Shown here: piece by piece, positions 1 to 56,665 of the stretch
Layout: every line of letters begins with the position of its first letter
How positions within the stretch are numbered: the first letter of the stretch is position 1
Virus record (IMG/VR): IMGVR_UViG_3300010370_000044
Location: 1 to 56,665 of that record
Reading direction: 5' to 3' (one strand)
Length of the DNA: 56,665 nt
From: a virus
Translations under genes and position numbers: made by a program
Notes under the pieces: model-generated
The model's input: the letters and a program-made list of their open reading frames with translations, nothing else
The model's database searches: none
What the model was told of the DNA's origin: nothing

Positions 1-3
1 AAA

Positions 4-324
4 ATGACGAATTACACTTGGACAATCAGCTCGATGGAAACTGCTCCATCTGAGGACGGACTCACAGACGTAGTGAAAACAATTCATTGGCGGTACAAAG
101 GTGTCGATGGAGACTATCAGGCAGAGGTTTACTCCTCTTATTCCTGTCCTTCTCCTTCCTCTACTGACTTTACAGCCTACGAAGATTTGACCGAAGCAGA
201 CGTAATCGGATGGCTTGAGGCAGGTATTGACGTGGACTCTATGAAGGCTAGCATCGACAGCCAGATCGAGGGCCTGAAGAATCCCCCGATTGTTACCCTC
301 CCCCTTCCTTGGGTGAGCCAGTAA
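4..324 (+). CDS. Small phage protein following the tail-fibre genes
   Basis: A 106-aa protein with no signal peptide or membrane segment. The N-terminus (MTNYTW, then a WRYKGVDG segment) and a central YEDLTEADVIGWLE segment resemble small conserved phage proteins usually found just after tail-fibre genes. Its function is unknown to me; a fibre-associated or assembly role is inferred from position, since the window ends in a fibre gene and the genome probably continues in this order. The ATG is three bases from the window edge, so an upstream start cannot be excluded. Confidence 0.75.
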   Translation: MTNYTWTISSMETAPSEDGLTDVVKTIHWRYKGVDGDYQAEVYSSYSCPSPSSTDFTAYEDLTEADVIGWLEAGIDVDSMKASIDSQIEGLKNPPIVTLPLPWVSQ

Positions 325-347
325 CCTGTGGAAATTTCATGGGGCAA

Positions 348-368
348 ATCTCTCTATTTTAGAGAGAT
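348..368. promoter_or_regulatory. Operator-like perfect inverted repeat
   Basis: Two 9-bp arms (ATCTCTCTA and TAGAGAGAT) flank TTT. The core TCTA-TTT-TAGA recurs near the repressor and at other promoters. It sits just upstream of the -7 box at 376-383, about where a -33 element would lie, so bound repressor should block transcription of the lysis genes. Confidence 0.7.
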
Positions 369-375
369 ATCCATA

Positions 376-383
376 TAACTTTG
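376..383 (+). promoter_or_regulatory. Promoter -7 box (TAACTTTG)
   Basis: Perfect match to the Bacteroidota -7 consensus TAnnTTTG, 14 nt before the ATG at 398. It probably drives the lysis/tail operon and overlaps the reach of the operator at 348-368. Confidence 0.6.
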
Positions 384-397
384 CTCAAAACCATTTT

Positions 398-670
398 ATG
401 CTTGATTTCAACCAACCCCTGAAGGGACTTGACGGAAAGGAAGTAGTCGATATGGATGGCAAGGCCATCACCCTCGGCAAGCTTCTCAGTACTCAGCTCG
501 CTTCAGCAAACAAAGGAGATGCACTGAAATTGTTCACGTGGGCACAAAAGTGCTTTAACGGAGAGGCCTTGGATCTGGACCCCAGTGACAAGACGACCCT
601 CAAGGACTTCATTAACAACAATGAGTCCCTGACCGTTCTGGCTAAGGCCCAACTTTTAAGCGTCTTCTAA
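398..670 (+). CDS. Conserved small phage protein of the lysis region
   Basis: A 90-aa soluble protein, first gene after the promoter at 376. A short beta-rich start (LKGLDGKEVVDMDGKAITLG) is followed by helices (LSTQLAS, ALKLFTWAQ, LTVLAKAQLL). This pattern resembles small phage proteins encoded between tail and lysis genes, of unknown role. Four bases separate it from the next gene, so co-transcription with the holin-like genes is very likely. Confidence 0.75.
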   Translation: MLDFNQPLKGLDGKEVVDMDGKAITLGKLLSTQLASANKGDALKLFTWAQKCFNGEALDLDPSDKTTLKDFINNNESLTVLAKAQLLSVF

Positions 671-674
671 AATC

Positions 675-938
675 ATGGCGAACAGTCTTGACAGGGTAAA
701 GGCCTACATAACCCCCCTAATTGTATCGGCATTCTGTGTTGTAATGTGGGACATGATCACCGAGATCAGGTCCGATGTTAAGATGTTGCTAAAGACATCT
801 GCTCAGAACGACGTCCGCGTCGAGGAGCTTGGTAGAAGGATGGATATTGTTGAAGGTCTTATCGCCCAGAATAGGCTGTTCGCCATTAAACCAGATGAAA
901 TTGAAGTACCTAAGCGTCCTAATCAGCAACGTAACTAA
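675..938 (+). CDS. Single-pass membrane protein, holin accessory candidate
   Basis: An 87-aa protein with one N-terminal membrane segment (about residues 12-29, ITPLIVSAFCVVMWDMI) followed by a heptad-rich helix (about 35-65) and a charged tail. This layout is like XhlA-type phage lysis accessory proteins. It lies directly upstream of the second membrane protein and the amidase, so a lysis role is inferred from topology and context, not from a recognised family. Confidence 0.7.
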   Translation: MANSLDRVKAYITPLIVSAFCVVMWDMITEIRSDVKMLLKTSAQNDVRVEELGRRMDIVEGLIAQNRLFAIKPDEIEVPKRPNQQRN

Positions 939-1101
939 GGGCTGGAGAACAAGCCTTATTGGACTGGCCATTATTGTGGCAGCTCTAGTTAGTGTTTTTG
1001 TCAAGGAATCAATCACTTGGACAGATGCCATCATTGCTATTAGTGTTGGAATAGGACTTTTGTTTGCTCCAGATGACGCCATCAAAAAGGCTAACCAATG
1101 A
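895..1101 (+). CDS. Putative holin
   Basis: A 68-aa protein in a different frame from its upstream neighbour, overlapping it by 44 bp. I chose ATG 895 because it leaves a compact protein with two hydrophobic stretches (about residues 19-33, SLIGLAIIVAALVSV, and about 42-56, AIIAISVGIGLLFAP) joined by a short polar turn. A two-helix hairpin next to an endolysin is typical of class II holins. It overlaps the amidase start by 4 bp. An alternative in-frame start lies at 829. Confidence 0.65.
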   Translation: MKLKYLSVLISNVTKGWRTSLIGLAIIVAALVSVFVKESITWTDAIIAISVGIGLLFAPDDAIKKANQ

Positions 1102-1742
1102 ACATTATTCAAGTAGACTTCCCTAAAACACAGTACCTGCAGGAAGAGGCTCCTAAAAGCCAGATCTACCTGCACCATACTGCCGGTCGGTCTAACGGCG
1201 TAAATACGTTTAAGTATTGGTCTTCCACCCCCGAGCGTGTCGCAACTTGCGTATGCATTTCTGGGCCCGGTTCGGTAGACGGCCAGATCGTGCAGGGATA
1301 CAGCTCAAAGTATTGGGCGTACCACTTGGGTATTAAGAGGTCTGTATTTGCTGCACATAGGGTTCCATTTATAAACCTAGACAAGATATCTATTGGTATC
1401 GAGATCTGCAACTGGGGTCCACTTAGTTTTAAGGACGGCAAGTTCTATAACTATGTAGGCGGTGAGGTGGCAGAAGCTGATGCGATAAAGCTTGACAAGC
1501 CATACAAGGGGTGGCAGTATTTCCACAACTACTCTGACGCCCAGATTGAGTCAACTCGCCAGCTATTGGTGCTTTGGAATCAGCGGTATAACATCCCTTT
1601 AAAGTACAATGAAGACATCTGGAACGTCACTTTAAGGGCTCTTAAGGGTGAGGCTGGCGTGTACACACACAACTCTGTACGGCGCGATAAGGTTGACATT
1701 TATCCACATCCGAAGATGATCGAAATGCTTAAGAGTTTATGA
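1098..1742 (+). CDS. N-acetylmuramoyl-L-alanine amidase (endolysin)
   Basis: A 214-aa amidase_2/PGRP-type enzyme that cleaves the bond between muramic acid and the stem peptide of peptidoglycan. Visible hallmarks are the YLHHTAG zinc-ligand motif (His26/27), a GIEICNWG strand, and a C-terminal H-NSVRRDKVDIYPHP segment matching the position of the last zinc ligand and catalytic residues. No signal peptide, so release through the holin pore is expected. It overlaps the holin candidate by 4 bp and the spanin candidate by 4 bp, forming a compact lysis cassette. Confidence 0.93.
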   Translation: MNIIQVDFPKTQYLQEEAPKSQIYLHHTAGRSNGVNTFKYWSSTPERVATCVCISGPGSVDGQIVQGYSSKYWAYHLGIKRSVFAAHRVPFINLDKISIGIEICNWGPLSFKDGKFYNYVGGEVAEADAIKLDKPYKGWQYFHNYSDAQIESTRQLLVLWNQRYNIPLKYNEDIWNVTLRALKGEAGVYTHNSVRRDKVDIYPHPKMIEMLKSL

Positions 1743-2320
1743 AGCGCGACTACGTATCCATAGTATCCGTAATACTGTACGCAGTATTCATCATGCTGGC
1801 GATATTAACATTTCTATCATGCAACTCAGTTAAGAGAGTGCTGAATGATCAGGAGAAGTTCGATCAGGTTGCCAAGGAGGTTATACGTCGCGGCTACTGT
1901 GTAAACGATACTATCATTGTAACCGAGGTTAAGGACTCAATTATATATAAGGACTCTATTACTGTTATTACGGAGAAGGTCCCGTGCAAAGACTTTGACA
2001 CCACCATTGGCAGAGCCCGTATTCGGGTCAGCTCGGGGGTGTTATTTTATACCTACAAAGACTCAATCGTCTATAGAACCAAAACCATAAAGGAGACGGT
2101 ACGTGACCGGTCTCTTGAGGGAATCCTTAAGGACGACATTACCAAACTACAAGACAGCTTAAAGCAGGCGCGGTTTGAATCTAAGGAATGCGCCGCAGAT
2201 CTAAAGGCAACCAAGCGTGAGGCAAGAAATGATAGGGTAAAATTGTGGCTTATCATAGTAGCACTGGTGACATTTGCATTTAGGAAACAGATTCTCGGAC
2301 TCGTGAAAACTTTTATATAG
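1739..2320 (+). CDS. Unimolecular spanin candidate
   Basis: A 193-aa protein with an N-terminal hydrophobic signal ending in TFLSC (Cys28; a lipobox in the looser form seen in Bacteroidota), a periplasmic body rich in beta-type repeats of DSI/VY and a late coiled coil (about 125-165), and a C-terminal membrane helix (about 170-184, VKLWLIIVALVTFAF). A lipidated outer-membrane end plus an inner-membrane anchor in one chain is the defining topology of u-spanins such as T1 gp11. It directly follows the endolysin. Spanins lack sequence conservation, so this rests on topology and context. Confidence 0.65.
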   Translation: MKRDYVSIVSVILYAVFIMLAILTFLSCNSVKRVLNDQEKFDQVAKEVIRRGYCVNDTIIVTEVKDSIIYKDSITVITEKVPCKDFDTTIGRARIRVSSGVLFYTYKDSIVYRTKTIKETVRDRSLEGILKDDITKLQDSLKQARFESKECAADLKATKREARNDRVKLWLIIVALVTFAFRKQILGLVKTFI

Positions 2321-2321
2321 T

Positions 2322-2600
2322 ATGGCTCTCTTTAAAGTAATGGCCGCAAAGGATGGGAAGCATGCTTGGAAGGCTGAGGGCACAAACCCTAAGACTGGCC
2401 GGGAGATTACTTTGAAGGGAGGCGAGGCGAAGCACCGTGGCAAGTGGGGTACCAAGGGCGGTAAGTCTGAGGGGCAGGTGAAGAGCTTCTTCGCACGTCA
2501 CGCAAAGAACGACAGCCCTGTTGCATTTATTAACGCCCTAAACTGGAAGAGAGGTAGCCAGATCGGGAAGACTGTAAACATACCCAATAGTAAGTTCTAA
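2322..2600 (+). CDS. Small basic protein of unknown function
   Basis: A 92-aa, lysine- and glycine-rich protein (KGGEAKHRGKWGTKGGKSEG in the middle) with an SFFARHAKN helix. No family recognised with confidence. Its composition suggests nucleic acid binding or a virion DNA-associated role. It overlaps the following neck gene by one base, so it belongs to the structural operon. Confidence 0.7.
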   Translation: MALFKVMAAKDGKHAWKAEGTNPKTGREITLKGGEAKHRGKWGTKGGKSEGQVKSFFARHAKNDSPVAFINALNWKRGSQIGKTVNIPNSKF

Positions 2601-3292
2601 TGGACCTTAAGGTTATACACGATACAATCCTATACTTCCTGAACAAGGAGCAGAACGGTTTCGTTACGCACGAGGAGATCGATCTGGTTCTTGATAAGGC
2701 GCAGATGGTTCTGTTCAATCAGTACCACACAAACCCAAAGACACCGGCAAATCCAGCCATGATCAATTATGGGGAGTCTCAGAGGATTGACGATGCCTTG
2801 AGTGTATTTAAGGATAAATATACATTCGGTACAGTAGACACACCCGGTGGTGTGATAACACTCCCGGCAAACTACCAGCACCTGCTTGGCCTGTTCACCA
2901 CGGTATACAATGCAACTCTTCTGAGGAACGTATACTCTGGCGTGCAGGTACTTAACGAGGAGGAGCTTATCTCCCGCTTGGAGTCTCAGGTTATCCCTGT
3001 AACTCCTGATGATCCGATCGCGATCATGAACAAGCAGAACAAGATTCAGCTGTTCCCTGAGAGTCCGGCAACAGGTGGTGTATATTACCTGCGCCGTCCA
3101 GCGGTACCTGCCTTTGTGTACACACAATCAGGTCGTACGATCACGTATAACCAAGGCGGGTCTACCCAGCTCGAGTGGAGAGATATGGACGTCATGAACG
3201 TAATTGTAATCGCTCTATCATATTACGGTCTCAACATGAGCAGCGCTGACGTTGTTCAGTTTGCTCAGGTGAAGGAGGCACAAGGACAGTAA
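2600..3292 (+). CDS. Neck/head-tail connector-type protein
   Basis: A 230-aa protein, first of three similarly sized structural genes before the giant tail protein. It opens with helices (FLNKEQNGFVTHEEIDLVLDKAQ) and continues with beta-rich sequence (GVITLPANYQHLLG, GGVYYLRRPAVP). Similar size and order occur for adaptor/tail-tubular genes of crAss-like and P22-like podoviruses. Assignment is by position; the exact ring is unknown. Confidence 0.75.
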   Translation: MDLKVIHDTILYFLNKEQNGFVTHEEIDLVLDKAQMVLFNQYHTNPKTPANPAMINYGESQRIDDALSVFKDKYTFGTVDTPGGVITLPANYQHLLGLFTTVYNATLLRNVYSGVQVLNEEELISRLESQVIPVTPDDPIAIMNKQNKIQLFPESPATGGVYYLRRPAVPAFVYTQSGRTITYNQGGSTQLEWRDMDVMNVIVIALSYYGLNMSSADVVQFAQVKEAQGQ

Positions 3293-3293
3293 C

Positions 3294-3917
3294 ATGGCCA
3301 CTACAAAATATAAAATAAGCGAACAGATCCAGCGCATGCTCAAGGGCAATCCCGTGATCAGTGCTCGCGTTCATCAGAACGACATCAAGCTATTGATAGA
3401 ACAAGTGGCCAATCAGTTGTTGAAGGCGGAGACTCTGTCAGTTAACATGGCCGATGGAGATAGTCTTCCCCCGAACTGCATGATCTATACGTACGATAAC
3501 GTGCCAGTTAGTACGTACAAGACGACCAAAAGTAAGGCCGTTCTCCCATCCATTCCAGTGAGCTTGCCTCGCAATATGGGTGTTCTGCATGTGTCAAAGA
3601 CGGATGCGATTGACGAGCCGTTCATCCCGATCCCTGCCAGCACTTACGGGATCATCAAGCCTCAGGCGCTTCTTGGCGATCTGTCTGGTTTGATCGGATA
3701 CGAGGTGATTGGTAAGGACATCATCTTCACTCAGAACCTCCCCGGACAGAGCGTGAATAATGTGTTCATCCGTTTGGTTGGAGTTGACATGAGTGCCATT
3801 ACAGACTACGAACTGATGCCGCTGTCTTCTGACATGGAGGCCCAGATCGTGCAAACAGTTTATAATATTTTGGTTCAGGCGCCTCCTGCTGACAAGGCGC
3901 TGGCCGCAAATGACTAA
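3294..3917 (+). CDS. Neck/tail structural protein
   Basis: A 207-aa protein starting one base after its neighbour's stop. It has an N-terminal helix pair (ISEQIQRMLKGN, NDIKLLIEQVANQLLKAE) and a beta-rich core (VLHVSKTDAIDEPFIPIP). Probably a connector or tail-adaptor subunit. No catalytic motif. Function inferred from operon position between other short-tail genes. Confidence 0.75.
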   Translation: MATTKYKISEQIQRMLKGNPVISARVHQNDIKLLIEQVANQLLKAETLSVNMADGDSLPPNCMIYTYDNVPVSTYKTTKSKAVLPSIPVSLPRNMGVLHVSKTDAIDEPFIPIPASTYGIIKPQALLGDLSGLIGYEVIGKDIIFTQNLPGQSVNNVFIRLVGVDMSAITDYELMPLSSDMEAQIVQTVYNILVQAPPADKALAAND

Positions 3918-3919
3918 TA

Positions 3920-4681
3920 ATGACGCTGACTACACTTGATAAGATCGTTCGTTCAGCCCTGTCAGATCGGGGGTATACCATGCATTGGTACATCCAATTC
4001 CTTAACTATGCTGTTAATGGATTGCGTGAACTGAACTTTGATGTTCTTCAGAATATCAAGAGTGTACGTCTGCCGGTTAACTCATACAAAGCAGCCACAC
4101 TTCCTATTGACTATGTTGACTATGTGCGTGTTGGGAATGAGATTGGTCAATATATACTGCCATGGGGAGAGAAGGAAGACTCTTTCAATCGTCTAAACAA
4201 GTTTGACTCACAAGGAAACAAGATCCCCTATGGCGACGTCGAAGCAACCAATGGTATACTACCTAATAACTGGGAGGGGTTCTGGTATACAAATTACATT
4301 AATGACAAAGGAGAACATCTTGGACGTATATTCAATAATCGTCCGGGCTATAGAGAGTCCTTCGTTATCCTTAGAGAGCGCAATGAAATACAACTAGATG
4401 TAAGCTACACTGGCACAGAGATCGTCATGGACTACATATCTGACGGCATGTTGCTTACTGCTAGCAATGCAATACATCCGTACGCCATCGAGACGATCAA
4501 GGCGTACATCTTCTGGAAGCACAAGGAGAATGGTCGTCAGTATAATCTTAGTGAGCGTCAGCTTGCAAAGGATGAGTTCTATAACCAGCTCCGTGTGTTG
4601 AAGGGACGAATGAATAACATGGATACACAGGAAATTACCCGTAGCCTTCGTTCTGGATATGGTCCTGTGATAAAGAACTAA
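3920..4681 (+). CDS. Tail tubular protein A / gp4-like tail adaptor
   Basis: A 253-aa protein with an N-terminal helical section (LDKIVRSALSDRGY, WYIQFLNYAVNGLRELNFD) followed by a beta-barrel-like middle and a helical C-terminus (IETIKAYIFWKHKENGRQYNLSE). Helical N- and C-termini around a beta core, directly upstream of a large tail protein, match T7 gp11/P22 gp4-type tail adaptors found in crAss-like relatives. It most likely joins portal to tail nozzle. Sequence identity to a named family is not shown. Confidence 0.75.
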   Translation: MTLTTLDKIVRSALSDRGYTMHWYIQFLNYAVNGLRELNFDVLQNIKSVRLPVNSYKAATLPIDYVDYVRVGNEIGQYILPWGEKEDSFNRLNKFDSQGNKIPYGDVEATNGILPNNWEGFWYTNYINDKGEHLGRIFNNRPGYRESFVILRERNEIQLDVSYTGTEIVMDYISDGMLLTASNAIHPYAIETIKAYIFWKHKENGRQYNLSERQLAKDEFYNQLRVLKGRMNNMDTQEITRSLRSGYGPVIKN

Positions 4682-4682
4682 C

Positions 4683-7600
4683 ATGCCTGTAGTTAAAAAG
4701 ACATTTGTAGGCGGTATAAATCAGGATGACGCCGATGCACTGATTAGCCCTAAGGAGTACCTTGGGGCTCTCAATATTCGCTTTATCACAAGCGAGGAGG
4801 GAGATGTCGGTGATGTAACAAATATAGAGGGTACTGTAGAAAAGAACCAGACGAAGAACAGCTCTGGTACCACAGTATCTTGGTCACTGCCTGCTGGCAC
4901 TAACAGAACCATTGGCGCATTTGAGGATACGCCTAAGCGCAGATTGTTTTGGTTCAACTGGAACTCTAACGGCAATCACGCGATCTATTGCTATGACAAT
5001 GACGACGATATTATCTACACTGTATTCTATCAGTCAGGACTTAGTGATGTTCTGAACTTTCAGGAGGGAAGTTTCGTTCACAGTATATCAATGTCTGGCA
5101 ACATATTGTACTGGACTGATAACTACAACGAGCCTAAGCGAATCAACGTAGATGCTGCGATAAAAATGAACCATCCCACGTTCTCGACAACCGAGACTAA
5201 ATACGATGCGTTCAGCATAAAGAAAACAACAGGCGGATCTGGCTACGTGAATGGTACCTATACTAACGTACCAATCACTGGTGGTAGCGGATCTGGGGCA
5301 CTTGCAACAATGGTTGTTGTTGGAACTGTGGTAGACACTGTTACAATAACATATCACGGAACTGGCTATGCAGCTGGTGATACGCTAAGCGCATCCAACA
5401 CAAACCTAGGGGGAACAGGATCTGGACTTAATATAACAGTCACAAAGATATTTGACAAGTCTGTGGTAAGCCTAATCCGACCTCAGCCTATGCTGCCTCT
5501 TACTGTAGCAAAGGCAATCGACGGATCTTTCACAAACAATTTCATAAGCTCAGAGGCTTTCCAGTTTGCGTATAGATTCGTATATAGAGACAATGAGGTT
5601 AGCACATTCTCTCCAATGTCAAAACTAATTGACTATAATACAGAGGCTGAGATTGCGTCAGGGTACAACTCTGTTGCAATAACCGTTCAGTCTGGTCAAT
5701 GGATTGAGCAGGACGTCAAGAAGATTGAGTTTGCTGCCAAGTATCTTACTGGCGGTAAAATGTTCATTTTCAAAACACTAGAGACTGGATTCAACGCACA
5801 CAACAATGGTACCAATATTGCATTCAATTTTTATAATGATATTGTTGGTGTTGCCGTTGATGACGCAAGCTCTGTAAAACCATTTGATAGCGTACCGTTA
5901 AAGTCCAAGACACTTGAAATAGCCAAGAACAGATTGTTTCTTGGAAATAATTTAGAGGGTTATGATACTCCTACTACCACATCATTGTCGGTTGGTTCAA
6001 GTATTGTAAGTACTACGTCTGTGGTCGGTAAGTGGTATGTGTTTGTATATAATGCTGCAGGAGGTCCTTACACAAAGTATCTTTTGTTTGTTGACAACAT
6101 TACTGGTAACAATGGTTACTACGAAAAGACTACTCCATTTACGCCTCCGCCATATCCAACCACAGTAAATATAGCAGACTATACTTGGAAGGGTTACACG
6201 TTAAATGAGTTAGCAAACTCTTACGGGATACTGCAAAGCGCAATTATTGTACTTCAGTATACAACTAATAATGCAACCGTATCTGGCGCCACATTGGCTG
6301 GTCTTTCTGGTAAGGTTGTTTTTAAAAGTGAATCTTCATACAGGGGCGGTATTGTATTCTTTGATTATGCTGGGCGCAAGTCTGGTGTAGTTACTTCAGA
6401 TTCTATCAAGGCCAATATCCCTGACAGGACATATGCTGGAGATCAGTTTACTGAATTGGTTAGCTGGAGTCTTAGCAATACAAATGCTCTTAGTGAGATC
6501 CCGAGCTGGGCAACTCACTACTCTATCGTCAGAAGCAAGGCGCTACGCACAAACTTCTTTGCACAGCAGATAGCTGACTCTGTAAAATATATTACAAAGG
6601 ATTCAACAGGAGCTTATCAGACACCTACCACAACATATGCTGCCGATGCTTTTGGTCTGGCAATTCAGGTTAAGAGTTTATCAAGCATTGGTTTTGGATA
6701 CACATATCAGGAGGGTGACATAGTTAAATTGTATCTTTCGACAGGAGTTAATTATAGGCTTCGGGTAAAGGATACATACTCCGACTTTATTATTACAGAG
6801 CTTGCAAACGTAGGATCAGGACCTACTGCCATATACGAGGTATATTCTCCGTTTATACAGTCTGATACAATATACTACTACGAGGTTGGTGAAACATACA
6901 AGGTTGTCAATCCGGGTACTGGTAGCCGACAATACGGAACGGTGAGTGGGTTCTTTACTGGAGACGTTTCTTTGTTTGAGAGAACGGTTGGCGCTAATAC
7001 TAAGTGGACTGAGAACATGAGTCCAAACGATAAGTATTGGAGAAGTTGGTATACAGACATTGGACGTGTAAACATTACATTATCCGATGGTCAGACGCAA
7101 AAATCAGTTAGTGTATCATTCTCAAATACTGTAATCCCGGGAACGAAGGTTAATGGATTAAGCACATTTGATACGCTTGATCAAACAAACCTCCCAACAG
7201 AGCTGGCTGCGATAAGCCGATTAGTGTTTACTTCAAAGTCAATTACAGATGGAACAGTCATGTTGGCTGTTGGTGAGCAGGAGACCGCGAGCCTATACCT
7301 AGGCGAAACTCAGCTACTAGATAATACCGGGTCATCGTTCTTGGCCAAGAGTACTGGTGTTATTGGTAACGTGAATGTATTGAAAGGCTCATACGGAACA
7401 TTGCATCCAGAGAGTGCATTTGAGTGGCAGGGAGCTGTTACGTATTTTGACTCTAATAAGGGTTGCTGGGTTCGATATGACCTGAACGGATTGACTCCAA
7501 TATCTGACAATAAAATGTCAAAGTACTTCCGCAAGGTTGGTGTTGACATTCTCAATTATTTCAAGAGCGCCACAAGTTATAATAATCTAAACCCTAACTT

Positions 7601-8495
7601 AAGTCTTCGTGTTCTTGGAATTACAGATCCATTCCATGGTGAGTTTGTTTTCTCAATGCCTAGGATGAAGTTGGCTCCACAGAATCCGATTCTCTCTGAT
7701 ATGCAGATTGGTACTATTACCACTGCCATTTCAACAACTCCTCCTTCGAATACATACACAATAAGTGTAATACCTGATAAGGTTTATACAATATCTGCAC
7801 CTGCTGGTGTTGACGTATTCTACTGTAGCACCAAGATATTTGGAGCTGGAGCGAACAATACATTTGTTGCCACAGACTCTACAAGCTTTGTGGTTGAGTC
7901 CGCATCTCCTGTTACTGGCAATATTGTTCTGACAGAGATCCTGACAAACCTGTACGACGCGTATGATGGTGTTGGTGGCACATGGTGTTACCATCCTGCT
8001 ATCGATCGTTTCGTATCTAAATACAGCTTCCGACCTGAGTGGATGTGCGTTGTTGGAAACCGTTTGGCAAGCTTCAAAAACGGCAAGCCATTTATCCACA
8101 ACGGGACCTATAATACTTTCTACGGTCAGGCATACAACTCTTCGTTGGCTGGAATACACCACGATCAGGAAAGGGTTATCAACGTATTCAATAGTGTAGG
8201 CGTTGAGGGGGACACTCCAGATCGTATGCACTTCAGGACAGAGGTTCCAAACGTACAAAGCTCTGATCTGGTTTCTGGAGACTTCTCCGTTAGAGAGGGG
8301 GTAAGTTATTCAGACATTCTTAGGGACCGTTTAAGCCCCAATACGACAGGTTCTTTTGATGAGAAGGTCTACAAGGGTGACCGGGTTCGGGGGCACTCCT
8401 GCATGTTCCTGTATCTCCTAAACACTCCTACCACAAAGAAGTATCTGAGCTTCATCAACCTGAGCTTCACTCCTTCCACAGGACAGACGGTATAA
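4683..8495 (+). CDS. Large tail protein (tail tubular B / nozzle-type)
   Basis: A 1270-aa protein starting MPVVKKTFVGGINQDDADALISP. An early 'F.GG.N.D.D....P..Y..A.N' pattern is characteristic of tail tubular protein B/nozzle subunits of T7-like and crAss-like podoviruses. The body is beta-rich with glycine/threonine segments (around residues 180-250) that look like an inserted beta domain. It probably forms the distal tail tube through which DNA passes. It lacks obvious enzymatic motifs and ends just before a TATCACCCCC motif and a new transcription unit. Confidence 0.82.
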   Translation: MPVVKKTFVGGINQDDADALISPKEYLGALNIRFITSEEGDVGDVTNIEGTVEKNQTKNSSGTTVSWSLPAGTNRTIGAFEDTPKRRLFWFNWNSNGNHAIYCYDNDDDIIYTVFYQSGLSDVLNFQEGSFVHSISMSGNILYWTDNYNEPKRINVDAAIKMNHPTFSTTETKYDAFSIKKTTGGSGYVNGTYTNVPITGGSGSGALATMVVVGTVVDTVTITYHGTGYAAGDTLSASNTNLGGTGSGLNITVTKIFDKSVVSLIRPQPMLPLTVAKAIDGSFTNNFISSEAFQFAYRFVYRDNEVSTFSPMSKLIDYNTEAEIASGYNSVAITVQSGQWIEQDVKKIEFAAKYLTGGKMFIFKTLETGFNAHNNGTNIAFNFYNDIVGVAVDDASSVKPFDSVPLKSKTLEIAKNRLFLGNNLEGYDTPTTTSLSVGSSIVSTTSVVGKWYVFVYNAAGGPYTKYLLFVDNITGNNGYYEKTTPFTPPPYPTTVNIADYTWKGYTLNELANSYGILQSAIIVLQYTTNNATVSGATLAGLSGKVVFKSESSYRGGIVFFDYAGRKSGVVTSDSIKANIPDRTYAGDQFTELVSWSLSNTNALSEIPSWATHYSIVRSKALRTNFFAQQIADSVKYITKDSTGAYQTPTTTYAADAFGLAIQVKSLSSIGFGYTYQEGDIVKLYLSTGVNYRLRVKDTYSDFIITELANVGSGPTAIYEVYSPFIQSDTIYYYEVGETYKVVNPGTGSRQYGTVSGFFTGDVSLFERTVGANTKWTENMSPNDKYWRSWYTDIGRVNITLSDGQTQKSVSVSFSNTVIPGTKVNGLSTFDTLDQTNLPTELAAISRLVFTSKSITDGTVMLAVGEQETASLYLGETQLLDNTGSSFLAKSTGVIGNVNVLKGSYGTLHPESAFEWQGAVTYFDSNKGCWVRYDLNGLTPISDNKMSKYFRKVGVDILNYFKSATSYNNLNPNLSLRVLGITDPFHGEFVFSMPRMKLAPQNPILSDMQIGTITTAISTTPPSNTYTISVIPDKVYTISAPAGVDVFYCSTKIFGAGANNTFVATDSTSFVVESASPVTGNIVLTEILTNLYDAYDGVGGTWCYHPAIDRFVSKYSFRPEWMCVVGNRLASFKNGKPFIHNGTYNTFYGQAYNSSLAGIHHDQERVINVFNSVGVEGDTPDRMHFRTEVPNVQSSDLVSGDFSVREGVSYSDILRDRLSPNTTGSFDEKVYKGDRVRGHSCMFLYLLNTPTTKKYLSFINLSFTPSTGQTV

Positions 8496-8496
8496 T

Positions 8497-8566
8497 ATCA
8501 CCCCCTGTTTATCAAGGGGTTTATATATCCATATACGATTTTTGCACGTTACTAAATTAATTAGCA
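8497..8566 (+). promoter_or_regulatory. Intergenic control region with TCACCCCC motif and possible promoter
   Basis: Directly after the stop, TATCACCCCCTG (8497-8508) forms a weak hairpin with AAGGGGT. Downstream, CGATTTTTGCAC near 8535-8548 resembles the TTTGC end of a -7 box ahead of the ATG at 8567. The CACCCCC motif recurs after stop codons at 44072 and 51439, and on the minus strand at 34843. Confidence 0.4.
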
Positions 8567-9175
8567 ATGGGTCCATTAGCAATAGCTGGAGCTGCAGCAG
8601 GTGGTCTTCAGGGACTTTTCGGAATATTTCAGGGCGCCAAGATGTTGAAGGAGGCCAAGAAGATCAATCCATTTTACACCCCATATCAGGGTAGTCAGGC
8701 GGCTCGTGAGCAGATGGGTATGGCCCAGACTCGTATGAACGCCCGTGCTCCTATGCAGGCTGCTCGCCAGCGTGGGATCTTGGGTAGTCAGGCTGGAATG
8801 ATGGCTAATGTACGTAGTGGTGCTACGGATGCTTCACAGCTTTTACAGATGGCAGGCGCTGGTCAGGCTCAGACTGATCTGGCCACAGAGAAGCTGGCCG
8901 AGCAGGACATAGCATTTGACCAGCAGGCTATGGCAAATATTATGCAGGCCCAGAACCTGATGGTTGGTGAGGATCGTATGAAGTTTCAGGACATGATGAA
9001 CAAATACCAGATGGATCTGCAGCAGAAGAACGCATTGAGGACCGCTGGTCAGCAAAATATAGCCAGTGGACTTGGACAGATTGGTGGCGCAGCACTTGGC
9101 CTTGAACAACTTCAACAAGGCCAGAAGGCTCAACAATTCTCAAATCAATTACTTCAGGCTTATCTAAAAAAATGA
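8567..9175 (+). CDS. Internal virion protein (gp14-like)
   Basis: A 202-aa protein beginning with a glycine/alanine-rich hydrophobic segment (GPLAIAGAAAGGLQGLFGIF) followed by long Gln-, Met- and Ala-rich helices. This design matches small ejected internal virion proteins of podoviruses (T7 gp14 type), which insert into the host envelope during DNA delivery. Its stop overlaps the next gene by 4 bp. Assignment is by composition and order. Confidence 0.7.
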   Translation: MGPLAIAGAAAGGLQGLFGIFQGAKMLKEAKKINPFYTPYQGSQAAREQMGMAQTRMNARAPMQAARQRGILGSQAGMMANVRSGATDASQLLQMAGAGQAQTDLATEKLAEQDIAFDQQAMANIMQAQNLMVGEDRMKFQDMMNKYQMDLQQKNALRTAGQQNIASGLGQIGGAALGLEQLQQGQKAQQFSNQLLQAYLKK

Positions 9176-10497
9176 ACGGAATATCCCCAATACAATTTGG
9201 AGAACAGGTACAGCAAGGTTTAACAAACATTGCACTGATGAGCCAGAAAAGGGAACTGGCAAAGCAGGAGCGGTATCAGGAAGAGTTCAAGCAGAAGCTT
9301 GAGCTTATGAAGCTTATTGACCCTAAGGTATTGAATCAAAACCTAGAGACAGAGATTTCAAACGAGGCAATAAATCTAGTTCGGGAGAATGTAAAAAACT
9401 TCTTGTTAGATAAAAAGAATGAGTGGGCTTCTGCAGGGCAATTGCAATCATTTATTCAAAACGAAGTTGGTCGCATTACTCAGTGGAACAACAAGTTTAA
9501 GACAATCAAAAGCAATATTGAAGAGCAGGCCAAGAACATGCCTAATGACCCATTGATCAGCAAAGATCTGTGGGTGAAGGCTGCTAAATCAAATGCACTG
9601 TTCTCTAATGGCCGTGTTAAAACTCTTGAAGAGCTTGATGCAGACAAGACTGATTGGGTTACTCAGACTTGGGACCAAAGCGGAAATACATTCCTTAGGC
9701 TTGACGAGGTTCAGTCTGATCTGAGTAAGACTTTAAACTCTTTGCCAAAGAATAAAACCAAAGTTTCAAGAACTGTTGGAGCAACAGCCAAAAAACCCGG
9801 TCAGAAAAAGGAGTTCTATATAGACATCCCTTCAGCATTTACTTGGGATGATGTAAACAATAAGGTACTGGTAAAGCGTGGAGCAGACGGTCTAATTGAC
9901 GATCAGGTTTATACAATGTTTGTTGGCAGTCCAAATAGTGCAAAAGACAAATACTTTACCAGCATAACAATTGACCGTATTAAAAGCGATCCAGCAAACA
10001 AAATATTGGATGCAAATGGAAAGGTGATCGATCAAGCCGGATTCGATAAGTTAAAGAAAAATGTTGTCGCTGAATACGCAGAGAAGTTCTCTCCAAATGT
10101 TGAGAGTGATATAATGCAGCAAATGCCAGCCAAGAATGAAACTCGCGTAACAGTTGTTACTGGAGGAGAGAAGCCAACTGTTGGGTCTAAGTGGATGGGT
10201 TCAATGAAACGTGCATGGGAAAGCGGCGATGTCGCTAATATAAATAAAATGCTCAAATCTCTGTACTCAGGCGGAACAAAGCTTGAGACAGTTAATTATG
10301 ATGGAGCAAATATTGTGGCAAAATTCAAGTCAGGTTCGAAAGATGCTATAACCGGAGAGCCTTTGCCATCTGAGGTTAAAATACCCAGTTCAGATCCAGA
10401 TGCTCTCACAAAAATCGCTGGCCTATACCAGACTGCAAGGGGATCTGACAAAGGTATTGAGCAGTTCGTAGATAAGATAACTATAGGTGGTTTCTAA
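9172..10497 (+). CDS. Internal virion protein
   Basis: A 441-aa protein with a long N-terminal helical region (about residues 20-130, QREL.K.ERYQEEFKQKLELM) and a mixed C-terminal region. No enzymatic motif seen. It overlaps the gp14-like gene by 4 bp and precedes the giant polyvalent protein, so it is probably part of the internal core ejected with DNA, like T7 gp15/gp16. Confidence 0.7.
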   Translation: MNGISPIQFGEQVQQGLTNIALMSQKRELAKQERYQEEFKQKLELMKLIDPKVLNQNLETEISNEAINLVRENVKNFLLDKKNEWASAGQLQSFIQNEVGRITQWNNKFKTIKSNIEEQAKNMPNDPLISKDLWVKAAKSNALFSNGRVKTLEELDADKTDWVTQTWDQSGNTFLRLDEVQSDLSKTLNSLPKNKTKVSRTVGATAKKPGQKKEFYIDIPSAFTWDDVNNKVLVKRGADGLIDDQVYTMFVGSPNSAKDKYFTSITIDRIKSDPANKILDANGKVIDQAGFDKLKKNVVAEYAEKFSPNVESDIMQQMPAKNETRVTVVTGGEKPTVGSKWMGSMKRAWESGDVANINKMLKSLYSGGTKLETVNYDGANIVAKFKSGSKDAITGEPLPSEVKIPSSDPDALTKIAGLYQTARGSDKGIEQFVDKITIGGF

Positions 10498-10507
10498 AAC
10501 AACAAGC

Positions 10508-13500
10508 ATGTCTGTAAACAAAGATAAAGCAAAGCTGCTTTTTGATGCAACAAGCCAAGACTACGGTATCAACAACTTTGATTCGTTCGTTGAATCATTA
10601 AATGATGATGTAAAGCGCAAGGAGTTCTTTGAGATGGCAGGAGCAAAATACAATATTGGTAACAATATTGATGAGTTTGAAGAGAAGCTCGGTATTAAAA
10701 AAAAAATTCTGGCGGAAGAGACACTTCAGCCAAATCTGGAAAAGCCAATACTCACTCAGTTAGAACAAATAATTCCTCAGTTAGAACCAAAGGATGGTGG
10801 CGAAGAATTACCTCGTTCATCCGCAAAGCAACCAAGCTCCTCCCCATCAGAATCTCAATTACCATCTCCATCGGAAGGTAAGCCTGTTTACAATCTAGGT
10901 AATACTGCGTTAGACATAAAGGCTAATGCCAAGAAGTACGCAGATCAGTTTTATTCTACTACAAAAAAGAAGGTTGATGACGCAATGTCTGAGTATAACT
11001 CTCAGGTTGCGTGGCTTAATAATGAGATTAACGCCGGTGGAATTACACGGATGGAGGTTAACTCATTGTCAAGCGGATTTAAGCGTCAGGCTGAACGTAA
11101 GATAGAAAAGGCTAAAGAGGAATATAATAATCAGATTGCAGAAATTAATAATCAGGCTGGCTCTTTGCTTCAAAAGTTTAATGCAGCCGTACCCAATTCA
11201 TCCCCAGTTGCACCATCTCAAGCATTAAATGCTAACACAGGTGATCCATTAAAGGGTCTTCGTGGCTCCGATAAAGCAAAGGTTGCTGAGCGTGCAAATC
11301 AAATAGGGATTGATCCGGAAGCTTTATATGCTGCCGTAAATGATTTTGATGGTGATGATGAAGTGATTCTGAAAAAAGCTAAAGAGTTTGCAACCAACAG
11401 AGCTGAGTATAATAAGAGTAAGGCTGCTTACACGTGGCGCAACTTGCTAAAAACCACAATGAAAAATAGTGGCGTACCTGATGACGAGGCTAATATAAAA
11501 ATTAATTACGTGACCAAGCTCCAACAGCTTGACATAGATCCTCAGACAAATCAGAGCATACCAGCTACATATGAATCTTCTTTCAACAGAGTATCAAAAA
11601 TTGGTGATGTAATAAAGCAAAACATCACAAATGAGGGGGACCTACGTGAGGCACTTCGCGCTCTTAATGTTGACGCATATGCTGTGATGTATCAGGGAAT
11701 GAAAGATCAGAATGTGGTCAACAATTGGGCTAAAACTGGAAACGGGAATGTATTTGTTGGGGCAGGTCTTGATATGCTTCGTCTTACAGATCCAGAAAGG
11801 GCAAAGACTCTTTTAGAAAGAATACAGAATCAGTACGCAACAAACGAAGATAAGGCATTATATCAAAGGGAGCTTGAGAATATTGGTCTAAATGCAATTG
11901 CATTTGAGGTAAATAGGAATCTTAACAGAGCTACTCAATCTGAAAAATCTCCATCAGAAAGTTTCATAAGCGCTCTCAACAATTGGAAGACTCTCGCTGA
12001 AAAGACAAAGGCGTCTCAGGTAAATAGATACGGTGATGTCATCGGAGCAGACATTGACAGAACGCTGTACGATGTTACAGAGGGTCTTGAGACTTCAACT
12101 GGTGAAAAGGCAATTTATAATATTGCGACGGGTATGACAGAGTGGTTGGATAGAGGCATATCTGCCATCTGGGATTACACAACTAAAAATCAAGAACAGA
12201 GAGTTGCCGCTGACATGAAGAGGGATCACTCGAAGTATGTTACGGAAGAAATTCTAAACTACGCTGATGTTGGTTCTACGATGCGTGAGGCTGAATACAT
12301 ACCAAAGCTTGTAGACCCAGAGATCAAGAAGCGGGTTGATGAAGTGATGGCAAACACATCTCTGGACAGAGATGAAAAGTACAAGCAAATCTACCCTTTA
12401 ATTAAGAACGCATACATTAACGGCGGGATTGAATTTTTCTCCAACCCAAACAAAGGAAATATAAACCTAACGTCAAAGAATATCCTACACCTTCTTTCAA
12501 CGTCAGGAGCTAGGTCTATCGGAAACGTAATACCAGCTGTCATGACTGGCGGTGGTGCTTCAACTGCACTAATCGCTGGTCTTGATGCTGCTGCCATGAA
12601 GTATGACGAGCAGTTCAGAGAGGGTTCTAATGACCCTCTTGCAAGATCTATAAGAACTGGTTTGACCGTTGGTGCTCTTGCTGGTATCATGGACGAGGCT
12701 GCTGCACTGTCTAAGGCGTTTAAGGGAGGGAGTGCTTCACTGGTTTCTAGGCCTACGGCTATCTCCTCCGCAAAAACATTTGGCACGAACATATTAAAAG
12801 AGGAGGGGGAAGAGCTACTTACAGAGGCTTTAGATGGCGACGTGGTGAAGAACTGGAAAGAGGTTGTTCTGTCTACGGCTATTATTTCTCCGATCTTCGC
12901 TGGTCCTACAGCCATCATAGACAACAGGCGGTCTTCTGATATGTACCGGCAGTTGTGGTTTGAGGCAGGAGCTAGTCCCGAGCTGGCAAAGAATGGTCTT
13001 AACCGCATGTTAAACGAGGGCGCTATAAATACGACCCAGTTTAACGAGGCATCTAAGAGGGTTGACAGAATGGCCCAGATCGTGGCCAATATGCCAAAGA
13101 CGGATATGAATGGTAAGCCTCTTAGCGACGCACAGAAGGCTAAGTATGCAGACAACCTGATGAAGAAGTATGACGCCAAGAGCATCCCGGACACGCTTCC
13201 AACTAAGGTTGCAGAGCAGATAAAGGCTGATGCTGAAAAAGCTGATGCAGAAAACGCTTCCATACTTGAGGGACAAGCTGCTCCAGAACTCTCTACTACA
13301 GAGGATAAAACAACTGAACAAATATCCAAGCAGGATCAGATCAAGCAAAAGAACGAATTCATTACTGACGCAGACTTTGTTCAAGAGGCATTCACACCTG
13401 AAGAAGATGCTGCTGATCGTGAGGCATTGCCCGAGTCGCAGTTTAAGACAGAGGAAGAGCTTTCAGACTTCTTGGCAAATGGTCAGTATGCAATGCTAAC

Positions 13501-16500
13501 TGGACAGAACCCAGAAGCCACACCACTTTCCAAAGATGCAAACCGTAAGCTAAACGAAAAGGCTCAGCAGTGGTTGAGTTCGCGTGGACTTACAGCTATA
13601 CCAATTTTTGGTAAGTACGGCAACTCTGAGCGCTCATTCATGGTCCCTAATATGACCAAGCAGCAGGCGGTAGAATTTGCTAAAGAATTCCAGCAGGAGT
13701 CAGTGGCTCATAGCTCTGGCCTTGTATATCAGGACGGTTCATTTAATCCAAGAACAGAGGGTGTAGATATCAGCCCCAGATTTGATCAGGGTGGTGACTT
13801 CTTCTCTACCATTAATGTCGGTGGCAAGAAGGTTGACTTCTCCATTAACTACGACTTCGATACTAAGGTAGAGCCAAAGAAAGCTTTGTACGAAAGCCTG
13901 CGTAAAAGAATGTTCGGTGATGTTGGTCAGAAGGTTGCCAGTGCACAGAAAGCGCTTGAGAAAACAGGTGTTGTAATCAACATGATTCAGGACCCTGCAG
14001 AGTTTGATCGAACAGTAGCCCAGTTCGGGGGACAGAAAGGCATTGAGGGTGTATTCGTTTCCGATCAGGGACAGATATTTATCAACCAGTCTAAACTCGA
14101 TCAGGGTATTGCCGATGGCCGGGTTATCTGGCACGAGTCCTCACACCCAGTGGTTAATATTATTAGAAACACGAACCGCCAGCTTTTTGATAAGGTTGTG
14201 TCCGGTCTTAAGCAGGCATCTAAGAACAACAAAGGTGTAATGGATGCTTTGACTTGGGCTGAAACAAACTACGCTCAGGATGGTCAGGGCGTTGTTGATG
14301 ACGAGGCTGTTGTTGAAACAATAGCTGGAATAGCAGAAGGCACTATTGATATACAGGCGCTTCCTACTGGGGTAAAGCAATCTATTATAGAGTTTATTAA
14401 TCGTATTGCTAGAGCGCTTGGCTTTGATCAGGTGCTTGATGATACAGATATCGCGGCTTTTAAGAAGCTCGCCAGTGATGTAGCCAATGCACTAAGTACT
14501 GGTCAAGACATTTCAGAGATAGTAGGTGCAGAGAATGTAAAAGAGTACCTTAATACTGTTGAGGCACCCGGAATTGTAACTGGAGGCGAGCTCAATAAGG
14601 CAACACAGTCTAGGGTTACTGCAGAACCAGCTGTAAATGTATATGCATCAAAAGATGTTTCTGCACTTCCACAGAAAAGTTTAACTGAAATATACGAGCA
14701 GTTCGGTGGTAAAGCTGTTGTGATAAATTCAGACCCTACACGCGTTGGTACTCTTACCCTACCATCAGGCAAAACCATATTCATGTATGGTGGACCTGCA
14801 TACTTGTCTGTAAAAGATAACGTGGATGGTAATGTAGGATTCGCTACCACGCAGATTAGTAAGGTTAACACTTGGATGAACTATGTGAAGGAGGTGTTTG
14901 GTGATCAGCCCGGTGTTACACTTGTGGCTTCACAGGCGCCAACATCAATACTTAGTAATTCATACGCCCTACGCTATGTGATGGATGGTATATCACAGTT
15001 GCCGAAGTCTGTGCTCAAGTCATCTGATTTCAAGAACGAGTTCTTTGGAAAGGATCTAGTGTTACTGAAGGATGCTTTTGGGGAGAAGGCTTACAATGAA
15101 TTTGTAAACAAGTATAAGAAAGCTGACCTGTCTAACCCCGAGGTGATTGATGCAATGATCTCCGAGATGGCATACAAGGTTGGAGATGATAATAAGCCGG
15201 CAAGTTTTAAGGCGCGTGGTGCATTTGTTAGTAACCTGCTTGGAGGCTTAGCCGAGAAGGCGTCTCTTAAGGGTGTTGAGGGTGATAAGGGTTACGTGTC
15301 TAAGAAGCCAAACAAGTTTATTGCAAAGCAAATGATGGATCGTCTTGGCATTAATGCCGAGAAGGTGATGAGAGAGATTGGAGAGCCTTCGCTTGTTGAG
15401 CAGTACATGAACGAAGGCAACTGGGGATTTGCAGTAGCTGGGTTCGAGACAGATCCGAATATAACTGTCGAGTCTGTACAGAACGGTGGGGTTAAGCACC
15501 CACTGTTTAACGCCAAGTTCCCCGGTAAGAACCCATTCATTCTGGATGGCGCATATGACCTTGACCAGATGTTTACTCCTGTAGAAATGACTGGTCCCTC
15601 TGGCATGCCATATACAAAGACTGCCTCACAGATGCTGGCTGGTAGTATGTATGTAAAGGGTCAGCCTATCAGCGGTCAGGGATCGTTTGAATATAAGAAT
15701 GTCAGCCCTTCTGGTAGAAGAATACAGTCATCTAAAGGTAATCGTGTGACACGTGCAATGGAAAATGTGTCCAACCAAATGACTGAGGATGGTCAGGGAA
15801 ACTACGTATTCTACCACTATTCTAACAAAGATATTAAGAAGATCGATCCATCCAAGTTTGGGCGTAATCTAGCCACTGGTCGTGATGAGCGTCCGGGTGT
15901 TGGGCTGTCCATGTACTATACACGTCCCGATATTATGGAGGCAAATGTGCCTTCAGAATTTGGATATGTCGTGCGCATCCCAAAGAATAAGGTGTATCCA
16001 TTCAATGACGATCCTCTTAATCTTCTTCCTGAAGCTGAGAAGCAATTTAAAAAGCAATTCCCAGATCAGGCATTTGACTTTAATAAGCAGGTAGGTTTTG
16101 TGACCAAGGTGGCTGCAGATCGGGGGTATCCTATGACCGTTGCTGAATGGAATGTCGGTAGGAAGAAAGCTCTCAGAGCTCAGACAACCGAATCAATGAA
16201 GCCTGAGAAGTTTAAGGAAAATGTGTTTGAGGATGGCTACTTGCAGGAGAAGATTAACCCTAAGCTTGACTTTGTTCCGAACGCTAAGAAGCGTGCACAG
16301 ATGTCAAAGGGCAACCGCGACAATGAGATCCGTCAGTTTATTCGTGAGAATATCGGGCAGTATAGTCCTGATGAAATCTCTCAGGCAATCCAAGATGAGA
16401 TTGGCATTTCAAAGGCCGACGCTGATGCAATGGTTGCTGCCGAGTCTAAAGGTCAGGCGCCATTGGCTGAAGAGATTAAAACATTCCAAGAAGGACAGGG

Positions 16501-19033
16501 CGAGGAGAAGCCACGTGCAATGGCTGATCAGTTCGACAATCTTGCTCCTGAGGTAGAGTCTCAGATAGACGACGAGGCTCGTACATACTTTGCCAAAACT
16601 AATAAGCAGACCGACGAAGAGGTAGATAAGTTTATTGAGGGTAAGGACATGGCAGCTCTGGCTGACTATGTTGTTTCAAACCCCAACATCCCGGGTCGAG
16701 TTAAGATCTGGATGGCAGCCAAGGTTGCGAAGAATCTGGGCAGAGACATCGAGGCAGCTCGTGCAAATGGAGATCAAGCAGAAGTTGCAAGACTGTCTGA
16801 AAAGCAGGCCAATATTTATAACACATTTGCCCGGGAAGCTACAGAGCTTGGTCAGGCGGTGCAGGCGTTTGTGGCTTTCAATGACGATCCTAATGCTGTA
16901 AACTTCTTCCTGAATAAGATCCTGCGCCAGCTCAAAGAAAAGGGTGTGGAGTCTATTACCGATCAGCAGCGTAATGACATTATCGGATTGATGCAGGCGG
17001 TTAATAACGCCCGCCCGGGTCTTCCTAAGAACAAGGCCATCATCCAGCTATCCCACTACTTGGGTAGACTGGCGCCTGTTAATATCGGAGATGTACTGCA
17101 GTCAATCTGGTACGCACACATACTTAGCGGTGTAACTACACAGCTTAAGAACATCTACGCGAATACTACGATGTTGGCACTGGAGCTCCCGATCGGGGCG
17201 ACTTGGCAGTCGATGAAGAACAGAAGCCTGATGCCTTTTGTGTATGCGTTTAAGGGTCTTGGAGCAGGACTAGCAAAGGGTATTGTAAAGGGCGCTGACA
17301 TTCTGCGCGCAGGTGTTACAGAAAAGGATGCAAATAAATTCTTCGGCACTGAGCCTGTACTTGAATACTTCTCTTGGAAGCAGACCAAACTTGGCAAGCT
17401 CGGGGGCGGTGCTGTAGGTAAGTTATTAGACTTCCCTCTGTTTATTGGTATATCGCCTAAGACATTGAAGATGGTTGGCCGTGCTCTTGCCGGAGCGGAT
17501 GCTTTCTTCTCTACCACAGCTCAGGAGGCTATGGCAAATATGCTTGCATACAACCAAGCTGTTGCTGAGGGCAAGTCTGGTATCACGCCTAACGGATATC
17601 GCAGGGTTCAGGAACTGTTGGGTAACACCAAGCAGACCATTCAGGACTCAGAGGCTACGGCTGTATCTGAAGGATTCAAGCCCGGAACAATAGAGTACAA
17701 GCGCCGTGTGATCGAGCTTGTTACACAGACCAGAAATGAACAGAATCAGGTTGCGGCCGAGGAGTTCGGTAAGCGTGTAACGCTGACTAACGAGCCGGAA
17801 GGATTTACCCGTGGTATATACCAAGTCGCTACCGCTATACAGCAGTACATGCCTATCGCACGAGTGGTTATACCTTTTACCCGTATCGTCTCTAACATAT
17901 CTGAGATGATCATCAACTACTCTCCTGCTGGCGCATACCGTGCGTTGACTGGAATCAAGAACCCAAAGCTGTCGTTTAAGTTCAGTCCAACTGGTGACAA
18001 CAAACTAAGCGATGAAGCAAGGGGCGAGTTGTTCCTGAAATCAAGCATGGCAATTGCCGCAGTAGCTCTATTGATGGACAATGTTGGTGACGATGAAGAG
18101 GATTGGTTTGATATTACCGGAGGTGGACCTACAGACTTCCAGAAAAAGTACGAGCTGATGAAGGGTGGATGGCGCCCGTATACTATCAAATTAAAAGACG
18201 GAAGATATGTAAGCTATGCAGACTGGCCCATCGCAGGCGCTCTGTCTGGCCTTGGCACCATGCGTGACATTCAGCAGTATGAGAAGGAGGATGTAAAGAA
18301 GAATGAATCTAGACTTGGACTTGCCGCATATGGGTACCTGACTGCATTCTATGACAAGTCTTTGATCAAAGGTATATCTGACTTCGTTGACCTGTTCCGC
18401 CTTAAGGGTAAGTACGGACCAGATGCTACAAGTCTTGAAAAGTTTGAGAAGTTTATGGCCAACCAAGCCAAGGCTTTGGGCATGACGAACTTTAGCCAGC
18501 AGGTATTCAAACTTATTCAGGAGTACAACGACGATCCGATTAAGGAGGCTAAAGGATGGGAGACACTGTATCGTGATCTCCCGGTTATTAACGACGGTCT
18601 TAACCCCATAATAGATGTATTCGGAGATCCGGTTACGCCTAGTACAACAGAGCGGCTTTTGCCTTGGTTAACTGTGGCAGACGAGAAAAAGGATGCGATG
18701 ATTGAGATGCTGAACAAGAAGGGGATCTTTATTGGTATTCCGGAGGAGAAGCCTTTCGTTGAACTTGAGACTAGAACAGAGCGAGAGATGACTCGCGATG
18801 AGCTGTATCAATATCGCAAGATGGCTGGCGAATACACCAAGGCAATCCTGCTAAACAGAATTGATGACATCAGCAATGCTGCTGACAAATATGAGGGGGA
18901 GTTTAAGCAGAAGGCTTGGGAGAAGATGATTGGTAATGTCGTGGGAGTGGCAAGAAAGAGAGCATATGTAGACTTGCTGATGAACAAGAAGACAGATATC
19001 AACAAGCTGTTTGAAGATCTTAATCAGGAATAG
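10508..19033 (+). CDS. Giant polyvalent protein with zincin and ADP-ribosyltransferase-like domains
   Basis: A 2841-aa protein; I use ATG 10508 rather than the GTG at 10487, which overlaps the previous gene. The N-terminal third is mostly helical and charged. A zinc metallopeptidase motif, IWHESSHPV, lies at His1209. Around residues 1765-1830 an YVFYHYSNKDIKKIDPSKFG...GVGLSMYYTR segment resembles ADP-ribosyltransferase domains of phage polyvalent proteins. The C-terminal third has glycine/alanine hydrophobic segments (around 2220-2330 and 2511-2525). Polyvalent proteins of this kind are packaged and injected to act in the host before early transcription. Domain names are by motif only. Confidence 0.88.
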   Translation: MSVNKDKAKLLFDATSQDYGINNFDSFVESLNDDVKRKEFFEMAGAKYNIGNNIDEFEEKLGIKKKILAEETLQPNLEKPILTQLEQIIPQLEPKDGGEELPRSSAKQPSSSPSESQLPSPSEGKPVYNLGNTALDIKANAKKYADQFYSTTKKKVDDAMSEYNSQVAWLNNEINAGGITRMEVNSLSSGFKRQAERKIEKAKEEYNNQIAEINNQAGSLLQKFNAAVPNSSPVAPSQALNANTGDPLKGLRGSDKAKVAERANQIGIDPEALYAAVNDFDGDDEVILKKAKEFATNRAEYNKSKAAYTWRNLLKTTMKNSGVPDDEANIKINYVTKLQQLDIDPQTNQSIPATYESSFNRVSKIGDVIKQNITNEGDLREALRALNVDAYAVMYQGMKDQNVVNNWAKTGNGNVFVGAGLDMLRLTDPERAKTLLERIQNQYATNEDKALYQRELENIGLNAIAFEVNRNLNRATQSEKSPSESFISALNNWKTLAEKTKASQVNRYGDVIGADIDRTLYDVTEGLETSTGEKAIYNIATGMTEWLDRGISAIWDYTTKNQEQRVAADMKRDHSKYVTEEILNYADVGSTMREAEYIPKLVDPEIKKRVDEVMANTSLDRDEKYKQIYPLIKNAYINGGIEFFSNPNKGNINLTSKNILHLLSTSGARSIGNVIPAVMTGGGASTALIAGLDAAAMKYDEQFREGSNDPLARSIRTGLTVGALAGIMDEAAALSKAFKGGSASLVSRPTAISSAKTFGTNILKEEGEELLTEALDGDVVKNWKEVVLSTAIISPIFAGPTAIIDNRRSSDMYRQLWFEAGASPELAKNGLNRMLNEGAINTTQFNEASKRVDRMAQIVANMPKTDMNGKPLSDAQKAKYADNLMKKYDAKSIPDTLPTKVAEQIKADAEKADAENASILEGQAAPELSTTEDKTTEQISKQDQIKQKNEFITDADFVQEAFTPEEDAADREALPESQFKTEEELSDFLANGQYAMLTGQNPEATPLSKDANRKLNEKAQQWLSSRGLTAIPIFGKYGNSERSFMVPNMTKQQAVEFAKEFQQESVAHSSGLVYQDGSFNPRTEGVDISPRFDQGGDFFSTINVGGKKVDFSINYDFDTKVEPKKALYESLRKRMFGDVGQKVASAQKALEKTGVVINMIQDPAEFDRTVAQFGGQKGIEGVFVSDQGQIFINQSKLDQGIADGRVIWHESSHPVVNIIRNTNRQLFDKVVSGLKQASKNNKGVMDALTWAETNYAQDGQGVVDDEAVVETIAGIAEGTIDIQALPTGVKQSIIEFINRIARALGFDQVLDDTDIAAFKKLASDVANALSTGQDISEIVGAENVKEYLNTVEAPGIVTGGELNKATQSRVTAEPAVNVYASKDVSALPQKSLTEIYEQFGGKAVVINSDPTRVGTLTLPSGKTIFMYGGPAYLSVKDNVDGNVGFATTQISKVNTWMNYVKEVFGDQPGVTLVASQAPTSILSNSYALRYVMDGISQLPKSVLKSSDFKNEFFGKDLVLLKDAFGEKAYNEFVNKYKKADLSNPEVIDAMISEMAYKVGDDNKPASFKARGAFVSNLLGGLAEKASLKGVEGDKGYVSKKPNKFIAKQMMDRLGINAEKVMREIGEPSLVEQYMNEGNWGFAVAGFETDPNITVESVQNGGVKHPLFNAKFPGKNPFILDGAYDLDQMFTPVEMTGPSGMPYTKTASQMLAGSMYVKGQPISGQGSFEYKNVSPSGRRIQSSKGNRVTRAMENVSNQMTEDGQGNYVFYHYSNKDIKKIDPSKFGRNLATGRDERPGVGLSMYYTRPDIMEANVPSEFGYVVRIPKNKVYPFNDDPLNLLPEAEKQFKKQFPDQAFDFNKQVGFVTKVAADRGYPMTVAEWNVGRKKALRAQTTESMKPEKFKENVFEDGYLQEKINPKLDFVPNAKKRAQMSKGNRDNEIRQFIRENIGQYSPDEISQAIQDEIGISKADADAMVAAESKGQAPLAEEIKTFQEGQGEEKPRAMADQFDNLAPEVESQIDDEARTYFAKTNKQTDEEVDKFIEGKDMAALADYVVSNPNIPGRVKIWMAAKVAKNLGRDIEAARANGDQAEVARLSEKQANIYNTFAREATELGQAVQAFVAFNDDPNAVNFFLNKILRQLKEKGVESITDQQRNDIIGLMQAVNNARPGLPKNKAIIQLSHYLGRLAPVNIGDVLQSIWYAHILSGVTTQLKNIYANTTMLALELPIGATWQSMKNRSLMPFVYAFKGLGAGLAKGIVKGADILRAGVTEKDANKFFGTEPVLEYFSWKQTKLGKLGGGAVGKLLDFPLFIGISPKTLKMVGRALAGADAFFSTTAQEAMANMLAYNQAVAEGKSGITPNGYRRVQELLGNTKQTIQDSEATAVSEGFKPGTIEYKRRVIELVTQTRNEQNQVAAEEFGKRVTLTNEPEGFTRGIYQVATAIQQYMPIARVVIPFTRIVSNISEMIINYSPAGAYRALTGIKNPKLSFKFSPTGDNKLSDEARGELFLKSSMAIAAVALLMDNVGDDEEDWFDITGGGPTDFQKKYELMKGGWRPYTIKLKDGRYVSYADWPIAGALSGLGTMRDIQQYEKEDVKKNESRLGLAAYGYLTAFYDKSLIKGISDFVDLFRLKGKYGPDATSLEKFEKFMANQAKALGMTNFSQQVFKLIQEYNDDPIKEAKGWETLYRDLPVINDGLNPIIDVFGDPVTPSTTERLLPWLTVADEKKDAMIEMLNKKGIFIGIPEEKPFVELETRTEREMTRDELYQYRKMAGEYTKAILLNRIDDISNAADKYEGEFKQKAWEKMIGNVVGVARKRAYVDLLMNKKTDINKLFEDLNQE

Positions 19034-19325
19034 ACTCTATTATAGATTTTATCTCTATCAACAGTGATGTGATTCTATAACCGGCTTGTGATAGCGTGTA
19101 GCATGCTCCAGACCTCTCTATGATTTTATTTCTTTCAAGTTCCCTTATTGACTTTGCCATCTGAGTGCTGCTTATATCTGGTAGTAGCTGCTTTATCTTA
19201 TTAAATCTTGCTGGCTTTACATACAGGATAAACAATATCATTGGCTTCCACTTACCGCCAATCTTGCGCCGCTCATAATTTATTTTATTGTGATCTAGTT
19301 TACGCACGGTACAATTTATGACCAT
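19020..19325 (-). CDS. HxlR-family winged-helix regulator
   Basis: A 101-aa DNA-binding protein. IGGKWKPMIL near residue 23, a LLPDISSTQMAKSIRELER recognition region and Y.LSQAGYRI are the conserved blocks of the HxlR family. I chose ATG 19325 because it gives the usual family N-terminus; ATG 19334 and GTG 19343 are alternatives. It converges on the giant virion gene, overlapping its end by 14 bp, and is divergent from the gene at 19439, whose promoter carries an operator-like repeat. Probably a phage regulator. Confidence 0.85.
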   Translation of the reverse strand: MVINCTVRKLDHNKINYERRKIGGKWKPMILFILYVKPARFNKIKQLLPDISSTQMAKSIRELERNKIIERSGACYTLSQAGYRITSLLIEIKSIIESIPD

Positions 19326-19403
19326 GCTTACCATTGCTGCCACCGCTCATAATAAACCGGTAATAAAAAGATTACCTGTTTGAACAACCTTTTGTATGCT
19401 ATC

Positions 19404-19423
19404 TATCTAAACTAGATATATTG
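19404..19423 (+). promoter_or_regulatory. Operator overlapping a promoter -7 box
   Basis: Perfect inverted repeat TATCTA-AAC-TAGATA (19404-19418) overlaps TATATTGC (19417-19424), a near match to TAnnTTTG. A TTTTG at 19390-19394 fits a -33 element. Repressor binding here would occlude the start site of the gene at 19439. Confidence 0.65.
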
Positions 19424-19438
19424 CTTAAAACTATTGTT

Positions 19439-19753
19439 ATGCCAACATTAAAGACATTTAAAAAACCAGAGCAAAGATCCGTTACCGTTGAATCTGGTGA
19501 AGTATTTATGATCCAGAAAAACATACCAATATCTGGAACATTCAGATCTCTTGGTGCACATCTAAGGTACCCGTTTGATAAGATGCTACCGGTGGAGTCG
19601 TTTGAAGTTAAAATTAATAAGACAGACGCCAGAAGGAGGGTTGCCAACCTATCGTCAGCATGTGCCTCATACGTCAAGAGGGGTAACAAGGCGGCCAAGT
19701 TCACCGTAAGGAGGACGGCAGACACTACCGTCAGGGTTTGGAGGATAAAATAA
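19439..19753 (+). CDS. Unknown protein under operator control
   Basis: A 104-aa protein; ATG 19439 is preferred to a TTG 18 bases upstream because it follows the promoter by about 15 nt. The C-terminal half is basic (ARRRVANLSSACASYVKRGNK, RRTADTTVRVWR), suggesting DNA or RNA binding. It stands alone between the virion module and the lysozyme gene, with its own operator and a hairpin after its stop. It may be a regulator or moron; no family recognised. Confidence 0.7.
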   Translation: MPTLKTFKKPEQRSVTVESGEVFMIQKNIPISGTFRSLGAHLRYPFDKMLPVESFEVKINKTDARRRVANLSSACASYVKRGNKAAKFTVRRTADTTVRVWRIK

Positions 19754-19775
19754 AAGGGCCCCCAGTTCGGGGGCT
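19747..19775 (-). terminator. Terminator hairpin, best read leftward
   Basis: Stem GCCCCC/GGGGGC (19758-19763 with 19769-19774) around AGTTC. Read on the minus strand it is followed by TTTTATTTTA, a good intrinsic terminator; read rightward there is no U-run. It may end leftward transcripts that pass the convergent gene at 19901, or act on both strands. Confidence 0.65.
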
Positions 19776-19886
19776 CTGTGGTTCATGTGCGGTGTGGTAG
19801 TGCAGTATGTGCAAACCCCGTGCCCTGTCACCCGATCTGCCAATATATCATGGTGTGTTTTTAATGGGTGATAGTTTGGGCCTAGG

Positions 19887-19894
19887 TAGCTTTG
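19887..19894 (+). promoter_or_regulatory. Promoter -7 box (TAGCTTTG), possibly leaderless gene
   Basis: Perfect TAnnTTTG only 6 nt before the ATG at 19901, so the transcript start should fall at or beside the start codon. The identical octamer stands 7 nt before the ATG at 44128. Confidence 0.6.
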
Positions 19895-19900
19895 CCTATT

Positions 19901-20872
19901 ATGGCACTGTTAGACTTATACATATCCAATCTTACTGCTACGCCGGGAGGTCAGCCTGCTGGCGCCCCAGCTTCGAATACACCTCCGCCAGAAAATGGCG
20001 AGAAGAAGCTTGTCAGAAAGTATGCAACAACTGTACTCCCGGGAGGGAAGAAGACTCTTATTGACGTATCTAAGGAGGTTGCAAAGAATCTGAATCTCGA
20101 CCCCAATATGCTTGCCAGTAGCGCTCTTGTAGAGGGCGTTAATTTGATGTTTAATCCCAAAAATAAGATGATGGGAAGCGGGCTGGACTGGGCATCTGAT
20201 GCATATTATACGGCCGGAGAGCGTGGTCAGCTTGATATTAATAAGTACCCAGTTGACGCGTTCTATTACGCCGGTCTTGACAATTTTGGTAATATGGTTG
20301 AAGGGCTCAAGAAGAAAGGGTACCTGTCAAAGGACATGGACTTTGCAGTATACCCTGCTTGGAATGAGTCTGTAGAAAGGTCCATCAACAAATATGTGAA
20401 AGATAAGAATCTGATCAAGACCGCATACGAGGGCAAAGGTGAGGAAAGATTTAAGGCCATGGATCAGATCAATGAAATACTTGCAAAGTATGGCATAAAG
20501 CCAAACCAGACTGTTGCATTTAAGAATCCTGAAGATATGATCGCTGCAAAGGGCGCTTGGCTTCGCGACATGTCTGATCAGGTTGATGCATACGCAGCCA
20601 AGAAAAAGGTGAAGCTCACTCCCGAAGAAAAGAATTATCTGATCATGTCAGGATATAACGGAGGTCCGGGCACAATGCAAGGACTGATTAATGACATGGC
20701 TGCTGGCGTAAAGAATATCACCAAGGTTGGTGGGAAGAACAGGGCCGCACATACACATGTCAAAAAGAGAATGGACTATATGGGGTATATGACAGATATG
20801 TACTCTAGCCCATTCCCACAGCAGGGATCACTTCAGCAGACTGTTGGAGGAGCTCCGATGAACAACCAGTAA
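19901..20872 (+). CDS. Virion-associated lytic transglycosylase-like protein
   Basis: A 323-aa protein with a proline-rich start. ASSALVEGVNL (about residues 66-76) fits the catalytic Glu region, and IMSGYNGGPGTMQGLI (about 245-260) fits the conserved 'YN.G.G' block of lysozyme-like/SLT folds. Such proteins locally open peptidoglycan during DNA entry. ATG 19901 is preferred to the upstream TTG. It ends exactly where the convergent CAP gene ends. The family call is by motif; exact bond specificity is unknown. Confidence 0.72.
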   Translation: MALLDLYISNLTATPGGQPAGAPASNTPPPENGEKKLVRKYATTVLPGGKKTLIDVSKEVAKNLNLDPNMLASSALVEGVNLMFNPKNKMMGSGLDWASDAYYTAGERGQLDINKYPVDAFYYAGLDNFGNMVEGLKKKGYLSKDMDFAVYPAWNESVERSINKYVKDKNLIKTAYEGKGEERFKAMDQINEILAKYGIKPNQTVAFKNPEDMIAAKGAWLRDMSDQVDAYAAKKKVKLTPEEKNYLIMSGYNGGPGTMQGLINDMAAGVKNITKVGGKNRAAHTHVKKRMDYMGYMTDMYSSPFPQQGSLQQTVGGAPMNNQ

Positions 20873-21379
20873 TTATTCTCTGGCGAACCAGACGGTTGCT
20901 ACACCTTTGTATATGGAAACGCCAATTCGTTTCCATCTAGTCCATCCCCTTTCTACTATTAGATTATCATGCGCTGACGAAGACTTCCATCCGTTTAGCG
21001 CACAATTTGCATTACACGGATCGTCTTTGGGATCGTGCATGTGAGCTATCTCAAATCCGTCGGCTTTCATTCCTAGCAATTCTTTAGGCTTATCCCACAT
21101 TATGTATGCGTTATCCCTACTGTTTACACAACCGCCTGTCCAGAACTTTGACTCAGACCAGCTGTGCATGCTACAGTTAACGTCTCTGAATTTCATGTGG
21201 AAGTATATGTCCATTGAATGGATGTGTGCCACATAAGATAGGGAGTCGCAGTACGCAACTGGCGGTAGGTTTTTTGTTGCTCGGTATTTGTTAATCTCGT
21301 TGAATAGTATCGTCTCCTCCTTTGACCGTTCGTGTAGTGTGTCTGTCGCAAATATCGCAGCGATAAATAGTATTGTCAT
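20873..21379 (-). CDS. Secreted CAP/SCP-domain protein
   Basis: A 168-aa protein with a short hydrophobic N-terminus (ILFIAAIFA) that could be a signal peptide. LFNEINKYRA, an early YVAHIHSMD His, a central MHSWSES, EIAHMHDPK and a final RIGVSIYKGVATVWFA strand follow the order of CAP (cysteine-rich secretory/SCP) domains, with four or more cysteines. It is the last gene of the leftward early operon and overlaps the preceding small gene by 89 bp. Role in a phage unknown: possibly envelope modification in the lysogen. Confidence 0.8.
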   Translation of the reverse strand: MTILFIAAIFATDTLHERSKEETILFNEINKYRATKNLPPVAYCDSLSYVAHIHSMDIYFHMKFRDVNCSMHSWSESKFWTGGCVNSRDNAYIMWDKPKELLGMKADGFEIAHMHDPKDDPCNANCALNGWKSSSAHDNLIVERGWTRWKRIGVSIYKGVATVWFARE

Positions 21380-21497
21380 TGATTAAGTTTTCAAGTTTAT
21401 TTAATAGTTGACCGACTACAATGCCGATCTTCAGGCTGTCTCCAGTCTCAATTGTTTGAGCAAGTGATACGTATATTTTTTTTAGCTCCTCTTTCAT
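21291..21497 (-). CDS. Small protein with C-terminal CxxC
   Basis: A 68-aa protein: amphipathic helices (LKKIYVSLAQTIETGDSL, VVGQLLNKLENLIND) followed by YRCDICDRH. It is linked to the upstream kinase gene by a 4-bp overlap, which supports it. Its last 89 bp overlap the CAP gene in another frame; either both are real or one start is mispredicted. Confidence 0.6.
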   Translation of the reverse strand: MKEELKKIYVSLAQTIETGDSLKIGIVVGQLLNKLENLINDNTIYRCDICDRHTTRTVKGGDDTIQRD

Positions 21498-22156
21498 ATT
21501 ATCTTTTTAAATACTACTTCTGTTGTTAATCGCAGGCATTCCAGATCTGAATTGTTCATGATCTTGTAGTCGAATTTCCAGTTATCCAGCGCCGTCTCTG
21601 ACGGGTGTCCATTGACTGGTCCAACACCGGGCCTATCAACTCTAACTATCACACCTCCCATCTCCTTTATAGCTTGTGCTTCGTTTGGAAACCGGCAGTC
21701 TGTGATCACCCAGTTCGGGTAGACTGTCTTGTTCTTTTCAAAATCATGAGTGCTAACATAATCAGACATAAGAGCATTGACCCAAGCGTTTGGGTGAAGT
21801 CCATCCCTGATGGCGTCTGTTCCCAATTTCTGCAGCATATCACGAACTGTCATCGGCTCCTCACCGTCCTCGTTGATTGTCCACCAGCATCTGGGTAGTG
21901 CACTCTTCTTTACGCTCTGGCTGTCTAGAGCATCTACCGGTATACCTGTTAACATACTGGCGAACTCCTTTAGTTTACCAGAGAAGCGTTTAATCTTCCA
22001 CTTGGACTGATACTCCATCCAACCTTGATGGTGGTAGATGTTTTCGAATATCTCATCTATAGGCATGTTGCCGGTATTGTTGCAATTAATTAGCTGGATC
22101 ATGTGTGCCACGGCGTCCTTGCCGGAACCAGCGTAACCAGATAGTGCTATGATCAT
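21494..22156 (-). CDS. Deoxynucleoside monophosphate kinase
   Basis: A 220-aa P-loop kinase. The Walker A GYAGSGKD (residues 7-14), a TVRDMLQKLGTDAIRDGLHPNAW block and a WVITDCRFPNEAQAI strand-loop are hallmarks of phage dNMP kinases, which phosphorylate dNMPs to dNDPs to feed phage DNA synthesis. It overlaps both neighbours by 4 bp in the leftward early operon, consistent with an early replication role. Confidence 0.93.
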   Translation of the reverse strand: MIIALSGYAGSGKDAVAHMIQLINCNNTGNMPIDEIFENIYHHQGWMEYQSKWKIKRFSGKLKEFASMLTGIPVDALDSQSVKKSALPRCWWTINEDGEEPMTVRDMLQKLGTDAIRDGLHPNAWVNALMSDYVSTHDFEKNKTVYPNWVITDCRFPNEAQAIKEMGGVIVRVDRPGVGPVNGHPSETALDNWKFDYKIMNNSDLECLRLTTEVVFKKII

Positions 22157-22455
22157 ATTGATTTGATGGTTTTAGTTTGACGGAATTCCATTTTCTCTTG
22201 GTAGTTTACCAGCAGTAGCGCCAGAAGTTCATCTGCTTCATGGTAAGCCATATTGAATTCGTTGTCACCATGATTGATGACGATGCCGTTACCGTCATCC
22301 TTCAGTGACGCAACTTCTTCACCGGGCGATTCCCATTCAGAACTTTCTGATCTGTACAGCGTGTATTCAACGCCGCCTTTAATATTCAAATCAATGTCAT
22401 ACTCATGTGAGTCGACGGGTCCATTGATGTTTTTGTTGATCCATACTTGTATCAT
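22153..22455 (-). CDS. Hypothetical acidic early protein
   Basis: A 100-aa protein starting MIQVWINKNI; this ATG lies just after the preceding gene's stop. Acidic, with beta-type N-terminal sequence and a C-terminal helix (ADELLALLLVNYQEKM). No family recognised. It overlaps the kinase start by 4 bp. Confidence 0.7.
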   Translation of the reverse strand: MIQVWINKNINGPVDSHEYDIDLNIKGGVEYTLYRSESSEWESPGEEVASLKDDGNGIVINHGDNEFNMAYHEADELLALLLVNYQEKMEFRQTKTIKSI

Positions 22456-22456
22456 A

Positions 22457-22642
22457 TTATCTGTTTTTTGTTGGTGTACGAATTGCGGTTGCGGATACCT
22501 TCTCAACCTTGATGAGAGTTAGCTCCCCCGTGCAGGCGGGACATTTGAACTTCTTCTTGTGCAGGTCCGAGTCCCATACATATTCGGTAAGCTCGGCGCC
22601 ACACTTACACTTGTACTTGCGTGGTGATAATTTATTTGCCAT
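22457..22642 (-). CDS. Small zinc-ribbon protein
   Basis: A 61-aa protein with two metal-binding knuckles, CKCGAE and CPACTG, separated by about 20 residues: a compact zinc ribbon. ATG 22642 (MANKLSPRKY) overlaps the previous gene by 11 bp. Small ribbons of this type often bind nucleic acid or modulate polymerases; function here is unknown. Confidence 0.75.
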   Translation of the reverse strand: MANKLSPRKYKCKCGAELTEYVWDSDLHKKKFKCPACTGELTLIKVEKVSATAIRTPTKNR

Positions 22643-22877
22643 ATGTTTCGTTGTAGTATTGTTCAAATGTCATAAAAGCTTTTTCTTCAAATCTTGGATG
22701 TGCATCATCATACAACCACGATTCAGCAATAGCTTGCTCTTGTCCTGCTGAAAAAGCATCCTTCTTCTGCTCTTCCTCCATTGCTTTGGCTTGTTGAAGA
22801 GCATCAAAAGCCGAACGTTTTATTGTCCATTCTAATGGTATTTGGTCGAATAACCATTCTACTGCTGTTTGTTTCAT
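22632..22877 (-). CDS. Conserved small phage protein (MKQTAVEWL family)
   Basis: An 81-aa protein. The start MKQTAVEWL, a helix QQAKAMEEEQKKDAFSAGQEQ and the end FEQYYNETYGK are typical of a small family frequent in Bacteroidota phages and of unknown function. The gene at 32588-32761 encodes a shorter protein with the same helix-then-YFNQTF ending, so the family is present twice here. Confidence 0.82.
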   Translation of the reverse strand: MKQTAVEWLFDQIPLEWTIKRSAFDALQQAKAMEEEQKKDAFSAGQEQAIAESWLYDDAHPRFEEKAFMTFEQYYNETYGK

Positions 22878-22889
22878 AGTTTATTTGTT

Positions 22890-23063
22890 TTAATCTTCAA
22901 TTAATGTAAGTGATATTCCAACAGAGAGAATAATCCATATACAAATAAGCATAAGTCTACCTTCAAATTTCCAATTTCTAAAATCCAATTCAAGGGATAA
23001 AAAAATACCTATTAGATAAAGGAGTATAAAGAGAAGTACTGATAGTAATATTTTCTTTTTCAT
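22890..23063 (-). CDS. Small two-helix membrane protein
   Basis: A 57-aa protein with two hydrophobic helices (ILLSVLLFILLYLIGIFL and LMLICIWIILSVGISL) joined by a short charged loop. ATG 23063 lies 15 nt after the tRNA-like element at 23079. Function unknown; possibly superinfection exclusion or an inner-membrane modulator, by analogy with other early phage membrane peptides. Confidence 0.7.
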   Translation of the reverse strand: MKKKILLSVLLFILLYLIGIFLSLELDFRNWKFEGRLMLICIWIILSVGISLTLIED

Positions 23064-23078
23064 ATTATTTGTTTTAGT

Positions 23079-23187
23079 AGTCAGGACAGGATTCGAACCT
23101 GTATGATGTAAACTTTGCAAGCAACCTAATCTTTGATTCAAGGCATTACATCTTACACATTAGCGTCTATCATTCCGCCACCTGACT
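23079..23187 (-). tRNA. Atypical class II tRNA-like element (T1)
   Basis: 109 nt. Acceptor AGTCAGG/CCTGACT (7 bp); a TGGCGGAAT...AGACGC D-arm like tRNA-Leu; a perfect T-arm ACAGG-TTCGAAT-CCTGT. Between them are about 60 nt that do not form a normal anticodon arm: the best fit has an A-A mismatch and wobble pairs, while GATGTAA/TTACATC forms a long extra arm. The D-loop lacks the usual GG. It lies between a stop codon and an ATG 15 nt downstream. A decoding tRNA is doubtful; an mRNA-leader tRNA mimic is my preferred reading. Confidence 0.6.
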
Positions 23188-23219
23188 ATTTATTTTAATT
23201 GTGGGAAGTGGTGTCATTA

Positions 23220-23483
23220 TTAAGATAGCTTCTTCAACCACTTTTTAGTAGCCTGACTTGGATCTTTTACGTACTCAGTGATAGCCGCCAGTGCATCTGC
23301 TGACGAGGCGAACGGTATCTTCTTGCACCCTATTGTAACTACGCACCCAATAGACAGCCAATTTATGTTGATGACGTGCTCCTGTAGTAGACGCTGCTTT
23401 TCCTGTTCAGGAGTTAACTCCACTGGGTCTGGACGATTAATTGTTAATGTTTTACCTGTGTTAGCGATAATCATGTTATCCAT
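23220..23483 (-). CDS. Hypothetical early protein
   Basis: An 87-aa protein: a beta-type start, a charged helix (TPEQEKQRLLQEHV) and a compact C-terminus (ADALAAITEYVKDPSQATKKWLKKL). No family recognised. ATG 23483 lies 16 nt after the tRNA-like element T2. Confidence 0.7.
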   Translation of the reverse strand: MDNMIIANTGKTLTINRPDPVELTPEQEKQRLLQEHVININWLSIGCVVTIGCKKIPFASSADALAAITEYVKDPSQATKKWLKKLS

Positions 23484-23499
23484 AGTTGTTTGTTTTAGT

Positions 23500-23565
23500 A
23501 GTCAGGGCGGGTCCTGCCCCCGCACCTCACACCTCAGTGTGCGCTCTACATTGAGCTACCTGACT
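23500..23565 (-). ncRNA. Degenerate tRNA-like element (T2)
   Basis: 66 nt with the same acceptor as T1 (AGTCAGG/CCTGACT). D-arm GCTC-AATGTA-GAGC recalls TAGCTC...GAGC of ordinary tRNAs but lacks the GG. The middle stem CACAC/GTGTG closes only four bases, and the T-arm GCGGG-GGCAGGA-CCCGC lacks the TTCRANY loop. It cannot decode. It sits 6 nt after one stop and 16 nt before the next ATG. Confidence 0.6.
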
Positions 23566-23571
23566 GGCCGT

Positions 23572-23787
23572 TTAGAACGGCAGCTTCTCTTCAGCTGGCT
23601 GTGCTGTGAACACCTGCAGGTAAGGCTTACCTTCCTTGCTCTTGCGCAGCGTTACGTTTACCCAACCCTTCTCATTCAGGTTGTCAGTAAGCTTCTTGAT
23701 GTCGTCGGCAGTAAAGCCAATACGGGTTTCCAACTCACCGAATTTGTTCGTCGCTTCGGTAGTGCGACCTACATAGATCTTCTCCAT
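23572..23787 (-). CDS. Hypothetical early protein
   Basis: A 71-aa protein (MEKIYVGRTTEATNKFGELE start) with alternating charged strands and a helix ADDIKKLTDNLNEKG, ending AEEKLPF. No family recognised; conserved-looking and basic-acidic balanced, possibly a small single-domain DNA-metabolism accessory. The upstream 46-aa gene ends 2 bp before it. Confidence 0.75.
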   Translation of the reverse strand: MEKIYVGRTTEATNKFGELETRIGFTADDIKKLTDNLNEKGWVNVTLRKSKEGKPYLQVFTAQPAEEKLPF

Positions 23788-23789
23788 GT

Positions 23790-23930
23790 TTACTTGATTT
23801 TGATGTTAAGTGTATAAATAAAAAGTCCTAGTTCGATGTCGAGCTCTTTGAGCTTCTTGTGAAATGCAACTACTAACACTGGGAACAGGAAGTAGTCGGT
23901 GTGCTTTTCTGTGGTGGTGGTGATTGTCAT
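23790..23930 (-). CDS. Very small protein
   Basis: A 46-aa protein with four threonines near the start and a helix around FHKKLKELDIEL. Support comes from gene packing: its ATG overlaps the preceding stop by 4 bp and its stop is 2 bp before the next ATG. Function unknown. Confidence 0.6.
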   Translation of the reverse strand: MTITTTTEKHTDYFLFPVLVVAFHKKLKELDIELGLFIYTLNIKIK

Positions 23931-24148
23931 ATGGTTGGGTTTAACTTTTCTCCATTCGATGGGTTACCGTATACCTTGATGTCGTTCTGGTCTACCGTTC
24001 TCAGCAGGCCGGTGTGGTAGAACTTCACAATGAACTGTGGGTTTGAGTGGATGCTACCTGCGATCATGAACAGCGCCACACCATAGCCAAGATCTTTGAC
24101 CTCGACGTCGAAGGGATTGAGGATCTCGTGGATGGTTTGTACTATCAT
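23927..24148 (-). CDS. Hypothetical early protein
   Basis: A 73-aa soluble protein with an N-terminal helix (IVQTIHEILNPFDVE) and beta-type remainder (YGVALFMIAGS). It overlaps both neighbours by 4 bp. No family recognised. Confidence 0.75.
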   Translation of the reverse strand: MIVQTIHEILNPFDVEVKDLGYGVALFMIAGSIHSNPQFIVKFYHTGLLRTVDQNDIKVYGNPSNGEKLNPTI

Positions 24149-24489
24149 AGGATCTTGTTTGAGGTTAGCATTTGAACCAGCTCTTTGAAGTCTTCAATAC
24201 TCATGGCGACAACAGTGCCTTGGCGATTACGCTTGTGGAACACGACGTTGTAGTTCTCATCCTGTGGCATTTCACTCAATACCTTGTGCATACTGCCGAG
24301 ATTCTCTACGGCTTTGCACTGTACATTGAATGGTTCGGTGAAGCACAGATCGATACCTTGATCGTCTTTGTTCTTTGACTCAGATCGGGAGCTCACGCAC
24401 TTCTCATATCCGAGCTCTCTAAAAAAGTCCCGGATCTGAAGCTCGAAGCTGTGTCCCTTCACTCTCGCTGATCGTCCTCTTGTTGCCAT
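24145..24489 (-). CDS. Holliday-junction-resolvase-like PD-(D/E)XK nuclease
   Basis: A 114-aa protein. KGHSFELQIRDFFRELGY, then a basic SSRSESKNKDD, then GIDLCF and NVQCKAVEN give the E...D...(Q)xK order of the PD-(D/E)XK fold in small archaeal/phage resolvases. It would cut branched DNA before packaging or in recombination. It shares the operon with the YqaJ exonuclease and the annealase, so a recombination role fits. Confidence 0.8.
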   Translation of the reverse strand: MATRGRSARVKGHSFELQIRDFFRELGYEKCVSSRSESKNKDDQGIDLCFTEPFNVQCKAVENLGSMHKVLSEMPQDENYNVVFHKRNRQGTVVAMSIEDFKELVQMLTSNKIL

Positions 24490-24772
24490 ACTTGTATAAT
24501 CTTTTAAGTCTTATCAATTCAACTATCGTATCCCATTCCATTGTGGGGTGGAAGACAGTTTTATAGAACTTGTTTGGGTGAGTCGGGCTGACCATAAGCA
24601 TCTCAATGCCGGGTGCCACATCGTCTTCTGTTGCCAGCTCGGGGGTACAGTCTTCATTGACCAACCTCCACTCCCCCTTGTATGTACCCCATACCAGCTC
24701 ATAAATTTCCGGCTTCGATGAGCTTACCGTAGTCGACCGGCTGGTGGATGAACTTCGTTTTGTCCGTGCCAT
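24419..24772 (-). CDS. Hypothetical early protein
   Basis: A 117-aa protein with a Ser/Thr/Lys-rich start that overlaps the primase-helicase end by 74 bp, then a folded-looking domain (YELVWGTYKGEWRLVNEDC, KFYKTVFHPTMEWDTIVELIRLKRL). The true start may be internal but no good ATG is available. It overlaps the resolvase gene by 71 bp. Function unknown. Confidence 0.65.
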   Translation of the reverse strand: MARTKRSSSTSRSTTVSSSKPEIYELVWGTYKGEWRLVNEDCTPELATEDDVAPGIEMLMVSPTHPNKFYKTVFHPTMEWDTIVELIRLKRLYKYGNKRTISESEGTQLRASDPGLF

Positions 24773-26417
24773 CGTTTACTTTTTGGGTTGAGAAATACCT
24801 TGACGTGCAGACATCGTATCGGAAGTAGTCGATAGACTCCTGACCAGAGAAGCGGAAGCGGATCTTCCAGAAGTGGATCTCGGTCTGGTTGGTCTCCCGG
24901 TTACGGTACACCGTGATGCCTACGTCGGGGGCGTTGTAGTAGTGGGAGCTGTCGCCTACGTCGTATCCGGTTGGGACTTCGTACACAGCCTGCTTTACCT
25001 TGGTGAGTTTCTTGGGGTGGGCTACCAGCCAGATGTGGATGCCGTGCTCGCGGGCGAATGCCCTGAGGTCCCGCATCATGTTGCCGATCTGGTTGTGCCT
25101 GTTCTCCCCAGACCCGGCGATCTGCCGCTCCACCGTGCTCATGTTATCGATCACCAGACCCCTGATCCCGTGGCGCTTGACCATCTCCTCGGCCTTGGCC
25201 ATGATGGCCTCCACCGTAGAGTCGTTCTCAGACAGCTTGTAGTACTTAAAATGCTCGTTAAGGAACGGGGTGGCTTCCTCTACCTCATCTCTGGAGATAC
25301 GGGCGCAATTGGGCGCAGAAAAGAAACTACGGCCTGTCCTGATGGATAGCAGATCTGTCATGGCGAAGGTGGCGCTGGCCTCCTCAGCCGAGTATACTAG
25401 GTATGACCATCCGTGCCGGTCCGCCAGTCTGACCAGAATGTTCTTGAGCCATGTGGTCTTACCGTGTCCGGGGATACCGGTGATCAGGGTGACCATACCG
25501 GGATGCCATTGGAAGTGCTCATCCAGATTCTCAAACCCTGTGTCGTAGCCCTGCGGATACCCCTGATCCCACAGCTGGGTCAGTTCGCTGGCCGTTACCA
25601 CGTCTATCCCGTCCACCGGGAATGGCTCTGCGTTGTGGTAGCACTCGACCAGCTTGGCCGGACCGTGCTTAAGCATGGTGTCGTTGGCGTCCTTCTCTGG
25701 TAGGTTGATGATCCAGCAGTTGGACTTGCCCAGCCTTCGGGCCAGCTCGTTTCTCAGGGCAATACCCGGTTCGTCGTTGTCTGTGCACAGGTAGATGCGC
25801 TTGCCTTCCAAGTACGGGAGCATATCCTCTAGCCATTCCAGCTTTTGGTTCCCCTTACTGGCTCCGTTCGGTACGCTGACTGCGGTCTTTACTCCAGACT
25901 CATAAAACGCAAGAGCATCGATCTCCCCTTCCGTAATAACCAACTCAGAGTCTGAATTATCGCTTGCAACGTCAATGCCGTAAAGGCTAAGCATAGCGCC
26001 AGACACAAGCTTAAACCTCTTCTGAGAATCGCGGTACTTGATGTTAACCAATTGTCCATTTAGAAAGTAATTAAAGTTTACGCATCGGGTTTCTTTGTCG
26101 CCCATGAACTCGACAGACTCTGTTATCTTATAGCGCAGTAGGGTTTGATTCGATATCCCCCGAGCTGCAAACCAGTCTATCACTGGCTGAGATAAAGTCT
26201 TGAGTTCACTGACTACAGGTGTGTACTCCTTCTTAGTCTTGACGGTGCCGGTCCAGCCGCAGTTGTGGCAGTTCCATATACCCTCCTCGACATTCACAGA
26301 CAGGCACGGGTCTGCCTTGTGCTTGCGTGTTGCGGAGCACTTGGGGCAGGTGGTCTTCACGTCTCCGTTAGAACCGGTCCTGATGTTTATGCCTAGGCGT
26401 TGGAGTTTTTGTAGCAT
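24699..26417 (-). CDS. Replicative primase-helicase (T7 gp4-like)
   Basis: A 572-aa fusion. An N-terminal zinc finger (CPKC...CHNC, about residues 21-55) for primase template recognition, a TOPRIM domain (LVITEGEIDAL near 163; LCTDNDEPG near 215), and a RecA/DnaB-type helicase with Walker A GIPGHGKT (near 317) and a VIDNMSTV Walker B-like strand. It unwinds and primes the phage replication fork. Gene order within the early operon is as expected. Confidence 0.95.
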   Translation of the reverse strand: MLQKLQRLGINIRTGSNGDVKTTCPKCSATRKHKADPCLSVNVEEGIWNCHNCGWTGTVKTKKEYTPVVSELKTLSQPVIDWFAARGISNQTLLRYKITESVEFMGDKETRCVNFNYFLNGQLVNIKYRDSQKRFKLVSGAMLSLYGIDVASDNSDSELVITEGEIDALAFYESGVKTAVSVPNGASKGNQKLEWLEDMLPYLEGKRIYLCTDNDEPGIALRNELARRLGKSNCWIINLPEKDANDTMLKHGPAKLVECYHNAEPFPVDGIDVVTASELTQLWDQGYPQGYDTGFENLDEHFQWHPGMVTLITGIPGHGKTTWLKNILVRLADRHGWSYLVYSAEEASATFAMTDLLSIRTGRSFFSAPNCARISRDEVEEATPFLNEHFKYYKLSENDSTVEAIMAKAEEMVKRHGIRGLVIDNMSTVERQIAGSGENRHNQIGNMMRDLRAFAREHGIHIWLVAHPKKLTKVKQAVYEVPTGYDVGDSSHYYNAPDVGITVYRNRETNQTEIHFWKIRFRFSGQESIDYFRYDVCTSRYFSTQKVNDGTDKTKFIHQPVDYGKLIEAGNL

Positions 26418-26605
26418 CTTTTGATATCTTTCTGGAGTGTTTTAAGTTTCTGATCGAGTTCAAATATTTGCTTCTTGAGATTGTCGGCACGCTCGTACGC
26501 CCGTCCCAGCTTTGCAATGAGCTCCTCTCTCTGTGTCTCGAGCTTGTCCTCCTTATCGAGTAGCTCTTTCTTTTTCTCTACTGATCCAATAATTGGTGGC
26601 GTCAT
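26393..26605 (-). CDS. Coiled-coil small protein
   Basis: A 70-aa protein, almost wholly one coiled coil (KKELLDKEDKLETQREELIA, then NLKKQIFELDQKLKTLQKDI). It overlaps the primase-helicase by 25 bp and the replication protein by 53 bp. Possibly an adaptor for the replisome; inferred from position only. Confidence 0.65.
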   Translation of the reverse strand: MTPPIIGSVEKKKELLDKEDKLETQREELIAKLGRAYERADNLKKQIFELDQKLKTLQKDIKRCYKNSNA

Positions 26606-26969
26606 CTAGGTATGTTTTAAATTTTTGAGTTGATCCGAATAATGTTGCTGGTCTGATATACTGGCGCATCTTTTCATCGTTGCCCCATGTTTCTTTTTTG
26701 TGCAGGATGACTGACTGAAACTGCTCGAACGTAGCCTGCGGGATGTGAGTGATGATGGTTCTTATCTTCAGGGTCTGGCTGTAGTGAGTACCGTTTACCT
26801 GATTGAAATAGTCCATCACTTTCTGCGCTAGGTCTACATCTTGGTATCCATCGATCTCTTCCTTGATTGAATTGTACTTAGTATCGTATTCAACCAATAG
26901 TTCGAGGGCAGTCAGTGCGTCACGCTTAGAGCTAAACTTCTTCAGAAAGGCCTTGGCTTCCGTATTCAT
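26553..26969 (-). CDS. Phage replication protein with conserved C-terminal domain (Phg_2220_C-like)
   Basis: A 138-aa protein. The stretch VMDYFNQVNGTHYSQTLK...ITHIPQATFEQFQSVILHK...W, with MRQYIRPATLFGS..FKTYL, is the pattern of the conserved phage C-terminal domain found at the end of replisome organiser proteins. Here it lacks the usual N-terminal winged helix, having only a short helical lead. ATG 26969 is chosen because an A-rich leader precedes it; 26996 is possible. Probably helps load the helicase. Confidence 0.85.
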   Translation of the reverse strand: MNTEAKAFLKKFSSKRDALTALELLVEYDTKYNSIKEEIDGYQDVDLAQKVMDYFNQVNGTHYSQTLKIRTIITHIPQATFEQFQSVILHKKETWGNDEKMRQYIRPATLFGSTQKFKTYLDDATNYWISREKERATR

Positions 26970-27150
26970 ACATGCTAGTTTTAATTGATTGCTCATGATA
27001 CCCAGCGGCCATTAGCAGTGCGGCGAACACATCAATGATATCATCTACATTGGTCTCATCCAACCTACCAACTGCCGTTTCTCGGCCAAGCGTCCCGTAT
27101 TCGTTCTCCCACTGGATCTTCTTTCCATAGTGGTTGATGGTAATCTTCAT
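26932..27150 (-). CDS. Hypothetical early protein
   Basis: A 72-aa protein (MKITINHYGKKIQW) with a beta-type start and a helix VDDIIDVFAALLMAAGYHE. This strand-then-helix plan is common in small phage proteins preceding replication genes. It overlaps its upstream neighbour by 86 bp and its downstream one by 38 bp. Function unknown. Confidence 0.72.
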   Translation of the reverse strand: MKITINHYGKKIQWENEYGTLGRETAVGRLDETNVDDIIDVFAALLMAAGYHEQSIKTSMYEYGSQGLSEEV

Positions 27151-27391
27151 AGTGCTTGAGTTTTACTTTATGAAAAAATAGATTTGGGTCTTTCCTGTTA
27201 CGCTCTGAGGTTACTTCGATATCTATCTTCAGTACCCGGCCGACTTCTGGTGCGGATCGATCGCCCCACAATTCTGCTCGGAGTACCTTTCCGTCGCCAA
27301 GCTCAAACAGGATGTGCTTGTATTTGTATACCTTGTCGTCAACCTCGAACGTCTTTTGTTCGCTGACGTCAACAACCTTTGCTTTAATCAT
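27065..27391 (-). CDS. Hypothetical protein, possible OB-fold
   Basis: A 108-aa beta-rich protein (IKAKVVDVSEQKTFEVD, KYKHILFELGDGKVLRAELWG, GRVLKIDIEVTSERNRKDPN) consistent with a small five-stranded barrel such as single-stranded DNA-binding proteins. That is inference from strand pattern and replication-gene context. It overlaps its downstream neighbour by 86 bp in another frame. Confidence 0.7.
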   Translation of the reverse strand: MIKAKVVDVSEQKTFEVDDKVYKYKHILFELGDGKVLRAELWGDRSAPEVGRVLKIDIEVTSERNRKDPNLFFHKVKLKHYEDYHQPLWKEDPVGERIRDAWPRNGSW

Positions 27392-27767
27392 AGTTGTTTA
27401 GTTTATAATAGGAATCTCGTTTGTACATGAACTTGATTGCATTCAGGCACAGTTGCACCTTCAGGTAGAATCGTTTGATCTGATCATCCACCAAGTAGAT
27501 CGTGCCATCAGCCTCTCTTTTCTTTGCCTCTCGAAGTGCGTTGCGGAACTGCTGGATCTTGTTTCGATAAGAGTCGTAACTCATATCCAAGTAGTCTTGT
27601 GTTGATGCCTGAGAAAACCCATGCATGTCTGCCAGTCCGGCGAAGATCATGCGAGCGAAGTCTTTTGCTCCCTCATAAGTTTCAGATGCTGTGAGGATCT
27701 TTGATGCGCCGCGGTCCCAAATGAATTGTGGACGCATGGCTTTTTCCAACTGGTCTAGTCTTACCAT
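27384..27767 (-). CDS. Hypothetical helical protein
   Basis: A 127-aa, mainly helical protein. The segment HGFSQASTQDYLDMSYDSYRNKIQQFRNAL looks like a DNA-binding helix-turn-helix of the type that binds repeated sites, so an origin or regulatory role is possible, but no family is recognised. It overlaps its neighbour by 8 bp and follows the recombinase gene by 11 bp. Confidence 0.75.
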   Translation of the reverse strand: MVRLDQLEKAMRPQFIWDRGASKILTASETYEGAKDFARMIFAGLADMHGFSQASTQDYLDMSYDSYRNKIQQFRNALREAKKREADGTIYLVDDQIKRFYLKVQLCLNAIKFMYKRDSYYKLNNYD

Positions 27768-27778
27768 TGTTTAGGTTT

Positions 27779-28780
27779 TTAAGGTTTATTAAATCGAACT
27801 TGAAATTGTTTGCGCCATGTGATCTTACCGTCGGGTAGGTGCATGATGGAGGCGTTGTTCTTTTCCATTACCTGCTTCAGTCGGTTGCCGTAGAGAAGCT
27901 TGTGATCTTCAACTTTCTTGAGCATTGCATTGTACCGGGTGTATTGAAGCGCCCAGTCTGCCAGCTCGGGGGTGGACTGCATCTCGTTCTCGTTCTCGCG
28001 GTCCTTATGTTTCTGTGAGATGAAAGCATTGAAGTCCTCAGAAGAGTCGGCGTCCGGCTCGTACTTACTTGCGATATCCAGAAGCTCGTCCTTGTCATCC
28101 GAACCAGACACCTTCATATCATCCAGAGCTGACATCACTCGGTCGTTGAATGTCTGCGCCTCCTTCAGTATGGATGACTGCAGTTCCCAATCCGCATCGA
28201 TGGTCTCCACGATCATGCTTCGTCCGTCTACACGCATGCACAGCTCAGCGTACTCGAGCTCGCACACAAGCATGTAGTGTTGAACCTGTGCGATGTACTG
28301 AGGTGGAATGCCGCCGACATATGAGTCAGCAGTCATGCCGTTGATCTTCTTGATCTCGAGGATACCCTGCTTGCGCTTGCGGACAGGATGCTTGGTGATT
28401 ACTCCGTCCACGTTGGCGAATAGTACCGGATACTTAGGGTTCTCGATGATCGCCTTGATCTTCTTGAATCGGCGGACCTTGTTCTTGGCAATCACGTTCT
28501 TTACAAACCCATCTTCGGTACCATCCCAGTACTGCCAGCACTCGGCGATGTTATCCTCTTGGAGTTTGCCCATGGCCATCTCCATGTTCATCATGGTGGG
28601 GAGGGCGCCGACACCAACGGATTGATAGTAGAGAGAGATGGGGCTCTTCCACTTGTTCCATCCGAGTAGTGTACCGGCGTCTGATCCTCCGACCATGCCT
28701 CGAGAAACAAAAGACTGGCGAAGTTTCTGCCAGTCCTGTTCTGAGAGTTTGGCTGTTGGTGTAAGATTAAGGTTTTGCAT
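27779..28780 (-). CDS. YqaJ-type phage recombination exonuclease
   Basis: A 333-aa enzyme. SRGMVGGSDAGTLLGWNKW near the N-terminus is the signature of the YqaJ/lambda-exonuclease family; later residues (FANVDGV, GILEIKKI) supply the D and ExK metal ligands of the PD-(D/E)XK core. It degrades one strand from double-stranded ends, and the adjacent Rad52-like protein would anneal the resulting single strands. Start overlaps that gene by 14 bp. Confidence 0.93.
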   Translation of the reverse strand: MQNLNLTPTAKLSEQDWQKLRQSFVSRGMVGGSDAGTLLGWNKWKSPISLYYQSVGVGALPTMMNMEMAMGKLQEDNIAECWQYWDGTEDGFVKNVIAKNKVRRFKKIKAIIENPKYPVLFANVDGVITKHPVRKRKQGILEIKKINGMTADSYVGGIPPQYIAQVQHYMLVCELEYAELCMRVDGRSMIVETIDADWELQSSILKEAQTFNDRVMSALDDMKVSGSDDKDELLDIASKYEPDADSSEDFNAFISQKHKDRENENEMQSTPELADWALQYTRYNAMLKKVEDHKLLYGNRLKQVMEKNNASIMHLPDGKITWRKQFQVRFNKP

Positions 28781-29486
28781 CTTTCAATAGTTTAGTTAGT
28801 GTTGTCTTCTGTGCGAGATTCAGTTTGTACTTTGGCATGGCAGCCTCTACTTCATTAGCCTTGCCTTCTGTGATGGCCTTGACCATTGCGTCGAATTGTT
28901 TGGGTTGTAGAGCTGGTAATTCTGCTGAGGCTTTAGGCTCTTCTGCCGTGTTAGATGCAGTGATGGCTGTGGTTTTAGGTATGGTGATAGTCGCAACGGT
29001 AACAGCTGGTTCATACTTTATCTTGCGCCCGTTGATGTGCTTAGTTAGATCCCATACGCGCTGTCCCTTCTCGTCTACCACATTACCATACTGATCACAA
29101 GGAAGGGATACGATATCGAGATCATACAGGAACCGACCAATACCCCACTGAACAGCGGCGCGTTTGAATGCATCTGATGCGGCTGACTTGGCGGCCTGCT
29201 CGTACATCTGGTCCTGCTGATTATCTTCCACGCGTTGTCCTGCGTCCCACCGCCAGTATGTGTTACCTTTATCATCACGGATACCTATACCCGCAAAGAT
29301 GAAACCGGCAACGTCTTTAAATTGTGATTCCCATCCGTACTCACAATGCTGGTCCAGAACATTCATCACGTCCCGGGCATCGATGTACGCGGTACACATT
29401 GCTTTACTGCGATCCTTCGTGCGGGATTGTACCCGCCAGCTGTAGGGGATCGGGGCCTTCAGCTTTTCGACTAGTTGTTTAATCAT
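28767..29486 (-). CDS. Rad52/22-family single-strand annealing protein
   Basis: A 239-aa protein. YIDARDVMNVLDQHCEYGW, then AAKSAASDAFKRAAVQWGIGRFLYDL are the conserved blocks of the Rad52/22 family. The C-terminal part is low-complexity (T/A/P rich) followed by a helical tail. It pairs homologous strands, with the neighbouring YqaJ exonuclease as partner. ATG 29486 follows a short A-rich leader and overlaps the upstream gene by 4 bp. Confidence 0.92.
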   Translation of the reverse strand: MIKQLVEKLKAPIPYSWRVQSRTKDRSKAMCTAYIDARDVMNVLDQHCEYGWESQFKDVAGFIFAGIGIRDDKGNTYWRWDAGQRVEDNQQDQMYEQAAKSAASDAFKRAAVQWGIGRFLYDLDIVSLPCDQYGNVVDEKGQRVWDLTKHINGRKIKYEPAVTVATITIPKTTAITASNTAEEPKASAELPALQPKQFDAMVKAITEGKANEVEAAMPKYKLNLAQKTTLTKLLKDAKP

Positions 29487-29707
29487 AGAGTTTTTATGTA
29501 ATCGTTTAGGAATTGATACTCTTCTGCGAGGAAGTAGATGGTCTGCCAATCGTAGTAGAACTTGGTCTTATCTCCGATGGTTAGGGCCTTAACAAAGTGC
29601 CCGCTGACCAGACGCTCGTGATTGTCTGTCAACCACTTGCGGTATGGCTTTAGCTGGTATTCTATACCATCTATAGTCATGGTGTCTTTTACAAAGTCGT
29701 AGCGCAT
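29483..29707 (-). CDS. First gene of the leftward early operon, unknown
   Basis: A 74-aa protein (MRYDFVKDTMTIDGIEYQLK) rich in aromatic residues, with a WQTIYFLAEEYQFLNDYI helix. It stands first after the divergent repressor/early promoter region, so is likely expressed very early after induction, a place often held by antirepressor or Cro-type functions. No helix-turn-helix is visible, so this is only positional inference. Confidence 0.75.
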   Translation of the reverse strand: MRYDFVKDTMTIDGIEYQLKPYRKWLTDNHERLVSGHFVKALTIGDKTKFYYDWQTIYFLAEEYQFLNDYIKTL

Positions 29708-29711
29708 GATG

Positions 29712-29738
29712 CCTAAAGTAGATAAACTCTATTATAGA
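29712..29738. promoter_or_regulatory. Tandem operator half of the genetic switch
   Basis: A core TCTA-TTA-TAGA at 29728-29738 with a weaker CTA-AAG-TAGA at 29713-29722. They lie in the leader of the leftward early operon, 5-31 bp upstream of its first ATG (29707). Proposed repressor sites. Confidence 0.65.
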
Positions 29739-29775
29739 TAGTTGTTGGTAACTAACAAAGATTTGCACAGACAAA

Positions 29776-29792
29776 AAATCTATATTAGATTT
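29776..29792. promoter_or_regulatory. Operator in the repressor leader
   Basis: Perfect repeat AAATCTA-TAT-TAGATTT, 5 bp before the repressor ATG. With the -7-like AAGATTTGC at 29758-29766 it suggests autoregulation of the repressor and control of the divergent early promoter. Confidence 0.7.
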
Positions 29793-29797
29793 ACGGC

Positions 29798-30124
29798 ATG
29801 AGAGTTAAACGAACTAAGAAAGATCTCGGAGACTATTCAGATATTAAAGAAAGATTCAGAGAGGTTCGACTTGATCATCGCATGACACAAGTTGAAATGG
29901 GCAAACTTGTTGGACTTACCTCTAGCGCTGTTGGAGCTATCGAACAAGGTTTATACACGCCAAACTTTGCAGTACTCAGAGCGCTAAACCACAGGCTTGG
30001 AGTCAGCTACTCGTATATCATTGACGGCATTAAAGAGAACGGGCACGAGCTGGCTAAAAGGGTAAAGGAACTGGAAGAAGAAAACGCCATGCTCAAAAAG
30101 GTGGTAGCCAAGCTGACCAAGTAG
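29798..30124 (+). CDS. XRE/C1-type repressor
   Basis: A 108-aa transcription regulator. The N-terminal two-thirds is an HTH_XRE domain (RFREVRLDHRMTQVEMGKLV then GLTSSAVGAIEQG as the recognition helix), and the C-terminus is a short coiled coil (KELEEENAMLKKVVAKL) for dimerisation. It is the only rightward gene among leftward early and lysogeny genes and is flanked by operator-like repeats, so it is the best candidate for the lysogeny repressor. There is no LexA-like peptidase domain, so induction must work differently from lambda CI. Confidence 0.9.
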   Translation: MRVKRTKKDLGDYSDIKERFREVRLDHRMTQVEMGKLVGLTSSAVGAIEQGLYTPNFAVLRALNHRLGVSYSYIIDGIKENGHELAKRVKELEEENAMLKKVVAKLTK

Positions 30125-30317
30125 GGTTGGCCAGTGCTATGCTCAAGTCAATCTTCCGAACATCCCACACATCCCTGTCTGGGTTCTTCTCTAGTCTGGC
30201 AAACTGTACCGGGGACAGGACCAATAAGCAGAACGCCTCGTAGTTAACAAACCCGAGGCGCTCTTCGTTATGGTATATGTGTACCCTGTCTCCGTCAAGG
30301 ACGGATCGTATTCTCAT
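30093..30317 (-). CDS. Hypothetical small protein
   Basis: A 74-aa protein (MRIRSVLDGDRVHIYHNEER start at ATG 30317) with beta-type N-terminus and a helix EAFCLLVLSPVQFARLEKN. It converges with the repressor, overlapping its 3' end by 32 bp. Function unknown. Confidence 0.65.
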   Translation of the reverse strand: MRIRSVLDGDRVHIYHNEERLGFVNYEAFCLLVLSPVQFARLEKNPDRDVWDVRKIDLSIALANPTWSAWLPPF

Positions 30318-30400
30318 AGTGGTTGCAATAATTTGTACACATAGAATGAAAGCATGCAGATCCAAATGATCGCGCCGATGATGATGATTAGTTTACGCAT
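30314..30400 (-). CDS. 28-aa membrane peptide
   Basis: Starts MRKLIIIIGAIIWICMLSF and is a single hydrophobic helix with a basic N-terminus. It overlaps the integrase 3' end by 8 bp and the next gene's ATG by 4 bp, a packing that supports translation. Function unknown. Confidence 0.5.
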   Translation of the reverse strand: MRKLIIIIGAIIWICMLSFYVYKLLQPL

Positions 30401-31691
30401 TTTTAAACATGTTTTGGTAATAGCCTTTGACTTCTGATTTGTGGGTCCGCTCGATCCATCCGATGTATCTGTTGATGGCCTCGGACTTGTGGCCTGATGC
30501 AAAGCGAACGTGATCGATAGACACCCCGTTCTTGATCATCGAAGTGATAGCGGTCTTCCGTAGCATGTGCGGGTGGACCAGCTCGTAGAACTTTTGGGTG
30601 ATGGTGATCTTGTTCCCCCGAGCATCGGGCTTTCTGTACGTGATCGTCTGGTGCATCTCTGGGTAGCGCTGGAAGAACTGACGGAAGTATCTCCGGAAGT
30701 AGTTGATCGGGATGGCATTCACAGGAGTGTACACCGTGCCGTACTTGTTCAGGTTGTACGTATACTTCTCTGCAATCACAGGAGGAAGAGGGAGTGTAGT
30801 GTCTTCGCCCGTCTTGGTGTTCTCGCGCATCATGAACATCTCTCCGTCCACCCAACGGAAGTCAGACTCCCGCAGGTTGATGGCATCGCTGATGCGAAGA
30901 GAGGTGATGATCATGGTGGCGCACACCTCCCACATGAACTTGGTGTTGTTATCCATCTTATCGTATCCACTCTTGGTGATGAATTCGCGTACAAAATACT
31001 CGGGCAGTGTGATGATCGGAGTGTCGTATGATGGTAGCTTCTCTAACTTGGGTAGCTGCATGAACATGGCGTCCTCCCAATACTTGATGATGCCAGCGGT
31101 GATGGTCATGACGTCGCTTCTCGTGTTGATCTGCAGGTCCCAGTCGATCATCCACTTTACAAACTTGTCGAAGTGAGCGGCGTAGTTCTCTGCGATCTCG
31201 CGCTTCTGTCTGAGGTCCTTACCCGTCAGGTCGTACTCGTTCAGCATGATCGTCTTGTGCTTGGTGCAGAACCTGAGGTAGGTGTTGACTGCGAACTGGT
31301 AGGACTTGATGGTGGACTCTCTGAAGGCAGACTTTTGTCGCTTGCTTCGGATGATACCCTTTGATGCCCGTTCAACATATCGCTGGAGCAGTTCAGATAG
31401 AACGTACGTGTCTTCGTCCAAGTCGATCGTTGCGCGTGGCTTTGTGTACTCCGCCTTGACCTGATCGAGGTCCTGATACTTGGCGTATAGCTCGTTGAGT
31501 ATGGCTCGATGGCGGGATATCTCGGCGTTCAGCTCGGCCACCTCTGAAGTTGCTCCCTGAAACTCCTCTCGACTGAGAAGGAACTTGACGTGGTTGGGGA
31601 ACTTGATGCCGGTGGTGAGGCGGATCATGTCCTGCCTGTGATGGACACGGCAGTAGATCGTGTTGCCTCTAGAATAGAAAGAAACCTTCAT
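30393..31691 (-). CDS. int: Tyrosine-type integrase
   Basis: A 432-aa phage_integrase-family recombinase that integrates phage DNA at a host attB site. It has a SAM-like arm/core-binding region and a catalytic domain with Arg in TSLRISDA (about 264), HPHMLRKT (about 375-378), and GHKSEAINRYIGW with His (about 400) and the nucleophilic Tyr (about 409). Length fits Bacteroidota integrases. The 330 bp upstream hold repeated short sites and an inverted repeat, a likely attP; an operator-like repeat lies 18 bp before the ATG. Confidence 0.96.
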   Translation of the reverse strand: MKVSFYSRGNTIYCRVHHRQDMIRLTTGIKFPNHVKFLLSREEFQGATSEVAELNAEISRHRAILNELYAKYQDLDQVKAEYTKPRATIDLDEDTYVLSELLQRYVERASKGIIRSKRQKSAFRESTIKSYQFAVNTYLRFCTKHKTIMLNEYDLTGKDLRQKREIAENYAAHFDKFVKWMIDWDLQINTRSDVMTITAGIIKYWEDAMFMQLPKLEKLPSYDTPIITLPEYFVREFITKSGYDKMDNNTKFMWEVCATMIITSLRISDAINLRESDFRWVDGEMFMMRENTKTGEDTTLPLPPVIAEKYTYNLNKYGTVYTPVNAIPINYFRRYFRQFFQRYPEMHQTITYRKPDARGNKITITQKFYELVHPHMLRKTAITSMIKNGVSIDHVRFASGHKSEAINRYIGWIERTHKSEVKGYYQNMFKNA

Positions 31692-31708
31692 GTGTTTAGT
31701 TTTAGAAC

Positions 31709-31719
31709 TCTAAAATAGC
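31709..31719. promoter_or_regulatory. Operator-like repeat before the integrase
   Basis: TCTA-AAA-TAGC matches the TCTA-NNN-TAGA core at 7 of 8 arm positions and lies 18 bp upstream of the integrase ATG, suggesting control by the same repressor. Confidence 0.5.
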
Positions 31720-32022
31720 GCCAGTCAGTAACCGCTTTTTAAGTAATCAACACAGGTTGGTAAGTAGTACCTTTGATGTGCCAGTTCGGGGGAAAACAAA
31801 GGCGGATCTTGGAACACAACAAAACACAGACCCAACACAAAACCCCCGACTAGCACAACGAAAGTGGCACAAACCGACATAACTTATTGATTATCATGTG
31901 TCAATTAACTAATTCACAGTTACGGACTTGACGCGTTGACCACCACAAGATACATACAAATCAATACACTACATAGTTATTCAACATTTTTTTCAACACG
32001 ACTGACACAGGTTCTGACACAA
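31720..32022. other. Gene-free region upstream of integrase: probable attP/replication site
   Basis: No gene is visible. It contains an imperfect inverted repeat (GTGCCAGTTCGGGGG at 31778-31792; CCCCCGACTAGCAC at 31843-31856) and seven copies of a heptamer close to [A/G]ACACA[A/G] in one orientation (31749, 31813, 31823, 31834, 31995, 32004, 32016), resembling integrase arm-type sites. TTATTCAAC (near 31977) is a loose DnaA-box-like site next to a gene for a DnaA domain. attP and origin roles are both inference. Confidence 0.5.
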
Positions 32023-32361
32023 CTACTGGCCGATCATTCTGATTACTCCGACGATCTCATCGATGTCATTGATCGCCTTCTCGTCCTCATTCAACTCGGC
32101 GCACAGCGTGTCGTAGATTCGTGCGTACTCTTCGTCTGACTTGTACCTTCCTCGGTGGTAGTCTCGGTAGTAGATCAATGTGCTGTGGTCCTTGCCCATC
32201 AACCGCCCAGCCTCGACCGTGGTTAGGTTGAGGTGGGTTAGGAGGATGTTGCCGATGGCATAGCGCAGGCGGACGATCTCTATATGCCTACGCTTGGTTT
32301 TTCTGATGTCATGGTTGGTGAGTCGCACTCCTGCGTCACATAGTTTTTCAAAGACTTGCAT
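32023..32361 (-). CDS. Stand-alone DnaA domain IV-like DNA-binding protein
   Basis: A 112-aa protein. RHIEIVRLRYAIGNILL, then AGRLMGKDHSTLIYYRDYHR is the DnaA C-terminal signature (basic loop plus D-H-S-T). The AAA+ domain is absent. It should bind DnaA-box-like sites, possibly in the adjacent gene-free region, either to recruit host DnaA or to regulate. It overlaps its upstream neighbour by 82 bp. Confidence 0.85.
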   Translation of the reverse strand: MQVFEKLCDAGVRLTNHDIRKTKRRHIEIVRLRYAIGNILLTHLNLTTVEAGRLMGKDHSTLIYYRDYHRGRYKSDEEYARIYDTLCAELNEDEKAINDIDEIVGVIRMIGQ

Positions 32362-32513
32362 TCGTATTTGTTTATTAGTTCAACAACTGATTCGCACAGC
32401 TCCTCATTTATCAGAAGAAGGCGTTTGACTGCCAAGCTGTTCTTGTCCTCGAGCTTTTCGAGTTCTTCGTTTATCCGCATGAATACTTTTAGTGCGGCCT
32501 GTTTTCTTGTCAT
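32280..32513 (-). CDS. Helical small protein
   Basis: A 77-aa protein, nearly all amphipathic helix (KVFMRINEELEKLEDK, LINEELCESVVELINKYE). Overlaps the DnaA-like gene by 82 bp and its upstream neighbour by 110 bp. Function unknown. Confidence 0.65.
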   Translation of the reverse strand: MTRKQAALKVFMRINEELEKLEDKNSLAVKRLLLINEELCESVVELINKYECKSLKNYVTQECDSPTMTSEKPSVGI

Positions 32514-32598
32514 AGGGCTGGGTTAAGAGGTTATAGATATACTGATACCACTCATTCTCCGGGAGTGGATGTTCCGGGTAAACGGTTCTAACTTTCAT
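32404..32598 (-). CDS. Small protein, uncertain
   Basis: A 64-aa frame starting MKVRTVYPEHPLPENEW, with a convincing N-terminus (WYQYIYNLL) but a very basic, unstructured C-terminus where it overlaps the next gene by 110 bp. Either both frames are used or this one is shorter in reality, ending by frameshift or error. Confidence 0.45.
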   Translation of the reverse strand: MKVRTVYPEHPLPENEWYQYIYNLLTQPYDKKTGRTKSIHADKRRTRKARGQEQLGSQTPSSDK

Positions 32599-32761
32599 TG
32601 TTAAAGGTTTGGTTGAAGTATTGATCGGCACGAGCTGTCCCTGATCCGAGATGCGTTGCTCCGTCCCTCTGACCGGCAACGTGGGCCGACTTAATTGTCT
32701 CCTCCTCCTCCTTCAGTAACTGGTTCGCTCGGCTGATCAGGTGAGAGAATATCGGGTCCAT
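32588..32761 (-). CDS. Small phage protein related to the MKQTAVEWL family
   Basis: A 57-aa protein: helix ANQLLKEEEETIKSAHVAGQ, then a loop and YFNQTFNN end. The order helix-(E/K rich)-AG(Q)-...-YYNETY matches the gene at 22632-22877. ATG 32761 is inside the preceding gene's end (71-bp overlap). Confidence 0.6.
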   Translation of the reverse strand: MDPIFSHLISRANQLLKEEEETIKSAHVAGQRDGATHLGSGTARADQYFNQTFNNES

Positions 32762-33020
32762 CTCCCTGATCAATTTTTGTAGTGGTGTTAGCACGATAGA
32801 TAATTTGTAGGACGCTTCCGTCCCAGTTAAAAGATATTGTTTTGGGCTTGTAGATGGCGGACTGGGCCCACCATTGTAGCAAGTATCCGATCTTACCAAA
32901 CTCCACCTTCTCCATCCTGTGGACTACGTCTCCCTCAGGTTTGTATGCGCCGACATGGAATGGGTATAGGGTGAATGGTTGGCGTGACTGGATTGCTTGC
33001 ATGACTTGGTCGAATATCAT
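32691..33020 (-). CDS. Hypothetical early protein
   Basis: A 109-aa protein with an N-terminal helix (FDQVMQAIQSRQPF), a beta-rich middle (YLLQWWAQSAIYKPKTISFN) and an unstructured acidic/glycine tail. No family recognised. It overlaps the upstream gene by 4 bp. Confidence 0.72.
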   Translation of the reverse strand: MIFDQVMQAIQSRQPFTLYPFHVGAYKPEGDVVHRMEKVEFGKIGYLLQWWAQSAIYKPKTISFNWDGSVLQIIYRANTTTKIDQGDGPDILSPDQPSEPVTEGGGGDN

Positions 33021-33223
33021 CGGAATGTGATTTTCTTGTTTAGTTTCTTGGAGAAATGCTTGGTCTTACGTGCGACGTAGTTCTTTATGTGGCTGAGTGG
33101 TAGGCCTGTGAACTTGGCGGCATCGTTTCTCGATTCGAAAACGCCTATCAGTTCTTTTTTTTCTACGTCGTACACCTTAGTCCGAATACCCTCCGTGTGA
33201 AGTCCGATACGTTCTACTCTCAT
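33017..33223 (-). CDS. NUMOD-like small DNA-binding protein
   Basis: A 68-aa protein. YDVEKKELIGVFESRNDAAKF followed by TGLPLSHIKNYVARK has the strand-then-helix-turn-helix order of NUMOD1-type modules seen on homing endonucleases, here alone and very basic (KKLNKKITFR end). Likely DNA binding; role unknown. Confidence 0.7.
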   Translation of the reverse strand: MRVERIGLHTEGIRTKVYDVEKKELIGVFESRNDAAKFTGLPLSHIKNYVARKTKHFSKKLNKKITFR

Positions 33224-33423
33224 AGGAATCTTTTGTGAGTGATGATGATCCCATCGGGCGTTCGCTCTACCACGAACCCGTTCTTCTCTAGCAACTTCAG
33301 TTCCTCCTCAAGTGGCATTGGGATGCCGTCAGTCTTAGAGAATCCTACATTGTCAGGGATCTTGCCTGACTTAGTCTTCTTCACTTTGATAGAAGACTTC
33401 TTGTTGAATGCGTTGTCGTTCAT
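33220..33423 (-). CDS. Hypothetical basic small protein
   Basis: A 67-aa protein with a lysine-rich start (KKSSIKVKKTKSGK) and a folded C-terminus (LEEELKLLEKNGFVVERTPDGIIITH) resembling a helix followed by a beta hairpin. Overlaps the next gene by 4 bp. Function unknown. Confidence 0.7.
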   Translation of the reverse strand: MNDNAFNKKSSIKVKKTKSGKIPDNVGFSKTDGIPMPLEEELKLLEKNGFVVERTPDGIIITHKRFL

Positions 33424-33428
33424 AGTTT

Positions 33429-33623
33429 TTATTTTTGGTGATACATTTCGGTTACGCGTTGCTTGATTAGATCAAGCCTGTGTACGATGTGAGATAGTTC
33501 GTGCTTCATCAGTTCGTTTCTGATCTTGCGCTCACTCTCTTCCCCCCTTTGGAAATTACTAGGGTCGTCACTCATTTGATAATACCAGTCGTGTTCAGCG
33601 AGCATGGAGATAATGTCCTTCAT
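33429..33623 (-). CDS. Hypothetical helical small protein
   Basis: A 64-aa protein ending in a long helix (RKIRNELMKHELSHIVHRLD). HELSH matches the letters of HExxH, but the protein is too short for a zincin domain. It lies 17 bp after a terminator hairpin. Confidence 0.65.
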   Translation of the reverse strand: MKDIISMLAEHDWYYQMSDDPSNFQRGEESERKIRNELMKHELSHIVHRLDLIKQRVTEMYHQK

Positions 33624-33638
33624 ATGTTTGATTGTTGA

Positions 33639-33674
33639 TTAAAAAAGAAGCCCCCGTGATCCAAGTTCGGGGGC
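33639..33674 (-). terminator. Intrinsic terminator
   Basis: Minus-strand stem GCCCCCG/CGGGGGC (33668-33674 with 33650-33656) followed by CTTCTTTTTT. Its 5' arm reads CCCCCGAACT, the same sequence that precedes the tRNA-like elements further right. Confidence 0.8.
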
Positions 33675-33709
33675 GTTGCACCTCAGATTATTGTCCTCGG
33701 CGCGACGGA

Positions 33710-33874
33710 CTAAGTATATGCAACCCATTCGCAGTTGTACGTGTTCTCCTCCAACGAATCGGTCTCCCAGTAGGTGACAATCGGTGGCTCGGATGGGATG
33801 GATACGTCAACGTAGATGGTATAGCCGTTTGCCTCTATGTAGAGGGACTCAGCGGATGAAACTTTCAAGTTCAT
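33710..33874 (-). CDS. 54-aa acidic protein
   Basis: Starts MNLKVSSAESLYIEANGYTI and ends in CEWVAYT; beta-type, acidic, with a PSEPPIVTYWE segment. It overlaps the preceding gene by 26 bp and is followed by the terminator at 33639-33674. Function unknown. Confidence 0.6.
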   Translation of the reverse strand: MNLKVSSAESLYIEANGYTIYVDVSIPSEPPIVTYWETDSLEENTYNCEWVAYT

Positions 33875-34013
33875 GGTAGTGTTTTTGGATTAAGAAATTG
33901 ACTTCCTTCTCCGCCTCAAGACCTGAATTCATCTTGGCAAGTAGATGCTTGGCATACTGGCGGATCACCTCGTCGGGGTGGTACTTGCTGATGTGTTTGA
34001 CTTTAGTCCACAT
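33849..34013 (-). CDS. 54-aa helical protein
   Basis: Starts MWTKVKHISKYHPDEVIRQY; two helices with basic face and a final FLIQKHYHELESFIR. ATG 34013 overlaps the preceding gene by 11 bp. Function unknown. Confidence 0.6.
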   Translation of the reverse strand: MWTKVKHISKYHPDEVIRQYAKHLLAKMNSGLEAEKEVNFLIQKHYHELESFIR

Positions 34014-34188
34014 TGTCTTCCGATTTAGAGATGATGCCGTATCGCAATGGCTCGGTCGCGTCCTCCTCATTTTCAAAAGTCACGACCATCGGCCAAATGC
34101 GGTCTTCGGAATAAGGGAATAGTTCGAACGAGATGTCGAGGTTCTCTAACTCCCGAACATCTGATGGGGTGTGGATGAGGTATTGCAT
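34003..34188 (-). CDS. 61-aa acidic protein
   Basis: Starts MQYLIHTPSDVRELENL; acidic, strand-rich (FELFPYSEDR, PMVVTFENEED). It has the AAACCCTTAACC-like leader common to this array. Function unknown. Confidence 0.65.
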   Translation of the reverse strand: MQYLIHTPSDVRELENLDISFELFPYSEDRIWPMVVTFENEEDATEPLRYGIISKSEDNVD

Positions 34189-34203
34189 GGTTAAGGGTTT
34201 ACG

Positions 34204-34392
34204 TTAACGATGTAGTTCTTGTAGCCGGACGATAGATTTAGTTCCGCCCCAGTCTGCAATGACGCATTCATCTTTGTCCTTGTATCCAAGGAATAAGAAT
34301 GGTTTGCCATTGAATGTGACGTTCTGACCACACTTGAATCCCCAATATTTGTGGGGGTGGATCAGTCGGATGTCTTCTCTTTCTATTCGCAT
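34204..34392 (-). CDS. 62-aa beta-rich protein
   Basis: Starts MRIEREDIRLIHPHKYWGF at ATG 34392; an SH3-like strand pattern (GQNVTFNGKPFLFLGYKDKD, ECVIADWGG) is plausible. Its leader carries AAACCTTATC before the ATG, with two tRNA-like folded elements upstream. Function unknown. Confidence 0.65.
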   Translation of the reverse strand: MRIEREDIRLIHPHKYWGFKCGQNVTFNGKPFLFLGYKDKDECVIADWGGTKSIVRLQELHR

Positions 34393-34424
34393 ATTGATAA
34401 GGTTTATACAATACAAGGTCTATA

Positions 34425-34505
34425 TCCCTTGGACTGGGATAGTCTGCCCCTTTGCTTGCAGTTCGGGGGTTCATAGCCCAATCATGCATCCCCATATCCA
34501 AGGGA
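34425..34505 (-). ncRNA. Folded tRNA-like leader element I
   Basis: 81 nt closed by a 9-bp stem (TCCCTTGGA/TCCAAGGGA). Inside, GGG-CTATGAA-CCC looks like a small anticodon-type arm with a 7-nt loop and GGGG-CAGACTA-TCCC like a T-arm. It contains the recurring CCCCCGAACTG. It ends 33 nt before the ATG at 34392. Function inferred only from likeness to the neighbouring elements. Confidence 0.45.
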
Positions 34506-34578
34506 GAGCGGTCTTCTTGCGAAGTCCAAGGTCTCGGGTTGTCACCTTGAAGACATTGCCCGAACTTTCGTACCGCTC
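34506..34578 (-). ncRNA. Folded cloverleaf-like element J
   Basis: 73 nt, directly abutting element I. Closing stem GAGCGGT/ACCGCTC (7 bp), hairpins CGA-AAGT-TCG, CAAGGT...ACCTTG (6 bp, 11-nt loop) and CTTC-GCAA-GAAG with a GNRA tetraloop only in the minus-strand reading. tRNA-sized but without TTCRANY. Confidence 0.45.
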
Positions 34579-34685
34579 CTATCATCTCCCGAACGGCGGA
34601 CTTACCATTCGGTTAAGCATGAAGGACAATTACCTTTCATTTGGCGTGCCACTGCGCTTGCCTCGGATGAAACCTGTTAAGACCG

Positions 34686-34713
34686 AAAAAGAAAGCCCCC
34701 GATGAAGGGGGCT
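34686..34713 (-). terminator. Intrinsic terminator of the small-gene array
   Basis: Minus-strand stem AGCCCCC-TTCATC-GGGGGCT followed by TTCTTTTT. It should stop leftward transcripts from the 34.9-39.9 kb array. The flanks 34579-34685 hold no convincing gene; a 28-codon rightward frame (34618-34704) ends inside this hairpin. Confidence 0.8.
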
Positions 34714-34715
34714 AT

Positions 34716-34748
34716 TAAAAATCCCCCAATGGTCGCATCAAAGGGGGA
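34716..34748 (-). terminator. Second intrinsic terminator in tandem
   Basis: Minus-strand stem TCCCCC/GGGGGA around a 15-nt loop, followed by TTTTTAA. Lies just upstream (in the leftward sense) of the terminator at 34686. Confidence 0.7.
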
Positions 34749-34819
34749 AACAGGTAAATAAAGTCTGATGTCCCCGACTTCGTATGCGACACGTCATCGG
34801 AAGGAGCAAAGGTCAAAAC

Positions 34820-34830
34820 ACTACTTTAGA
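34820..34830. promoter_or_regulatory. Operator-like repeat
   Basis: ACTA-CTT-TAGA matches the TCTA-NNN-TAGA core at 7 of 8 arm positions. On the minus strand a GACCTTTGC near 34803-34811 is a partial -7 box, so a leftward promoter before the two terminators is possible. The interval 34749-34819 shows no gene. Confidence 0.4.
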
Positions 34831-34861
34831 TAGTCCAGAAAAAGAGGGGGTGATATTTGGG

Positions 34862-35131
34862 CTACTTGTTGAGCCATTGTTTGTATTCGTTTATGTATCT
34901 ATCGGGAATCTTTAATCCGTCTTCGAACTGAATAGGAAGTTCGCCATTGGTTGGGTATACATATTCACCCTCAATGATGCCATCTATCGAATTCCCTTTA
35001 TACCTCCTAAGACCTACCCTTTGGTTGGTTTCGGGATTGAAATTTAAGGTGTCTGAAAAATCAACATCTACAATGTCATCATCATCGATGGTTTCAATTG
35101 TCCATTCGTAGCCGACATAATTTACTCTCAT
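34862..35131 (-). CDS. Hypothetical acidic protein, last of the array
   Basis: An 89-aa acidic protein (MRVNYVGYEWTIETIDDDD) with an IEGEYVYPTNGE middle and a helix PDRYINEYKQWL. Leader ATAAACCCTAATCC precedes ATG 35131. A TATCACCCCC motif follows its stop. Function unknown. Confidence 0.7.
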   Translation of the reverse strand: MRVNYVGYEWTIETIDDDDIVDVDFSDTLNFNPETNQRVGLRRYKGNSIDGIIEGEYVYPTNGELPIQFEDGLKIPDRYINEYKQWLNK

Positions 35132-35151
35132 TGGATTAGGGTTTATGGTTA

Positions 35152-35529
35152 TCAATAGTCATCATCGTACCGCTCTTCCCACTCGGATCGGGGGCGGATA
35201 GACTGGCCTGCCCAGTTATAGCACTTACCACAATTGCAGTAGACGAGTCCATCACTATCGGCGTACATCTCCAACTCAAGACCACACTCGCATTCGCATA
35301 CTCGTGGATGTGTTACCAACCAACTCCAGTCCTTGACATATGGCGGTTGTGTGGTGTTTATCTCTCCAGACATACACTTTTTGTAATTCTCCACCGCCTC
35401 AGGGGGAAGGGACTCTACGTTCCCATCTTTATCGCATGGGAAAGAGTACGCTCTGCCACCTCCTATATCGAATTGAATCTCGTAAGCGGTGTGCAATTCT
35501 TGGTAGGATTCTTTGATAGTTTTAAGCAT
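35152..35529 (-). CDS. Zinc-binding small protein
   Basis: A 125-aa protein (MLKTIKESYQELHTAYEIQF). The C-terminal part has CECECGLELEMYAD and VYCNCGKCYNW, a cysteine-rich zinc ribbon, and ends in an acidic tail. Possible nucleic acid or protein binding. A tRNA-like element ends 15 nt before its ATG. Confidence 0.72.
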   Translation of the reverse strand: MLKTIKESYQELHTAYEIQFDIGGGRAYSFPCDKDGNVESLPPEAVENYKKCMSGEINTTQPPYVKDWSWLVTHPRVCECECGLELEMYADSDGLVYCNCGKCYNWAGQSIRPRSEWEERYDDDY

Positions 35530-35544
35530 GGGTGTATAGTTTAG

Positions 35545-35585
35545 GAACTGGTTGTCATCGAAGACCACGGCATATCCGCCAGTTC
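35545..35585 (-). ncRNA. Mini tRNA-like leader element G
   Basis: 41 nt preceded by CCCCC. Stem GAACTGG/CCAGTTC; hairpin CGG-ATATG-CCG; T-arm-like hairpin with a TTCGAT loop closed by GTC/GAC. Ends 15 nt before the ATG at 35529 and starts 7 nt (including CCCCC) after the preceding stop. Confidence 0.55.
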
Positions 35586-35592
35586 GGGGGCG

Positions 35593-35787
35593 TTAGTCGT
35601 TATTGTATTCATCCACATACCACTCTGTAATATGAATCAGCCGATCCAGTAACTGGTCTTCTGACTCTTTAGCAAGGGCGATAAAATCATCGTGGGTGAA
35701 CTCGTCCAATTCAGCACCAGTGAATTCTACGATGGCGGAGATGAGTTTCTCTCGGAAGGTTGACGAGGGGAGTGTCTTCTTTTTCAT
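35593..35787 (-). CDS. 64-aa acidic helical protein
   Basis: Starts MKKKTLPSSTFREKL; then acidic helices (ISAIVEFTGAELDEF, DFIALAKESEDQLLDRLI) with a TEWYVDEYNND end. Leader AAACCTAAACACC. Function unknown. Confidence 0.68.
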   Translation of the reverse strand: MKKKTLPSSTFREKLISAIVEFTGAELDEFTHDDFIALAKESEDQLLDRLIHITEWYVDEYNND

Positions 35788-35806
35788 GGTGTTTAGGTTT
35801 GATGAG

Positions 35807-35850
35807 GAACCGAGGGCAGTATCGCTCTGCCTTAACCACTCTCTCGGTTC
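35807..35850 (-). ncRNA. Mini tRNA-like leader element F
   Basis: 44 nt. Stem GAACCGAG/CTCGGTTC (8 bp, both sides changed relative to other copies), middle AGAGTGGTTAA like a tRNA D-arm, T-arm-like GGCAG-AGCGATA-CTGCC. Ends 19 nt before the ATG at 35787. Confidence 0.55.
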
Positions 35851-35858
35851 GGGTTGAA

Positions 35859-36056
35859 TCATAATTCAGATAGCACTTCCGATATTGCAATCTTGACCAA
35901 GTAGTTTTCACGAAGGCCATTGTCAATGAAATAGACTTTCTTAGTGTCTCTACAAACGATTGCAATGGTGCGTCCACCTTCGTTGTCGTCTTCGGTCTCC
36001 CAATAATCTACGTGAGTGTAGTTTTGTTCGTCCGTGTAGTCGGTTCTGATTTCCAT
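35859..36056 (-). CDS. 65-aa beta-rich protein
   Basis: Starts MEIRTDYTDEQNYTHVDYWE, then GRTIAIVCRDTKKVYFID and a C-terminal helix. Leader AAACCCTAATCAAC. No family recognised. Confidence 0.7.
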   Translation of the reverse strand: MEIRTDYTDEQNYTHVDYWETEDDNEGGRTIAIVCRDTKKVYFIDNGLRENYLVKIAISEVLSEL

Positions 36057-36076
36057 GTTGATTAGGGTTTGTTGAG

Positions 36077-36122
36077 GAACTGGCCTCGGTGTCGCTCCGA
36101 GATCGGCCGTGCCTACCAGTTC
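36077..36122 (-). ncRNA. Mini tRNA-like leader element E
   Basis: 46 nt. Stem GAACTGG/CCAGTTC, small hairpin GGC-ACG-GCC, T-arm-like TCTCGG-AGCGACA-CCGAGG. Ends 20 nt before the ATG at 36056. Aligns closely with element D (AGGNNNGNCCGA middle). Confidence 0.6.
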
Positions 36123-36129
36123 GTGGGTG

Positions 36130-36390
36130 TCAGCTATTAACTCGTTCAGCAAATTCCTTTAGCGTGTAGTAGTTGTAAGAATCGGACTCGTATAAATCAG
36201 AAAGCAATTCCTCGGAGCAGTAGAACCGCTCTACTTCTTTGCCGAAATAGACACGCTTGACAAGGTCATCAAGGGTTGGGAATATAATCGCCTCACCATC
36301 CTCAATTAGGACATGGATGGCGTTTCCATTGTTGTCGTGACGGCACTCGTAGGATTCGTCTGCTTTGCGAAGATGTTCGTTGTGTAACAT
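36130..36390 (-). CDS. Hypothetical 86-aa protein
   Basis: Starts MLHNEHLRKADESYECRHDN; beta-rich with GNAIHVLIEDGEAIIF and a C-terminal helix (LKEFAERV). Codes for a compact acidic domain of unknown function. Leader CTCAAACCT. Confidence 0.7.
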   Translation of the reverse strand: MLHNEHLRKADESYECRHDNNGNAIHVLIEDGEAIIFPTLDDLVKRVYFGKEVERFYCSEELLSDLYESDSYNYYTLKEFAERVNS

Positions 36391-36409
36391 AGGTTTGAGG
36401 TTTGATGAG

Positions 36410-36452
36410 GAACTGCCGAAGGAGTCGAACCTTCGTGAGACCATCGCAGTTC
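36410..36452 (-). ncRNA. Mini tRNA-like leader element B
   Basis: 43 nt, preceded by CCCCC. Acceptor-like GAACTGC/GCAGTTC (7 bp), a 10-nt GATGGTCTCA in place of the D and anticodon arms, and T-arm CGAAGG-TTCGACT-CCTTCG with a canonical T-loop. Ends 19 nt before the ATG at 36390. Element A has the same plan with different paired bases. Confidence 0.65.
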
Positions 36453-36458
36453 GGGGGC

Positions 36459-36533
36459 TTACATGAGGTTATCCGCAAGACACGATAAGAGCATGAGGAT
36501 AATCATGGCGATGATTTGGAATGCACCTTTCAT
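36459..36533 (-). CDS. 24-aa hydrophobic peptide
   Basis: One membrane helix with a basic start (MKGAFQIIAM) and a Cys in LLSC. Its ATG overlaps the preceding stop (ATGA) and its leader reads TTAAACCCAAAACC. Resembles toxin-like or small membrane peptides; function unknown. Confidence 0.5.
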   Translation of the reverse strand: MKGAFQIIAMIILMLLSCLADNLM

Positions 36534-36736
36534 GGTTTTGGGTTTAATTGTTTTGAGATTTCATCCTGCGCCCACTGAGGTAGTTCTGATACACTCATGA
36601 CGCTCTCGTTTCCGTAGCAGTCCTCCCAAGCATCATCGTAGTTGTCGTAGATGATGATGTCTCCATTGGGGTAGCATACTACAGACTCGTTTGCTTTGTC
36701 AACCAAGACAAAATCGGTAGGGTTAATTGCTTTCAT
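36530..36736 (-). CDS. 68-aa acidic protein
   Basis: Starts MKAINPTDFVLVDKANESVV; then YPNGDIIIYDNYDDAWED and an acidic helix. Stop overlaps the next ATG; ATG overlaps the previous stop. Function unknown. Confidence 0.7.
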   Translation of the reverse strand: MKAINPTDFVLVDKANESVVCYPNGDIIIYDNYDDAWEDCYGNESVMSVSELPQWAQDEISKQLNPKP

Positions 36737-36828
36737 GGTTTCTCGTTTAGTTGTTTAATCTCCTCGGCCAGTTGGAGGATGTCGTTGATGGCCTCTTCCC
36801 ATTCGGGAGGTAGTGTTACTGAGCGCAT
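36733..36828 (-). CDS. 31-aa helical peptide
   Basis: Starts MRSVTLPPEWEEAINDI and continues as an acidic amphipathic helix. Both ends overlap neighbouring genes (13 bp upstream; ATGA downstream), which is the main support. Confidence 0.55.
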   Translation of the reverse strand: MRSVTLPPEWEEAINDILQLAEEIKQLNEKP

Positions 36829-37091
36829 AAGTCCCAAGGTTGAAGGTTTTTGATGGAGGTTTCGTCTAGGTCGAACATCTCAAGGATGAAGGAGGCAAGG
36901 TCTTGTCTCGCCTCGTCTCCACGGAGGTCGTTTGTCCCGATCCGATCGGCTACTTGTCCCCCAGTCATTCCGAGGACTCTTCGGCAGAACTTTGCATCCT
37001 GACCGAGGTAAAGAGTGCGACCGAAGGCGGTCAATGTCCAGTCATGCCCGAATCCGTATGGACTAGGGTGGGTTTCGATGATAGGTTTCAT
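36816..37091 (-). CDS. Hypothetical 91-aa protein
   Basis: Starts MKPIIETHPSPYGFGHDW; contains GRTLYLGQDAKFCRRVLGM and a helical C-terminus (ARQDLASFILEMFDLDE). No family recognised. The 5-bp gap upstream indicates tight coupling. Confidence 0.7.
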   Translation of the reverse strand: MKPIIETHPSPYGFGHDWTLTAFGRTLYLGQDAKFCRRVLGMTGGQVADRIGTNDLRGDEARQDLASFILEMFDLDETSIKNLQPWDLCAQ

Positions 37092-37096
37092 ATTTC

Positions 37097-37369
37097 TTAG
37101 TTTTTGTTGAATAATTTCTTGAACCCTTTGTACACACCCGATTTGTAGGAGTGTGACTGATGGGCTAGGTGTCGGGCGAGGAAGATGGCGGTGATGGGTG
37201 CGTAGCGCAGTTCGACTTCCTCCATCAGGGCGGAGAAGGTCTTGCCATCCCGAAGGTGGGCGAATACCTCATCTTCCGTGGTGGCAATCGGGTCGTCGAA
37301 CTTGCCATCAATACGCGCTTGGATGTGGGCATCCGCGATGCGCTTGATTTCGGGGGTGATTCTTTTCAT
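37097..37369 (-). CDS. Hypothetical helical 90-aa protein
   Basis: Starts MKRITPEIKRIADAHIQARI; mostly helical, ends basic (YKGFKKLFNKN). Leader TTAAACCTAACACA after tRNA-like element C. Function unknown. Confidence 0.7.
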   Translation of the reverse strand: MKRITPEIKRIADAHIQARIDGKFDDPIATTEDEVFAHLRDGKTFSALMEEVELRYAPITAIFLARHLAHQSHSYKSGVYKGFKKLFNKN

Positions 37370-37384
37370 TGTGTTAGGTTTAAG

Positions 37385-37432
37385 GAACTGCCTTGGGTCA
37401 CGAACCCAGTGCCATCGGGATGGTGGCAGTTC
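37385..37432 (-). ncRNA. Mini tRNA-like leader element C
   Basis: 48 nt, preceded by CCCCC. Stem GAACTGCC/GGCAGTTC (8 bp), hairpin CCAT-CCCG-ATGG, T-arm-like TGGG-TTCGTGA-CCCA. Ends 15 nt before the ATG at 37369. Confidence 0.6.
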
Positions 37433-37439
37433 GGGGGTG

Positions 37440-37685
37440 TCAGATTTCGACTAGTTCTCCATCCTTCACGATATACTGAAAGTCATCCGTATCCTCCCAC
37501 TCAGTCCAGTAGTAGGCCTCATCCTCGTATGCTTCCTCAAGGGTATCGTATCCCAATTGCTGAGCATATTTGAGTGCATCGGCCTCGTACTTGGCATAGT
37601 AGCATCCATCTCCGAAGCAGTAACCTTCGTTCATTCCTTCGCCAGTGGCATCGCATTGGCGGGCATAGATTTGATTCTCTTGCAT
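37440..37685 (-). CDS. Conserved acidic Cys/Tyr-rich protein
   Basis: An 81-aa protein with QCDATGEGMNEGYCFGDGCYY, then helices and DDFQYIVKDGEL. The 'C.A.G.GMN.GY' pattern is one I associate with small proteins of aquatic Bacteroidota and their phages. Function unknown; possibly metal binding. Confidence 0.72.
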   Translation of the reverse strand: MQENQIYARQCDATGEGMNEGYCFGDGCYYAKYEADALKYAQQLGYDTLEEAYEDEAYYWTEWEDTDDFQYIVKDGELVEI

Positions 37686-37688
37686 AGG

Positions 37689-37841
37689 TTAGTCGTTTAA
37701 TGAGTTAAGGTGGTCAATTTCTTGTTCGTCAAGGTAGATGCAGAGTCCGTTGTCTAACTTGATGTAGTTAGGGCCTACTTCGAAGACCTTCTTGCCAACT
37801 AGCCACTCTGCGGCCTCTTGTGTAATGGTTGTTTTTGTCAT
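37689..37841 (-). CDS. 50-aa small protein
   Basis: Starts MTKTTITQEAAEWLVGKKVF, followed by a beta hairpin (YIKLDNGLCIYLD) and a short helix. Leader CTAAACCTATTACC after element D. Function unknown. Confidence 0.62.
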   Translation of the reverse strand: MTKTTITQEAAEWLVGKKVFEVGPNYIKLDNGLCIYLDEQEIDHLNSLND

Positions 37842-37855
37842 GGTAATAGGTTTAG

Positions 37856-37901
37856 GAACTGCGGTCGGTTTCGCTCCGACTTCGGTCACACCTCGCAGTT
37901 C
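37856..37901 (-). ncRNA. Mini tRNA-like leader element D
   Basis: 46 nt, preceded by a C-run. Stem GAACTGCG/CGCAGTTC (8 bp), hairpin GGT-GTG-ACC, T-arm-like GTCGG-AGCGAAA-CCGAC. Ends 14 nt before the ATG at 37841. Confidence 0.6.
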
Positions 37902-37910
37902 GGGGGGGGG

Positions 37911-38123
37911 TCAGTAACCTTGCAGTTCCATCACCTTCTTTTCATCGGGTGCTGACACCACTTTGGACTTGACCTTGAATTCGATTTCGTAATAAGCGGC
38001 ATCCAAGAACCCTCTAATGTGTTCGTTGAATGTCTCAAGGAATTCCTTGTTTGAAAAGTCAACTCCATCTGCAACCCAATTGTCGCTGACTGAAAGGTCT
38101 AGTTGTAGTTTCCACTTTTGCAT
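37911..38123 (-). CDS. 70-aa protein
   Basis: Starts MQKWKLQLDLSVSDNWV; then a helix (FLETFNEHIRGFLDA) and a strand (YEIEFKVKSKVVS), a plausible ferredoxin-like half. Leader AACCCTAAACCT. Function unknown. Confidence 0.68.
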   Translation of the reverse strand: MQKWKLQLDLSVSDNWVADGVDFSNKEFLETFNEHIRGFLDAAYYEIEFKVKSKVVSAPDEKKVMELQGY

Positions 38124-38127
38124 AGGT

Positions 38128-38364
38128 TTAGGGTTTATCGTTTGGGAATATGTTTTGGAATTCTCCAGTCTCTTCATTGAGAGCGATTACAACTGGATGA
38201 ATTGTGGTATCATAGATTTCGATGCGTACTTCATAGCCCTCCTCTTCGGTAAACTTGTGTTTGAGTACGGAGGATACGGAGAACGCATCTCTTCTATATA
38301 CTATTGATTCGCCAGTATTGAATAAAAAAACTCCATTGTGGAAAACACTGATTACGTACTGCAT
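38128..38364 (-). CDS. 78-aa beta-rich protein
   Basis: Starts MQYVISVFHNGVFLFNTGES; alternating strands and EVRIEIYDTTIHPVVIALN. Leader AAACCTAGACCT after element A. Function unknown. Confidence 0.7.
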   Translation of the reverse strand: MQYVISVFHNGVFLFNTGESIVYRRDAFSVSSVLKHKFTEEEGYEVRIEIYDTTIHPVVIALNEETGEFQNIFPNDKP

Positions 38365-38383
38365 AGGTCTAGGTTTTGATAAG

Positions 38384-38426
38384 GAACTGGGAGCGGAATC
38401 GAACCGCTCTACGACCATCCCAGTTC
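38384..38426 (-). ncRNA. Mini tRNA-like leader element A
   Basis: 43 nt, preceded by CCCCC. Acceptor-like GAACTGG/CCAGTTC, 10-nt GATGGTCGTA, T-arm GAGCGG-TTCGATT-CCGCTC with a canonical T-loop. Ends 19 nt before the ATG at 38364. Same plan and length as element B with every T-stem pair different: strong support for a selected RNA fold. Confidence 0.65.
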
Positions 38427-38436
38427 GGGGGTGCAT

Positions 38437-38625
38437 TCAACTCAGAGACACTTGCTTACAAAAGAGTCTCCATTGCATATCACGGAAATACTCCTTAGGG
38501 TCTCGCCCTAACTCACGTAGGGCTTTCTCCATACGCTTGTGGGTAGATAACTGGGTTTGTCCGCGACGGATAATTGTGCCGTCTGCCTTGGCGGAGAAGA
38601 TGGGGGACTTGATACGCTTACGCAT
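38437..38625 (-). CDS. 62-aa basic protein
   Basis: Starts MRKRIKSPIFSAKADGTIIR; very basic, with helix HKRMEKALRELGRDPKEYF. Possibly nucleic acid binding. Leader CTAAACCTAATCCC. Confidence 0.65.
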   Translation of the reverse strand: MRKRIKSPIFSAKADGTIIRRGQTQLSTHKRMEKALRELGRDPKEYFRDMQWRLFCKQVSLS

Positions 38626-38635
38626 GGGATTAGGT

Positions 38636-38956
38636 TTAGTTTTTGAATTGAGATAAATCAATCTTGATGTCGTTTTTTGGTCTGAATGTGGGGAAGAGTT
38701 GGTATGATAACTCAACAATCTCTTCGGTAATCTCATACGTTTCATTGTAGAAGCCATAATCAAACCAAGTAAGACCGCTTGTGAACAACTCATTTTTGAT
38801 GAATTCGGTGACCGCTTTTGTAGTTACCACTCTGCCATTATTGGCTGATGATATCAAACAAATTGCTTTCTGAATCATTTCGGCATCAATTAGGTAGGAG
38901 ATTGAAATTTTCGCTACCAATTGGCAATCTGATTTGCGCTGATAATTTGCTTTCAT
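38636..38956 (-). CDS. Hypothetical 106-aa protein
   Basis: Starts MKANYQRKSDCQLVAKISIS; helices (AEMIQKAICLISSAN, TKAVTEFIKNELFTSG) then YNETYEITEEIVELSYQ. No family recognised. Its leader is unusual: a hammerhead ribozyme ends 12 nt before the ATG, so the mature message probably begins with the ribozyme. Confidence 0.72.
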   Translation of the reverse strand: MKANYQRKSDCQLVAKISISYLIDAEMIQKAICLISSANNGRVVTTKAVTEFIKNELFTSGLTWFDYGFYNETYEITEEIVELSYQLFPTFRPKNDIKIDLSQFKN

Positions 38957-38968
38957 GTGATTAGGTTT

Positions 38969-39022
38969 AAAGTTTCGTCCTACTGGGACTCATCAGTACG
39001 GCGATTATCAGCCGTAGACTTT
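38969..39022 (-). ncRNA. Type III hammerhead ribozyme
   Basis: Minus strand, 5' to 3': stem III strand AAAG, cleavage triplet GUC (cut after C, between 39017 and 39016), stem I hairpin UACGGC/GCCGUA with an 8-nt loop, core CUGAUGA, stem II GUCC/GGAC, core GAAA, then CUUU closing stem III. All invariant core positions are present. Cleavage would release the upstream RNA and leave a 5'-OH message for the gene at 38636. Activity is predicted, not shown. Confidence 0.9.
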
Positions 39023-39023
39023 T

Positions 39024-39600
39024 TATCCAACCTATCGGAGAATGGACTGACGATGCGACACCGCATCCGTTTACACCCTCGTTCCGACTCCGGAAGAGCA
39101 TTCGATAGTCAGCGTACACGCCTTGGGGTTGTCTCTCCCCGACTATCCCCCTTTAGGCAGACATCACGTCTGCTTTCAATACACCGAAGGGGTAGTGGTT
39201 TCAAAAGTTTAGAGCCATTGAGTGGGGCTGACCGAGTCGGGCCGTAGCCGTAGGTCGGTGGTCATCCGAGCATCCTGATTGGTACTGACGGAGGAGAGGG
39301 CGGTAGGTGACTACTGATGCCTTCGCTCGTTTCCCGATGCCATCGCCGTGCATTTATCGTGGTTTGGTGTTCCCGAAGGAGTGCGTTACCCTAACACGTT
39401 GTGGCGAACCTTTGAAAGAACTTCGTCTAGCCGTTTCCGTTAGACAATGCAAGAATACGACGGCCCAAACCGATTTCGAACACTAGACCCCGACTTTTTT
39501 TAAAAAACAGGGGTATGCACTTAGAAACGGATACGTGTCTGTATTTAAATCTTAGGGATTTGTGGCAGATGTGCCTTATGAAAAGGGGGCAGTTCGGGGG
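39024..39600 (-). ncRNA. Large structured non-coding RNA candidate
   Basis: About 580 nt with no convincing gene on either strand. Minus-strand folds include GCAGAC/GTCTGC, a junction ATAGTC...GACTAT enclosing GGGG/CCCC and GCG/CGC hairpins, TTCCG/CGGAA, GATGCG/CGCATC, and UNCG tetraloops in cUACGg (39246-39251) and cUUCGg (39375-39380). UNCG loops appear only in the leftward reading. It starts 4 nt after the stop of the wHTH gene with the recurring CCCCCGAACTG and ends at the hammerhead. No known RNA family recognised. Confidence 0.5.
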
Positions 39601-39604
39601 ATTA

Positions 39605-39925
39605 CTAGAGCCGATAATTCCGTAGATAGGAACGCAAAGCCGAAAGGTACTCTCTCCCCATAGTGGTGATACCATACTGAACCCCATCCTTCGAAACAAG
39701 TCCGCAGTCTATCAAAGCACGGAGACTATTGGCAACGTACGATGCATCCTCAGACTTCCCATACTTGCCGACAAGGGATCGAACCTGATTGAACCGAAGA
39801 GACACACGGCGTTTCAACAGCACGAGAATTCCCAGTTCGTGGTGGCCCAAGGGATGAGTCCCATACCGAGCAGATATCTTCCGAACCGCAGTATCGAAAA
39901 CAAGGGCAAATTTGTCTAGTGTCAT
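39605..39925 (-). CDS. Winged-helix DNA-binding protein
   Basis: A 106-aa protein: helices HHELGILVLLKRR, a recognition-like segment NQVRSLVGKYGKSEDASYVANSLRALIDCGLV, a wing QYGITTMG and a dimer helix. This is a MarR/PadR-like winged helix by pattern. It is the first gene of the leftward small-gene array and may regulate it. Start ATG 39925 follows the gene-free control region. Confidence 0.75.
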   Translation of the reverse strand: MTLDKFALVFDTAVRKISARYGTHPLGHHELGILVLLKRRVSLRFNQVRSLVGKYGKSEDASYVANSLRALIDCGLVSKDGVQYGITTMGREYLSALRSYLRNYRL

Positions 39926-40440
39926 TCGAGTGAAATAGGGAGGGGGGTTGTTGAGATGTTATGCACACACACAACTCGCCCCCATATTGGATAAAAAAAC
40001 GGGCCGATGTTTACTTCGCGATGGGTTTCCTCCTCGCACAATATGACACGGGTTTGCTTTCCCTTGTGTCAGTCTTCCGAGTGCAATGCGTTGGGCCATA
40101 TGGGTTTGCAAAATTGCGTACACTAATTGGGTGTTATTTGATGGGCCGAAAATCGATTCCGAAACCGCCGATTTGACCCCCACTCGGTACGCGATTCGCG
40201 GTTCGCAAACGCGCGCGCGCCCATACATTTCTACGCATTACCCCCACCCCAAACCCACATACAGCGCCCATTTCTTTACTCTTATCGCTTACTTCTAGCA
40301 CTGGCAGGAATCCACCGCTTTTTGCATGCCCCTGTGGGCCTATTACAGCCCAGTGGCAGGCATTTCTTAAAGAGGCCGGACCGTAGACACGGCCCAGCGT
40401 TATTCCCTAAGAAAGTCCAAATATAACTACTGCCCTATCT
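39926..40440. other. GC-rich gene-free control region
   Basis: No gene on either strand. Distinct in composition: CGCGATTCGCG (near 40190), a CG-alternating run, and several inverted repeats: TGACACGGG with CCCTTGTGTCA (40044-40071), CACTGG with CCAGTG (about 40300-40356), GGCCG/CGGCC (about 40377-40397). It separates the leftward array from the rightward late genes, so divergent promoters, an origin or a structured leader are all possible. Confidence 0.4.
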
Positions 40441-40446
40441 ATTTTA

Positions 40447-40788
40447 TTGTGTTACTCACAGTTGTTGGTAAGTGGCGCTTTATTATGTGGTGGTTTGGTT
40501 ATTAATTTTGGCTTCACCCTTTTCGGGAATCCGGCTCGGGGGTGTTCGTTGTTTGAGAACAGCGATCAGCGCAAGAGTGGGACAGCAGACGATGGCGCGG
40601 CCCAGATGCAAAGGGAGGAAGGGTATGTCTGCAGGCTGGCACCCAGTCTTAGAGTAGCTCCCAGACCGATCGGCGGTGTGTCCAGATCGGGACGGTTGAT
40701 GCGGAGGCCGACGGCGCTCAAGCATAAACTGAAGCAGATCGGGGGACATAGTCATGTCTCTCGGTCTCGCGAAGACCTCAAACGCTAA
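40447..40788 (+). other. Ambiguous stretch: doubtful gene or structured RNA
   Basis: A 113-codon rightward frame (TTG start) and a 90-codon leftward frame (40483-40755) overlap here; neither gives a convincing protein (Arg/Pro/Ser-rich, no motif). Hairpins such as GGTCT-CGCGA-AGACC (about 40763-40777) and repeated CAGATCGGG suggest a structured RNA or control site. I see no firm gene between 39926 and 40844. Confidence 0.3.
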
Positions 40789-40799
40789 GCATATTATAC

Positions 40800-40839
40800 C
40801 CTATTTTAGAGTGTAGTTATTGTTGATCAGGATAATTTG
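40800..40839 (+). promoter_or_regulatory. Operator and promoter of the rightward late region
   Basis: CCTA-TTT-TAGA (40800-40810; 7 of 8 arm positions) followed by TAATTTGC (40833-40840), close to the -7 consensus, only 4 nt before the ATG at 40845. Probably a repressor-controlled, near-leaderless promoter. Confidence 0.5.
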
Positions 40840-40844
40840 CGGGC

Positions 40845-41216
40845 ATGATTGCAAAGAAGTCAAACCCCAAGTTATGGGAAGCTGCCAAGAGGGAGGCCAA
40901 GGAGAAGATGGGCGGTAAGCATTCTGCTCGTGCGATGCAGTTAGCTGTTGCGATTTACAAGAAGAAGGGTGGTAAGTTCTCTGGAGCCAAGTCTTCTGAG
41001 AACAGTTTAGCTAGGTGGACCAAGCAGGACTGGAAGACTTCTGATGGATCTAAGTCTGATGGCAAGAAGAGGTACCTACCGGCAAAGGCTTGGGATGCCC
41101 TGAGTCCTTCAGAGAAGGCAGCGACCAACCGGGCAAAGGCTGAGGGGAACAAGAAGGGTAAGCAGTTTGTGAAGCAGCCGAAGAAGATAGCTGAGAAGAC
41201 ATCTAAATACAGATAA
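40845..41216 (+). CDS. DUF5872-like basic protein
   Basis: A 123-aa, very basic protein. An N-terminal segment (WEAAKREAKEKMGGKHSARAMQLAVAIYKKKGGKF) is followed by SLARWTKQDWKTSDG...KRYLPAKAWDALSPSEKAATNRAK, the recurring pattern I know as DUF5872. Its composition suggests binding to nucleic acid. First gene of the rightward late region. Confidence 0.8.
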   Translation: MIAKKSNPKLWEAAKREAKEKMGGKHSARAMQLAVAIYKKKGGKFSGAKSSENSLARWTKQDWKTSDGSKSDGKKRYLPAKAWDALSPSEKAATNRAKAEGNKKGKQFVKQPKKIAEKTSKYR

Positions 41217-41217
41217 T

Positions 41218-41388
41218 ATGCCGCTAAAAAAAGGAAAGGGTAAGGAAGGTATCAAGAAGGCCATCTCTGCTAACATCCGCGAGTTGATGGCCGACAACAA
41301 GAAGAAGGGCAAGGAGAAGGGTGCTGGTGGCAAGGCTCGCCCCAAGGCTCAGATCTTGGCAATTGCTATCAGAGCTGCCAAGGGATGA
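41218..41388 (+). CDS. 56-aa lysine-rich protein
   Basis: Starts MPLKKGKGKEGIKKAISANI and ends with a helix of the form QILAIAIRAAKG. This resembles small histone-like bacterial and phage proteins (DUF6496-type 'K.AIAIAL.EA'). It follows the previous stop by one base and overlaps the HNH gene (ATGA), which supports it. Confidence 0.65.
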   Translation: MPLKKGKGKEGIKKAISANIRELMADNKKKGKEKGAGGKARPKAQILAIAIRAAKG

Positions 41389-41633
41389 GAAAGCACACCA
41401 AGGTCTACATAGACCACTTCGGTTGGTCTGACTTCTACCCGTGTGAGGTTTGTGGTGCTAGGGCGGTAGACATCCATCACATCCACCCAAGAGGTATGGG
41501 TGGTTCCAAGAAGAAGGACGTCATAGAAAACCTGATGGCTTTGTGCAGATCCTGCCATCTGGAGTACGGTGACAAGAAGCAGTTTGTAGAGTTTTTGGAG
41601 GAGCACCACAGAAAGGCTGTGGAAAAGTCATAG
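41385..41633 (+). CDS. HNH endonuclease
   Basis: An 82-aa HNH nuclease: CEVCG...VDIHHIHPRGMGG...NLMALCRSCHLEYG carries two CxxC zinc pairs, the HH of the catalytic strand, the Asn and the final His. Small HNH proteins near terminase genes assist DNA cleavage during packaging; here it lies 5 kb upstream of the terminase in the same direction, so this or a homing role is possible. Confidence 0.9.
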   Translation: MRKHTKVYIDHFGWSDFYPCEVCGARAVDIHHIHPRGMGGSKKKDVIENLMALCRSCHLEYGDKKQFVEFLEEHHRKAVEKS

Positions 41634-41644
41634 GATACCAACTC

Positions 41645-41672
41645 TCTATTTTAGATAGTTTCTCTAACTTAG
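41645..41672 (+). promoter_or_regulatory. Operator and promoter before the GroES-like gene
   Basis: Perfect core TCTA-TTT-TAGA (41645-41655) with extended arms CTCTCTA/TAGATAG, followed by TAACTTAG (41665-41672), a near -7 box, 4 nt before the ATG at 41677. Confidence 0.55.
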
Positions 41673-41676
41673 GTAT

Positions 41677-42243
41677 ATGCAACCGATATACAAAATTTTC
41701 GTAAGCATAGAAAAGAGGTTTAACGACGAGGTCGTTACAGAGAGCGGTCTTAAGCTGTATAAGGATTCAAGTTTCAATCCAGAAGAAAACTCAACAACTG
41801 TTGGTGTGGTTGCTGCGATACCTGCAAAGCACGACACCAAGAACTTCTTACCGGACTTTCAGTTCAATGTTAGGGAAGGTGACAGACTCTATTTCAATTT
41901 CAATATTACAATTGATCTGGAGAACATGGTTGAGGTTGACGGGAACGAGTACTGGATGGTTGATTATTTTGATGCGATTGCTTTGGTTCGTGACGGTGAG
42001 ATACACCCGGTAGGTTCTTACCTGTTGGTTGAGCCGATGGAGGAAGAGATTGAGACAACGCTTATTGTTCCTGAGTTGGTGAACAGAGAGGGGAACAGGG
42101 GTAAGGTAGTTTCCAGTAACGATCCAGATATTCCGGTTGGATCGGAGATCGAGTACGAGGAGATTGGTAAGTTCTGGAATATTATAGAGGGGCGCCGTTT
42201 GTACTGCATGATGAATCACAATGCAATGTTTATCTATGAATAA
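41677..42243 (+). CDS. Tandem GroES-like (co-chaperonin) protein
   Basis: A 188-aa protein with two similar halves. Half one has TTVGVVAAIPAK...REGDRLYFNF...YWMVDYFDAIAL; half two has GSYLLVEPMEEE, REGNRGKVVSSNDPDIPVGSEIEYEEI and MMNHNAMFIYE. Both follow the cpn10 order: entry strand, mobile-loop region, 'GKV....D..VG..V.Y', final strand with a residue run like 'E.DI.A.'. Phage cpn10 homologues such as T4 gp31 help GroEL fold capsid protein. A two-domain arrangement is unusual. Identification is by pattern. Confidence 0.7.
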   Translation: MQPIYKIFVSIEKRFNDEVVTESGLKLYKDSSFNPEENSTTVGVVAAIPAKHDTKNFLPDFQFNVREGDRLYFNFNITIDLENMVEVDGNEYWMVDYFDAIALVRDGEIHPVGSYLLVEPMEEEIETTLIVPELVNREGNRGKVVSSNDPDIPVGSEIEYEEIGKFWNIIEGRRLYCMMNHNAMFIYE

Positions 42244-42607
42244 GAAGCAGGCCAAGCATATACGAGAGATTGCGGATCGTCTTCCTGTTGTGTTGGAGCA
42301 GACTATGTCTGGTTATACTATTCAGGATGACAAGATGGTCCCTCACATCTACAATGTTGAGATAAACCACGAGCGGCGTTTACGTAAGGCTTACGAGCGG
42401 TATGGTCTTGAGGGGATCAAGTCATATCTGGAAATGATATCTAAACTTCAAAAGCAAAGAAATGAAAATTTCATGCAGCAAGGAGGTGGGGATAGTGGAC
42501 GGTCAGTTGGTGGTGATGTGGATACTACTGATCCACTGGCGATTCCTGAAGAGACTCCGAGCGATATCAATAAGCTGGACCAGACAGAAGAGTCTGTCGG
42601 AGCTTAA
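42236..42607 (+). CDS. Hypothetical helical protein
   Basis: A 123-aa protein starting MNKKQAKHIREIADRLPVVL; helical N-terminal half and a disordered Gly/Asp/Thr tail. The segment VEINHERRLRKAYERYGLEGI recalls small phage proteins upstream of nucleases. It overlaps the GroES-like gene by 8 bp. Function unknown. Confidence 0.72.
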   Translation: MNKKQAKHIREIADRLPVVLEQTMSGYTIQDDKMVPHIYNVEINHERRLRKAYERYGLEGIKSYLEMISKLQKQRNENFMQQGGGDSGRSVGGDVDTTDPLAIPEETPSDINKLDQTEESVGA

Positions 42608-42634
42608 AAAAGAAATCGACAAAAATTACGAAGA

Positions 42635-43132
42635 GTGCTAGACTGCGAAACACCTTTGGGAAGACAGTTCATTGAAGAGCAGTACCGCGTTCAGCGAAAG
42701 CTTCAGGAGCGCGGTTATATTGTATTCAACAGTGCTGGCAAGTCTAATCACTCTGATGTGTTTTTGTGTAAGGAGGAGGATGGATGGCCTACGCTAGTTG
42801 GTATTGCGGAGATTAAATGCCGCAAGTCTGCTGCAGGTCAGCAGATCAACCGGCAGTACTTGATTGACAACGGTGGTTATTTGATCACGTACAGTAAGTT
42901 AAAGTATGGCGCCATGGTAAGTGGAATACACATGGTACCCTTTTTTGTAATAGTGAGTCTGATCGATGAGGGCGTTATTCTGGTATGGCAGATCACAAAC
43001 AGGACTGGTTCTTTTTTAGAGGAGATCATGCACAGGATAACGACTACCAGAAAGACGGTGAATGGTGGAGAGATCCAGAGGACAAATGCCTTTCTGCAGA
43101 TGGACTCTAAATTCTTGACTGTAATTGAGTAG
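42635..43132 (+). CDS. PD-(D/E)XK nuclease-like protein
   Basis: A 165-aa protein with GTG start. EEQYRVQRKLQERGYIV, then SDVFLC (Asp) and VGIAEIKCRKS (ExK) followed by Q....Y give the order of the PD-(D/E)XK fold. Possible DNA end processing or restriction-type role. The 27-nt gap upstream has no ATG in frame. It overlaps the next gene by 8 bp. Confidence 0.7.
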   Translation: MLDCETPLGRQFIEEQYRVQRKLQERGYIVFNSAGKSNHSDVFLCKEEDGWPTLVGIAEIKCRKSAAGQQINRQYLIDNGGYLITYSKLKYGAMVSGIHMVPFFVIVSLIDEGVILVWQITNRTGSFLEEIMHRITTTRKTVNGGEIQRTNAFLQMDSKFLTVIE

Positions 43133-43514
43133 AGGAATTGCTACTGAATTGTTGTTTGACCATCTGGCTATGGAGCGCGGTTTGGTGGTGTCTCGTCCTC
43201 TTCTAGATGTTAGGTATGATCGGATTGTTGACAGTGGATCTTGTCTATTCAAGGTTCAGATAAAGGAAACGAGTCGCATGGATAATGGAGGATGGTGGGT
43301 TCAGACTAGTGGCAATAAGAGGCGGATGTATGGTAGCGATATTGATGTAATGGCTGTTTATATAAAACCCGAGAAGGCTTGGTTTTTCTTCCCCGGTGAA
43401 GAGATCACCGGTGCTGCAATGAAGCTGACGCTCGGCGGAAAATACATGAACTACTTAAACAACTGGGAGGTTTTTAATGCGGAAGTCAAAAAAGATAAGG
43501 ATCAAGCTATATGA
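43125..43514 (+). CDS. I-Ssp6803I-type PD-(D/E)XK endonuclease homologue
   Basis: A 129-aa protein, TTG start at 43125. GIATELLFDHLAMERGLVVS (Glu), YDRIVD (Asp) and LFKVQIKETS (QxK) match the group I intron-associated PD-(D/E)XK homing nuclease I-Ssp6803I, followed by a DVMAVYI strand. No intron is visible here, so it may be a free-standing homing or packaging nuclease. Second adjacent nuclease of the same fold. Confidence 0.75.
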   Translation: MSRGIATELLFDHLAMERGLVVSRPLLDVRYDRIVDSGSCLFKVQIKETSRMDNGGWWVQTSGNKRRMYGSDIDVMAVYIKPEKAWFFFPGEEITGAAMKLTLGGKYMNYLNNWEVFNAEVKKDKDQAI

Positions 43515-43878
43515 GTGCTCTGTTCACTTTATCGTTTCTGATAATCTAGACAAGGAGGCCACCCGGATTTTAAAAAAGTATAATGAAACGTATGACGAGG
43601 AGTATGGTGTTTGCGAGGGTTACACCTTTAACGTGGACATGCTGGACTACTACTTCATACTATCCGACAACCACATCAGTATAAACACGATAGCTCACGA
43701 GGTGTATCACCTTGTTTGCAGCGTATTGGATCAGAGGGACATAAAGGACGAGGAAGCTGGTGCTTGGTTGTGTGGGATGTTGATGGATGAGGCGTTTAAA
43801 TTTTTTACAAAACACAAAGAAAATGGCTTTCATAGACAGGTACGTAAAGCTCAAGGTGATGCTGGAGGGGCCGGATGA
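43477..43878 (+). CDS. HExxH metallopeptidase-like protein
   Basis: A 133-aa protein with INTIAHEVYHLVCSVLDQRD (HExxH about residues 74-78) and a downstream EEAGAWLCGM helix that could supply the third ligand Glu, as in minimal zincins. No signal peptide, so it acts in the cytoplasm or virion; capsid maturation or host protein cleavage are possible. Overlaps neighbours by 38 and 56 bp. Confidence 0.75.
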   Translation: MRKSKKIRIKLYECSVHFIVSDNLDKEATRILKKYNETYDEEYGVCEGYTFNVDMLDYYFILSDNHISINTIAHEVYHLVCSVLDQRDIKDEEAGAWLCGMLMDEAFKFFTKHKENGFHRQVRKAQGDAGGAG

Positions 43879-44071
43879 TCAGGGGCTTATAACGTACGTA
43901 TACATCAACCCAATGACCATTGACGCCTTCACAGAGGAGTTGGTGACATTTGATACATCCACATCTAATGAAAATGAGATGGAGGCTGTTCGTGTGGTTA
44001 CCAAGCACGACATCTATTTGGTGCTAATGTCAGGAGAGGAGTTTATTGATCTAATGAACTCCCGTTACTAA
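43823..44071 (+). CDS. 82-aa beta-rich protein
   Basis: Starts MAFIDRYVKLKVMLEGPDD; beta-rich, with VVTKHDIYLVLMSGEEF at the end. This strand pattern resembles flagellar FlbD-like/small phage proteins. ATG 43823 is preferred to an upstream frame extension. Last gene before the promoter at 44096-44120. Confidence 0.65.
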   Translation: MAFIDRYVKLKVMLEGPDDQGLITYVYINPMTIDAFTEELVTFDTSTSNENEMEAVRVVTKHDIYLVLMSGEEFIDLMNSRY

Positions 44072-44120
44072 TATCACCCCCCGTTTTTAAGGCCTTCTAA
44101 TATAGGCGTTTATAGCTTTG
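44072..44120 (+). promoter_or_regulatory. Operator and -7 box of the glycosyltransferase/terminase operon
   Basis: TATCACCCCCC (44072-44082), then TCTA-ATA-TAGG (44096-44106; 7 of 8 arm positions), then a perfect TAGCTTTG (44113-44120) 7 nt before the ATG at 44128. Likely repressor-sensitive, near-leaderless late promoter. Confidence 0.6.
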
Positions 44121-44127
44121 CCGCGGC

Positions 44128-45120
44128 ATGAGAGTATTGTCTTATGTGAAGGGCCTAGACGGCTGTTCATATCATAGAATATACCTGCCCAACCAACAGA
44201 TCGAGGAGAACCGGGTTGTCGGACAGCTTAGCGAGGAAGACCTCCAGTGGTGCGACATTCTTCACTACAGCCGCCATACCATGGTGGCCGTGGACTTTCT
44301 GAACCAGTACCGTGATAAGTACGGGTTTAAGATTGTGGTTGACACGGATGATTGGTGGGAGGTTGGTAAGGACCATCCCAAATACGTGTGGTGGTCCAAA
44401 AGCAACGTGGCCCTACAGATCCGCCAACACCTGATGAATGCGGATGCGGTTACAACAACGCACGAGCGGCTGGCTTCTCTGATACCCAACGACAATATAT
44501 ACATCCTGCCCAATACCGTTCAGTACGGGAAGGGGCAGTTTAGGTATAGAAAACAACCAAAGAGTGAACGAGTAAGACTACTGTATGCAAGTACGGTAAT
44601 GAATTACTCAAACACGTACCTGATCGCTGGTGCCATGAAAAAGCTGGCCCATCTACCGATCGAGGTTGTGATAGCTGGGTTCGACGAGAAGAATCCGCTC
44701 TTTGACATTGTGGTTAAGAACCTGACTGCTGGGGTCATCCCATACATGACAAAGCCTTGGGCTGGTACCAAGGAATACATGTCAGCGTATGAGGGTGATA
44801 TCGGAATTCTTCCGAGTAAGCCAACAGAATTCAACAGCATGAAGAGTAATCTAAAGGTGCTTGAGTTTGCTGCGCTTAAGATGCCAGTGGTTGTTTCCAA
44901 GTGCGATCCGTATTTGGGTCTTCCGGTAAACTACTTCTCTGGAGAGAATGAGTTTGTGGATCAGGTAACCAAACTGGTAACAGATCTGGAGCTTCGGAAA
45001 AGCTCGGGGGAACAGTTATACAAGTTCTGTAAAGAGAACTATAACATGAAACCCGACGACAGAATAAAAGCATATGAGCAAATCCTTCAACGTGGTCATA
45101 GCAACCGCCGGTCGGCCTAG
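44128..45120 (+). CDS. GT-B glycosyltransferase (GT4-like)
   Basis: A 330-aa protein. It opens MRVLSYVKGLDGCSYHRIYLP, has VVDTDDWWEVG, LPNTVQYG between two Rossmann-like halves, RVRLLYASTVMNYSN, and a C-terminal SNLKVLEFAALKMPVVVSKC: the donor-binding segment of GT4-type enzymes. It probably transfers a sugar from a nucleotide donor to a surface polymer or virion component. First of three adjacent glycosyltransferases. Confidence 0.85.
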   Translation: MRVLSYVKGLDGCSYHRIYLPNQQIEENRVVGQLSEEDLQWCDILHYSRHTMVAVDFLNQYRDKYGFKIVVDTDDWWEVGKDHPKYVWWSKSNVALQIRQHLMNADAVTTTHERLASLIPNDNIYILPNTVQYGKGQFRYRKQPKSERVRLLYASTVMNYSNTYLIAGAMKKLAHLPIEVVIAGFDEKNPLFDIVVKNLTAGVIPYMTKPWAGTKEYMSAYEGDIGILPSKPTEFNSMKSNLKVLEFAALKMPVVVSKCDPYLGLPVNYFSGENEFVDQVTKLVTDLELRKSSGEQLYKFCKENYNMKPDDRIKAYEQILQRGHSNRRSA

Positions 45121-45745
45121 CCTTCAGAGGATGGTTGACAGCATAGCACCCCAACTCAAGGAGTGTGACTATCTGACCATTATCTGGGATTGTCAACCTA
45201 TGCCTTTACAAATCGAAAGCGATTGTCAAGTTATAAGCTTACAAAACCCCGAGCCGCTCGGTTTCTGGGGTCACGGATCAAGAAACAGATGGCAGGACGA
45301 ACTTCCCGGTGACTACTTGATGAATGCAGATGATGATGACGTATATCATCCAAGCGCTATGAAATATGTGCGTGAGTACTGCAAGGATCACAAGCTATAT
45401 CTATTCCAATTCCTTCACCAAGGTGTGCGTATACCAAATGGTAACTTAGTTTCAGTTGGTAATGTTGGCACATCTTGCGGCGTTTACCCAAAGACAGTCA
45501 AGCTTCCGAAGTGGGAGTATGTCTACGGTGGCGACGGCATGTTCTATGTTGAGCTAGCAAAAATGCTTCCTGTAGAGTTTGTAAGAAAAGTTATCTACGC
45601 TGTAAATGGTAATTTCTACGGTTACATTGATGAGGATATAACAGGCAAATACTCTTGCTCATGTGGAGCTGCTATGATCAGGTACTCAGTATCTGGTGAT
45701 GAGTTTGTCGTTTGCACTAAATGTAGAAGGGAGGTTGCGCTATGA
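45074..45745 (+). CDS. GT-A glycosyltransferase (GT2-like) with zinc ribbon
   Basis: A 223-aa protein. FNVVIATAGRPSLQRMVDSI is the N-terminal GT2 start and MNADDDDVYHPSA the DXD metal/nucleotide-sugar site; WEYVYGGDGMFYVEL resembles the catalytic GGD region. The C-terminus carries CSCGAAM...CTKC, a zinc ribbon not usual in GT2 enzymes. It overlaps the previous gene by 47 bp and the next by 4 bp. Confidence 0.85.
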   Translation: MSKSFNVVIATAGRPSLQRMVDSIAPQLKECDYLTIIWDCQPMPLQIESDCQVISLQNPEPLGFWGHGSRNRWQDELPGDYLMNADDDDVYHPSAMKYVREYCKDHKLYLFQFLHQGVRIPNGNLVSVGNVGTSCGVYPKTVKLPKWEYVYGGDGMFYVELAKMLPVEFVRKVIYAVNGNFYGYIDEDITGKYSCSCGAAMIRYSVSGDEFVVCTKCRREVAL

Positions 45746-46362
45746 TACACTACTTCCTAGACGGTAACCCGAACTACGACTACAGGGACAGCTGGCGAAA
45801 GCACATGCCCGGATCTGAGATGATTCACTGGAGGTGCGACAATCTACCTGTTGATGATTACCCTGAGCTTCAGGAGTTCATAGATAAAAAGAAGTATTCG
45901 GTTCTGTCAGACTTTGTCCGGAGATGGGCGATATATAAGTATGGTGGAGTCTATCTGGACTTTGACGTGGAGCTGATAAAGCCAATTGACCAGCTATTCG
46001 ACATATACTCATTCATATGTATAGAGGGTGATCCAATATACGCGAATGCAGCAGTAACGGGTGGTCATGCTGGCAACAGACACCATCTTGGAATGCTTAA
46101 TGACTATATGGGTGTAATTGGAAATCCAATTGATCTGAAGATTGAAATCGAGGTTGGACCAAAGTCTGCAACAAACTATCTGCTAAGAATTAAGTCATCG
46201 CCTCTTGATTCAAGTGATTTACATAACGTAAAGAATCATGACGGACTGACGACTCTTCCAAAAGAATACTTCTATCCGTTTAACTGGAATGAATCATACA
46301 CACCAGAATGCATAACCGAGAATACGCTCGGTATTCACTGGTGGAAAAAAGGTTGGGAATGA
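45742..46362 (+). CDS. GT32-like DXD glycosyltransferase
   Basis: A 206-aa protein. SVLSDFVRRWAIYKYGGVYLDFDVELIKP is the conserved block of the GT32/OCH1-type family (R..A.Y..GG.Y.D.D), and HWWKKGW near the end matches the terminal His-Trp motif. It overlaps neighbours by 4 bp on both sides, fixing the start. It presumably works in sequence with the two other transferases. Confidence 0.88.
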   Translation: MIHYFLDGNPNYDYRDSWRKHMPGSEMIHWRCDNLPVDDYPELQEFIDKKKYSVLSDFVRRWAIYKYGGVYLDFDVELIKPIDQLFDIYSFICIEGDPIYANAAVTGGHAGNRHHLGMLNDYMGVIGNPIDLKIEIEVGPKSATNYLLRIKSSPLDSSDLHNVKNHDGLTTLPKEYFYPFNWNESYTPECITENTLGIHWWKKGWE

Positions 46363-46961
46363 TAACAGATCGCGACTTCTCTAAAATGGAGTTTAATCCA
46401 ACTGTCAAGAAATCCTTGACAACTGCATACCCTAAGTTGAAGGGTGTGGTTGGAGATGCCAATGATAAGATGATTCGATACGTGTTATTGATGTATGACA
46501 TGAATAGCCCTCTTCGCGAGTTCTACCCAGAGCTTGATAAGAGAAAACAGTTTGCTGCATCGATGGCTGGATATGATCTGGACAAGGATGATGTGACTGC
46601 GCTGTTTGATTTTAAGATCAAAGTCGATGACGATGAGGTTGCTTATGACGAGCTCCTTAATATGATCATAAAATATCTGAAGTATCAGAACAACTACGTG
46701 TGGTCAATGATTGTCAGCAACGAGCAGGCCTTCTATGAATTCAATAAGAGGGTTATGATACCTGTCGAGGGTCAGAGAGATAAGGACATCCTTCAGGCGG
46801 TAGACATCAAGAACAAATTAATGGATGCTCAGGATGTGATTGTCCAGCGCCTACAGAAATATCTGAGAGAGTTGACCGGTGAAGATGATCAGCTTGAGCA
46901 GTCAATAACAAAAAGAAAAAGACTTCGTCCAGAGAATATAGATGTACAGTCCAATAGATAA
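46359..46961 (+). CDS. Possible small terminase subunit
   Basis: A 200-aa protein, ATG 46359 overlapping the preceding stop (ATGA). Acidic helical N-terminal half, long helix QAVDIKNKLMDAQDVIVQRLQKYLRELTG and basic C-terminus (SITKRKRLRPEN). It ends inside the start of the large terminase gene, the usual place of TerS, but no clear DNA-binding domain is seen. Assignment is positional. Confidence 0.6.
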   Translation: MITDRDFSKMEFNPTVKKSLTTAYPKLKGVVGDANDKMIRYVLLMYDMNSPLREFYPELDKRKQFAASMAGYDLDKDDVTALFDFKIKVDDDEVAYDELLNMIIKYLKYQNNYVWSMIVSNEQAFYEFNKRVMIPVEGQRDKDILQAVDIKNKLMDAQDVIVQRLQKYLRELTGEDDQLEQSITKRKRLRPENIDVQSNR

Positions 46962-48954
46962 GGGAACGACGGAGAACATTCAGGGTCTCGTTTGCCACAT
47001 ACCTCCTGTAGGTTATGTGTACAACGTGCTTACCGGACAGGTTGAGGAAAGGGGCGTATACTCTAGATCACCAAAGAAATCAGAACAATACTGGGAGACA
47101 ACAAAGCCGCCAAGTGACTACACCAAACTACGAGATAAAGAGATTCAGCGACAGCTGGAAGATAAAGAGTTCTTTGATCCTAAGCTTGAATCGTTCAGGC
47201 TGCAGGAGTGGGACCGAAGGTTGAATGGGTTTTGGTTTAGCAATAACGGAACGCCAACCTACGTGACCGGCCTGCATTACTTCTACCTGAACTACTGGAC
47301 GCTTGATACAGGGCTTCCAAAATACAGGGACACGGATAGGAAGTACTTCTACTTTCTTCAGTACTGTATAAATGATCCGGAGTCATTTGGGATGGTAGAG
47401 ATCACCAAGCGCCGTCAGGGTAAGACCTTCCGTGGTGGTGTATTCTTGTATGAGTATACTTCTCGTACTAAGAACACACGATCTGGCATACAGTCAAAGA
47501 CTGGTAATGATGCGAAGGAGGTGTTTAGAAAGGCGGTGGTACAGCCGTTCAAAAAGCTACCACACTTCTTTCAGCCGGTGTATGATCAAAGTAAAGGTCT
47601 GACTCCAACATCTGAGTTGCGCTTTTACAATACAGTTGTGAAGGGAAAGAAGGCTGGACAGATACTTGAAGAGGATGAGCTTGAAAGTATGATCGATTGG
47701 AAGCCATCGGAGGCGATAAGCTACGACGGACAGAAGATACACAGGATGCTGCACGACGAGGTTGGTAAGACCATGGAGGTGAATGTCTGGAACCGGTATC
47801 TGGTAACTAGGTACTGTAATCTGGATGACGAGGGGCGCATCATTGGCAAACACTTGTTGACAACAACGGTGGAAGATATGGAGCAGGGAGGTGCTGAGTT
47901 TAAAATGATTTGGCAGAGTTCTGATCATAATAACAAGCAAGGTAAGCGTACGGCCAGTGGGTTGTATAGGTACTTCTGCCCTGCTGATGAGACCCGGTAC
48001 TATGATCAGTATGGATATGCTGACAAGGATCGGGCTCTAGATGAGATTCTTGAGGAGCGAAAGCTGCTCTCTGGGGATGCCCGGGCTCTTAGTTCGGTGA
48101 TCCGCAAAGAACCGCTTAGCTGGGAGGAGGCGTTCAGGATCGATGGTAGCAAATGTCTGTACAATCCTGAAAAGTTAAACGAGAGGTTGGACAGGCTGAG
48201 CTGGAAGGAAAACTTAACCACAAGAGGAAACTTCGTCTGGGACGGAGGAGAGAGGGATACAAGAGTTGTATTCGAGCCTGCTAACAATGGCAGGTGGCAG
48301 GTAGTGAAGCTCTTTGATAAAGTTGAGGATAGCAACAAGGTTACCAAACGTGGTGATCTGTACTATCCTAATAACACTCTAAACTTCGTAATGGGTGTCG
48401 ACCCGATCGACCACTCAGCTACGGAGGATGGAAGGAGGTCTAACGGCGCTGGCATTGTACTACAGAAGTACAACGCAGCTCGTGACAATGATACCTACAA
48501 CTACGCATTTGTAGCTAGGTATCTACACAGGCCAGAAAGTGTTCAGGTCTTCTACGAGGACATGATCAAGATGGCGGTGTATTACGGATGTAGTTTGCTG
48601 TTCGAGAACAACAAAATAGGTTTGATGCACTACTTCAATGACAGGGGTTATGGACAATTTTTGATGTGGCTACCGGAGCGAAACCAGCCCGGTGTAGCTG
48701 CTAGTCCAAAGACCCATCAGCAGATAGCCGAGTTGACCGAGGACTACATCAACCAGAACATTGATCGAGTATTCTTCAAGGATCTCGTTCAGGACTGGTT
48801 AGAGTTTGATATATCTAACACCACGCGATTTGACATCGCCATGGCAGCTGGATATGCCCTGATCGCTGATCAGGCCAAGGTATTTAAAAAAGATACGACT
48901 CAGACACGAGAGGTGACTGAGTTTTTTAAACCACATAAAATATGGACAAATTAA
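46942..48954 (+). CDS. Terminase large subunit
   Basis: A 670-aa packaging motor. Walker A-like KRRQGKT near residues 156-162, Walker B HRMLHDE near 267-273, and a nuclease domain starting VMGVDPID near 484 with later acidic residues (FENNKIG, ISNTTRFD). It pumps DNA into the prohead and cuts it. Length and motif spacing match crAss-like/large podovirus TerL. Overlaps TerS candidate by 20 bp and portal by 13 bp. Confidence 0.94.
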   Translation: MYSPIDKGTTENIQGLVCHIPPVGYVYNVLTGQVEERGVYSRSPKKSEQYWETTKPPSDYTKLRDKEIQRQLEDKEFFDPKLESFRLQEWDRRLNGFWFSNNGTPTYVTGLHYFYLNYWTLDTGLPKYRDTDRKYFYFLQYCINDPESFGMVEITKRRQGKTFRGGVFLYEYTSRTKNTRSGIQSKTGNDAKEVFRKAVVQPFKKLPHFFQPVYDQSKGLTPTSELRFYNTVVKGKKAGQILEEDELESMIDWKPSEAISYDGQKIHRMLHDEVGKTMEVNVWNRYLVTRYCNLDDEGRIIGKHLLTTTVEDMEQGGAEFKMIWQSSDHNNKQGKRTASGLYRYFCPADETRYYDQYGYADKDRALDEILEERKLLSGDARALSSVIRKEPLSWEEAFRIDGSKCLYNPEKLNERLDRLSWKENLTTRGNFVWDGGERDTRVVFEPANNGRWQVVKLFDKVEDSNKVTKRGDLYYPNNTLNFVMGVDPIDHSATEDGRRSNGAGIVLQKYNAARDNDTYNYAFVARYLHRPESVQVFYEDMIKMAVYYGCSLLFENNKIGLMHYFNDRGYGQFLMWLPERNQPGVAASPKTHQQIAELTEDYINQNIDRVFFKDLVQDWLEFDISNTTRFDIAMAAGYALIADQAKVFKKDTTQTREVTEFFKPHKIWTN

Positions 48955-51437
48955 GCAAGGTAGACTTTCCTAGTCACCTTATTGACCCTAAGGAGAAAAA
49001 CAGAGATTGGGTTCTCCAGTATTGTAAGGCCGCATGGTCTTCATTTGAAAACGACAACCCGCGGGAGATATTCTATCACGCCCGTTACCGCTACGAGGTA
49101 ATCAAGTCGTATGCGATGGGTAACCAGTCTATCAACAAGTATCGCCCACTTATGGGTGTTGATGAAGAGGCCAATGAAAGTTGGCTGAACATCGACTGGT
49201 CTGTAATTCCAATCATTCCAAAGTTTCGCCGTATCGCTCTCGGGAAGCTAAACAAAGTTGATTACAATTTCGTAGCTACACCGATTGATTCTCTGGCGAA
49301 TGAGGAGCAAACAAACTACTTCGCAAATACAAAGGCCAAGCTGATGCTTCGTGACGCCGTCATGAAGATGGACCCAAGCCTTGCTGATCTTCCAGCTCTT
49401 CAGATGGAGCCCGGTGAGGCAAAGGATATGGAGGAGCTAGAGATGCAGATGAAGTACACCTACAAGCATCAGATGGCAATCGAGGCTGAGCAGGGTATCA
49501 AACTCGTACTTGAGCAGAACAACGCATTCGCATTGCGCGAGAAGATTCGCGAAGATATGTTCGACTATGGGGTTGCTGGCTATAAAGAGTTTATTGATTC
49601 TAATGGCGCAATCAAAATCCGCACGATCAATCCTCGTAACATTCTAATCAATCACTGTAAGAATAAGGACTTCTCCGATGCTGCATACGTCGGTGAGATT
49701 ATCGAGATGACTATCTCTGATCTGAAGCAGGCAGCTGGTAATCAGTTCTCGGATTTGGAATACGAAGAAATCGCAAAACAACATATTGGCCTACTCGGAA
49801 ATCCAAAAGAGTGGCCGTCATCATTATCTGTTTATAATAAAGGCTATGACAAATTCCGTATACGTATACTCGACCTTGAGTTCTTCTCCGTCAATCAAAT
49901 GGTTTTCGAACAGCGCGTTGACCGGCGTGGAAATAAGATATACGCTCGTGCCAAGTTTGATGACCGTAATAAGAGAAAGGATAAATTTGAGCGTGTAGCG
50001 TACAAGGTTGTATACAAGGGCAAGTGGATTATTGGAACCAATTTCATTTTTGACGCAGGTCTTGCTACAAACATGAAGCGTGCAAAGTCCAGCCTGATGG
50101 ATACAGAACTAAGCTACCACATTATTGCTCCTGAGTTCTTCGATATGAAAGCATACGGCATGATGGAGCAAATCATTCCGATTGCAGACGCCATCCAGAT
50201 TGCATGGTATCGTTTACAGAACGCAATCAATCAGGCCCGTCCTAAGGGTATCATGATTGAGATGGGTGCTCTTGAAGATATCCCTCTTGGTAAGGGCGGA
50301 AAGCAGCTCAGCCCAATGAAGGTGTTGGATCTATACAGTAAGACTGGTACACTTGTTTATCGTAAGGCAGATGCACAGGGGCGAATGACTAACTATAAGC
50401 CGATTGAAGAATTGGAAAATGGTTTGGGTCGTGATGTGATGTCCTACTGGCAGATGATTCAGAACAACATTCAGATGGTGCGTGATATCACTGGTATGAA
50501 TGAAATGACAGATGGTTCAACCCCCGATCCGCGTACACTTACTACTGTTGCAAAGCTTGCATACGAGGGAACTAACAATGCGCTCACGCATATTGTGCAT
50601 GGAGAGAAGCAGCTTCTTGAATCACTGGCGAATGCAATTATTCTACGTCTTCAGGATGTTGCTCAAGGCGGAGAGGTGAAGGGTTATATCCGTGCACTTG
50701 GCGCTAACACAATGCGATTCTTTAAGGTATCACCTGAAATCGGATTGCATGAGTTTGGAATATTCTTGGAGGATAAACCAACAGACGAACAGAAGGCAAT
50801 GCTCATGCAGCAGGTTATGGCTGGACAGGCCAATGGAATGCTTGATATAGAAGACGCCATCATAATCCAGAACACGGACAATCTAAAGGTTGCACAGCAG
50901 CTGCTGGCGTACAAGATTAGAAAGCGTAGAGAGGATGAGGAAGCTAAGGCTATGCAGATGCAGCAGATGAATGCTCAAGTACAGCAGCAAAGCGCACTGG
51001 TTGCAGAGCAGGCTAAGCAGCAAACTCTTCAGGTTGAGGGTCAGGTCAAGGGCCAGCTGATTCAAGTTGAGAAGGAGTATGAGGCCAAGCTTCTTGAGAT
51101 CAAATATCAGTTTGAACTTCAACTCGAGCAGATGCGTCAGGGCGGTAAGATGGAGACCAAGAAGATTGAGAATCGTGGCAAGAAGAGTGTAACCAAGTTG
51201 AAGATGGGACAGGTTGATGACGATAAGATGGACGACTATTCTGCCATGTTAGCTCAGATGCCTTCACTATCAGTTCCTGAAGAAGAGGAGGAGGTTAATC
51301 AAGAAACTCCAGAAATGATGCAGGGACAGATGGCAATGCAGGTTGAACAGCCGGAAGAAGTTGAAGAAGGAGAGGTTGAAGAAAACGAAATGGAGGAGGG
51401 AGAAATGGAGGAAGGAGAAGAGGAGCAGATGTCCTAA
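48942..51437 (+). CDS. Portal protein
   Basis: An 831-aa protein directly after TerL. N-terminal clip/wing region, a helical crown, then a Gln/Met-rich coiled coil (QMQQMNAQVQQQ...KQQTLQVEGQ) and a long acidic tail of Glu and Met. Length and coiled coil match portals of crAss-like and related podoviruses. It forms the dodecameric DNA channel. A TTCACCCCCTG motif follows the stop. Confidence 0.9.
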   Translation: MDKLSKVDFPSHLIDPKEKNRDWVLQYCKAAWSSFENDNPREIFYHARYRYEVIKSYAMGNQSINKYRPLMGVDEEANESWLNIDWSVIPIIPKFRRIALGKLNKVDYNFVATPIDSLANEEQTNYFANTKAKLMLRDAVMKMDPSLADLPALQMEPGEAKDMEELEMQMKYTYKHQMAIEAEQGIKLVLEQNNAFALREKIREDMFDYGVAGYKEFIDSNGAIKIRTINPRNILINHCKNKDFSDAAYVGEIIEMTISDLKQAAGNQFSDLEYEEIAKQHIGLLGNPKEWPSSLSVYNKGYDKFRIRILDLEFFSVNQMVFEQRVDRRGNKIYARAKFDDRNKRKDKFERVAYKVVYKGKWIIGTNFIFDAGLATNMKRAKSSLMDTELSYHIIAPEFFDMKAYGMMEQIIPIADAIQIAWYRLQNAINQARPKGIMIEMGALEDIPLGKGGKQLSPMKVLDLYSKTGTLVYRKADAQGRMTNYKPIEELENGLGRDVMSYWQMIQNNIQMVRDITGMNEMTDGSTPDPRTLTTVAKLAYEGTNNALTHIVHGEKQLLESLANAIILRLQDVAQGGEVKGYIRALGANTMRFFKVSPEIGLHEFGIFLEDKPTDEQKAMLMQQVMAGQANGMLDIEDAIIIQNTDNLKVAQQLLAYKIRKRREDEEAKAMQMQQMNAQVQQQSALVAEQAKQQTLQVEGQVKGQLIQVEKEYEAKLLEIKYQFELQLEQMRQGGKMETKKIENRGKKSVTKLKMGQVDDDKMDDYSAMLAQMPSLSVPEEEEEVNQETPEMMQGQMAMQVEQPEEVEEGEVEENEMEEGEMEEGEEEQMS

Positions 51438-51438
51438 C

Positions 51439-51488
51439 ATTTCACCCCCTGAAATCCATTGCTATTCAACATAGTGCATAAAACTTTG
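51439..51488 (+). promoter_or_regulatory. Intergenic hairpin and probable promoter before scaffold
   Basis: ATTTCA-CCCCC-TGAAAT (51439-51455) is a perfect hairpin; ATAAAACTTTGC (51478-51489) is a near -7 box, 20 nt before the ATG at 51509. Suggests separate strong expression of scaffold and capsid. Confidence 0.45.
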
Positions 51489-51508
51489 CAAACCCAAATA
51501 ACAACCAA

Positions 51509-52507
51509 ATGGAAAATGAACTGGACTTTAACAGCCTGTCATTACAGGATGTTTCGGTAAATGGCCAGCCTCTGGCCGAACCGGCTGCTGCAGAAAGTGC
51601 ACCGGCCGAAGATACCCAATCGGGTACAGAAACTACCACAACGGTAGAATCTACACCCGAACAGGTACAAACTCCTGATCCGGCCCCCGTTCCTATTACG
51701 GAGCAAAGTGAGCCAGCTCGGGAGTGGAAAGATGACTTCATTAAAGGAGTCGTTGAGTACTACGAGAAAACAGGTGATCTAACACCATACCTGCAAGCCA
51801 AGCTTGTAGACTTTAACGGAATGAGCGACGAGGAGGTTATGAGACGTAACCTTCGAGAGCAGTATCCGGATGTTTCTGATAAGGCGTTTGAACGTCTTTA
51901 TAAGCAACAGGTAGTCGACAAGTTCAAGATCGATGCAGACGAATGGGGAGAAGACGATGCCGAGCTGGGCAGAGAGTTGCTCAAAGCTGAAGCGTCGAAG
52001 GCTCGCCAGAAGTATGTCGATTGGCAGAATAGCTTCAAGGCTCCGGAACCGGTCCAGAGTTTGGAGGCGCAGCAGGAACAAGCGGAGATGGAAGAAGCTC
52101 TCCGTCAGTTTGAGCAGAGCGTAAAAAGTAACCAGCTCACTAGCCAGATCCTGAACGACAAGAGAATTGCCGTCAAGATTGGTGACAGTGAGTTTAATTA
52201 CGAGTTACAGGATGCCCAATCCTTGGTGGATATGACACTTGATAATAACAAGTTCTTCCAACAATTCGCTGCAGGCGAAGGCCAGTTGGACTATAGTAAA
52301 TGGTATAAGACCGTCGCCTATAGTCAAAACCCAGAGCTCTTTGAAAAGGCTCTGATTAACTACGGCAAGACGCTGGGCCGCGAAGAAGTGACGAAGGAGA
52401 TCAAAAACCCCTCGACAAATACTGTAGGGGATGTGCCGACTGAAGGTTCTACCGATTTCGCCACAGGTCTTCTACAGGCGTTTGCCACTCGGGGGGTGAG
52501 CAAATAA
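51509..52507 (+). CDS. Scaffolding protein
   Basis: A 332-aa acidic protein. A Pro/Ala/Thr/Glu-rich disordered N-terminal third is followed by helical and coiled-coil sequence (LEAQQEQAEMEEALRQFEQ). Position between portal and major capsid protein, composition and size fit an internal scaffold that directs prohead assembly and is then removed. Confidence 0.85.
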   Translation: MENELDFNSLSLQDVSVNGQPLAEPAAAESAPAEDTQSGTETTTTVESTPEQVQTPDPAPVPITEQSEPAREWKDDFIKGVVEYYEKTGDLTPYLQAKLVDFNGMSDEEVMRRNLREQYPDVSDKAFERLYKQQVVDKFKIDADEWGEDDAELGRELLKAEASKARQKYVDWQNSFKAPEPVQSLEAQQEQAEMEEALRQFEQSVKSNQLTSQILNDKRIAVKIGDSEFNYELQDAQSLVDMTLDNNKFFQQFAAGEGQLDYSKWYKTVAYSQNPELFEKALINYGKTLGREEVTKEIKNPSTNTVGDVPTEGSTDFATGLLQAFATRGVSK

Positions 52508-52537
52508 TCATTTTAACCCCAATTAAATTTTTTAAAC

Positions 52538-53845
52538 ATGCCCGGTACACTTGGAAACTTAACTAAGAGTTATGTTTCTTCCGTAAACTTTCTTGATCAG
52601 CGTGAAATCCTGAACAAGATTCTTGACATCACCAACGAAGAGTCTTCGTTCTTGGATGTCATGGAGCTGACTGGTCGTTCTAACCCGACCTCTGTTCCTA
52701 CTTATCATCATTTCGTAAACGAGGAGCTCTATGTTCTGGCTACTGTAACTGCAGTAACTGGTTCTGGAACTACTCAAGTTTCTGCCACCATCGACGCCGA
52801 TGCTTATGCCTACGTTAACGTAGGAGAGCTCGTTCTTGTTACCAGTGGTAAGGTTGGTATGGTTACTAGCAAGGCTGGTTCCAACACCATCGTTATCAAA
52901 AGCGTAGACGCCAGCACTCTGAGCGTAACTGCCGCTGACAAGATCAGCTTCTTCTCTAACGCCGCCGGTGAAGGTTCTTTGTCTCCTGACGCTAAGCGTT
53001 GGGGTGCTACGAAGTACTACAACCAAGTGCAGATCTTCAAAGGCAAGTTCTCGATCACTGACATTCAGAAGGCTTCTAAAGTGGAAGTTGAATTCCAAGG
53101 CAAGCCTTTCTACATGTACAAAGGTCAGCACGAAAGCCTGATGAAGTTCCGCGGTGACATCAGCTCTGCTTTGATGTTCGGCCGTATGAGCACAACCCAG
53201 TTCTCTGACGCTTCTCCTGCTCTTATCGATGCAGAAGGTAAGCCTGTTCAGACAACTGCCGGTTTGGATCAGTACGTTACCACCTATGGTATCGATCAGT
53301 CCCTGTTGACTGCTGGTACTGTTACTCTGTCTGACATCAGCACTCTGACTCAGACTTTGAACAAAGCCCGCGCTCCTCAGGAGTACTTCCTGTTCGTAGG
53401 AACTACTATGAACATTGCTCTTGACAACCTGTTCAACAACTTGGGCAACTCTGCTCTGTTGTCTCAGGGTGCTCGCTTCCAGATCGCTGGTAAGCAACTC
53501 GAGCTCGGAATCGACAGCGTAAAGATCTATGGCCGTACCTTCCACAAGAAGTATCTGCCGATCCTCGACCACAAGAACATCGTTAACTTCACTGGCGGTC
53601 CGAACTTCAAGGACAGCGCCTACGGAGCTCCTGCTACTAAGCAGAAGACTAACGATGGTCAGATGATCGATCGTCTAGGTGTTCGCTTCATGAACGGTGA
53701 TGGTACCGATCTGAAGTATCGCGAGATCCTGTTGGGTGGTTTGGCTCCTGTTCCGACAAACGAGCGTTCCGTATTGGAGATCCACTACGAGAGCGTACAA
53801 GGTTTGCAGGTTCTTGGTGCTAACCATTTCTTCAAGCTGAAGTAA
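52538..53845 (+). CDS. Major capsid protein
   Basis: A 435-aa protein in the standard place after scaffold, with strong codon regularity as expected for the most abundant product. It has an N-terminal helical arm (LDQREILNKILDITNEESSFL), an inserted beta-rich domain (about residues 65-135) and HK97-fold-like helix and strand order thereafter (ALIDAEG..., VRFMNGDGTDL...). A strong terminator follows at 53865. Confidence 0.9.
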   Translation: MPGTLGNLTKSYVSSVNFLDQREILNKILDITNEESSFLDVMELTGRSNPTSVPTYHHFVNEELYVLATVTAVTGSGTTQVSATIDADAYAYVNVGELVLVTSGKVGMVTSKAGSNTIVIKSVDASTLSVTAADKISFFSNAAGEGSLSPDAKRWGATKYYNQVQIFKGKFSITDIQKASKVEVEFQGKPFYMYKGQHESLMKFRGDISSALMFGRMSTTQFSDASPALIDAEGKPVQTTAGLDQYVTTYGIDQSLLTAGTVTLSDISTLTQTLNKARAPQEYFLFVGTTMNIALDNLFNNLGNSALLSQGARFQIAGKQLELGIDSVKIYGRTFHKKYLPILDHKNIVNFTGGPNFKDSAYGAPATKQKTNDGQMIDRLGVRFMNGDGTDLKYREILLGGLAPVPTNERSVLEIHYESVQGLQVLGANHFFKLK

Positions 53846-53864
53846 CTGATATTCAGTTCTTTAT

Positions 53865-53898
53865 AAGGGAGGGGGATAAAACCCCTTCCCTTCTTTTT
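53865..53898 (+). terminator. Intrinsic terminator after capsid gene
   Basis: Stem AAGGGAGGGG (53865-53874) with CCCCTTCCCTT (53882-53892), then TCTTTTT. Rightward. Confidence 0.88.
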
Positions 53899-53917
53899 AA
53901 TAACCAAATAACACACG

Positions 53918-54751
53918 ATGAAAAAAACAGAATTGTACAACCAGCTGCCAGACAAGCTGGTTAAATCCACCCTACTTAAGCCGGGTGAGCAGGTAATGTA
54001 CAGACTGCACAACATGCAGCGAAACCCAATGGAGCCAACAAAGCTCTCAATTCCTGCGGCAAAAAACGTCCCTCCTACTGATACAATTTGGGACGAATCA
54101 TCTCAAACCTATATCGATATCGCTGCTGTGCGGAACGTAAGTCCAACTGGCGATCACACATTCCACGAAATCTTTTTTTACGGCAATCAGGCCGGACACA
54201 TGATCTTGGTTGGTGGTCGTGCTCTGGATCAGGAGATTCACAGCTATCTTTCCTTATGCAACTACAATGCTTCTAACCCTAACCGTGATAATACTAAGGA
54301 GGCTATTTTCGAAAAGGTTGACGAAGAGGCAAAAGCAGAAAAGGAAAGCCGTACACGTAACATCCGTCGTGAGGCTCTGAACGCCGCTGCAGACTTGAGC
54401 CCAGAAGAGGTGAAAGACTATGCCGCATCTCTCGGAAAGGATGACACAAAACCTGTATCTGTATTGAGAAATGAGCTTGAGGAGATGGCGGATAAAACCC
54501 CTGAAGACTTCATGAAGCTTATCAACAACAAACAGGCAGTGATGAAGGCAACCATTAACCGTGCCATTAAGAAGGGCGCTATTGTCTTCAATCAGGAGCA
54601 GTCACGTTTTGAGTGGCCCAATCAGGAGGCCATCCTGACAGTGGCTCGTTCCACTGGATCTGACGCCGTAGAAGAGCTGGTTAGCTTCTGCATCAGCTCG
54701 GCAAAAGGCGAAAAGGTCTATCAGACTATTTCAAGTAAGGCCAAAAAGTGA
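53918..54751 (+). CDS. Virion-associated protein of unknown role
   Basis: A 277-aa protein with a beta-type first half (YRLHNMQRNPMEP, GHMILVGGRAL) and a helical, charged second half (KVDEEAKAEKESRTRNIRREAL) including PEEVKDYAASLG. It follows the capsid gene; head decoration or neck roles are possible. No family recognised. Confidence 0.72.
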   Translation: MKKTELYNQLPDKLVKSTLLKPGEQVMYRLHNMQRNPMEPTKLSIPAAKNVPPTDTIWDESSQTYIDIAAVRNVSPTGDHTFHEIFFYGNQAGHMILVGGRALDQEIHSYLSLCNYNASNPNRDNTKEAIFEKVDEEAKAEKESRTRNIRREALNAAADLSPEEVKDYAASLGKDDTKPVSVLRNELEEMADKTPEDFMKLINNKQAVMKATINRAIKKGAIVFNQEQSRFEWPNQEAILTVARSTGSDAVEELVSFCISSAKGEKVYQTISSKAKK

Positions 54752-54805
54752 TGCCTTAGTCCACAACTGGACTGAGGTTCATCTCGTGTTTGGTTGTTTG
54801 GTAAG

Positions 54806-54834
54806 GCCCCTGCTATTCCTAGCGGGGGCTTTTT
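54806..54834 (+). terminator. Intrinsic terminator
   Basis: Stem GCCCCTGCT (54806-54814) with AGCGGGGGC (54821-54829), one wobble, then TTTTT. Rightward; separates the capsid unit from the fibre genes. Confidence 0.9.
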
Positions 54835-54886
54835 CATAGGGTGTTTTTCTGGGTAATGATATAGTTGGTACTGAATTTTGCATACA

Positions 54887-56086
54887 ATGCCTACAATTCC
54901 TAACATATCTTTTTCGGTTAAGTTTAACCTTACTGGTACCCCCACTCTTGCGTTAACCGACACCACTACTACACCACCTGCAGGTCTGGTTGGTATTTTT
55001 GAAATCACTCAGCCAGATGGATATGTCCGCGTTGGGAATATTGCATCCCCCGATATCGCTGCCGCCGGGGGTACCTTTAACTATACCCTGACTCTGGACA
55101 GCTCTGGTGGCGTTCAGCGGGGTCAATATACGATCAAGTACACTGCTAATGCGCCGAGCTATTTGTCAACTGACTTTACTCGTACGTTCCAGTTCAACTA
55201 TCAACCTGTTACGCTTAACCTGCGTGAGGAGTTTGACGTGTTTACTCCACAGCTGAGGTACTATGATGACACTGTATATTCTATTGGCGGCTGGAGCAAT
55301 GGTGCTGTAACTAGGGCTTGGTCTGGAACGAGCACTCCGACAGGAACGAAGACCAGCTCGGGGGTATTCTTAGACATGATTCATACTGGAAACTATTATG
55401 ACGCCAACTATACGATCAGTCTATCGTCATCGCTATTATATACAAACACTACTTATGCTTGGTTGACCGTTCAGGAGACAGTTTCTAGGTCTGTGAATAC
55501 GTACGCTGAGACTCCTCCGACAATTGTACAGATTGTTAGTCTGATAGTATCACTTAAGAATACTCTTGAAAGCAAGATCGATACTGTCAACGAGTTTAAC
55601 CAAACTCGTCAGGACTTTGAATACGCTCAGTCTCTTTTTGAGCACATCATACAGCGAATTCAAGTAAACAATCTTTCAACTATATATAGGGATTTAAAGG
55701 ATCTGATTGCAATACTTCACAACTATCAGATACCAACATATGTCCCTCTTAATGTGCCAATACTACCATACAATCTTGGTTCAATTATTACCGGAGCAGT
55801 TTGGGGTAGTATCACAGGGACAATTACATCTCAGACTGACTTAGTAAACTACGTTGCAAGCCAGATCGGGGGCCAGACGTACAAGACTAATGTTGGAGAC
55901 GGAACAAACACATCATACACTGTAACCCACAACCTAAACTCAGAAGATCTATTTGTAGAAATTTGGGACAACGGAACAAAGGATCAGGTATTCACAGACG
56001 TAGTTTACGCTACTGTCAATACAATAACAGTAACATTTGCAACTCCTCCTACTTCTGCACAATATAAAGTAATAGTCAAGAAATGA
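54887..56086 (+). CDS. Tail fibre / appendage protein
   Basis: A 399-aa protein, ATG 54887 preceded by a TTTTGC -7-like site. Fn3/Ig-like beta sequence (about 1-210), a helical coil (about 220-290), and a C-terminal segment GDGTNTSYTVTHNLNS...LFVEIWDNGT typical of fibre and receptor-binding tips. Likely a trimeric appendage; overlaps the next fibre gene by 4 bp. Confidence 0.8.
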   Translation: MPTIPNISFSVKFNLTGTPTLALTDTTTTPPAGLVGIFEITQPDGYVRVGNIASPDIAAAGGTFNYTLTLDSSGGVQRGQYTIKYTANAPSYLSTDFTRTFQFNYQPVTLNLREEFDVFTPQLRYYDDTVYSIGGWSNGAVTRAWSGTSTPTGTKTSSGVFLDMIHTGNYYDANYTISLSSSLLYTNTTYAWLTVQETVSRSVNTYAETPPTIVQIVSLIVSLKNTLESKIDTVNEFNQTRQDFEYAQSLFEHIIQRIQVNNLSTIYRDLKDLIAILHNYQIPTYVPLNVPILPYNLGSIITGAVWGSITGTITSQTDLVNYVASQIGGQTYKTNVGDGTNTSYTVTHNLNSEDLFVEIWDNGTKDQVFTDVVYATVNTITVTFATPPTSAQYKVIVKK

Positions 56087-56665
56087 GGTTCTTAAACAAC
56101 ATCTTAGCCAAGGCTGGTTTGATCGTAGATGGTACAACGCAGTTGAATACAATTGCTAATGCTACCACAGATACAGACAGATTTATCGTTAGTGATTCTG
56201 GAGTAATCAAATATCGCACTGGCGCTCAGATTCTTTCTGACATAAATGGCGTACCATCTAGTCGCCAACTGACCATCAATGGTACATCGTATGATCTATC
56301 TACTGATCGTATCTGGTCTGTTGGAACTGTTACTTCTGTTGGGATTACAATGCCTGCTGCTTTTAATGTAGCAAATAGTCCTGTAACAGGATCTGGTACA
56401 ATCGCCGTAACTGCAGCTGGTTTGGCGTCTCAATATATTAGGGGTGATGGTACTTTGGCTGACTTCCCAGAAAGCGGTAGTGGGGGTGGAGCATCTGTTT
56501 CATATTATTTAAACGGGTCTATTAGTCAGGGAACTTTTGGTGGCAATACTTATTATCAAATGAGTAAGAATGCCATTTTGGGAGTTGGAACTGATTTTAC
56601 TATAAGCACTAATGGATATATTGCACAGTTCATAACTGATGCTGGTAATCCGGGTCTTTTAAATA
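56083..56665 (+). CDS. Tail fibre protein (3' end outside window)
   Basis: At least 194 residues, open at the window edge. MRFLNNILAKAGLIVDGTTQ start, an INGTSYDLSTDRIWSVG repeat-type motif and Gly/Ser/Thr-rich beta sequence are characteristic of Bacteroidota phage tail fibres. Start fixed by ATGA overlap with the preceding stop. Joining the end to base 1 does not give a continuous natural frame, so the true 3' end lies outside. Confidence 0.82.
   Translation, partial: MRFLNNILAKAGLIVDGTTQLNTIANATTDTDRFIVSDSGVIKYRTGAQILSDINGVPSSRQLTINGTSYDLSTDRIWSVGTVTSVGITMPAAFNVANSPVTGSGTIAVTAAGLASQYIRGDGTLADFPESGSGGGASVSYYLNGSISQGTFGGNTYYQMSKNAILGVGTDFTISTNGYIAQFITDAGNPGLLN

Follow-up and report, generated by a model that had tools for sequence, protein, structure and literature searches.

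Anticodon-less tRNA-like elements at the gene junctions of a phage small-gene array, probable processing marks of its transcript

A row of small phage genes is punctuated by seven short elements that resemble tRNAs without their decoding end, and the question that this locus raises is what such a shape does when it stands just upstream of a start codon. We examined the window, by which we mean the whole analysed stretch of viral DNA (56,665 nucleotides), along with related elements in other phage contigs.

Seven elements in an array of small genes

The elements, A to G, are all present on the minus strand where the initial annotation had placed them. In the list below, R1 is a covariance model made from 56 relatives in other phages, with the window excluded from its training, and R2 is a further model; the classes are described in the next section.

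38967..39024, minus strand: type III hammerhead ribozyme, heads the array; Rfam RF00008, 44.3 bits, E = 2.6e-7
35152..38956, minus strand: array of small same-strand genes punctuated by A to G; products of 50-125 amino acids where tested
38384..38426, minus strand: element A, class I; R1 64.2 bits, E = 9e-15; ATG 19 nt downstream; 7-bp acceptor, linker GATGGTCGTA, T-arm GAGCG-GTTCGATTC-CGCTC, CCCCC leader at 38431-38427
37856..37901, minus strand: element B, class II; R1 E = 1.1e-13, class II covariation; ATG 14 nt downstream; 8-bp acceptor, D-like hairpin, T-arm GTCGG-AGCGAAA-CCGAC
37385..37432, minus strand: element C, class III; R1 E = 3e-12, fold z -3.0; ATG 15 nt downstream; acceptor, 4-bp hairpin CCAT/ATGG, T-arm with loop TTCGTGA
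36410..36452, minus strand: element D, class I; R1 E = 9e-15; ATG 19 nt downstream; acceptor and T-arm CGAAGG-TTCGACT-CCTTCG
36077..36122, minus strand: element E, class II; R1 E = 3e-11, class II covariation; ATG 20 nt downstream; acceptor, D-like hairpin GGC/GCC, T-arm CTCGG-AGCGACA-CCGAG
35807..35850, minus strand: element F, class V; R1 E = 6e-9; ATG 19 nt downstream; acceptor GAACCGAG/CTCGGTTC, D-loop-like GAGTGGTTAAGG, T-arm GGCAG-AGCGATA-CTGCC
35545..35585, minus strand: element G, class IV; R1 E = 5e-9, R2 51.9 bits, E = 8e-12; ATG 15 nt downstream; acceptor, hairpin CGG/CCG, T-like hairpin with 6-nt loop TTCGAT
34694..34713, minus strand: intrinsic-terminator-like hairpin downstream of the array

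As the initial annotation had stated, every element lies between a stop codon and an ATG, with its 3' foot 14-20 nt before the start codon; the 5' foot lies 56-66 nt before it, and a C-rich leader, mostly CCCCC, stands directly 5' of every copy. The same annotation had described A and B as a bare acceptor and T-arm joined by a 10-nt linker. This is correct for A but not for B: only A and D have this form, with a linker of about 10 nt, and the D-region of B and E is a D-like hairpin of 2-3 bp. The loop motif NNCGANN that it gave for each copy is found in most of them but not in C (TTCGTGA) or G (TTCGAT).

The open reading frames downstream of A to G encode 50-125 amino acids. Ten array products were tested: Pfam gave nothing, and PHROG gave three weak matches, of unknown function. 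The head hammerhead scores slightly below the RF00008 gathering score of 48.5 bits; by Rfam score and descriptor it has the CUGAUGA..GAAA core, three stems and a NUH cut site, and its predicted cut falls before base 39016, 60 nt before the ATG at 38956. Between this ribozyme and the hairpin at 34694..34713 we found no minus-strand terminator-like hairpin other than a neighbouring one at 34744-34723, and a single long transcript reaching to about 34.74 kb is therefore plausible.

Shine-Dalgarno sequences are rare among the window's genes, and the terminase and primase-helicase have distant relatives in Flavobacterium and Cellulophaga phages, which together suggest that the host is probably a member of the Bacteroidota. 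A scan of GTDB contigs for the host returned eight contigs from unrelated phyla, at about the level of chance. No close DNA relatives of the window were found in the phage collection, and MW202828, the closest annotated phage by its terminase, gave no R1 or R2 match of note.

A covarying RNA family with a tRNA-like plan

Relatives were collected by a pattern search of viral contigs, with CCCCCGAACTG and CAGTTCC fixed in the pattern, which returned 52 loci; well over half of these hold members that can be recognised, and many of them have two to four copies. R1 recovers all seven window elements with E values from 9e-15 to 6e-9, and its next match in the window has E = 0.03. A run over the window plus 27 further array loci gave 122 matches, on one strand per locus, and over 40 whole viral records its strong matches were grouped within a few kb per record; seven records that contain the pattern seemingly by chance gave zero or one weak match. 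In total the family has about 134 distinct copies in 28 phage contigs, always on the strand of the array. Neither ARAGORN nor Rfam, including RF00005, gave a match at the positions of A to G, and the RNA family to which they belong has no Rfam entry and is probably undescribed. A search of open-access literature turned up no description of such phage elements.

The initial annotation had argued that a folded RNA is selected, from covariation across A to G. Seven copies in one phage are insufficient for this, but the conclusion itself is strongly supported by the relatives, through both the R1 matches and covariation well above shuffled controls. Among the 56 relatives the covariation score is 0.539, against 0.106 when shuffled and at most 0.12 in slid registers, with 98.4% of cells pairing; among 114 distinct sequences it is 0.543 against 0.117, with 97.7% of cells paired, and the signal reaches the acceptor. 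The training pattern left the T-stem and the innermost acceptor pair unconstrained, and T-stem positions show up to four Watson-Crick types (GC, CG, AU and UA). The conservation of CCCCCGAACTG and CAGTTCC is partly by construction, since the training pattern fixed both. In class IV, whose acceptor is free of GAACTG, 6 of the 7 acceptor pairs change on both sides and both hairpins also covary, and the 2-bp D-like hairpin of class II shows GC to CG changes. With compensatory changes in every helix, it is pairing and not sequence that is kept.

The common plan combines a 7-8 bp acceptor, a short D-region in which a G is conserved, and a 5-bp T-arm whose 7-nt loop contains CG; there is no anticodon arm in any class, so the elements are not tRNA cloverleaves. 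The acceptor and T-arm together total 12-13 bp, as in tRNA, and the D-region G and the T-loop C could form a pair equivalent to the 19-56 pair of the tRNA elbow. What separates the classes, at least six in number, is mainly the D-region; the acceptor, the T-arm and a C-containing T-loop are kept. The D-region is a linker RATGGTY in class I, a 2-bp hairpin in class II, a 4-5 bp hairpin in class III, a CGG/CCG hairpin accompanied by a 6-nt T-like loop in class IV, a tRNA-D-loop-like GAGTGGNTAAGG in class V and GC..GC in class VI. The tRNA arrangement of a 7-bp acceptor on a 5-bp T-arm is found in classes I-III and V (7-8 plus 5 bp) and only in part in class IV, because of its 6-nt loop and 3-4 bp stem; almost every member of the largest set has a loop CG that would supply C56. 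The encoded tail after the 3' foot is CUAA or CUCA, that is CU(A/C)A, and not CCA. The earlier description of the elements as tRNA-like is thus strongly supported by R1 and by covariation in the relatives. We refer to them below as mini-tRNAs.

A loose structural descriptor without sequence constraint matched the window 7 times (6 true elements), where shuffled windows averaged 3.1 matches, and so is not significant on its own. A descriptor applied to 508 unassigned junctions gave 11 matches, two with a GAACTG acceptor, against none in 1,524 shuffled junctions. Junctions missed by R1 hold other acceptors, among them AAGTAGG/CCTACTT, AAAAGTA/TACTTTT, CAGGGCG/CGCCCTG and GAGAGCG/CGCTCTC. Class IV also occurs singly or paired in unrelated phages, some of them with Shine-Dalgarno sites: it directly follows a stop codon and precedes a start codon in L129 and L132, and is found in the large phages L126, L127 and L131. 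L135, the sole class IV copy from unrelated phages that was tested, has no Rfam match. In L125, L128 and L130 the class IV pattern lacks an acceptor stem and looks like chance.

Several other identities were considered and set aside. The R''/R' motifs of an integron attC site do not fit, as judged by eye, no later strand pairs with the linker by eye as an HDV-like fold would have it, and a T-box or tmRNA has no Rfam match. The Rfam search did show a weak likeness between the T-arm of A and cyanobacterial tmRNA.

A gene-junction slot shared with hammerheads and tRNA genes

Across the 134 distinct copies the distance from the acceptor end to the ATG has a mode and median of 19 nt and is typically 14-21 nt, and the acceptor starts a median of 7 nt past the stop codon; of the 129 copies measured, 107 have their acceptor end 12-24 nt ahead of the ATG. 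The leader between element and ATG is A/C-rich and almost G-free. Elements at orthologous genes have a median similarity of 0.52 against 0.46 for random pairs, hardly more alike than chance; the link between element and gene is thus loose, and the array reshuffles. Near-identical element pairs precede unrelated genes in 8 of 14 cases.

The same slot also holds other RNAs, of known action. About 15 hammerheads of types I and III, one of them in the window, stand just before start codons. Type I hammerheads cut 19-22 nt before the ATG (19 nt in 6 of 8, some loci being near-duplicates) and type III hammerheads 59-62 nt before it, so that the type I cut matches the 3' foot of a mini-tRNA and the type III cut its 5' foot. 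Real tRNA genes occupy the slot as well, with the same CTAAA..ATG tail: a tRNA-Thr in L097, a tRNA with anticodon CUA in L098 and a tRNA-Trp in L106. In three pairs of orthologous genes one phage has a mini-tRNA and the other a hammerhead: L110_6718/L106_4892 (79% identity), L103_5613/L104_940 (37%) and L097_5087/L115_1642 (43% over 35 residues). The initial annotation's reading of the elements as punctuation gains independent support from this shared slot and from the exchange at orthologues, and is overall partly supported; 5' protection of messages, the other role that it had suggested, may be sufficient by itself.

The sequence CCCCCGAAC was considered as a signal common to all junction RNAs and rejected, as many elements with other acceptors lack it. 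It is found with some hammerheads and in terminators.

Processing marks, alternative readings and known systems

Being a tRNA minus its decoding end, and interchanging with hammerheads and tRNAs, the mini-tRNA is most simply read as a cut site for tRNA enzymes. Hammerheads cut themselves, tRNAs are excised by RNase P and RNase Z, and the acceptor, T-arm and elbow are the part of a tRNA that RNase P reads. We consider it probable that A to G are anticodon-less tRNA-like processing marks that separate genes along a single polycistronic phage transcript. The acceptor stem would stack on the T-arm and the D-region could dock on the T-loop, giving a tRNA elbow; the geometry of the acceptor's 5' foot appears to fit that of an RNase P substrate. 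With host RNase P acting at the 5' foot (CCCCC^GAAC), the message upstream would be released with its end a few nt past the stop codon, and the structure would cap the message that follows; alternatively, RNase Z would remove the structure at its 3' foot and leave a leader of about 19 nt before the ATG. We infer the cleavage, the enzymes, and a benefit to message stability or balanced expression. Phage hammerheads have been proposed to split long phage transcripts into single-gene mRNAs (PMC3088659), and RNase P cleaves phage RNAs, tRNA-like structures and mRNAs (PMC11143913).

Several features count against this reading. RNase P would not account for the conservation of CCCCCGAACTG in the largest subset. 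Some bacterial RNase P needs CCA for efficient cutting, and the CU(A/C)A tail speaks against RNase P in this respect. The minimum-energy folds of B and F alone favour an inner pairing other than the consensus, one class IV copy (L097/L134) precedes a terminator and not a start codon, and many array genes are without an element, which is therefore not obligatory.

The elements might instead remain uncut and act as stable structures in the 5'-UTR, where they would insulate the start, form a barrier to exonucleases or scanning ribosomes, and keep the unstructured A/C-rich leader open for Shine-Dalgarno-free initiation. The spacing to the ATG is tight and close to where the 5' edge of an initiating ribosome normally lies, few window genes have a Shine-Dalgarno sequence and the tails are almost G-free, all of which would suit such a role; a plain hairpin would suffice for it, however, and it accounts neither for a tRNA-like T-arm and T-loop across at least six classes nor for replacement by self-cleaving ribozymes and tRNA genes, so we regard it as unlikely. 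It is quite improbable that the elements are regulatory RNAs whose tRNA shape is sensed by a phage or host protein or by a ligand that switches translation of the next gene: several unpaired positions are conserved and class IV lies upstream of Shine-Dalgarno genes in quite different phages, but one phage uses many D-region classes at different genes, and elements of orthologous genes are barely above random similarity (median 0.52 against 0.46). A self-cleaving ribozyme of a new kind would explain the slot shared with hammerheads, yet at least six D-region cores on one scaffold share no catalytic core, the conserved positions are those of the tRNA elbow, and A to G match no Rfam ribozyme family at E values up to 5, which makes this very improbable. 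DNA recombination joints for shuffling small genes, like the promoter/stem-loop cassettes of T4-type phages, would fit the near-identical elements before unrelated genes (8 of 14 pairs) and the swapping of elements between genes, but joints for homologous recombination would keep sequence where here every helix has compensatory changes, and we give this reading hardly any credence.

There is about an even chance that phages of several bacterial groups use a general punctuation code, in which a tRNA, a mini-tRNA or a hammerhead in the slot yields single-gene messages and sets the leader length, the mini-tRNA being a mark dedicated to RNase P and RNase Z, without any decoding role. If so, DNA phages process operon transcripts by tRNA mimicry, as mitochondria do with tRNAs, and puzzling phage ribozymes gain a testable role, with cuts equivalent to those at mini-tRNAs expected. 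Two further gains would be a large RNA family that Rfam does not contain and a processing site that is both compact and portable.

Among known systems, the prophage hammerheads of Perreault et al. 2011 (PMC3088659) occupy this slot between genes too and recur along an array, and one is reported 13 nt before a start codon; they self-cleave, whereas A to G lack the hammerhead core and would depend on an enzyme of the host. In mitochondrial tRNA punctuation, intergenic tRNA shapes are released by RNase P and RNase Z to leave mRNAs, but those are real tRNAs that decode, and the phage elements have no anticodon arm, several being only acceptor and T-arm. The tRNA-like domain of tmRNA likewise has an acceptor and T-arm without a normal anticodon arm; it is aminoacylated and lies within a long RNA with a tag reading frame, a part that the phage elements lack. 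Theta ribozymes (Kienbeck et al. 2024, PMC10879173) are small phage RNAs that tie ribozymes to tRNA maturation; they are HDV-like and adjoin tRNAs, whereas the phage elements are themselves tRNA-like and stand before genes. Finally, RNase P cleaves polycistronic mRNAs and phage RNAs, including M3 RNA, P1/P7 C4 RNA and T4 gene 32 mRNA, its substrates there being tRNA-like folds in non-tRNA transcripts (PMC11143913); these are isolated cases, and the mini-tRNAs form a dedicated, repeated family.

Class IV elements and tail hairpins

Mini-tRNAs (anticodon-less tRNA-like elements) of class IV, the class of window element G, which combines an acceptor of any sequence with a CGG/CCG hairpin and a T-like hairpin with a 6-nt loop, were located on viral contigs of other phages:

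L129, 1800-1844 and 2238-2282: class IV elements
L132, 3904-3948: class IV element
L127, 2685-2726: class IV element
L135, 5999-6043: class IV element
L126, 3783-3827: class IV element

These elements have unrelated acceptor sequences, and their occurrence in other phages suggests that class IV is older and more widely spread than the Bacteroidota-type arrays. A stop codon lies immediately 5' of the elements in L129 and L132, and some of the carrier phages have Shine-Dalgarno sites at their genes. At the loci L012, L017, L018, L035 and L052, an extra hairpin (CAATGCC..GGCA, CAATACC..GGTATT) separates some mini-tRNAs from the ATG, with apparent compensatory changes.

Lone arms and terminator arms

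Two arm sequences were mapped on the minus strand of the window:

39599-39592, 34468-34461 and 31791-31784 (-): CCCCCGAACTG without a matching 3' arm
33673-33640 (-): intrinsic terminator with CCCCCGAAC as left arm

The copy at 39599 is directly 3' of a stop codon, and several relatives have similar CCCCCGAACTG-type copies in the same kind of place. Because intrinsic terminators in the window and in relatives likewise have CCCCCGAAC as left arm, the C-rich leader 5' of the mini-tRNAs may have originated from a terminator arm.

Other candidate RNAs and unusual tRNA genes

Upstream of the window's hammerhead ribozyme, about 570 nt lacking a convincing gene (39600-39030, minus strand) are possibly a structured noncoding leader. 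Another sequence in the window looks like a folded RNA and also lies between genes in the relative L110:

34800-34765 (-): CTTCCGATGACGTGTCGCATACGAAGTCGGGG

A 92-nt junction of the window at 32679-32588 (-), which precedes a small gene and contains the inverted repeats TCGGC/GCCGA and GTTGC/GCAAC, matches the pattern of neither mini-tRNAs nor hammerheads. At locus L112, the anticodon region of a tRNA-like gene of 129 nt (4313-4441) is abnormal. Locus L102 has a 60-nt tRNA gene (3284-3343, minus strand), flanked on both sides by terminator-like hairpins, that has a D-arm and a T-arm, lacks the anticodon stem and may represent a step between a tRNA and a mini-tRNA.

What the first reader, a model, noticed from the sequence alone, without database searches (positions are those of the whole stretch)
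38969..39022. Complete type III hammerhead ribozyme at the head of the small-gene array
CUGAUGA, GAAA and a GUC cleavage triplet occur in order with three stems (I 6 bp, II 4 bp, III about 5 bp). Cleavage leaves the ribozyme at the 5' end of the next message, 12 nt from its ATG, the same place taken by the tRNA-like elements elsewhere. So self-cleaving and tRNA-like modules appear interchangeable in this array.
Basis: partly seen in the sequence, partly recalled or inferred. Interest (0 to 1): 0.85.

Follow-up and report, generated by a model that had tools for sequence, protein, structure and literature searches.

The report
Ribozyme swapping with mini-tRNA cutting sites
In a family of viruses of Bacteroidota bacteria, a self-cutting RNA (hammerhead ribozyme) sits just before the first gene of a long string of tiny genes, and in related viruses the same spot is filled by a miniature tRNA look-alike, which suggests that both do one job: cutting a long message into gene-sized pieces.

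Summary
On the minus strand, 39022-38969 is a complete type III hammerhead: intact core, GUC site, stems I/II/III of 6/4/5 bp, cleavage 39017/39016, 12 nt before an ATG. It scores 44.3 bits against Rfam RF00008 (E 3e-7), slightly below the curators' cut-off of 48.5. Ten orthologues settle it: 149/149 paired cells, 13 of 17 pairs with compensatory changes. The same ribozyme, unannotated, heads the small-gene array of all 68 database records of cultured Flavobacterium 'elemo' phages.

The array carries a family of 40-49 nt tRNA-like elements (acceptor stem plus T-arm, no D or anticodon arm; 78 distinct copies, 11 of 12 pairs covary), mostly 13-20 nt before an ATG. Hammerhead and tRNA-like element replace each other before orthologous genes (three BLAST-supported cases) and directly after the same structured leader RNA (L245, L246). 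Qualifications: the type III ribozyme is nearly always the head element, where it also cuts off a leader RNA; relatives add type I hammerheads, which stay on the upstream product, so the shared property is the cut rather than a 5' cap. Cleavage of either element was not tested; RNase P is inferred.

Clustered phage hammerheads were known; the exchange with tRNA-like cutting sites appears new.

The parts
38969..39022 (-). Type III hammerhead ribozyme (stem III 39022-39018 with 38973-38969; stem I 39016-39011 with 39002-38997; CUGAUGA core 38996-38990; stem II 38989-38986 with 38980-38977; GAAA 38976-38973)
39016..39017 (-). Predicted self-cleavage site, after the C of GUC (39017^39016)
   Evidence: position in the hammerhead; not tested experimentally
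38957..38968 (-). 12-nt spacer AAACCTAATCAC between ribozyme and ATG; resembles the leaders after tRNA-like elements (e.g. TAAACCTATTACC, TTAAACCTAACACA)
38636..38956 (-). First gene of the array, 106 aa, no known family and no homologue found in relatives
39023..39444 (-). Leader RNA upstream of the ribozyme (approximate extent), no same-strand gene over most of it, 78% identical to L226 over ~385 b; boxA-like AAGTTCTTTCAAAGG at 39423-39409, promoter-like TATTCTTG at 39457-39450
   Evidence: promoter and boxA are inferences from sequence
39605..39925 (-). Gene upstream of the leader, 106 aa, weak winged-helix match; similar-length (106-111 aa) genes in most relatives
   Evidence: HTH_45 E 0.0015, below cut-off
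38383..38426 (-). tRNA-like element 1 (acceptor stem + T-arm TTCGATT), 18 nt before an ATG
37855..37901 (-). tRNA-like element 2 (T-loop AGCGAAA, extra 3-bp hairpin), 13 nt before an ATG
37384..37432 (-). tRNA-like element 3 (T-loop TTCGTGA, extra hairpin CCATCCCGATGG), 14 nt before an ATG
36409..36452 (-). tRNA-like element 4 (T-loop TTCGACT), 18 nt before an ATG
36076..36122 (-). tRNA-like element 5 (T-loop AGCGACA), 19 nt before an ATG
35806..35850 (-). tRNA-like element 6 (GAACCGAG/CTCGGTTC acceptor, T-loop AGCGATA), 18 nt before an ATG
35544..35585 (-). tRNA-like element 7, imperfect T-arm, 14 nt before an ATG; identified by eye, not by the model

Best explanation
The feature is a functional type III hammerhead ribozyme that acts as RNA punctuation. 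The early or accessory operon is transcribed from upstream of a structured leader RNA through a long array of small genes. The hammerhead cuts the transcript between the leader and the first gene, leaving a 5'-OH message that begins with the folded ribozyme 12 nt before its ATG. At most other marked boundaries a miniature tRNA mimic (acceptor stem plus T-arm) marks the cut, most likely made by host RNase P at the 5' side of the acceptor stem. Either module can fill a boundary. Shown here: the ribozyme's structure, conservation and covariation; the tRNA-like family and its place before ATGs; replacement of one by the other at orthologous positions. Inferred: cleavage in vivo, RNase P as the enzyme, and the benefit (separate, 5'-protected, individually tunable messages).
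For: Covariation in all three stems with an invariant core; Rfam E 3e-7. The same ribozyme heads the array in relatives down to 51-57% terminase identity and in cultured Flavobacterium elemo phages with 28% terminase identity, in 68 of 68 records. tRNA-like family: 78 distinct copies, 98.2% of cells paired, 11 of 12 pairs covarying, 63 of 70 with an ATG of an ORF of 30 aa or more 8-25 nt downstream versus 16% of random array positions. Swaps: 253-aa PAPS-reductase-like gene, HHR in L228, tRNA-like in L230, proteins 92% identical; 59-aa gene, type I HHR in L225, tRNA-like in L243, 79%; 111-aa gene, HHR in L235, tRNA-like in L246, 37%. In a fourth pair (43-aa gene, L233 HHR, L232 another hairpin) the sequence after the element is homologous from its edge. 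The leader hairpin with constant GATTTATC loop is followed by an HHR in most genomes but by a tRNA-like element in L245 and L246. Precedent: clustered prophage hammerheads flank genes, cleave in vitro, and cleave when expressed in E. coli (PMC3088659). RNase P cleaves acceptor-stem/T-stem-loop model substrates, and 12 bp separate T-loop and cleavage site in tRNAs (PMC11143913).
Against: No cleavage data. The tRNA-like elements lack an encoded RCCA 3' end, 20 of 78 have AGCGA rather than TTCRA T-loops, and the element has one extra position between the two stems, so the RNase P site could shift or the enzyme could be another one. The type III ribozyme is concentrated at the head slot, which suggests a more specific role there than general punctuation. 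Not every gene boundary carries an element.
Confidence: 0.72

Rival explanations
1. The head ribozyme's main job is to give the leader RNA a defined 3' end, releasing a free noncoding RNA; trimming the array message is a by-product.
For: The type III ribozyme (or, in L245/L246, a tRNA-like element) follows a conserved structured leader, including a hairpin with a constant GATTTATC loop and freely varying stem. Head ribozymes are kept although the downstream gene changes.
Against: Internal boundaries without any leader carry type I hammerheads and tRNA-like elements in the same position relative to an ATG. The leader of the window and L226 is a different version without the GATTTATC loop.
Confidence: 0.25
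2. The elements act uncut, as folded 5' leaders that set translation or stability of each message.
For: Close, regular spacing to the ATG.
Against: Evolution preserves exactly the catalytic core and a GUC/GUA/GUU site, which a mere hairpin would not need. Type I hammerheads in the same slots leave almost no structure on the downstream message after cleavage (inference from the known fold).
Confidence: 0.12
3. The elements are DNA-level seams or mobile cassettes that promote shuffling of small genes, without an RNA function.
For: Near-identical tRNA-like elements stand before different genes, and gene order varies between relatives.
Against: RNA-specific conservation: covarying stems with fixed loops in both modules, one strand only, fixed distance to the ATG. 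Integron attC core boxes (recalled RYYYAAC/GTTRRRY) do not match the element ends.
Confidence: 0.06
4. A chance or decayed hammerhead look-alike.
For: Score under the Rfam gathering cut-off; energy z-score only -1; short A-U-rich stem III.
Against: Covariation in ten orthologues at the same place, 100% paired, and E 3e-7.
Confidence: 0.02

Closest known systems
Type III hammerhead ribozyme (Rfam RF00008) and the clustered prophage hammerheads of Perreault et al. 2011 (PMC3088659)
   Same: Core, cleavage triplet, open stem III; intergenic placement flanking small phage genes; proposed cutting of long phage transcripts.
   Different: Here the ribozyme shares its slots with tRNA-like elements and follows a conserved structured leader; the passages of that paper read here do not mention such a partner.
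Acceptor-stem/T-arm model substrates of RNase P (reviewed in PMC11143913)
   Same: 7-bp acceptor-like and 5-bp T-arm-like helix, 7-nt T-loop, no D or anticodon arm.
   Different: Natural, repeated, upstream of phage genes; no RCCA end; one extra position between stems; frequent AGCGA loops; cleavage unproven.
tRNA punctuation of polycistronic RNA (mitochondria, t-elements; from general knowledge)
   Same: tRNA-shaped units between genes mark the cuts.
   Different: Here the units are not tRNAs and self-cleaving ribozymes stand in for them.
Theta ribozymes of gut phages (PMC10879173)
   Same: Phage ribozyme connected with tRNA-type processing, partly in phages of Bacteroidota.
   Different: HDV-like fold proposed to trim the 3' side of real tRNAs; not described as alternating with tRNA-like elements.

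Membership tests
Hammerhead ribozyme, type III | Conserved core CUGANGA ... GAAA | tested here: met
   CUGAUGA and GAAA in order
Hammerhead ribozyme, type III | NUH cleavage triplet at the stem I/III junction | tested here: met
   GUC; GUC, GUA or GUU in orthologues
Hammerhead ribozyme, type III | Three helices, with 5' and 3' ends in stem III | tested here: met
   6/4/5 bp, supported by covariation in all three stems
Hammerhead ribozyme, type III | Database inclusion score (Rfam RF00008 gathering 48.5 bits; a curators' threshold, not a structural criterion) | tested here: not met
   44.3 bits, E 6.6e-9 / 3e-7; three orthologues also score below it, 31-39 bits
Hammerhead ribozyme, type III | Self-cleavage in Mg2+ | not testable with these tools
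   needs an in vitro assay
Hammerhead ribozyme, type III | Loop I-loop II tertiary contact for fast cleavage | tested here: inconclusive
   UGC/GCA complementarity seen by eye in L229 and L236 loops; no clear pairing in the window copy
RNase P substrate (tRNA-like elements) | Coaxial acceptor-T stack of about 12 bp with T-loop | tested here: met
   12 pairs (7+5, 11 covarying) with one intervening position, 7-nt loop; coaxial stacking itself is inferred
RNase P substrate (tRNA-like elements) | T-loop consensus UUCRA | tested here: inconclusive
   TTCGA in 41 of 78, AGCGA in 20, other 17
RNase P substrate (tRNA-like elements) | 3' RCCA | tested here: not met
   acceptor followed by C and then varied sequence; not strictly required by all bacterial substrates
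RNase P substrate (tRNA-like elements) | Cleavage by RNase P | not testable with these tools
   needs an enzyme assay
tRNA | D-arm and anticodon arm | tested here: not met
   absent; ARAGORN and the Rfam default scan find no tRNA in the window; hence tRNA-like, not tRNA

The most novel reading that the evidence does not exclude
A lineage of Bacteroidota phages uses a mixed RNA-cutting punctuation in which a self-cleaving ribozyme and a host-RNase-P-cleaved miniature tRNA are functionally interchangeable modules, placed gene by gene along a long small-gene transcript headed by a structured leader RNA.
Probability: 0.6. Interest if true: 0.87.

Novelty: new variant of a known kind. Interest (0 to 1): 0.77.

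Why it matters
What phage and bacterial hammerheads are for has been open since they were found in numbers. Exchange with an unrelated RNA whose most evident shared property is that it can be cut is evolutionary evidence that the function is transcript cutting. It gives a natural control (same gene, different cutter) and a cultured test system, the Flavobacterium elemo phages, in which the same ribozyme is present and unannotated. The tRNA-like family, to my knowledge undescribed, would be a new class of natural RNase P target candidates, and the leader RNA a further uncharacterised structured RNA.

Tried and rejected
Looked for homologues of the first array gene to track the ribozyme: none in viral contigs or in relatives' genomes, so the ribozyme does not travel with that gene. 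Near-identity search of phage records with the first 25 kb of the window: none. The tRNA-like pattern in genome contigs: none; models R1 and R2 in 297 Bacteroidota genomes: none at 1e-5 (strict filters, no positive control, so weak evidence). Distant terminase relatives in Bacteroidota genomes (L278-L282) carry neither module near the terminase, and four of those genomes give no tRNA-like match. A loose hand-written tRNA-like descriptor was too noisy (about 20 hits per shuffled window) and was replaced by a covariance model. Short blastn of the window's element and ribozyme against phage records gave only chance-level matches. Rfam gives no family for leader or tRNA-like elements. Literature searches for tRNA-like elements in phage mRNAs gave no precedent in the held library; subscription papers are not held. 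Considered and dropped: integron attC sites (end sequences do not match), retrozyme-like circular RNA (no such element around; two HHRs flanking one stretch occur in some relatives, not in the window).

Full report
Setting. The window is an IMG/VR virus record of 56,665 b. It encodes a terminase, portal protein, primase/helicase, RecE-like exonuclease and an integrase. The host is most likely a member of the Bacteroidota: the terminase relatives found in the genome collection are all in Bacteroidota (Owenweeksia, an uncultured Flavobacteriales bacterium, Prolixibacteraceae, Hymenobacter and an unclassified Bacteroidetes bacterium), and the nearest named phages infect mainly Flavobacterium and Cellulophaga. 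Between about 31.7 and 39 kb the minus strand carries an array of short genes.

Observation. The hammerhead is where the finding says and as described; it lies on the minus strand. It is the only one in the window. Rfam's type III model gives 44.3 bits, E 6.6e-9 in 201 b and 3e-7 in 9.3 kb, 4 bits below the gathering score, so default annotation misses it.

It is real. Terminase relatives (51-88% identity) contain the same ribozyme at the head of their own arrays. Aligning ten, all 149 pair cells are standard pairs, 13 of 17 pairs change on both sides, no shuffle reaches these values, and sliding the partners drops pairing to 30-44%. A model built from them finds further head copies in L249, L239 and L243/L244, some with altered cores (CCGATGA; CTGACGA plus an inserted U), and one in the cultured Flavobacterium phage elemoF (56.8 bits, CTGAAGA core, GUA site), 15 nt before gp59, the first gene of a minus-strand small-gene array next to divergent genes. 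The same 66 b are identical in 68 elemo phage records, with no annotation in the records listed.

The tRNA-like elements are real too. Seven stand in the window array. A covariance model from six of them found 86 copies (78 distinct) in relatives and a few other viral contigs: 98.2% of cells paired, 11 of 12 pairs with compensatory changes, 204 double-changed cells against 50 in shuffles. The anatomy is a 7-bp acceptor-like stem (mostly GAACTGN/NCAGTTC, then C), a 5-bp T-arm with a 7-nt loop (TTCGA 41, AGCGA 20 of 78), and a short middle (roughly 8-17 nt) that in about half the copies has ATGG or ATTGG and in others looks like a small hairpin; no D or anticodon arm. Sixty-three of 70 have an ATG of an ORF of at least 30 aa 8-25 nt downstream, against 16% of random array positions.

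Interchange. I grouped array proteins of relatives and labelled each by its upstream element. Three orthologous groups have a hammerhead in one genome and a tRNA-like element in another: a 253-aa PAPS-reductase-domain protein (L228 type III; L230 tRNA-like; 92% identity), a 59-aa protein (L225 type I; L243 tRNA-like; 79%) and a 111-aa protein (L235 type III; L246 tRNA-like; 37%). In a fourth pair (43-aa protein, L233 hammerhead, L232 a different hairpin) the sequences are homologous right up to the element. For the 253-aa gene the exchange came with a rearrangement of gene order, not a clean substitution in place. Independently, the head slot itself is exchanged: the leader RNA whose hairpin keeps a constant GATTTATC loop on freely varying stems is followed by a hammerhead in most genomes but by a tRNA-like element in L245 and L246. 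The sequence between element and ATG is of a genome-specific type shared by both modules, e.g. ...CACACACA(A)TG-type leaders after hammerheads and tRNA-like elements in L225.

The head slot is biased: it held a hammerhead in 14 of 16 distinct genomes where I could read it (hammerhead: window, L224, L225, L226, L228, L229, L232, L233, L235, L236, L237, L239, L243, L249; tRNA-like: L245, L246). Internal hammerheads in relatives are type I (stem I GGTTAA/TTAACC; L225, L232, L237, and by eye L247 and L251); these leave the ribozyme on the upstream fragment. What all modules share is therefore a cut between genes shortly before an ATG, not a structured cap on the following message. And the head cut also separates a structured leader RNA from the array.

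Mechanism. Shown: structures, conservation, position, exchange. From established knowledge: hammerheads cut themselves, leaving 2',3'-cyclic phosphate and 5'-OH; prophage hammerheads in clusters cut polycistronic transcripts in vitro and, for one cluster, when expressed in E. coli (PMC3088659); [quoted passage not shown] Inferred: the same happens here, giving separately ended messages. Hammerheads in unrelated viral contigs also often stand 10-40 nt before an ATG, so the cutting role may be general, with the tRNA-like alternative known so far mainly from this lineage.

Limits. No RNA data were available for this virus. The tRNA-like elements lack RCCA and have one extra position between their stems, so the RNase P assignment is moderate. 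The host assignment is by relatives. Literature was searched only in an open-access library, so absence of precedent for the tRNA-like family is provisional. Many relatives are fragments, so 'no hammerhead' in G009-G012 and G021 is not proof of absence. The shuffle controls for covariation do not remove shared ancestry; the partner-slide controls do, and agree.

Noticed in passing
window 38426-35544 (-); L224-L249, L255, L261, L265-L267: A family of 40-49 nt tRNA-like elements (acceptor stem + T-arm) before small phage genes, not in Rfam, with several middle-region classes including extra hairpins.
   Followed up: yes
window 39444-39023 (-); L225, L235, L237, L245, L246 upstream of the head element: Structured leader RNA ahead of the array; in many relatives a hairpin with constant loop GATTTATC on freely varying stems, plus GTAGTCNTGAGGC; boxA-like GTTCTTTRA near its start.
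   Followed up: partly
window 39599-39590 (-) and after the counterpart gene in L224, L226, L233, L236, L237, L245: The motif CCCCCGAAC(TG) follows stop codons even where no tRNA-like element is formed; meaning unknown.
   Followed up: no
L225 6807-6858, L232, L237 5246-5294, L247, L251: Type I hammerheads with near-constant stem I GGTTAA/TTAACC before unrelated genes; in L225 and L237 they closely follow CCCGAACTGC / CCCCCGAGCAGC, possibly a remnant of a replaced tRNA-like element.
   Followed up: partly
L249 11895-11946, L243 11610-11667, L239 3866-3922: Head hammerheads with altered cores (CCGATGA in L249; CTGACGA plus an inserted U before stem II in L243; an inserted U in L239); activity uncertain.
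   Followed up: no
NC_055853.1 17867-17919 (L287) and 67 further elemo phage records: Unannotated hammerhead (CTGAAGA core) at the head of the small-gene array in cultured Flavobacterium phages; a ready test system.
   Followed up: yes
L142: Five hammerhead-core pattern matches on one strand within 4.3 kb of one viral contig (92.7 kb).
   Followed up: no
L129, L144, L134, L152: Viral contigs, fetched by the hammerhead pattern, that also have tRNA-like matches, so the pairing may extend beyond the window's close relatives.
   Followed up: partly
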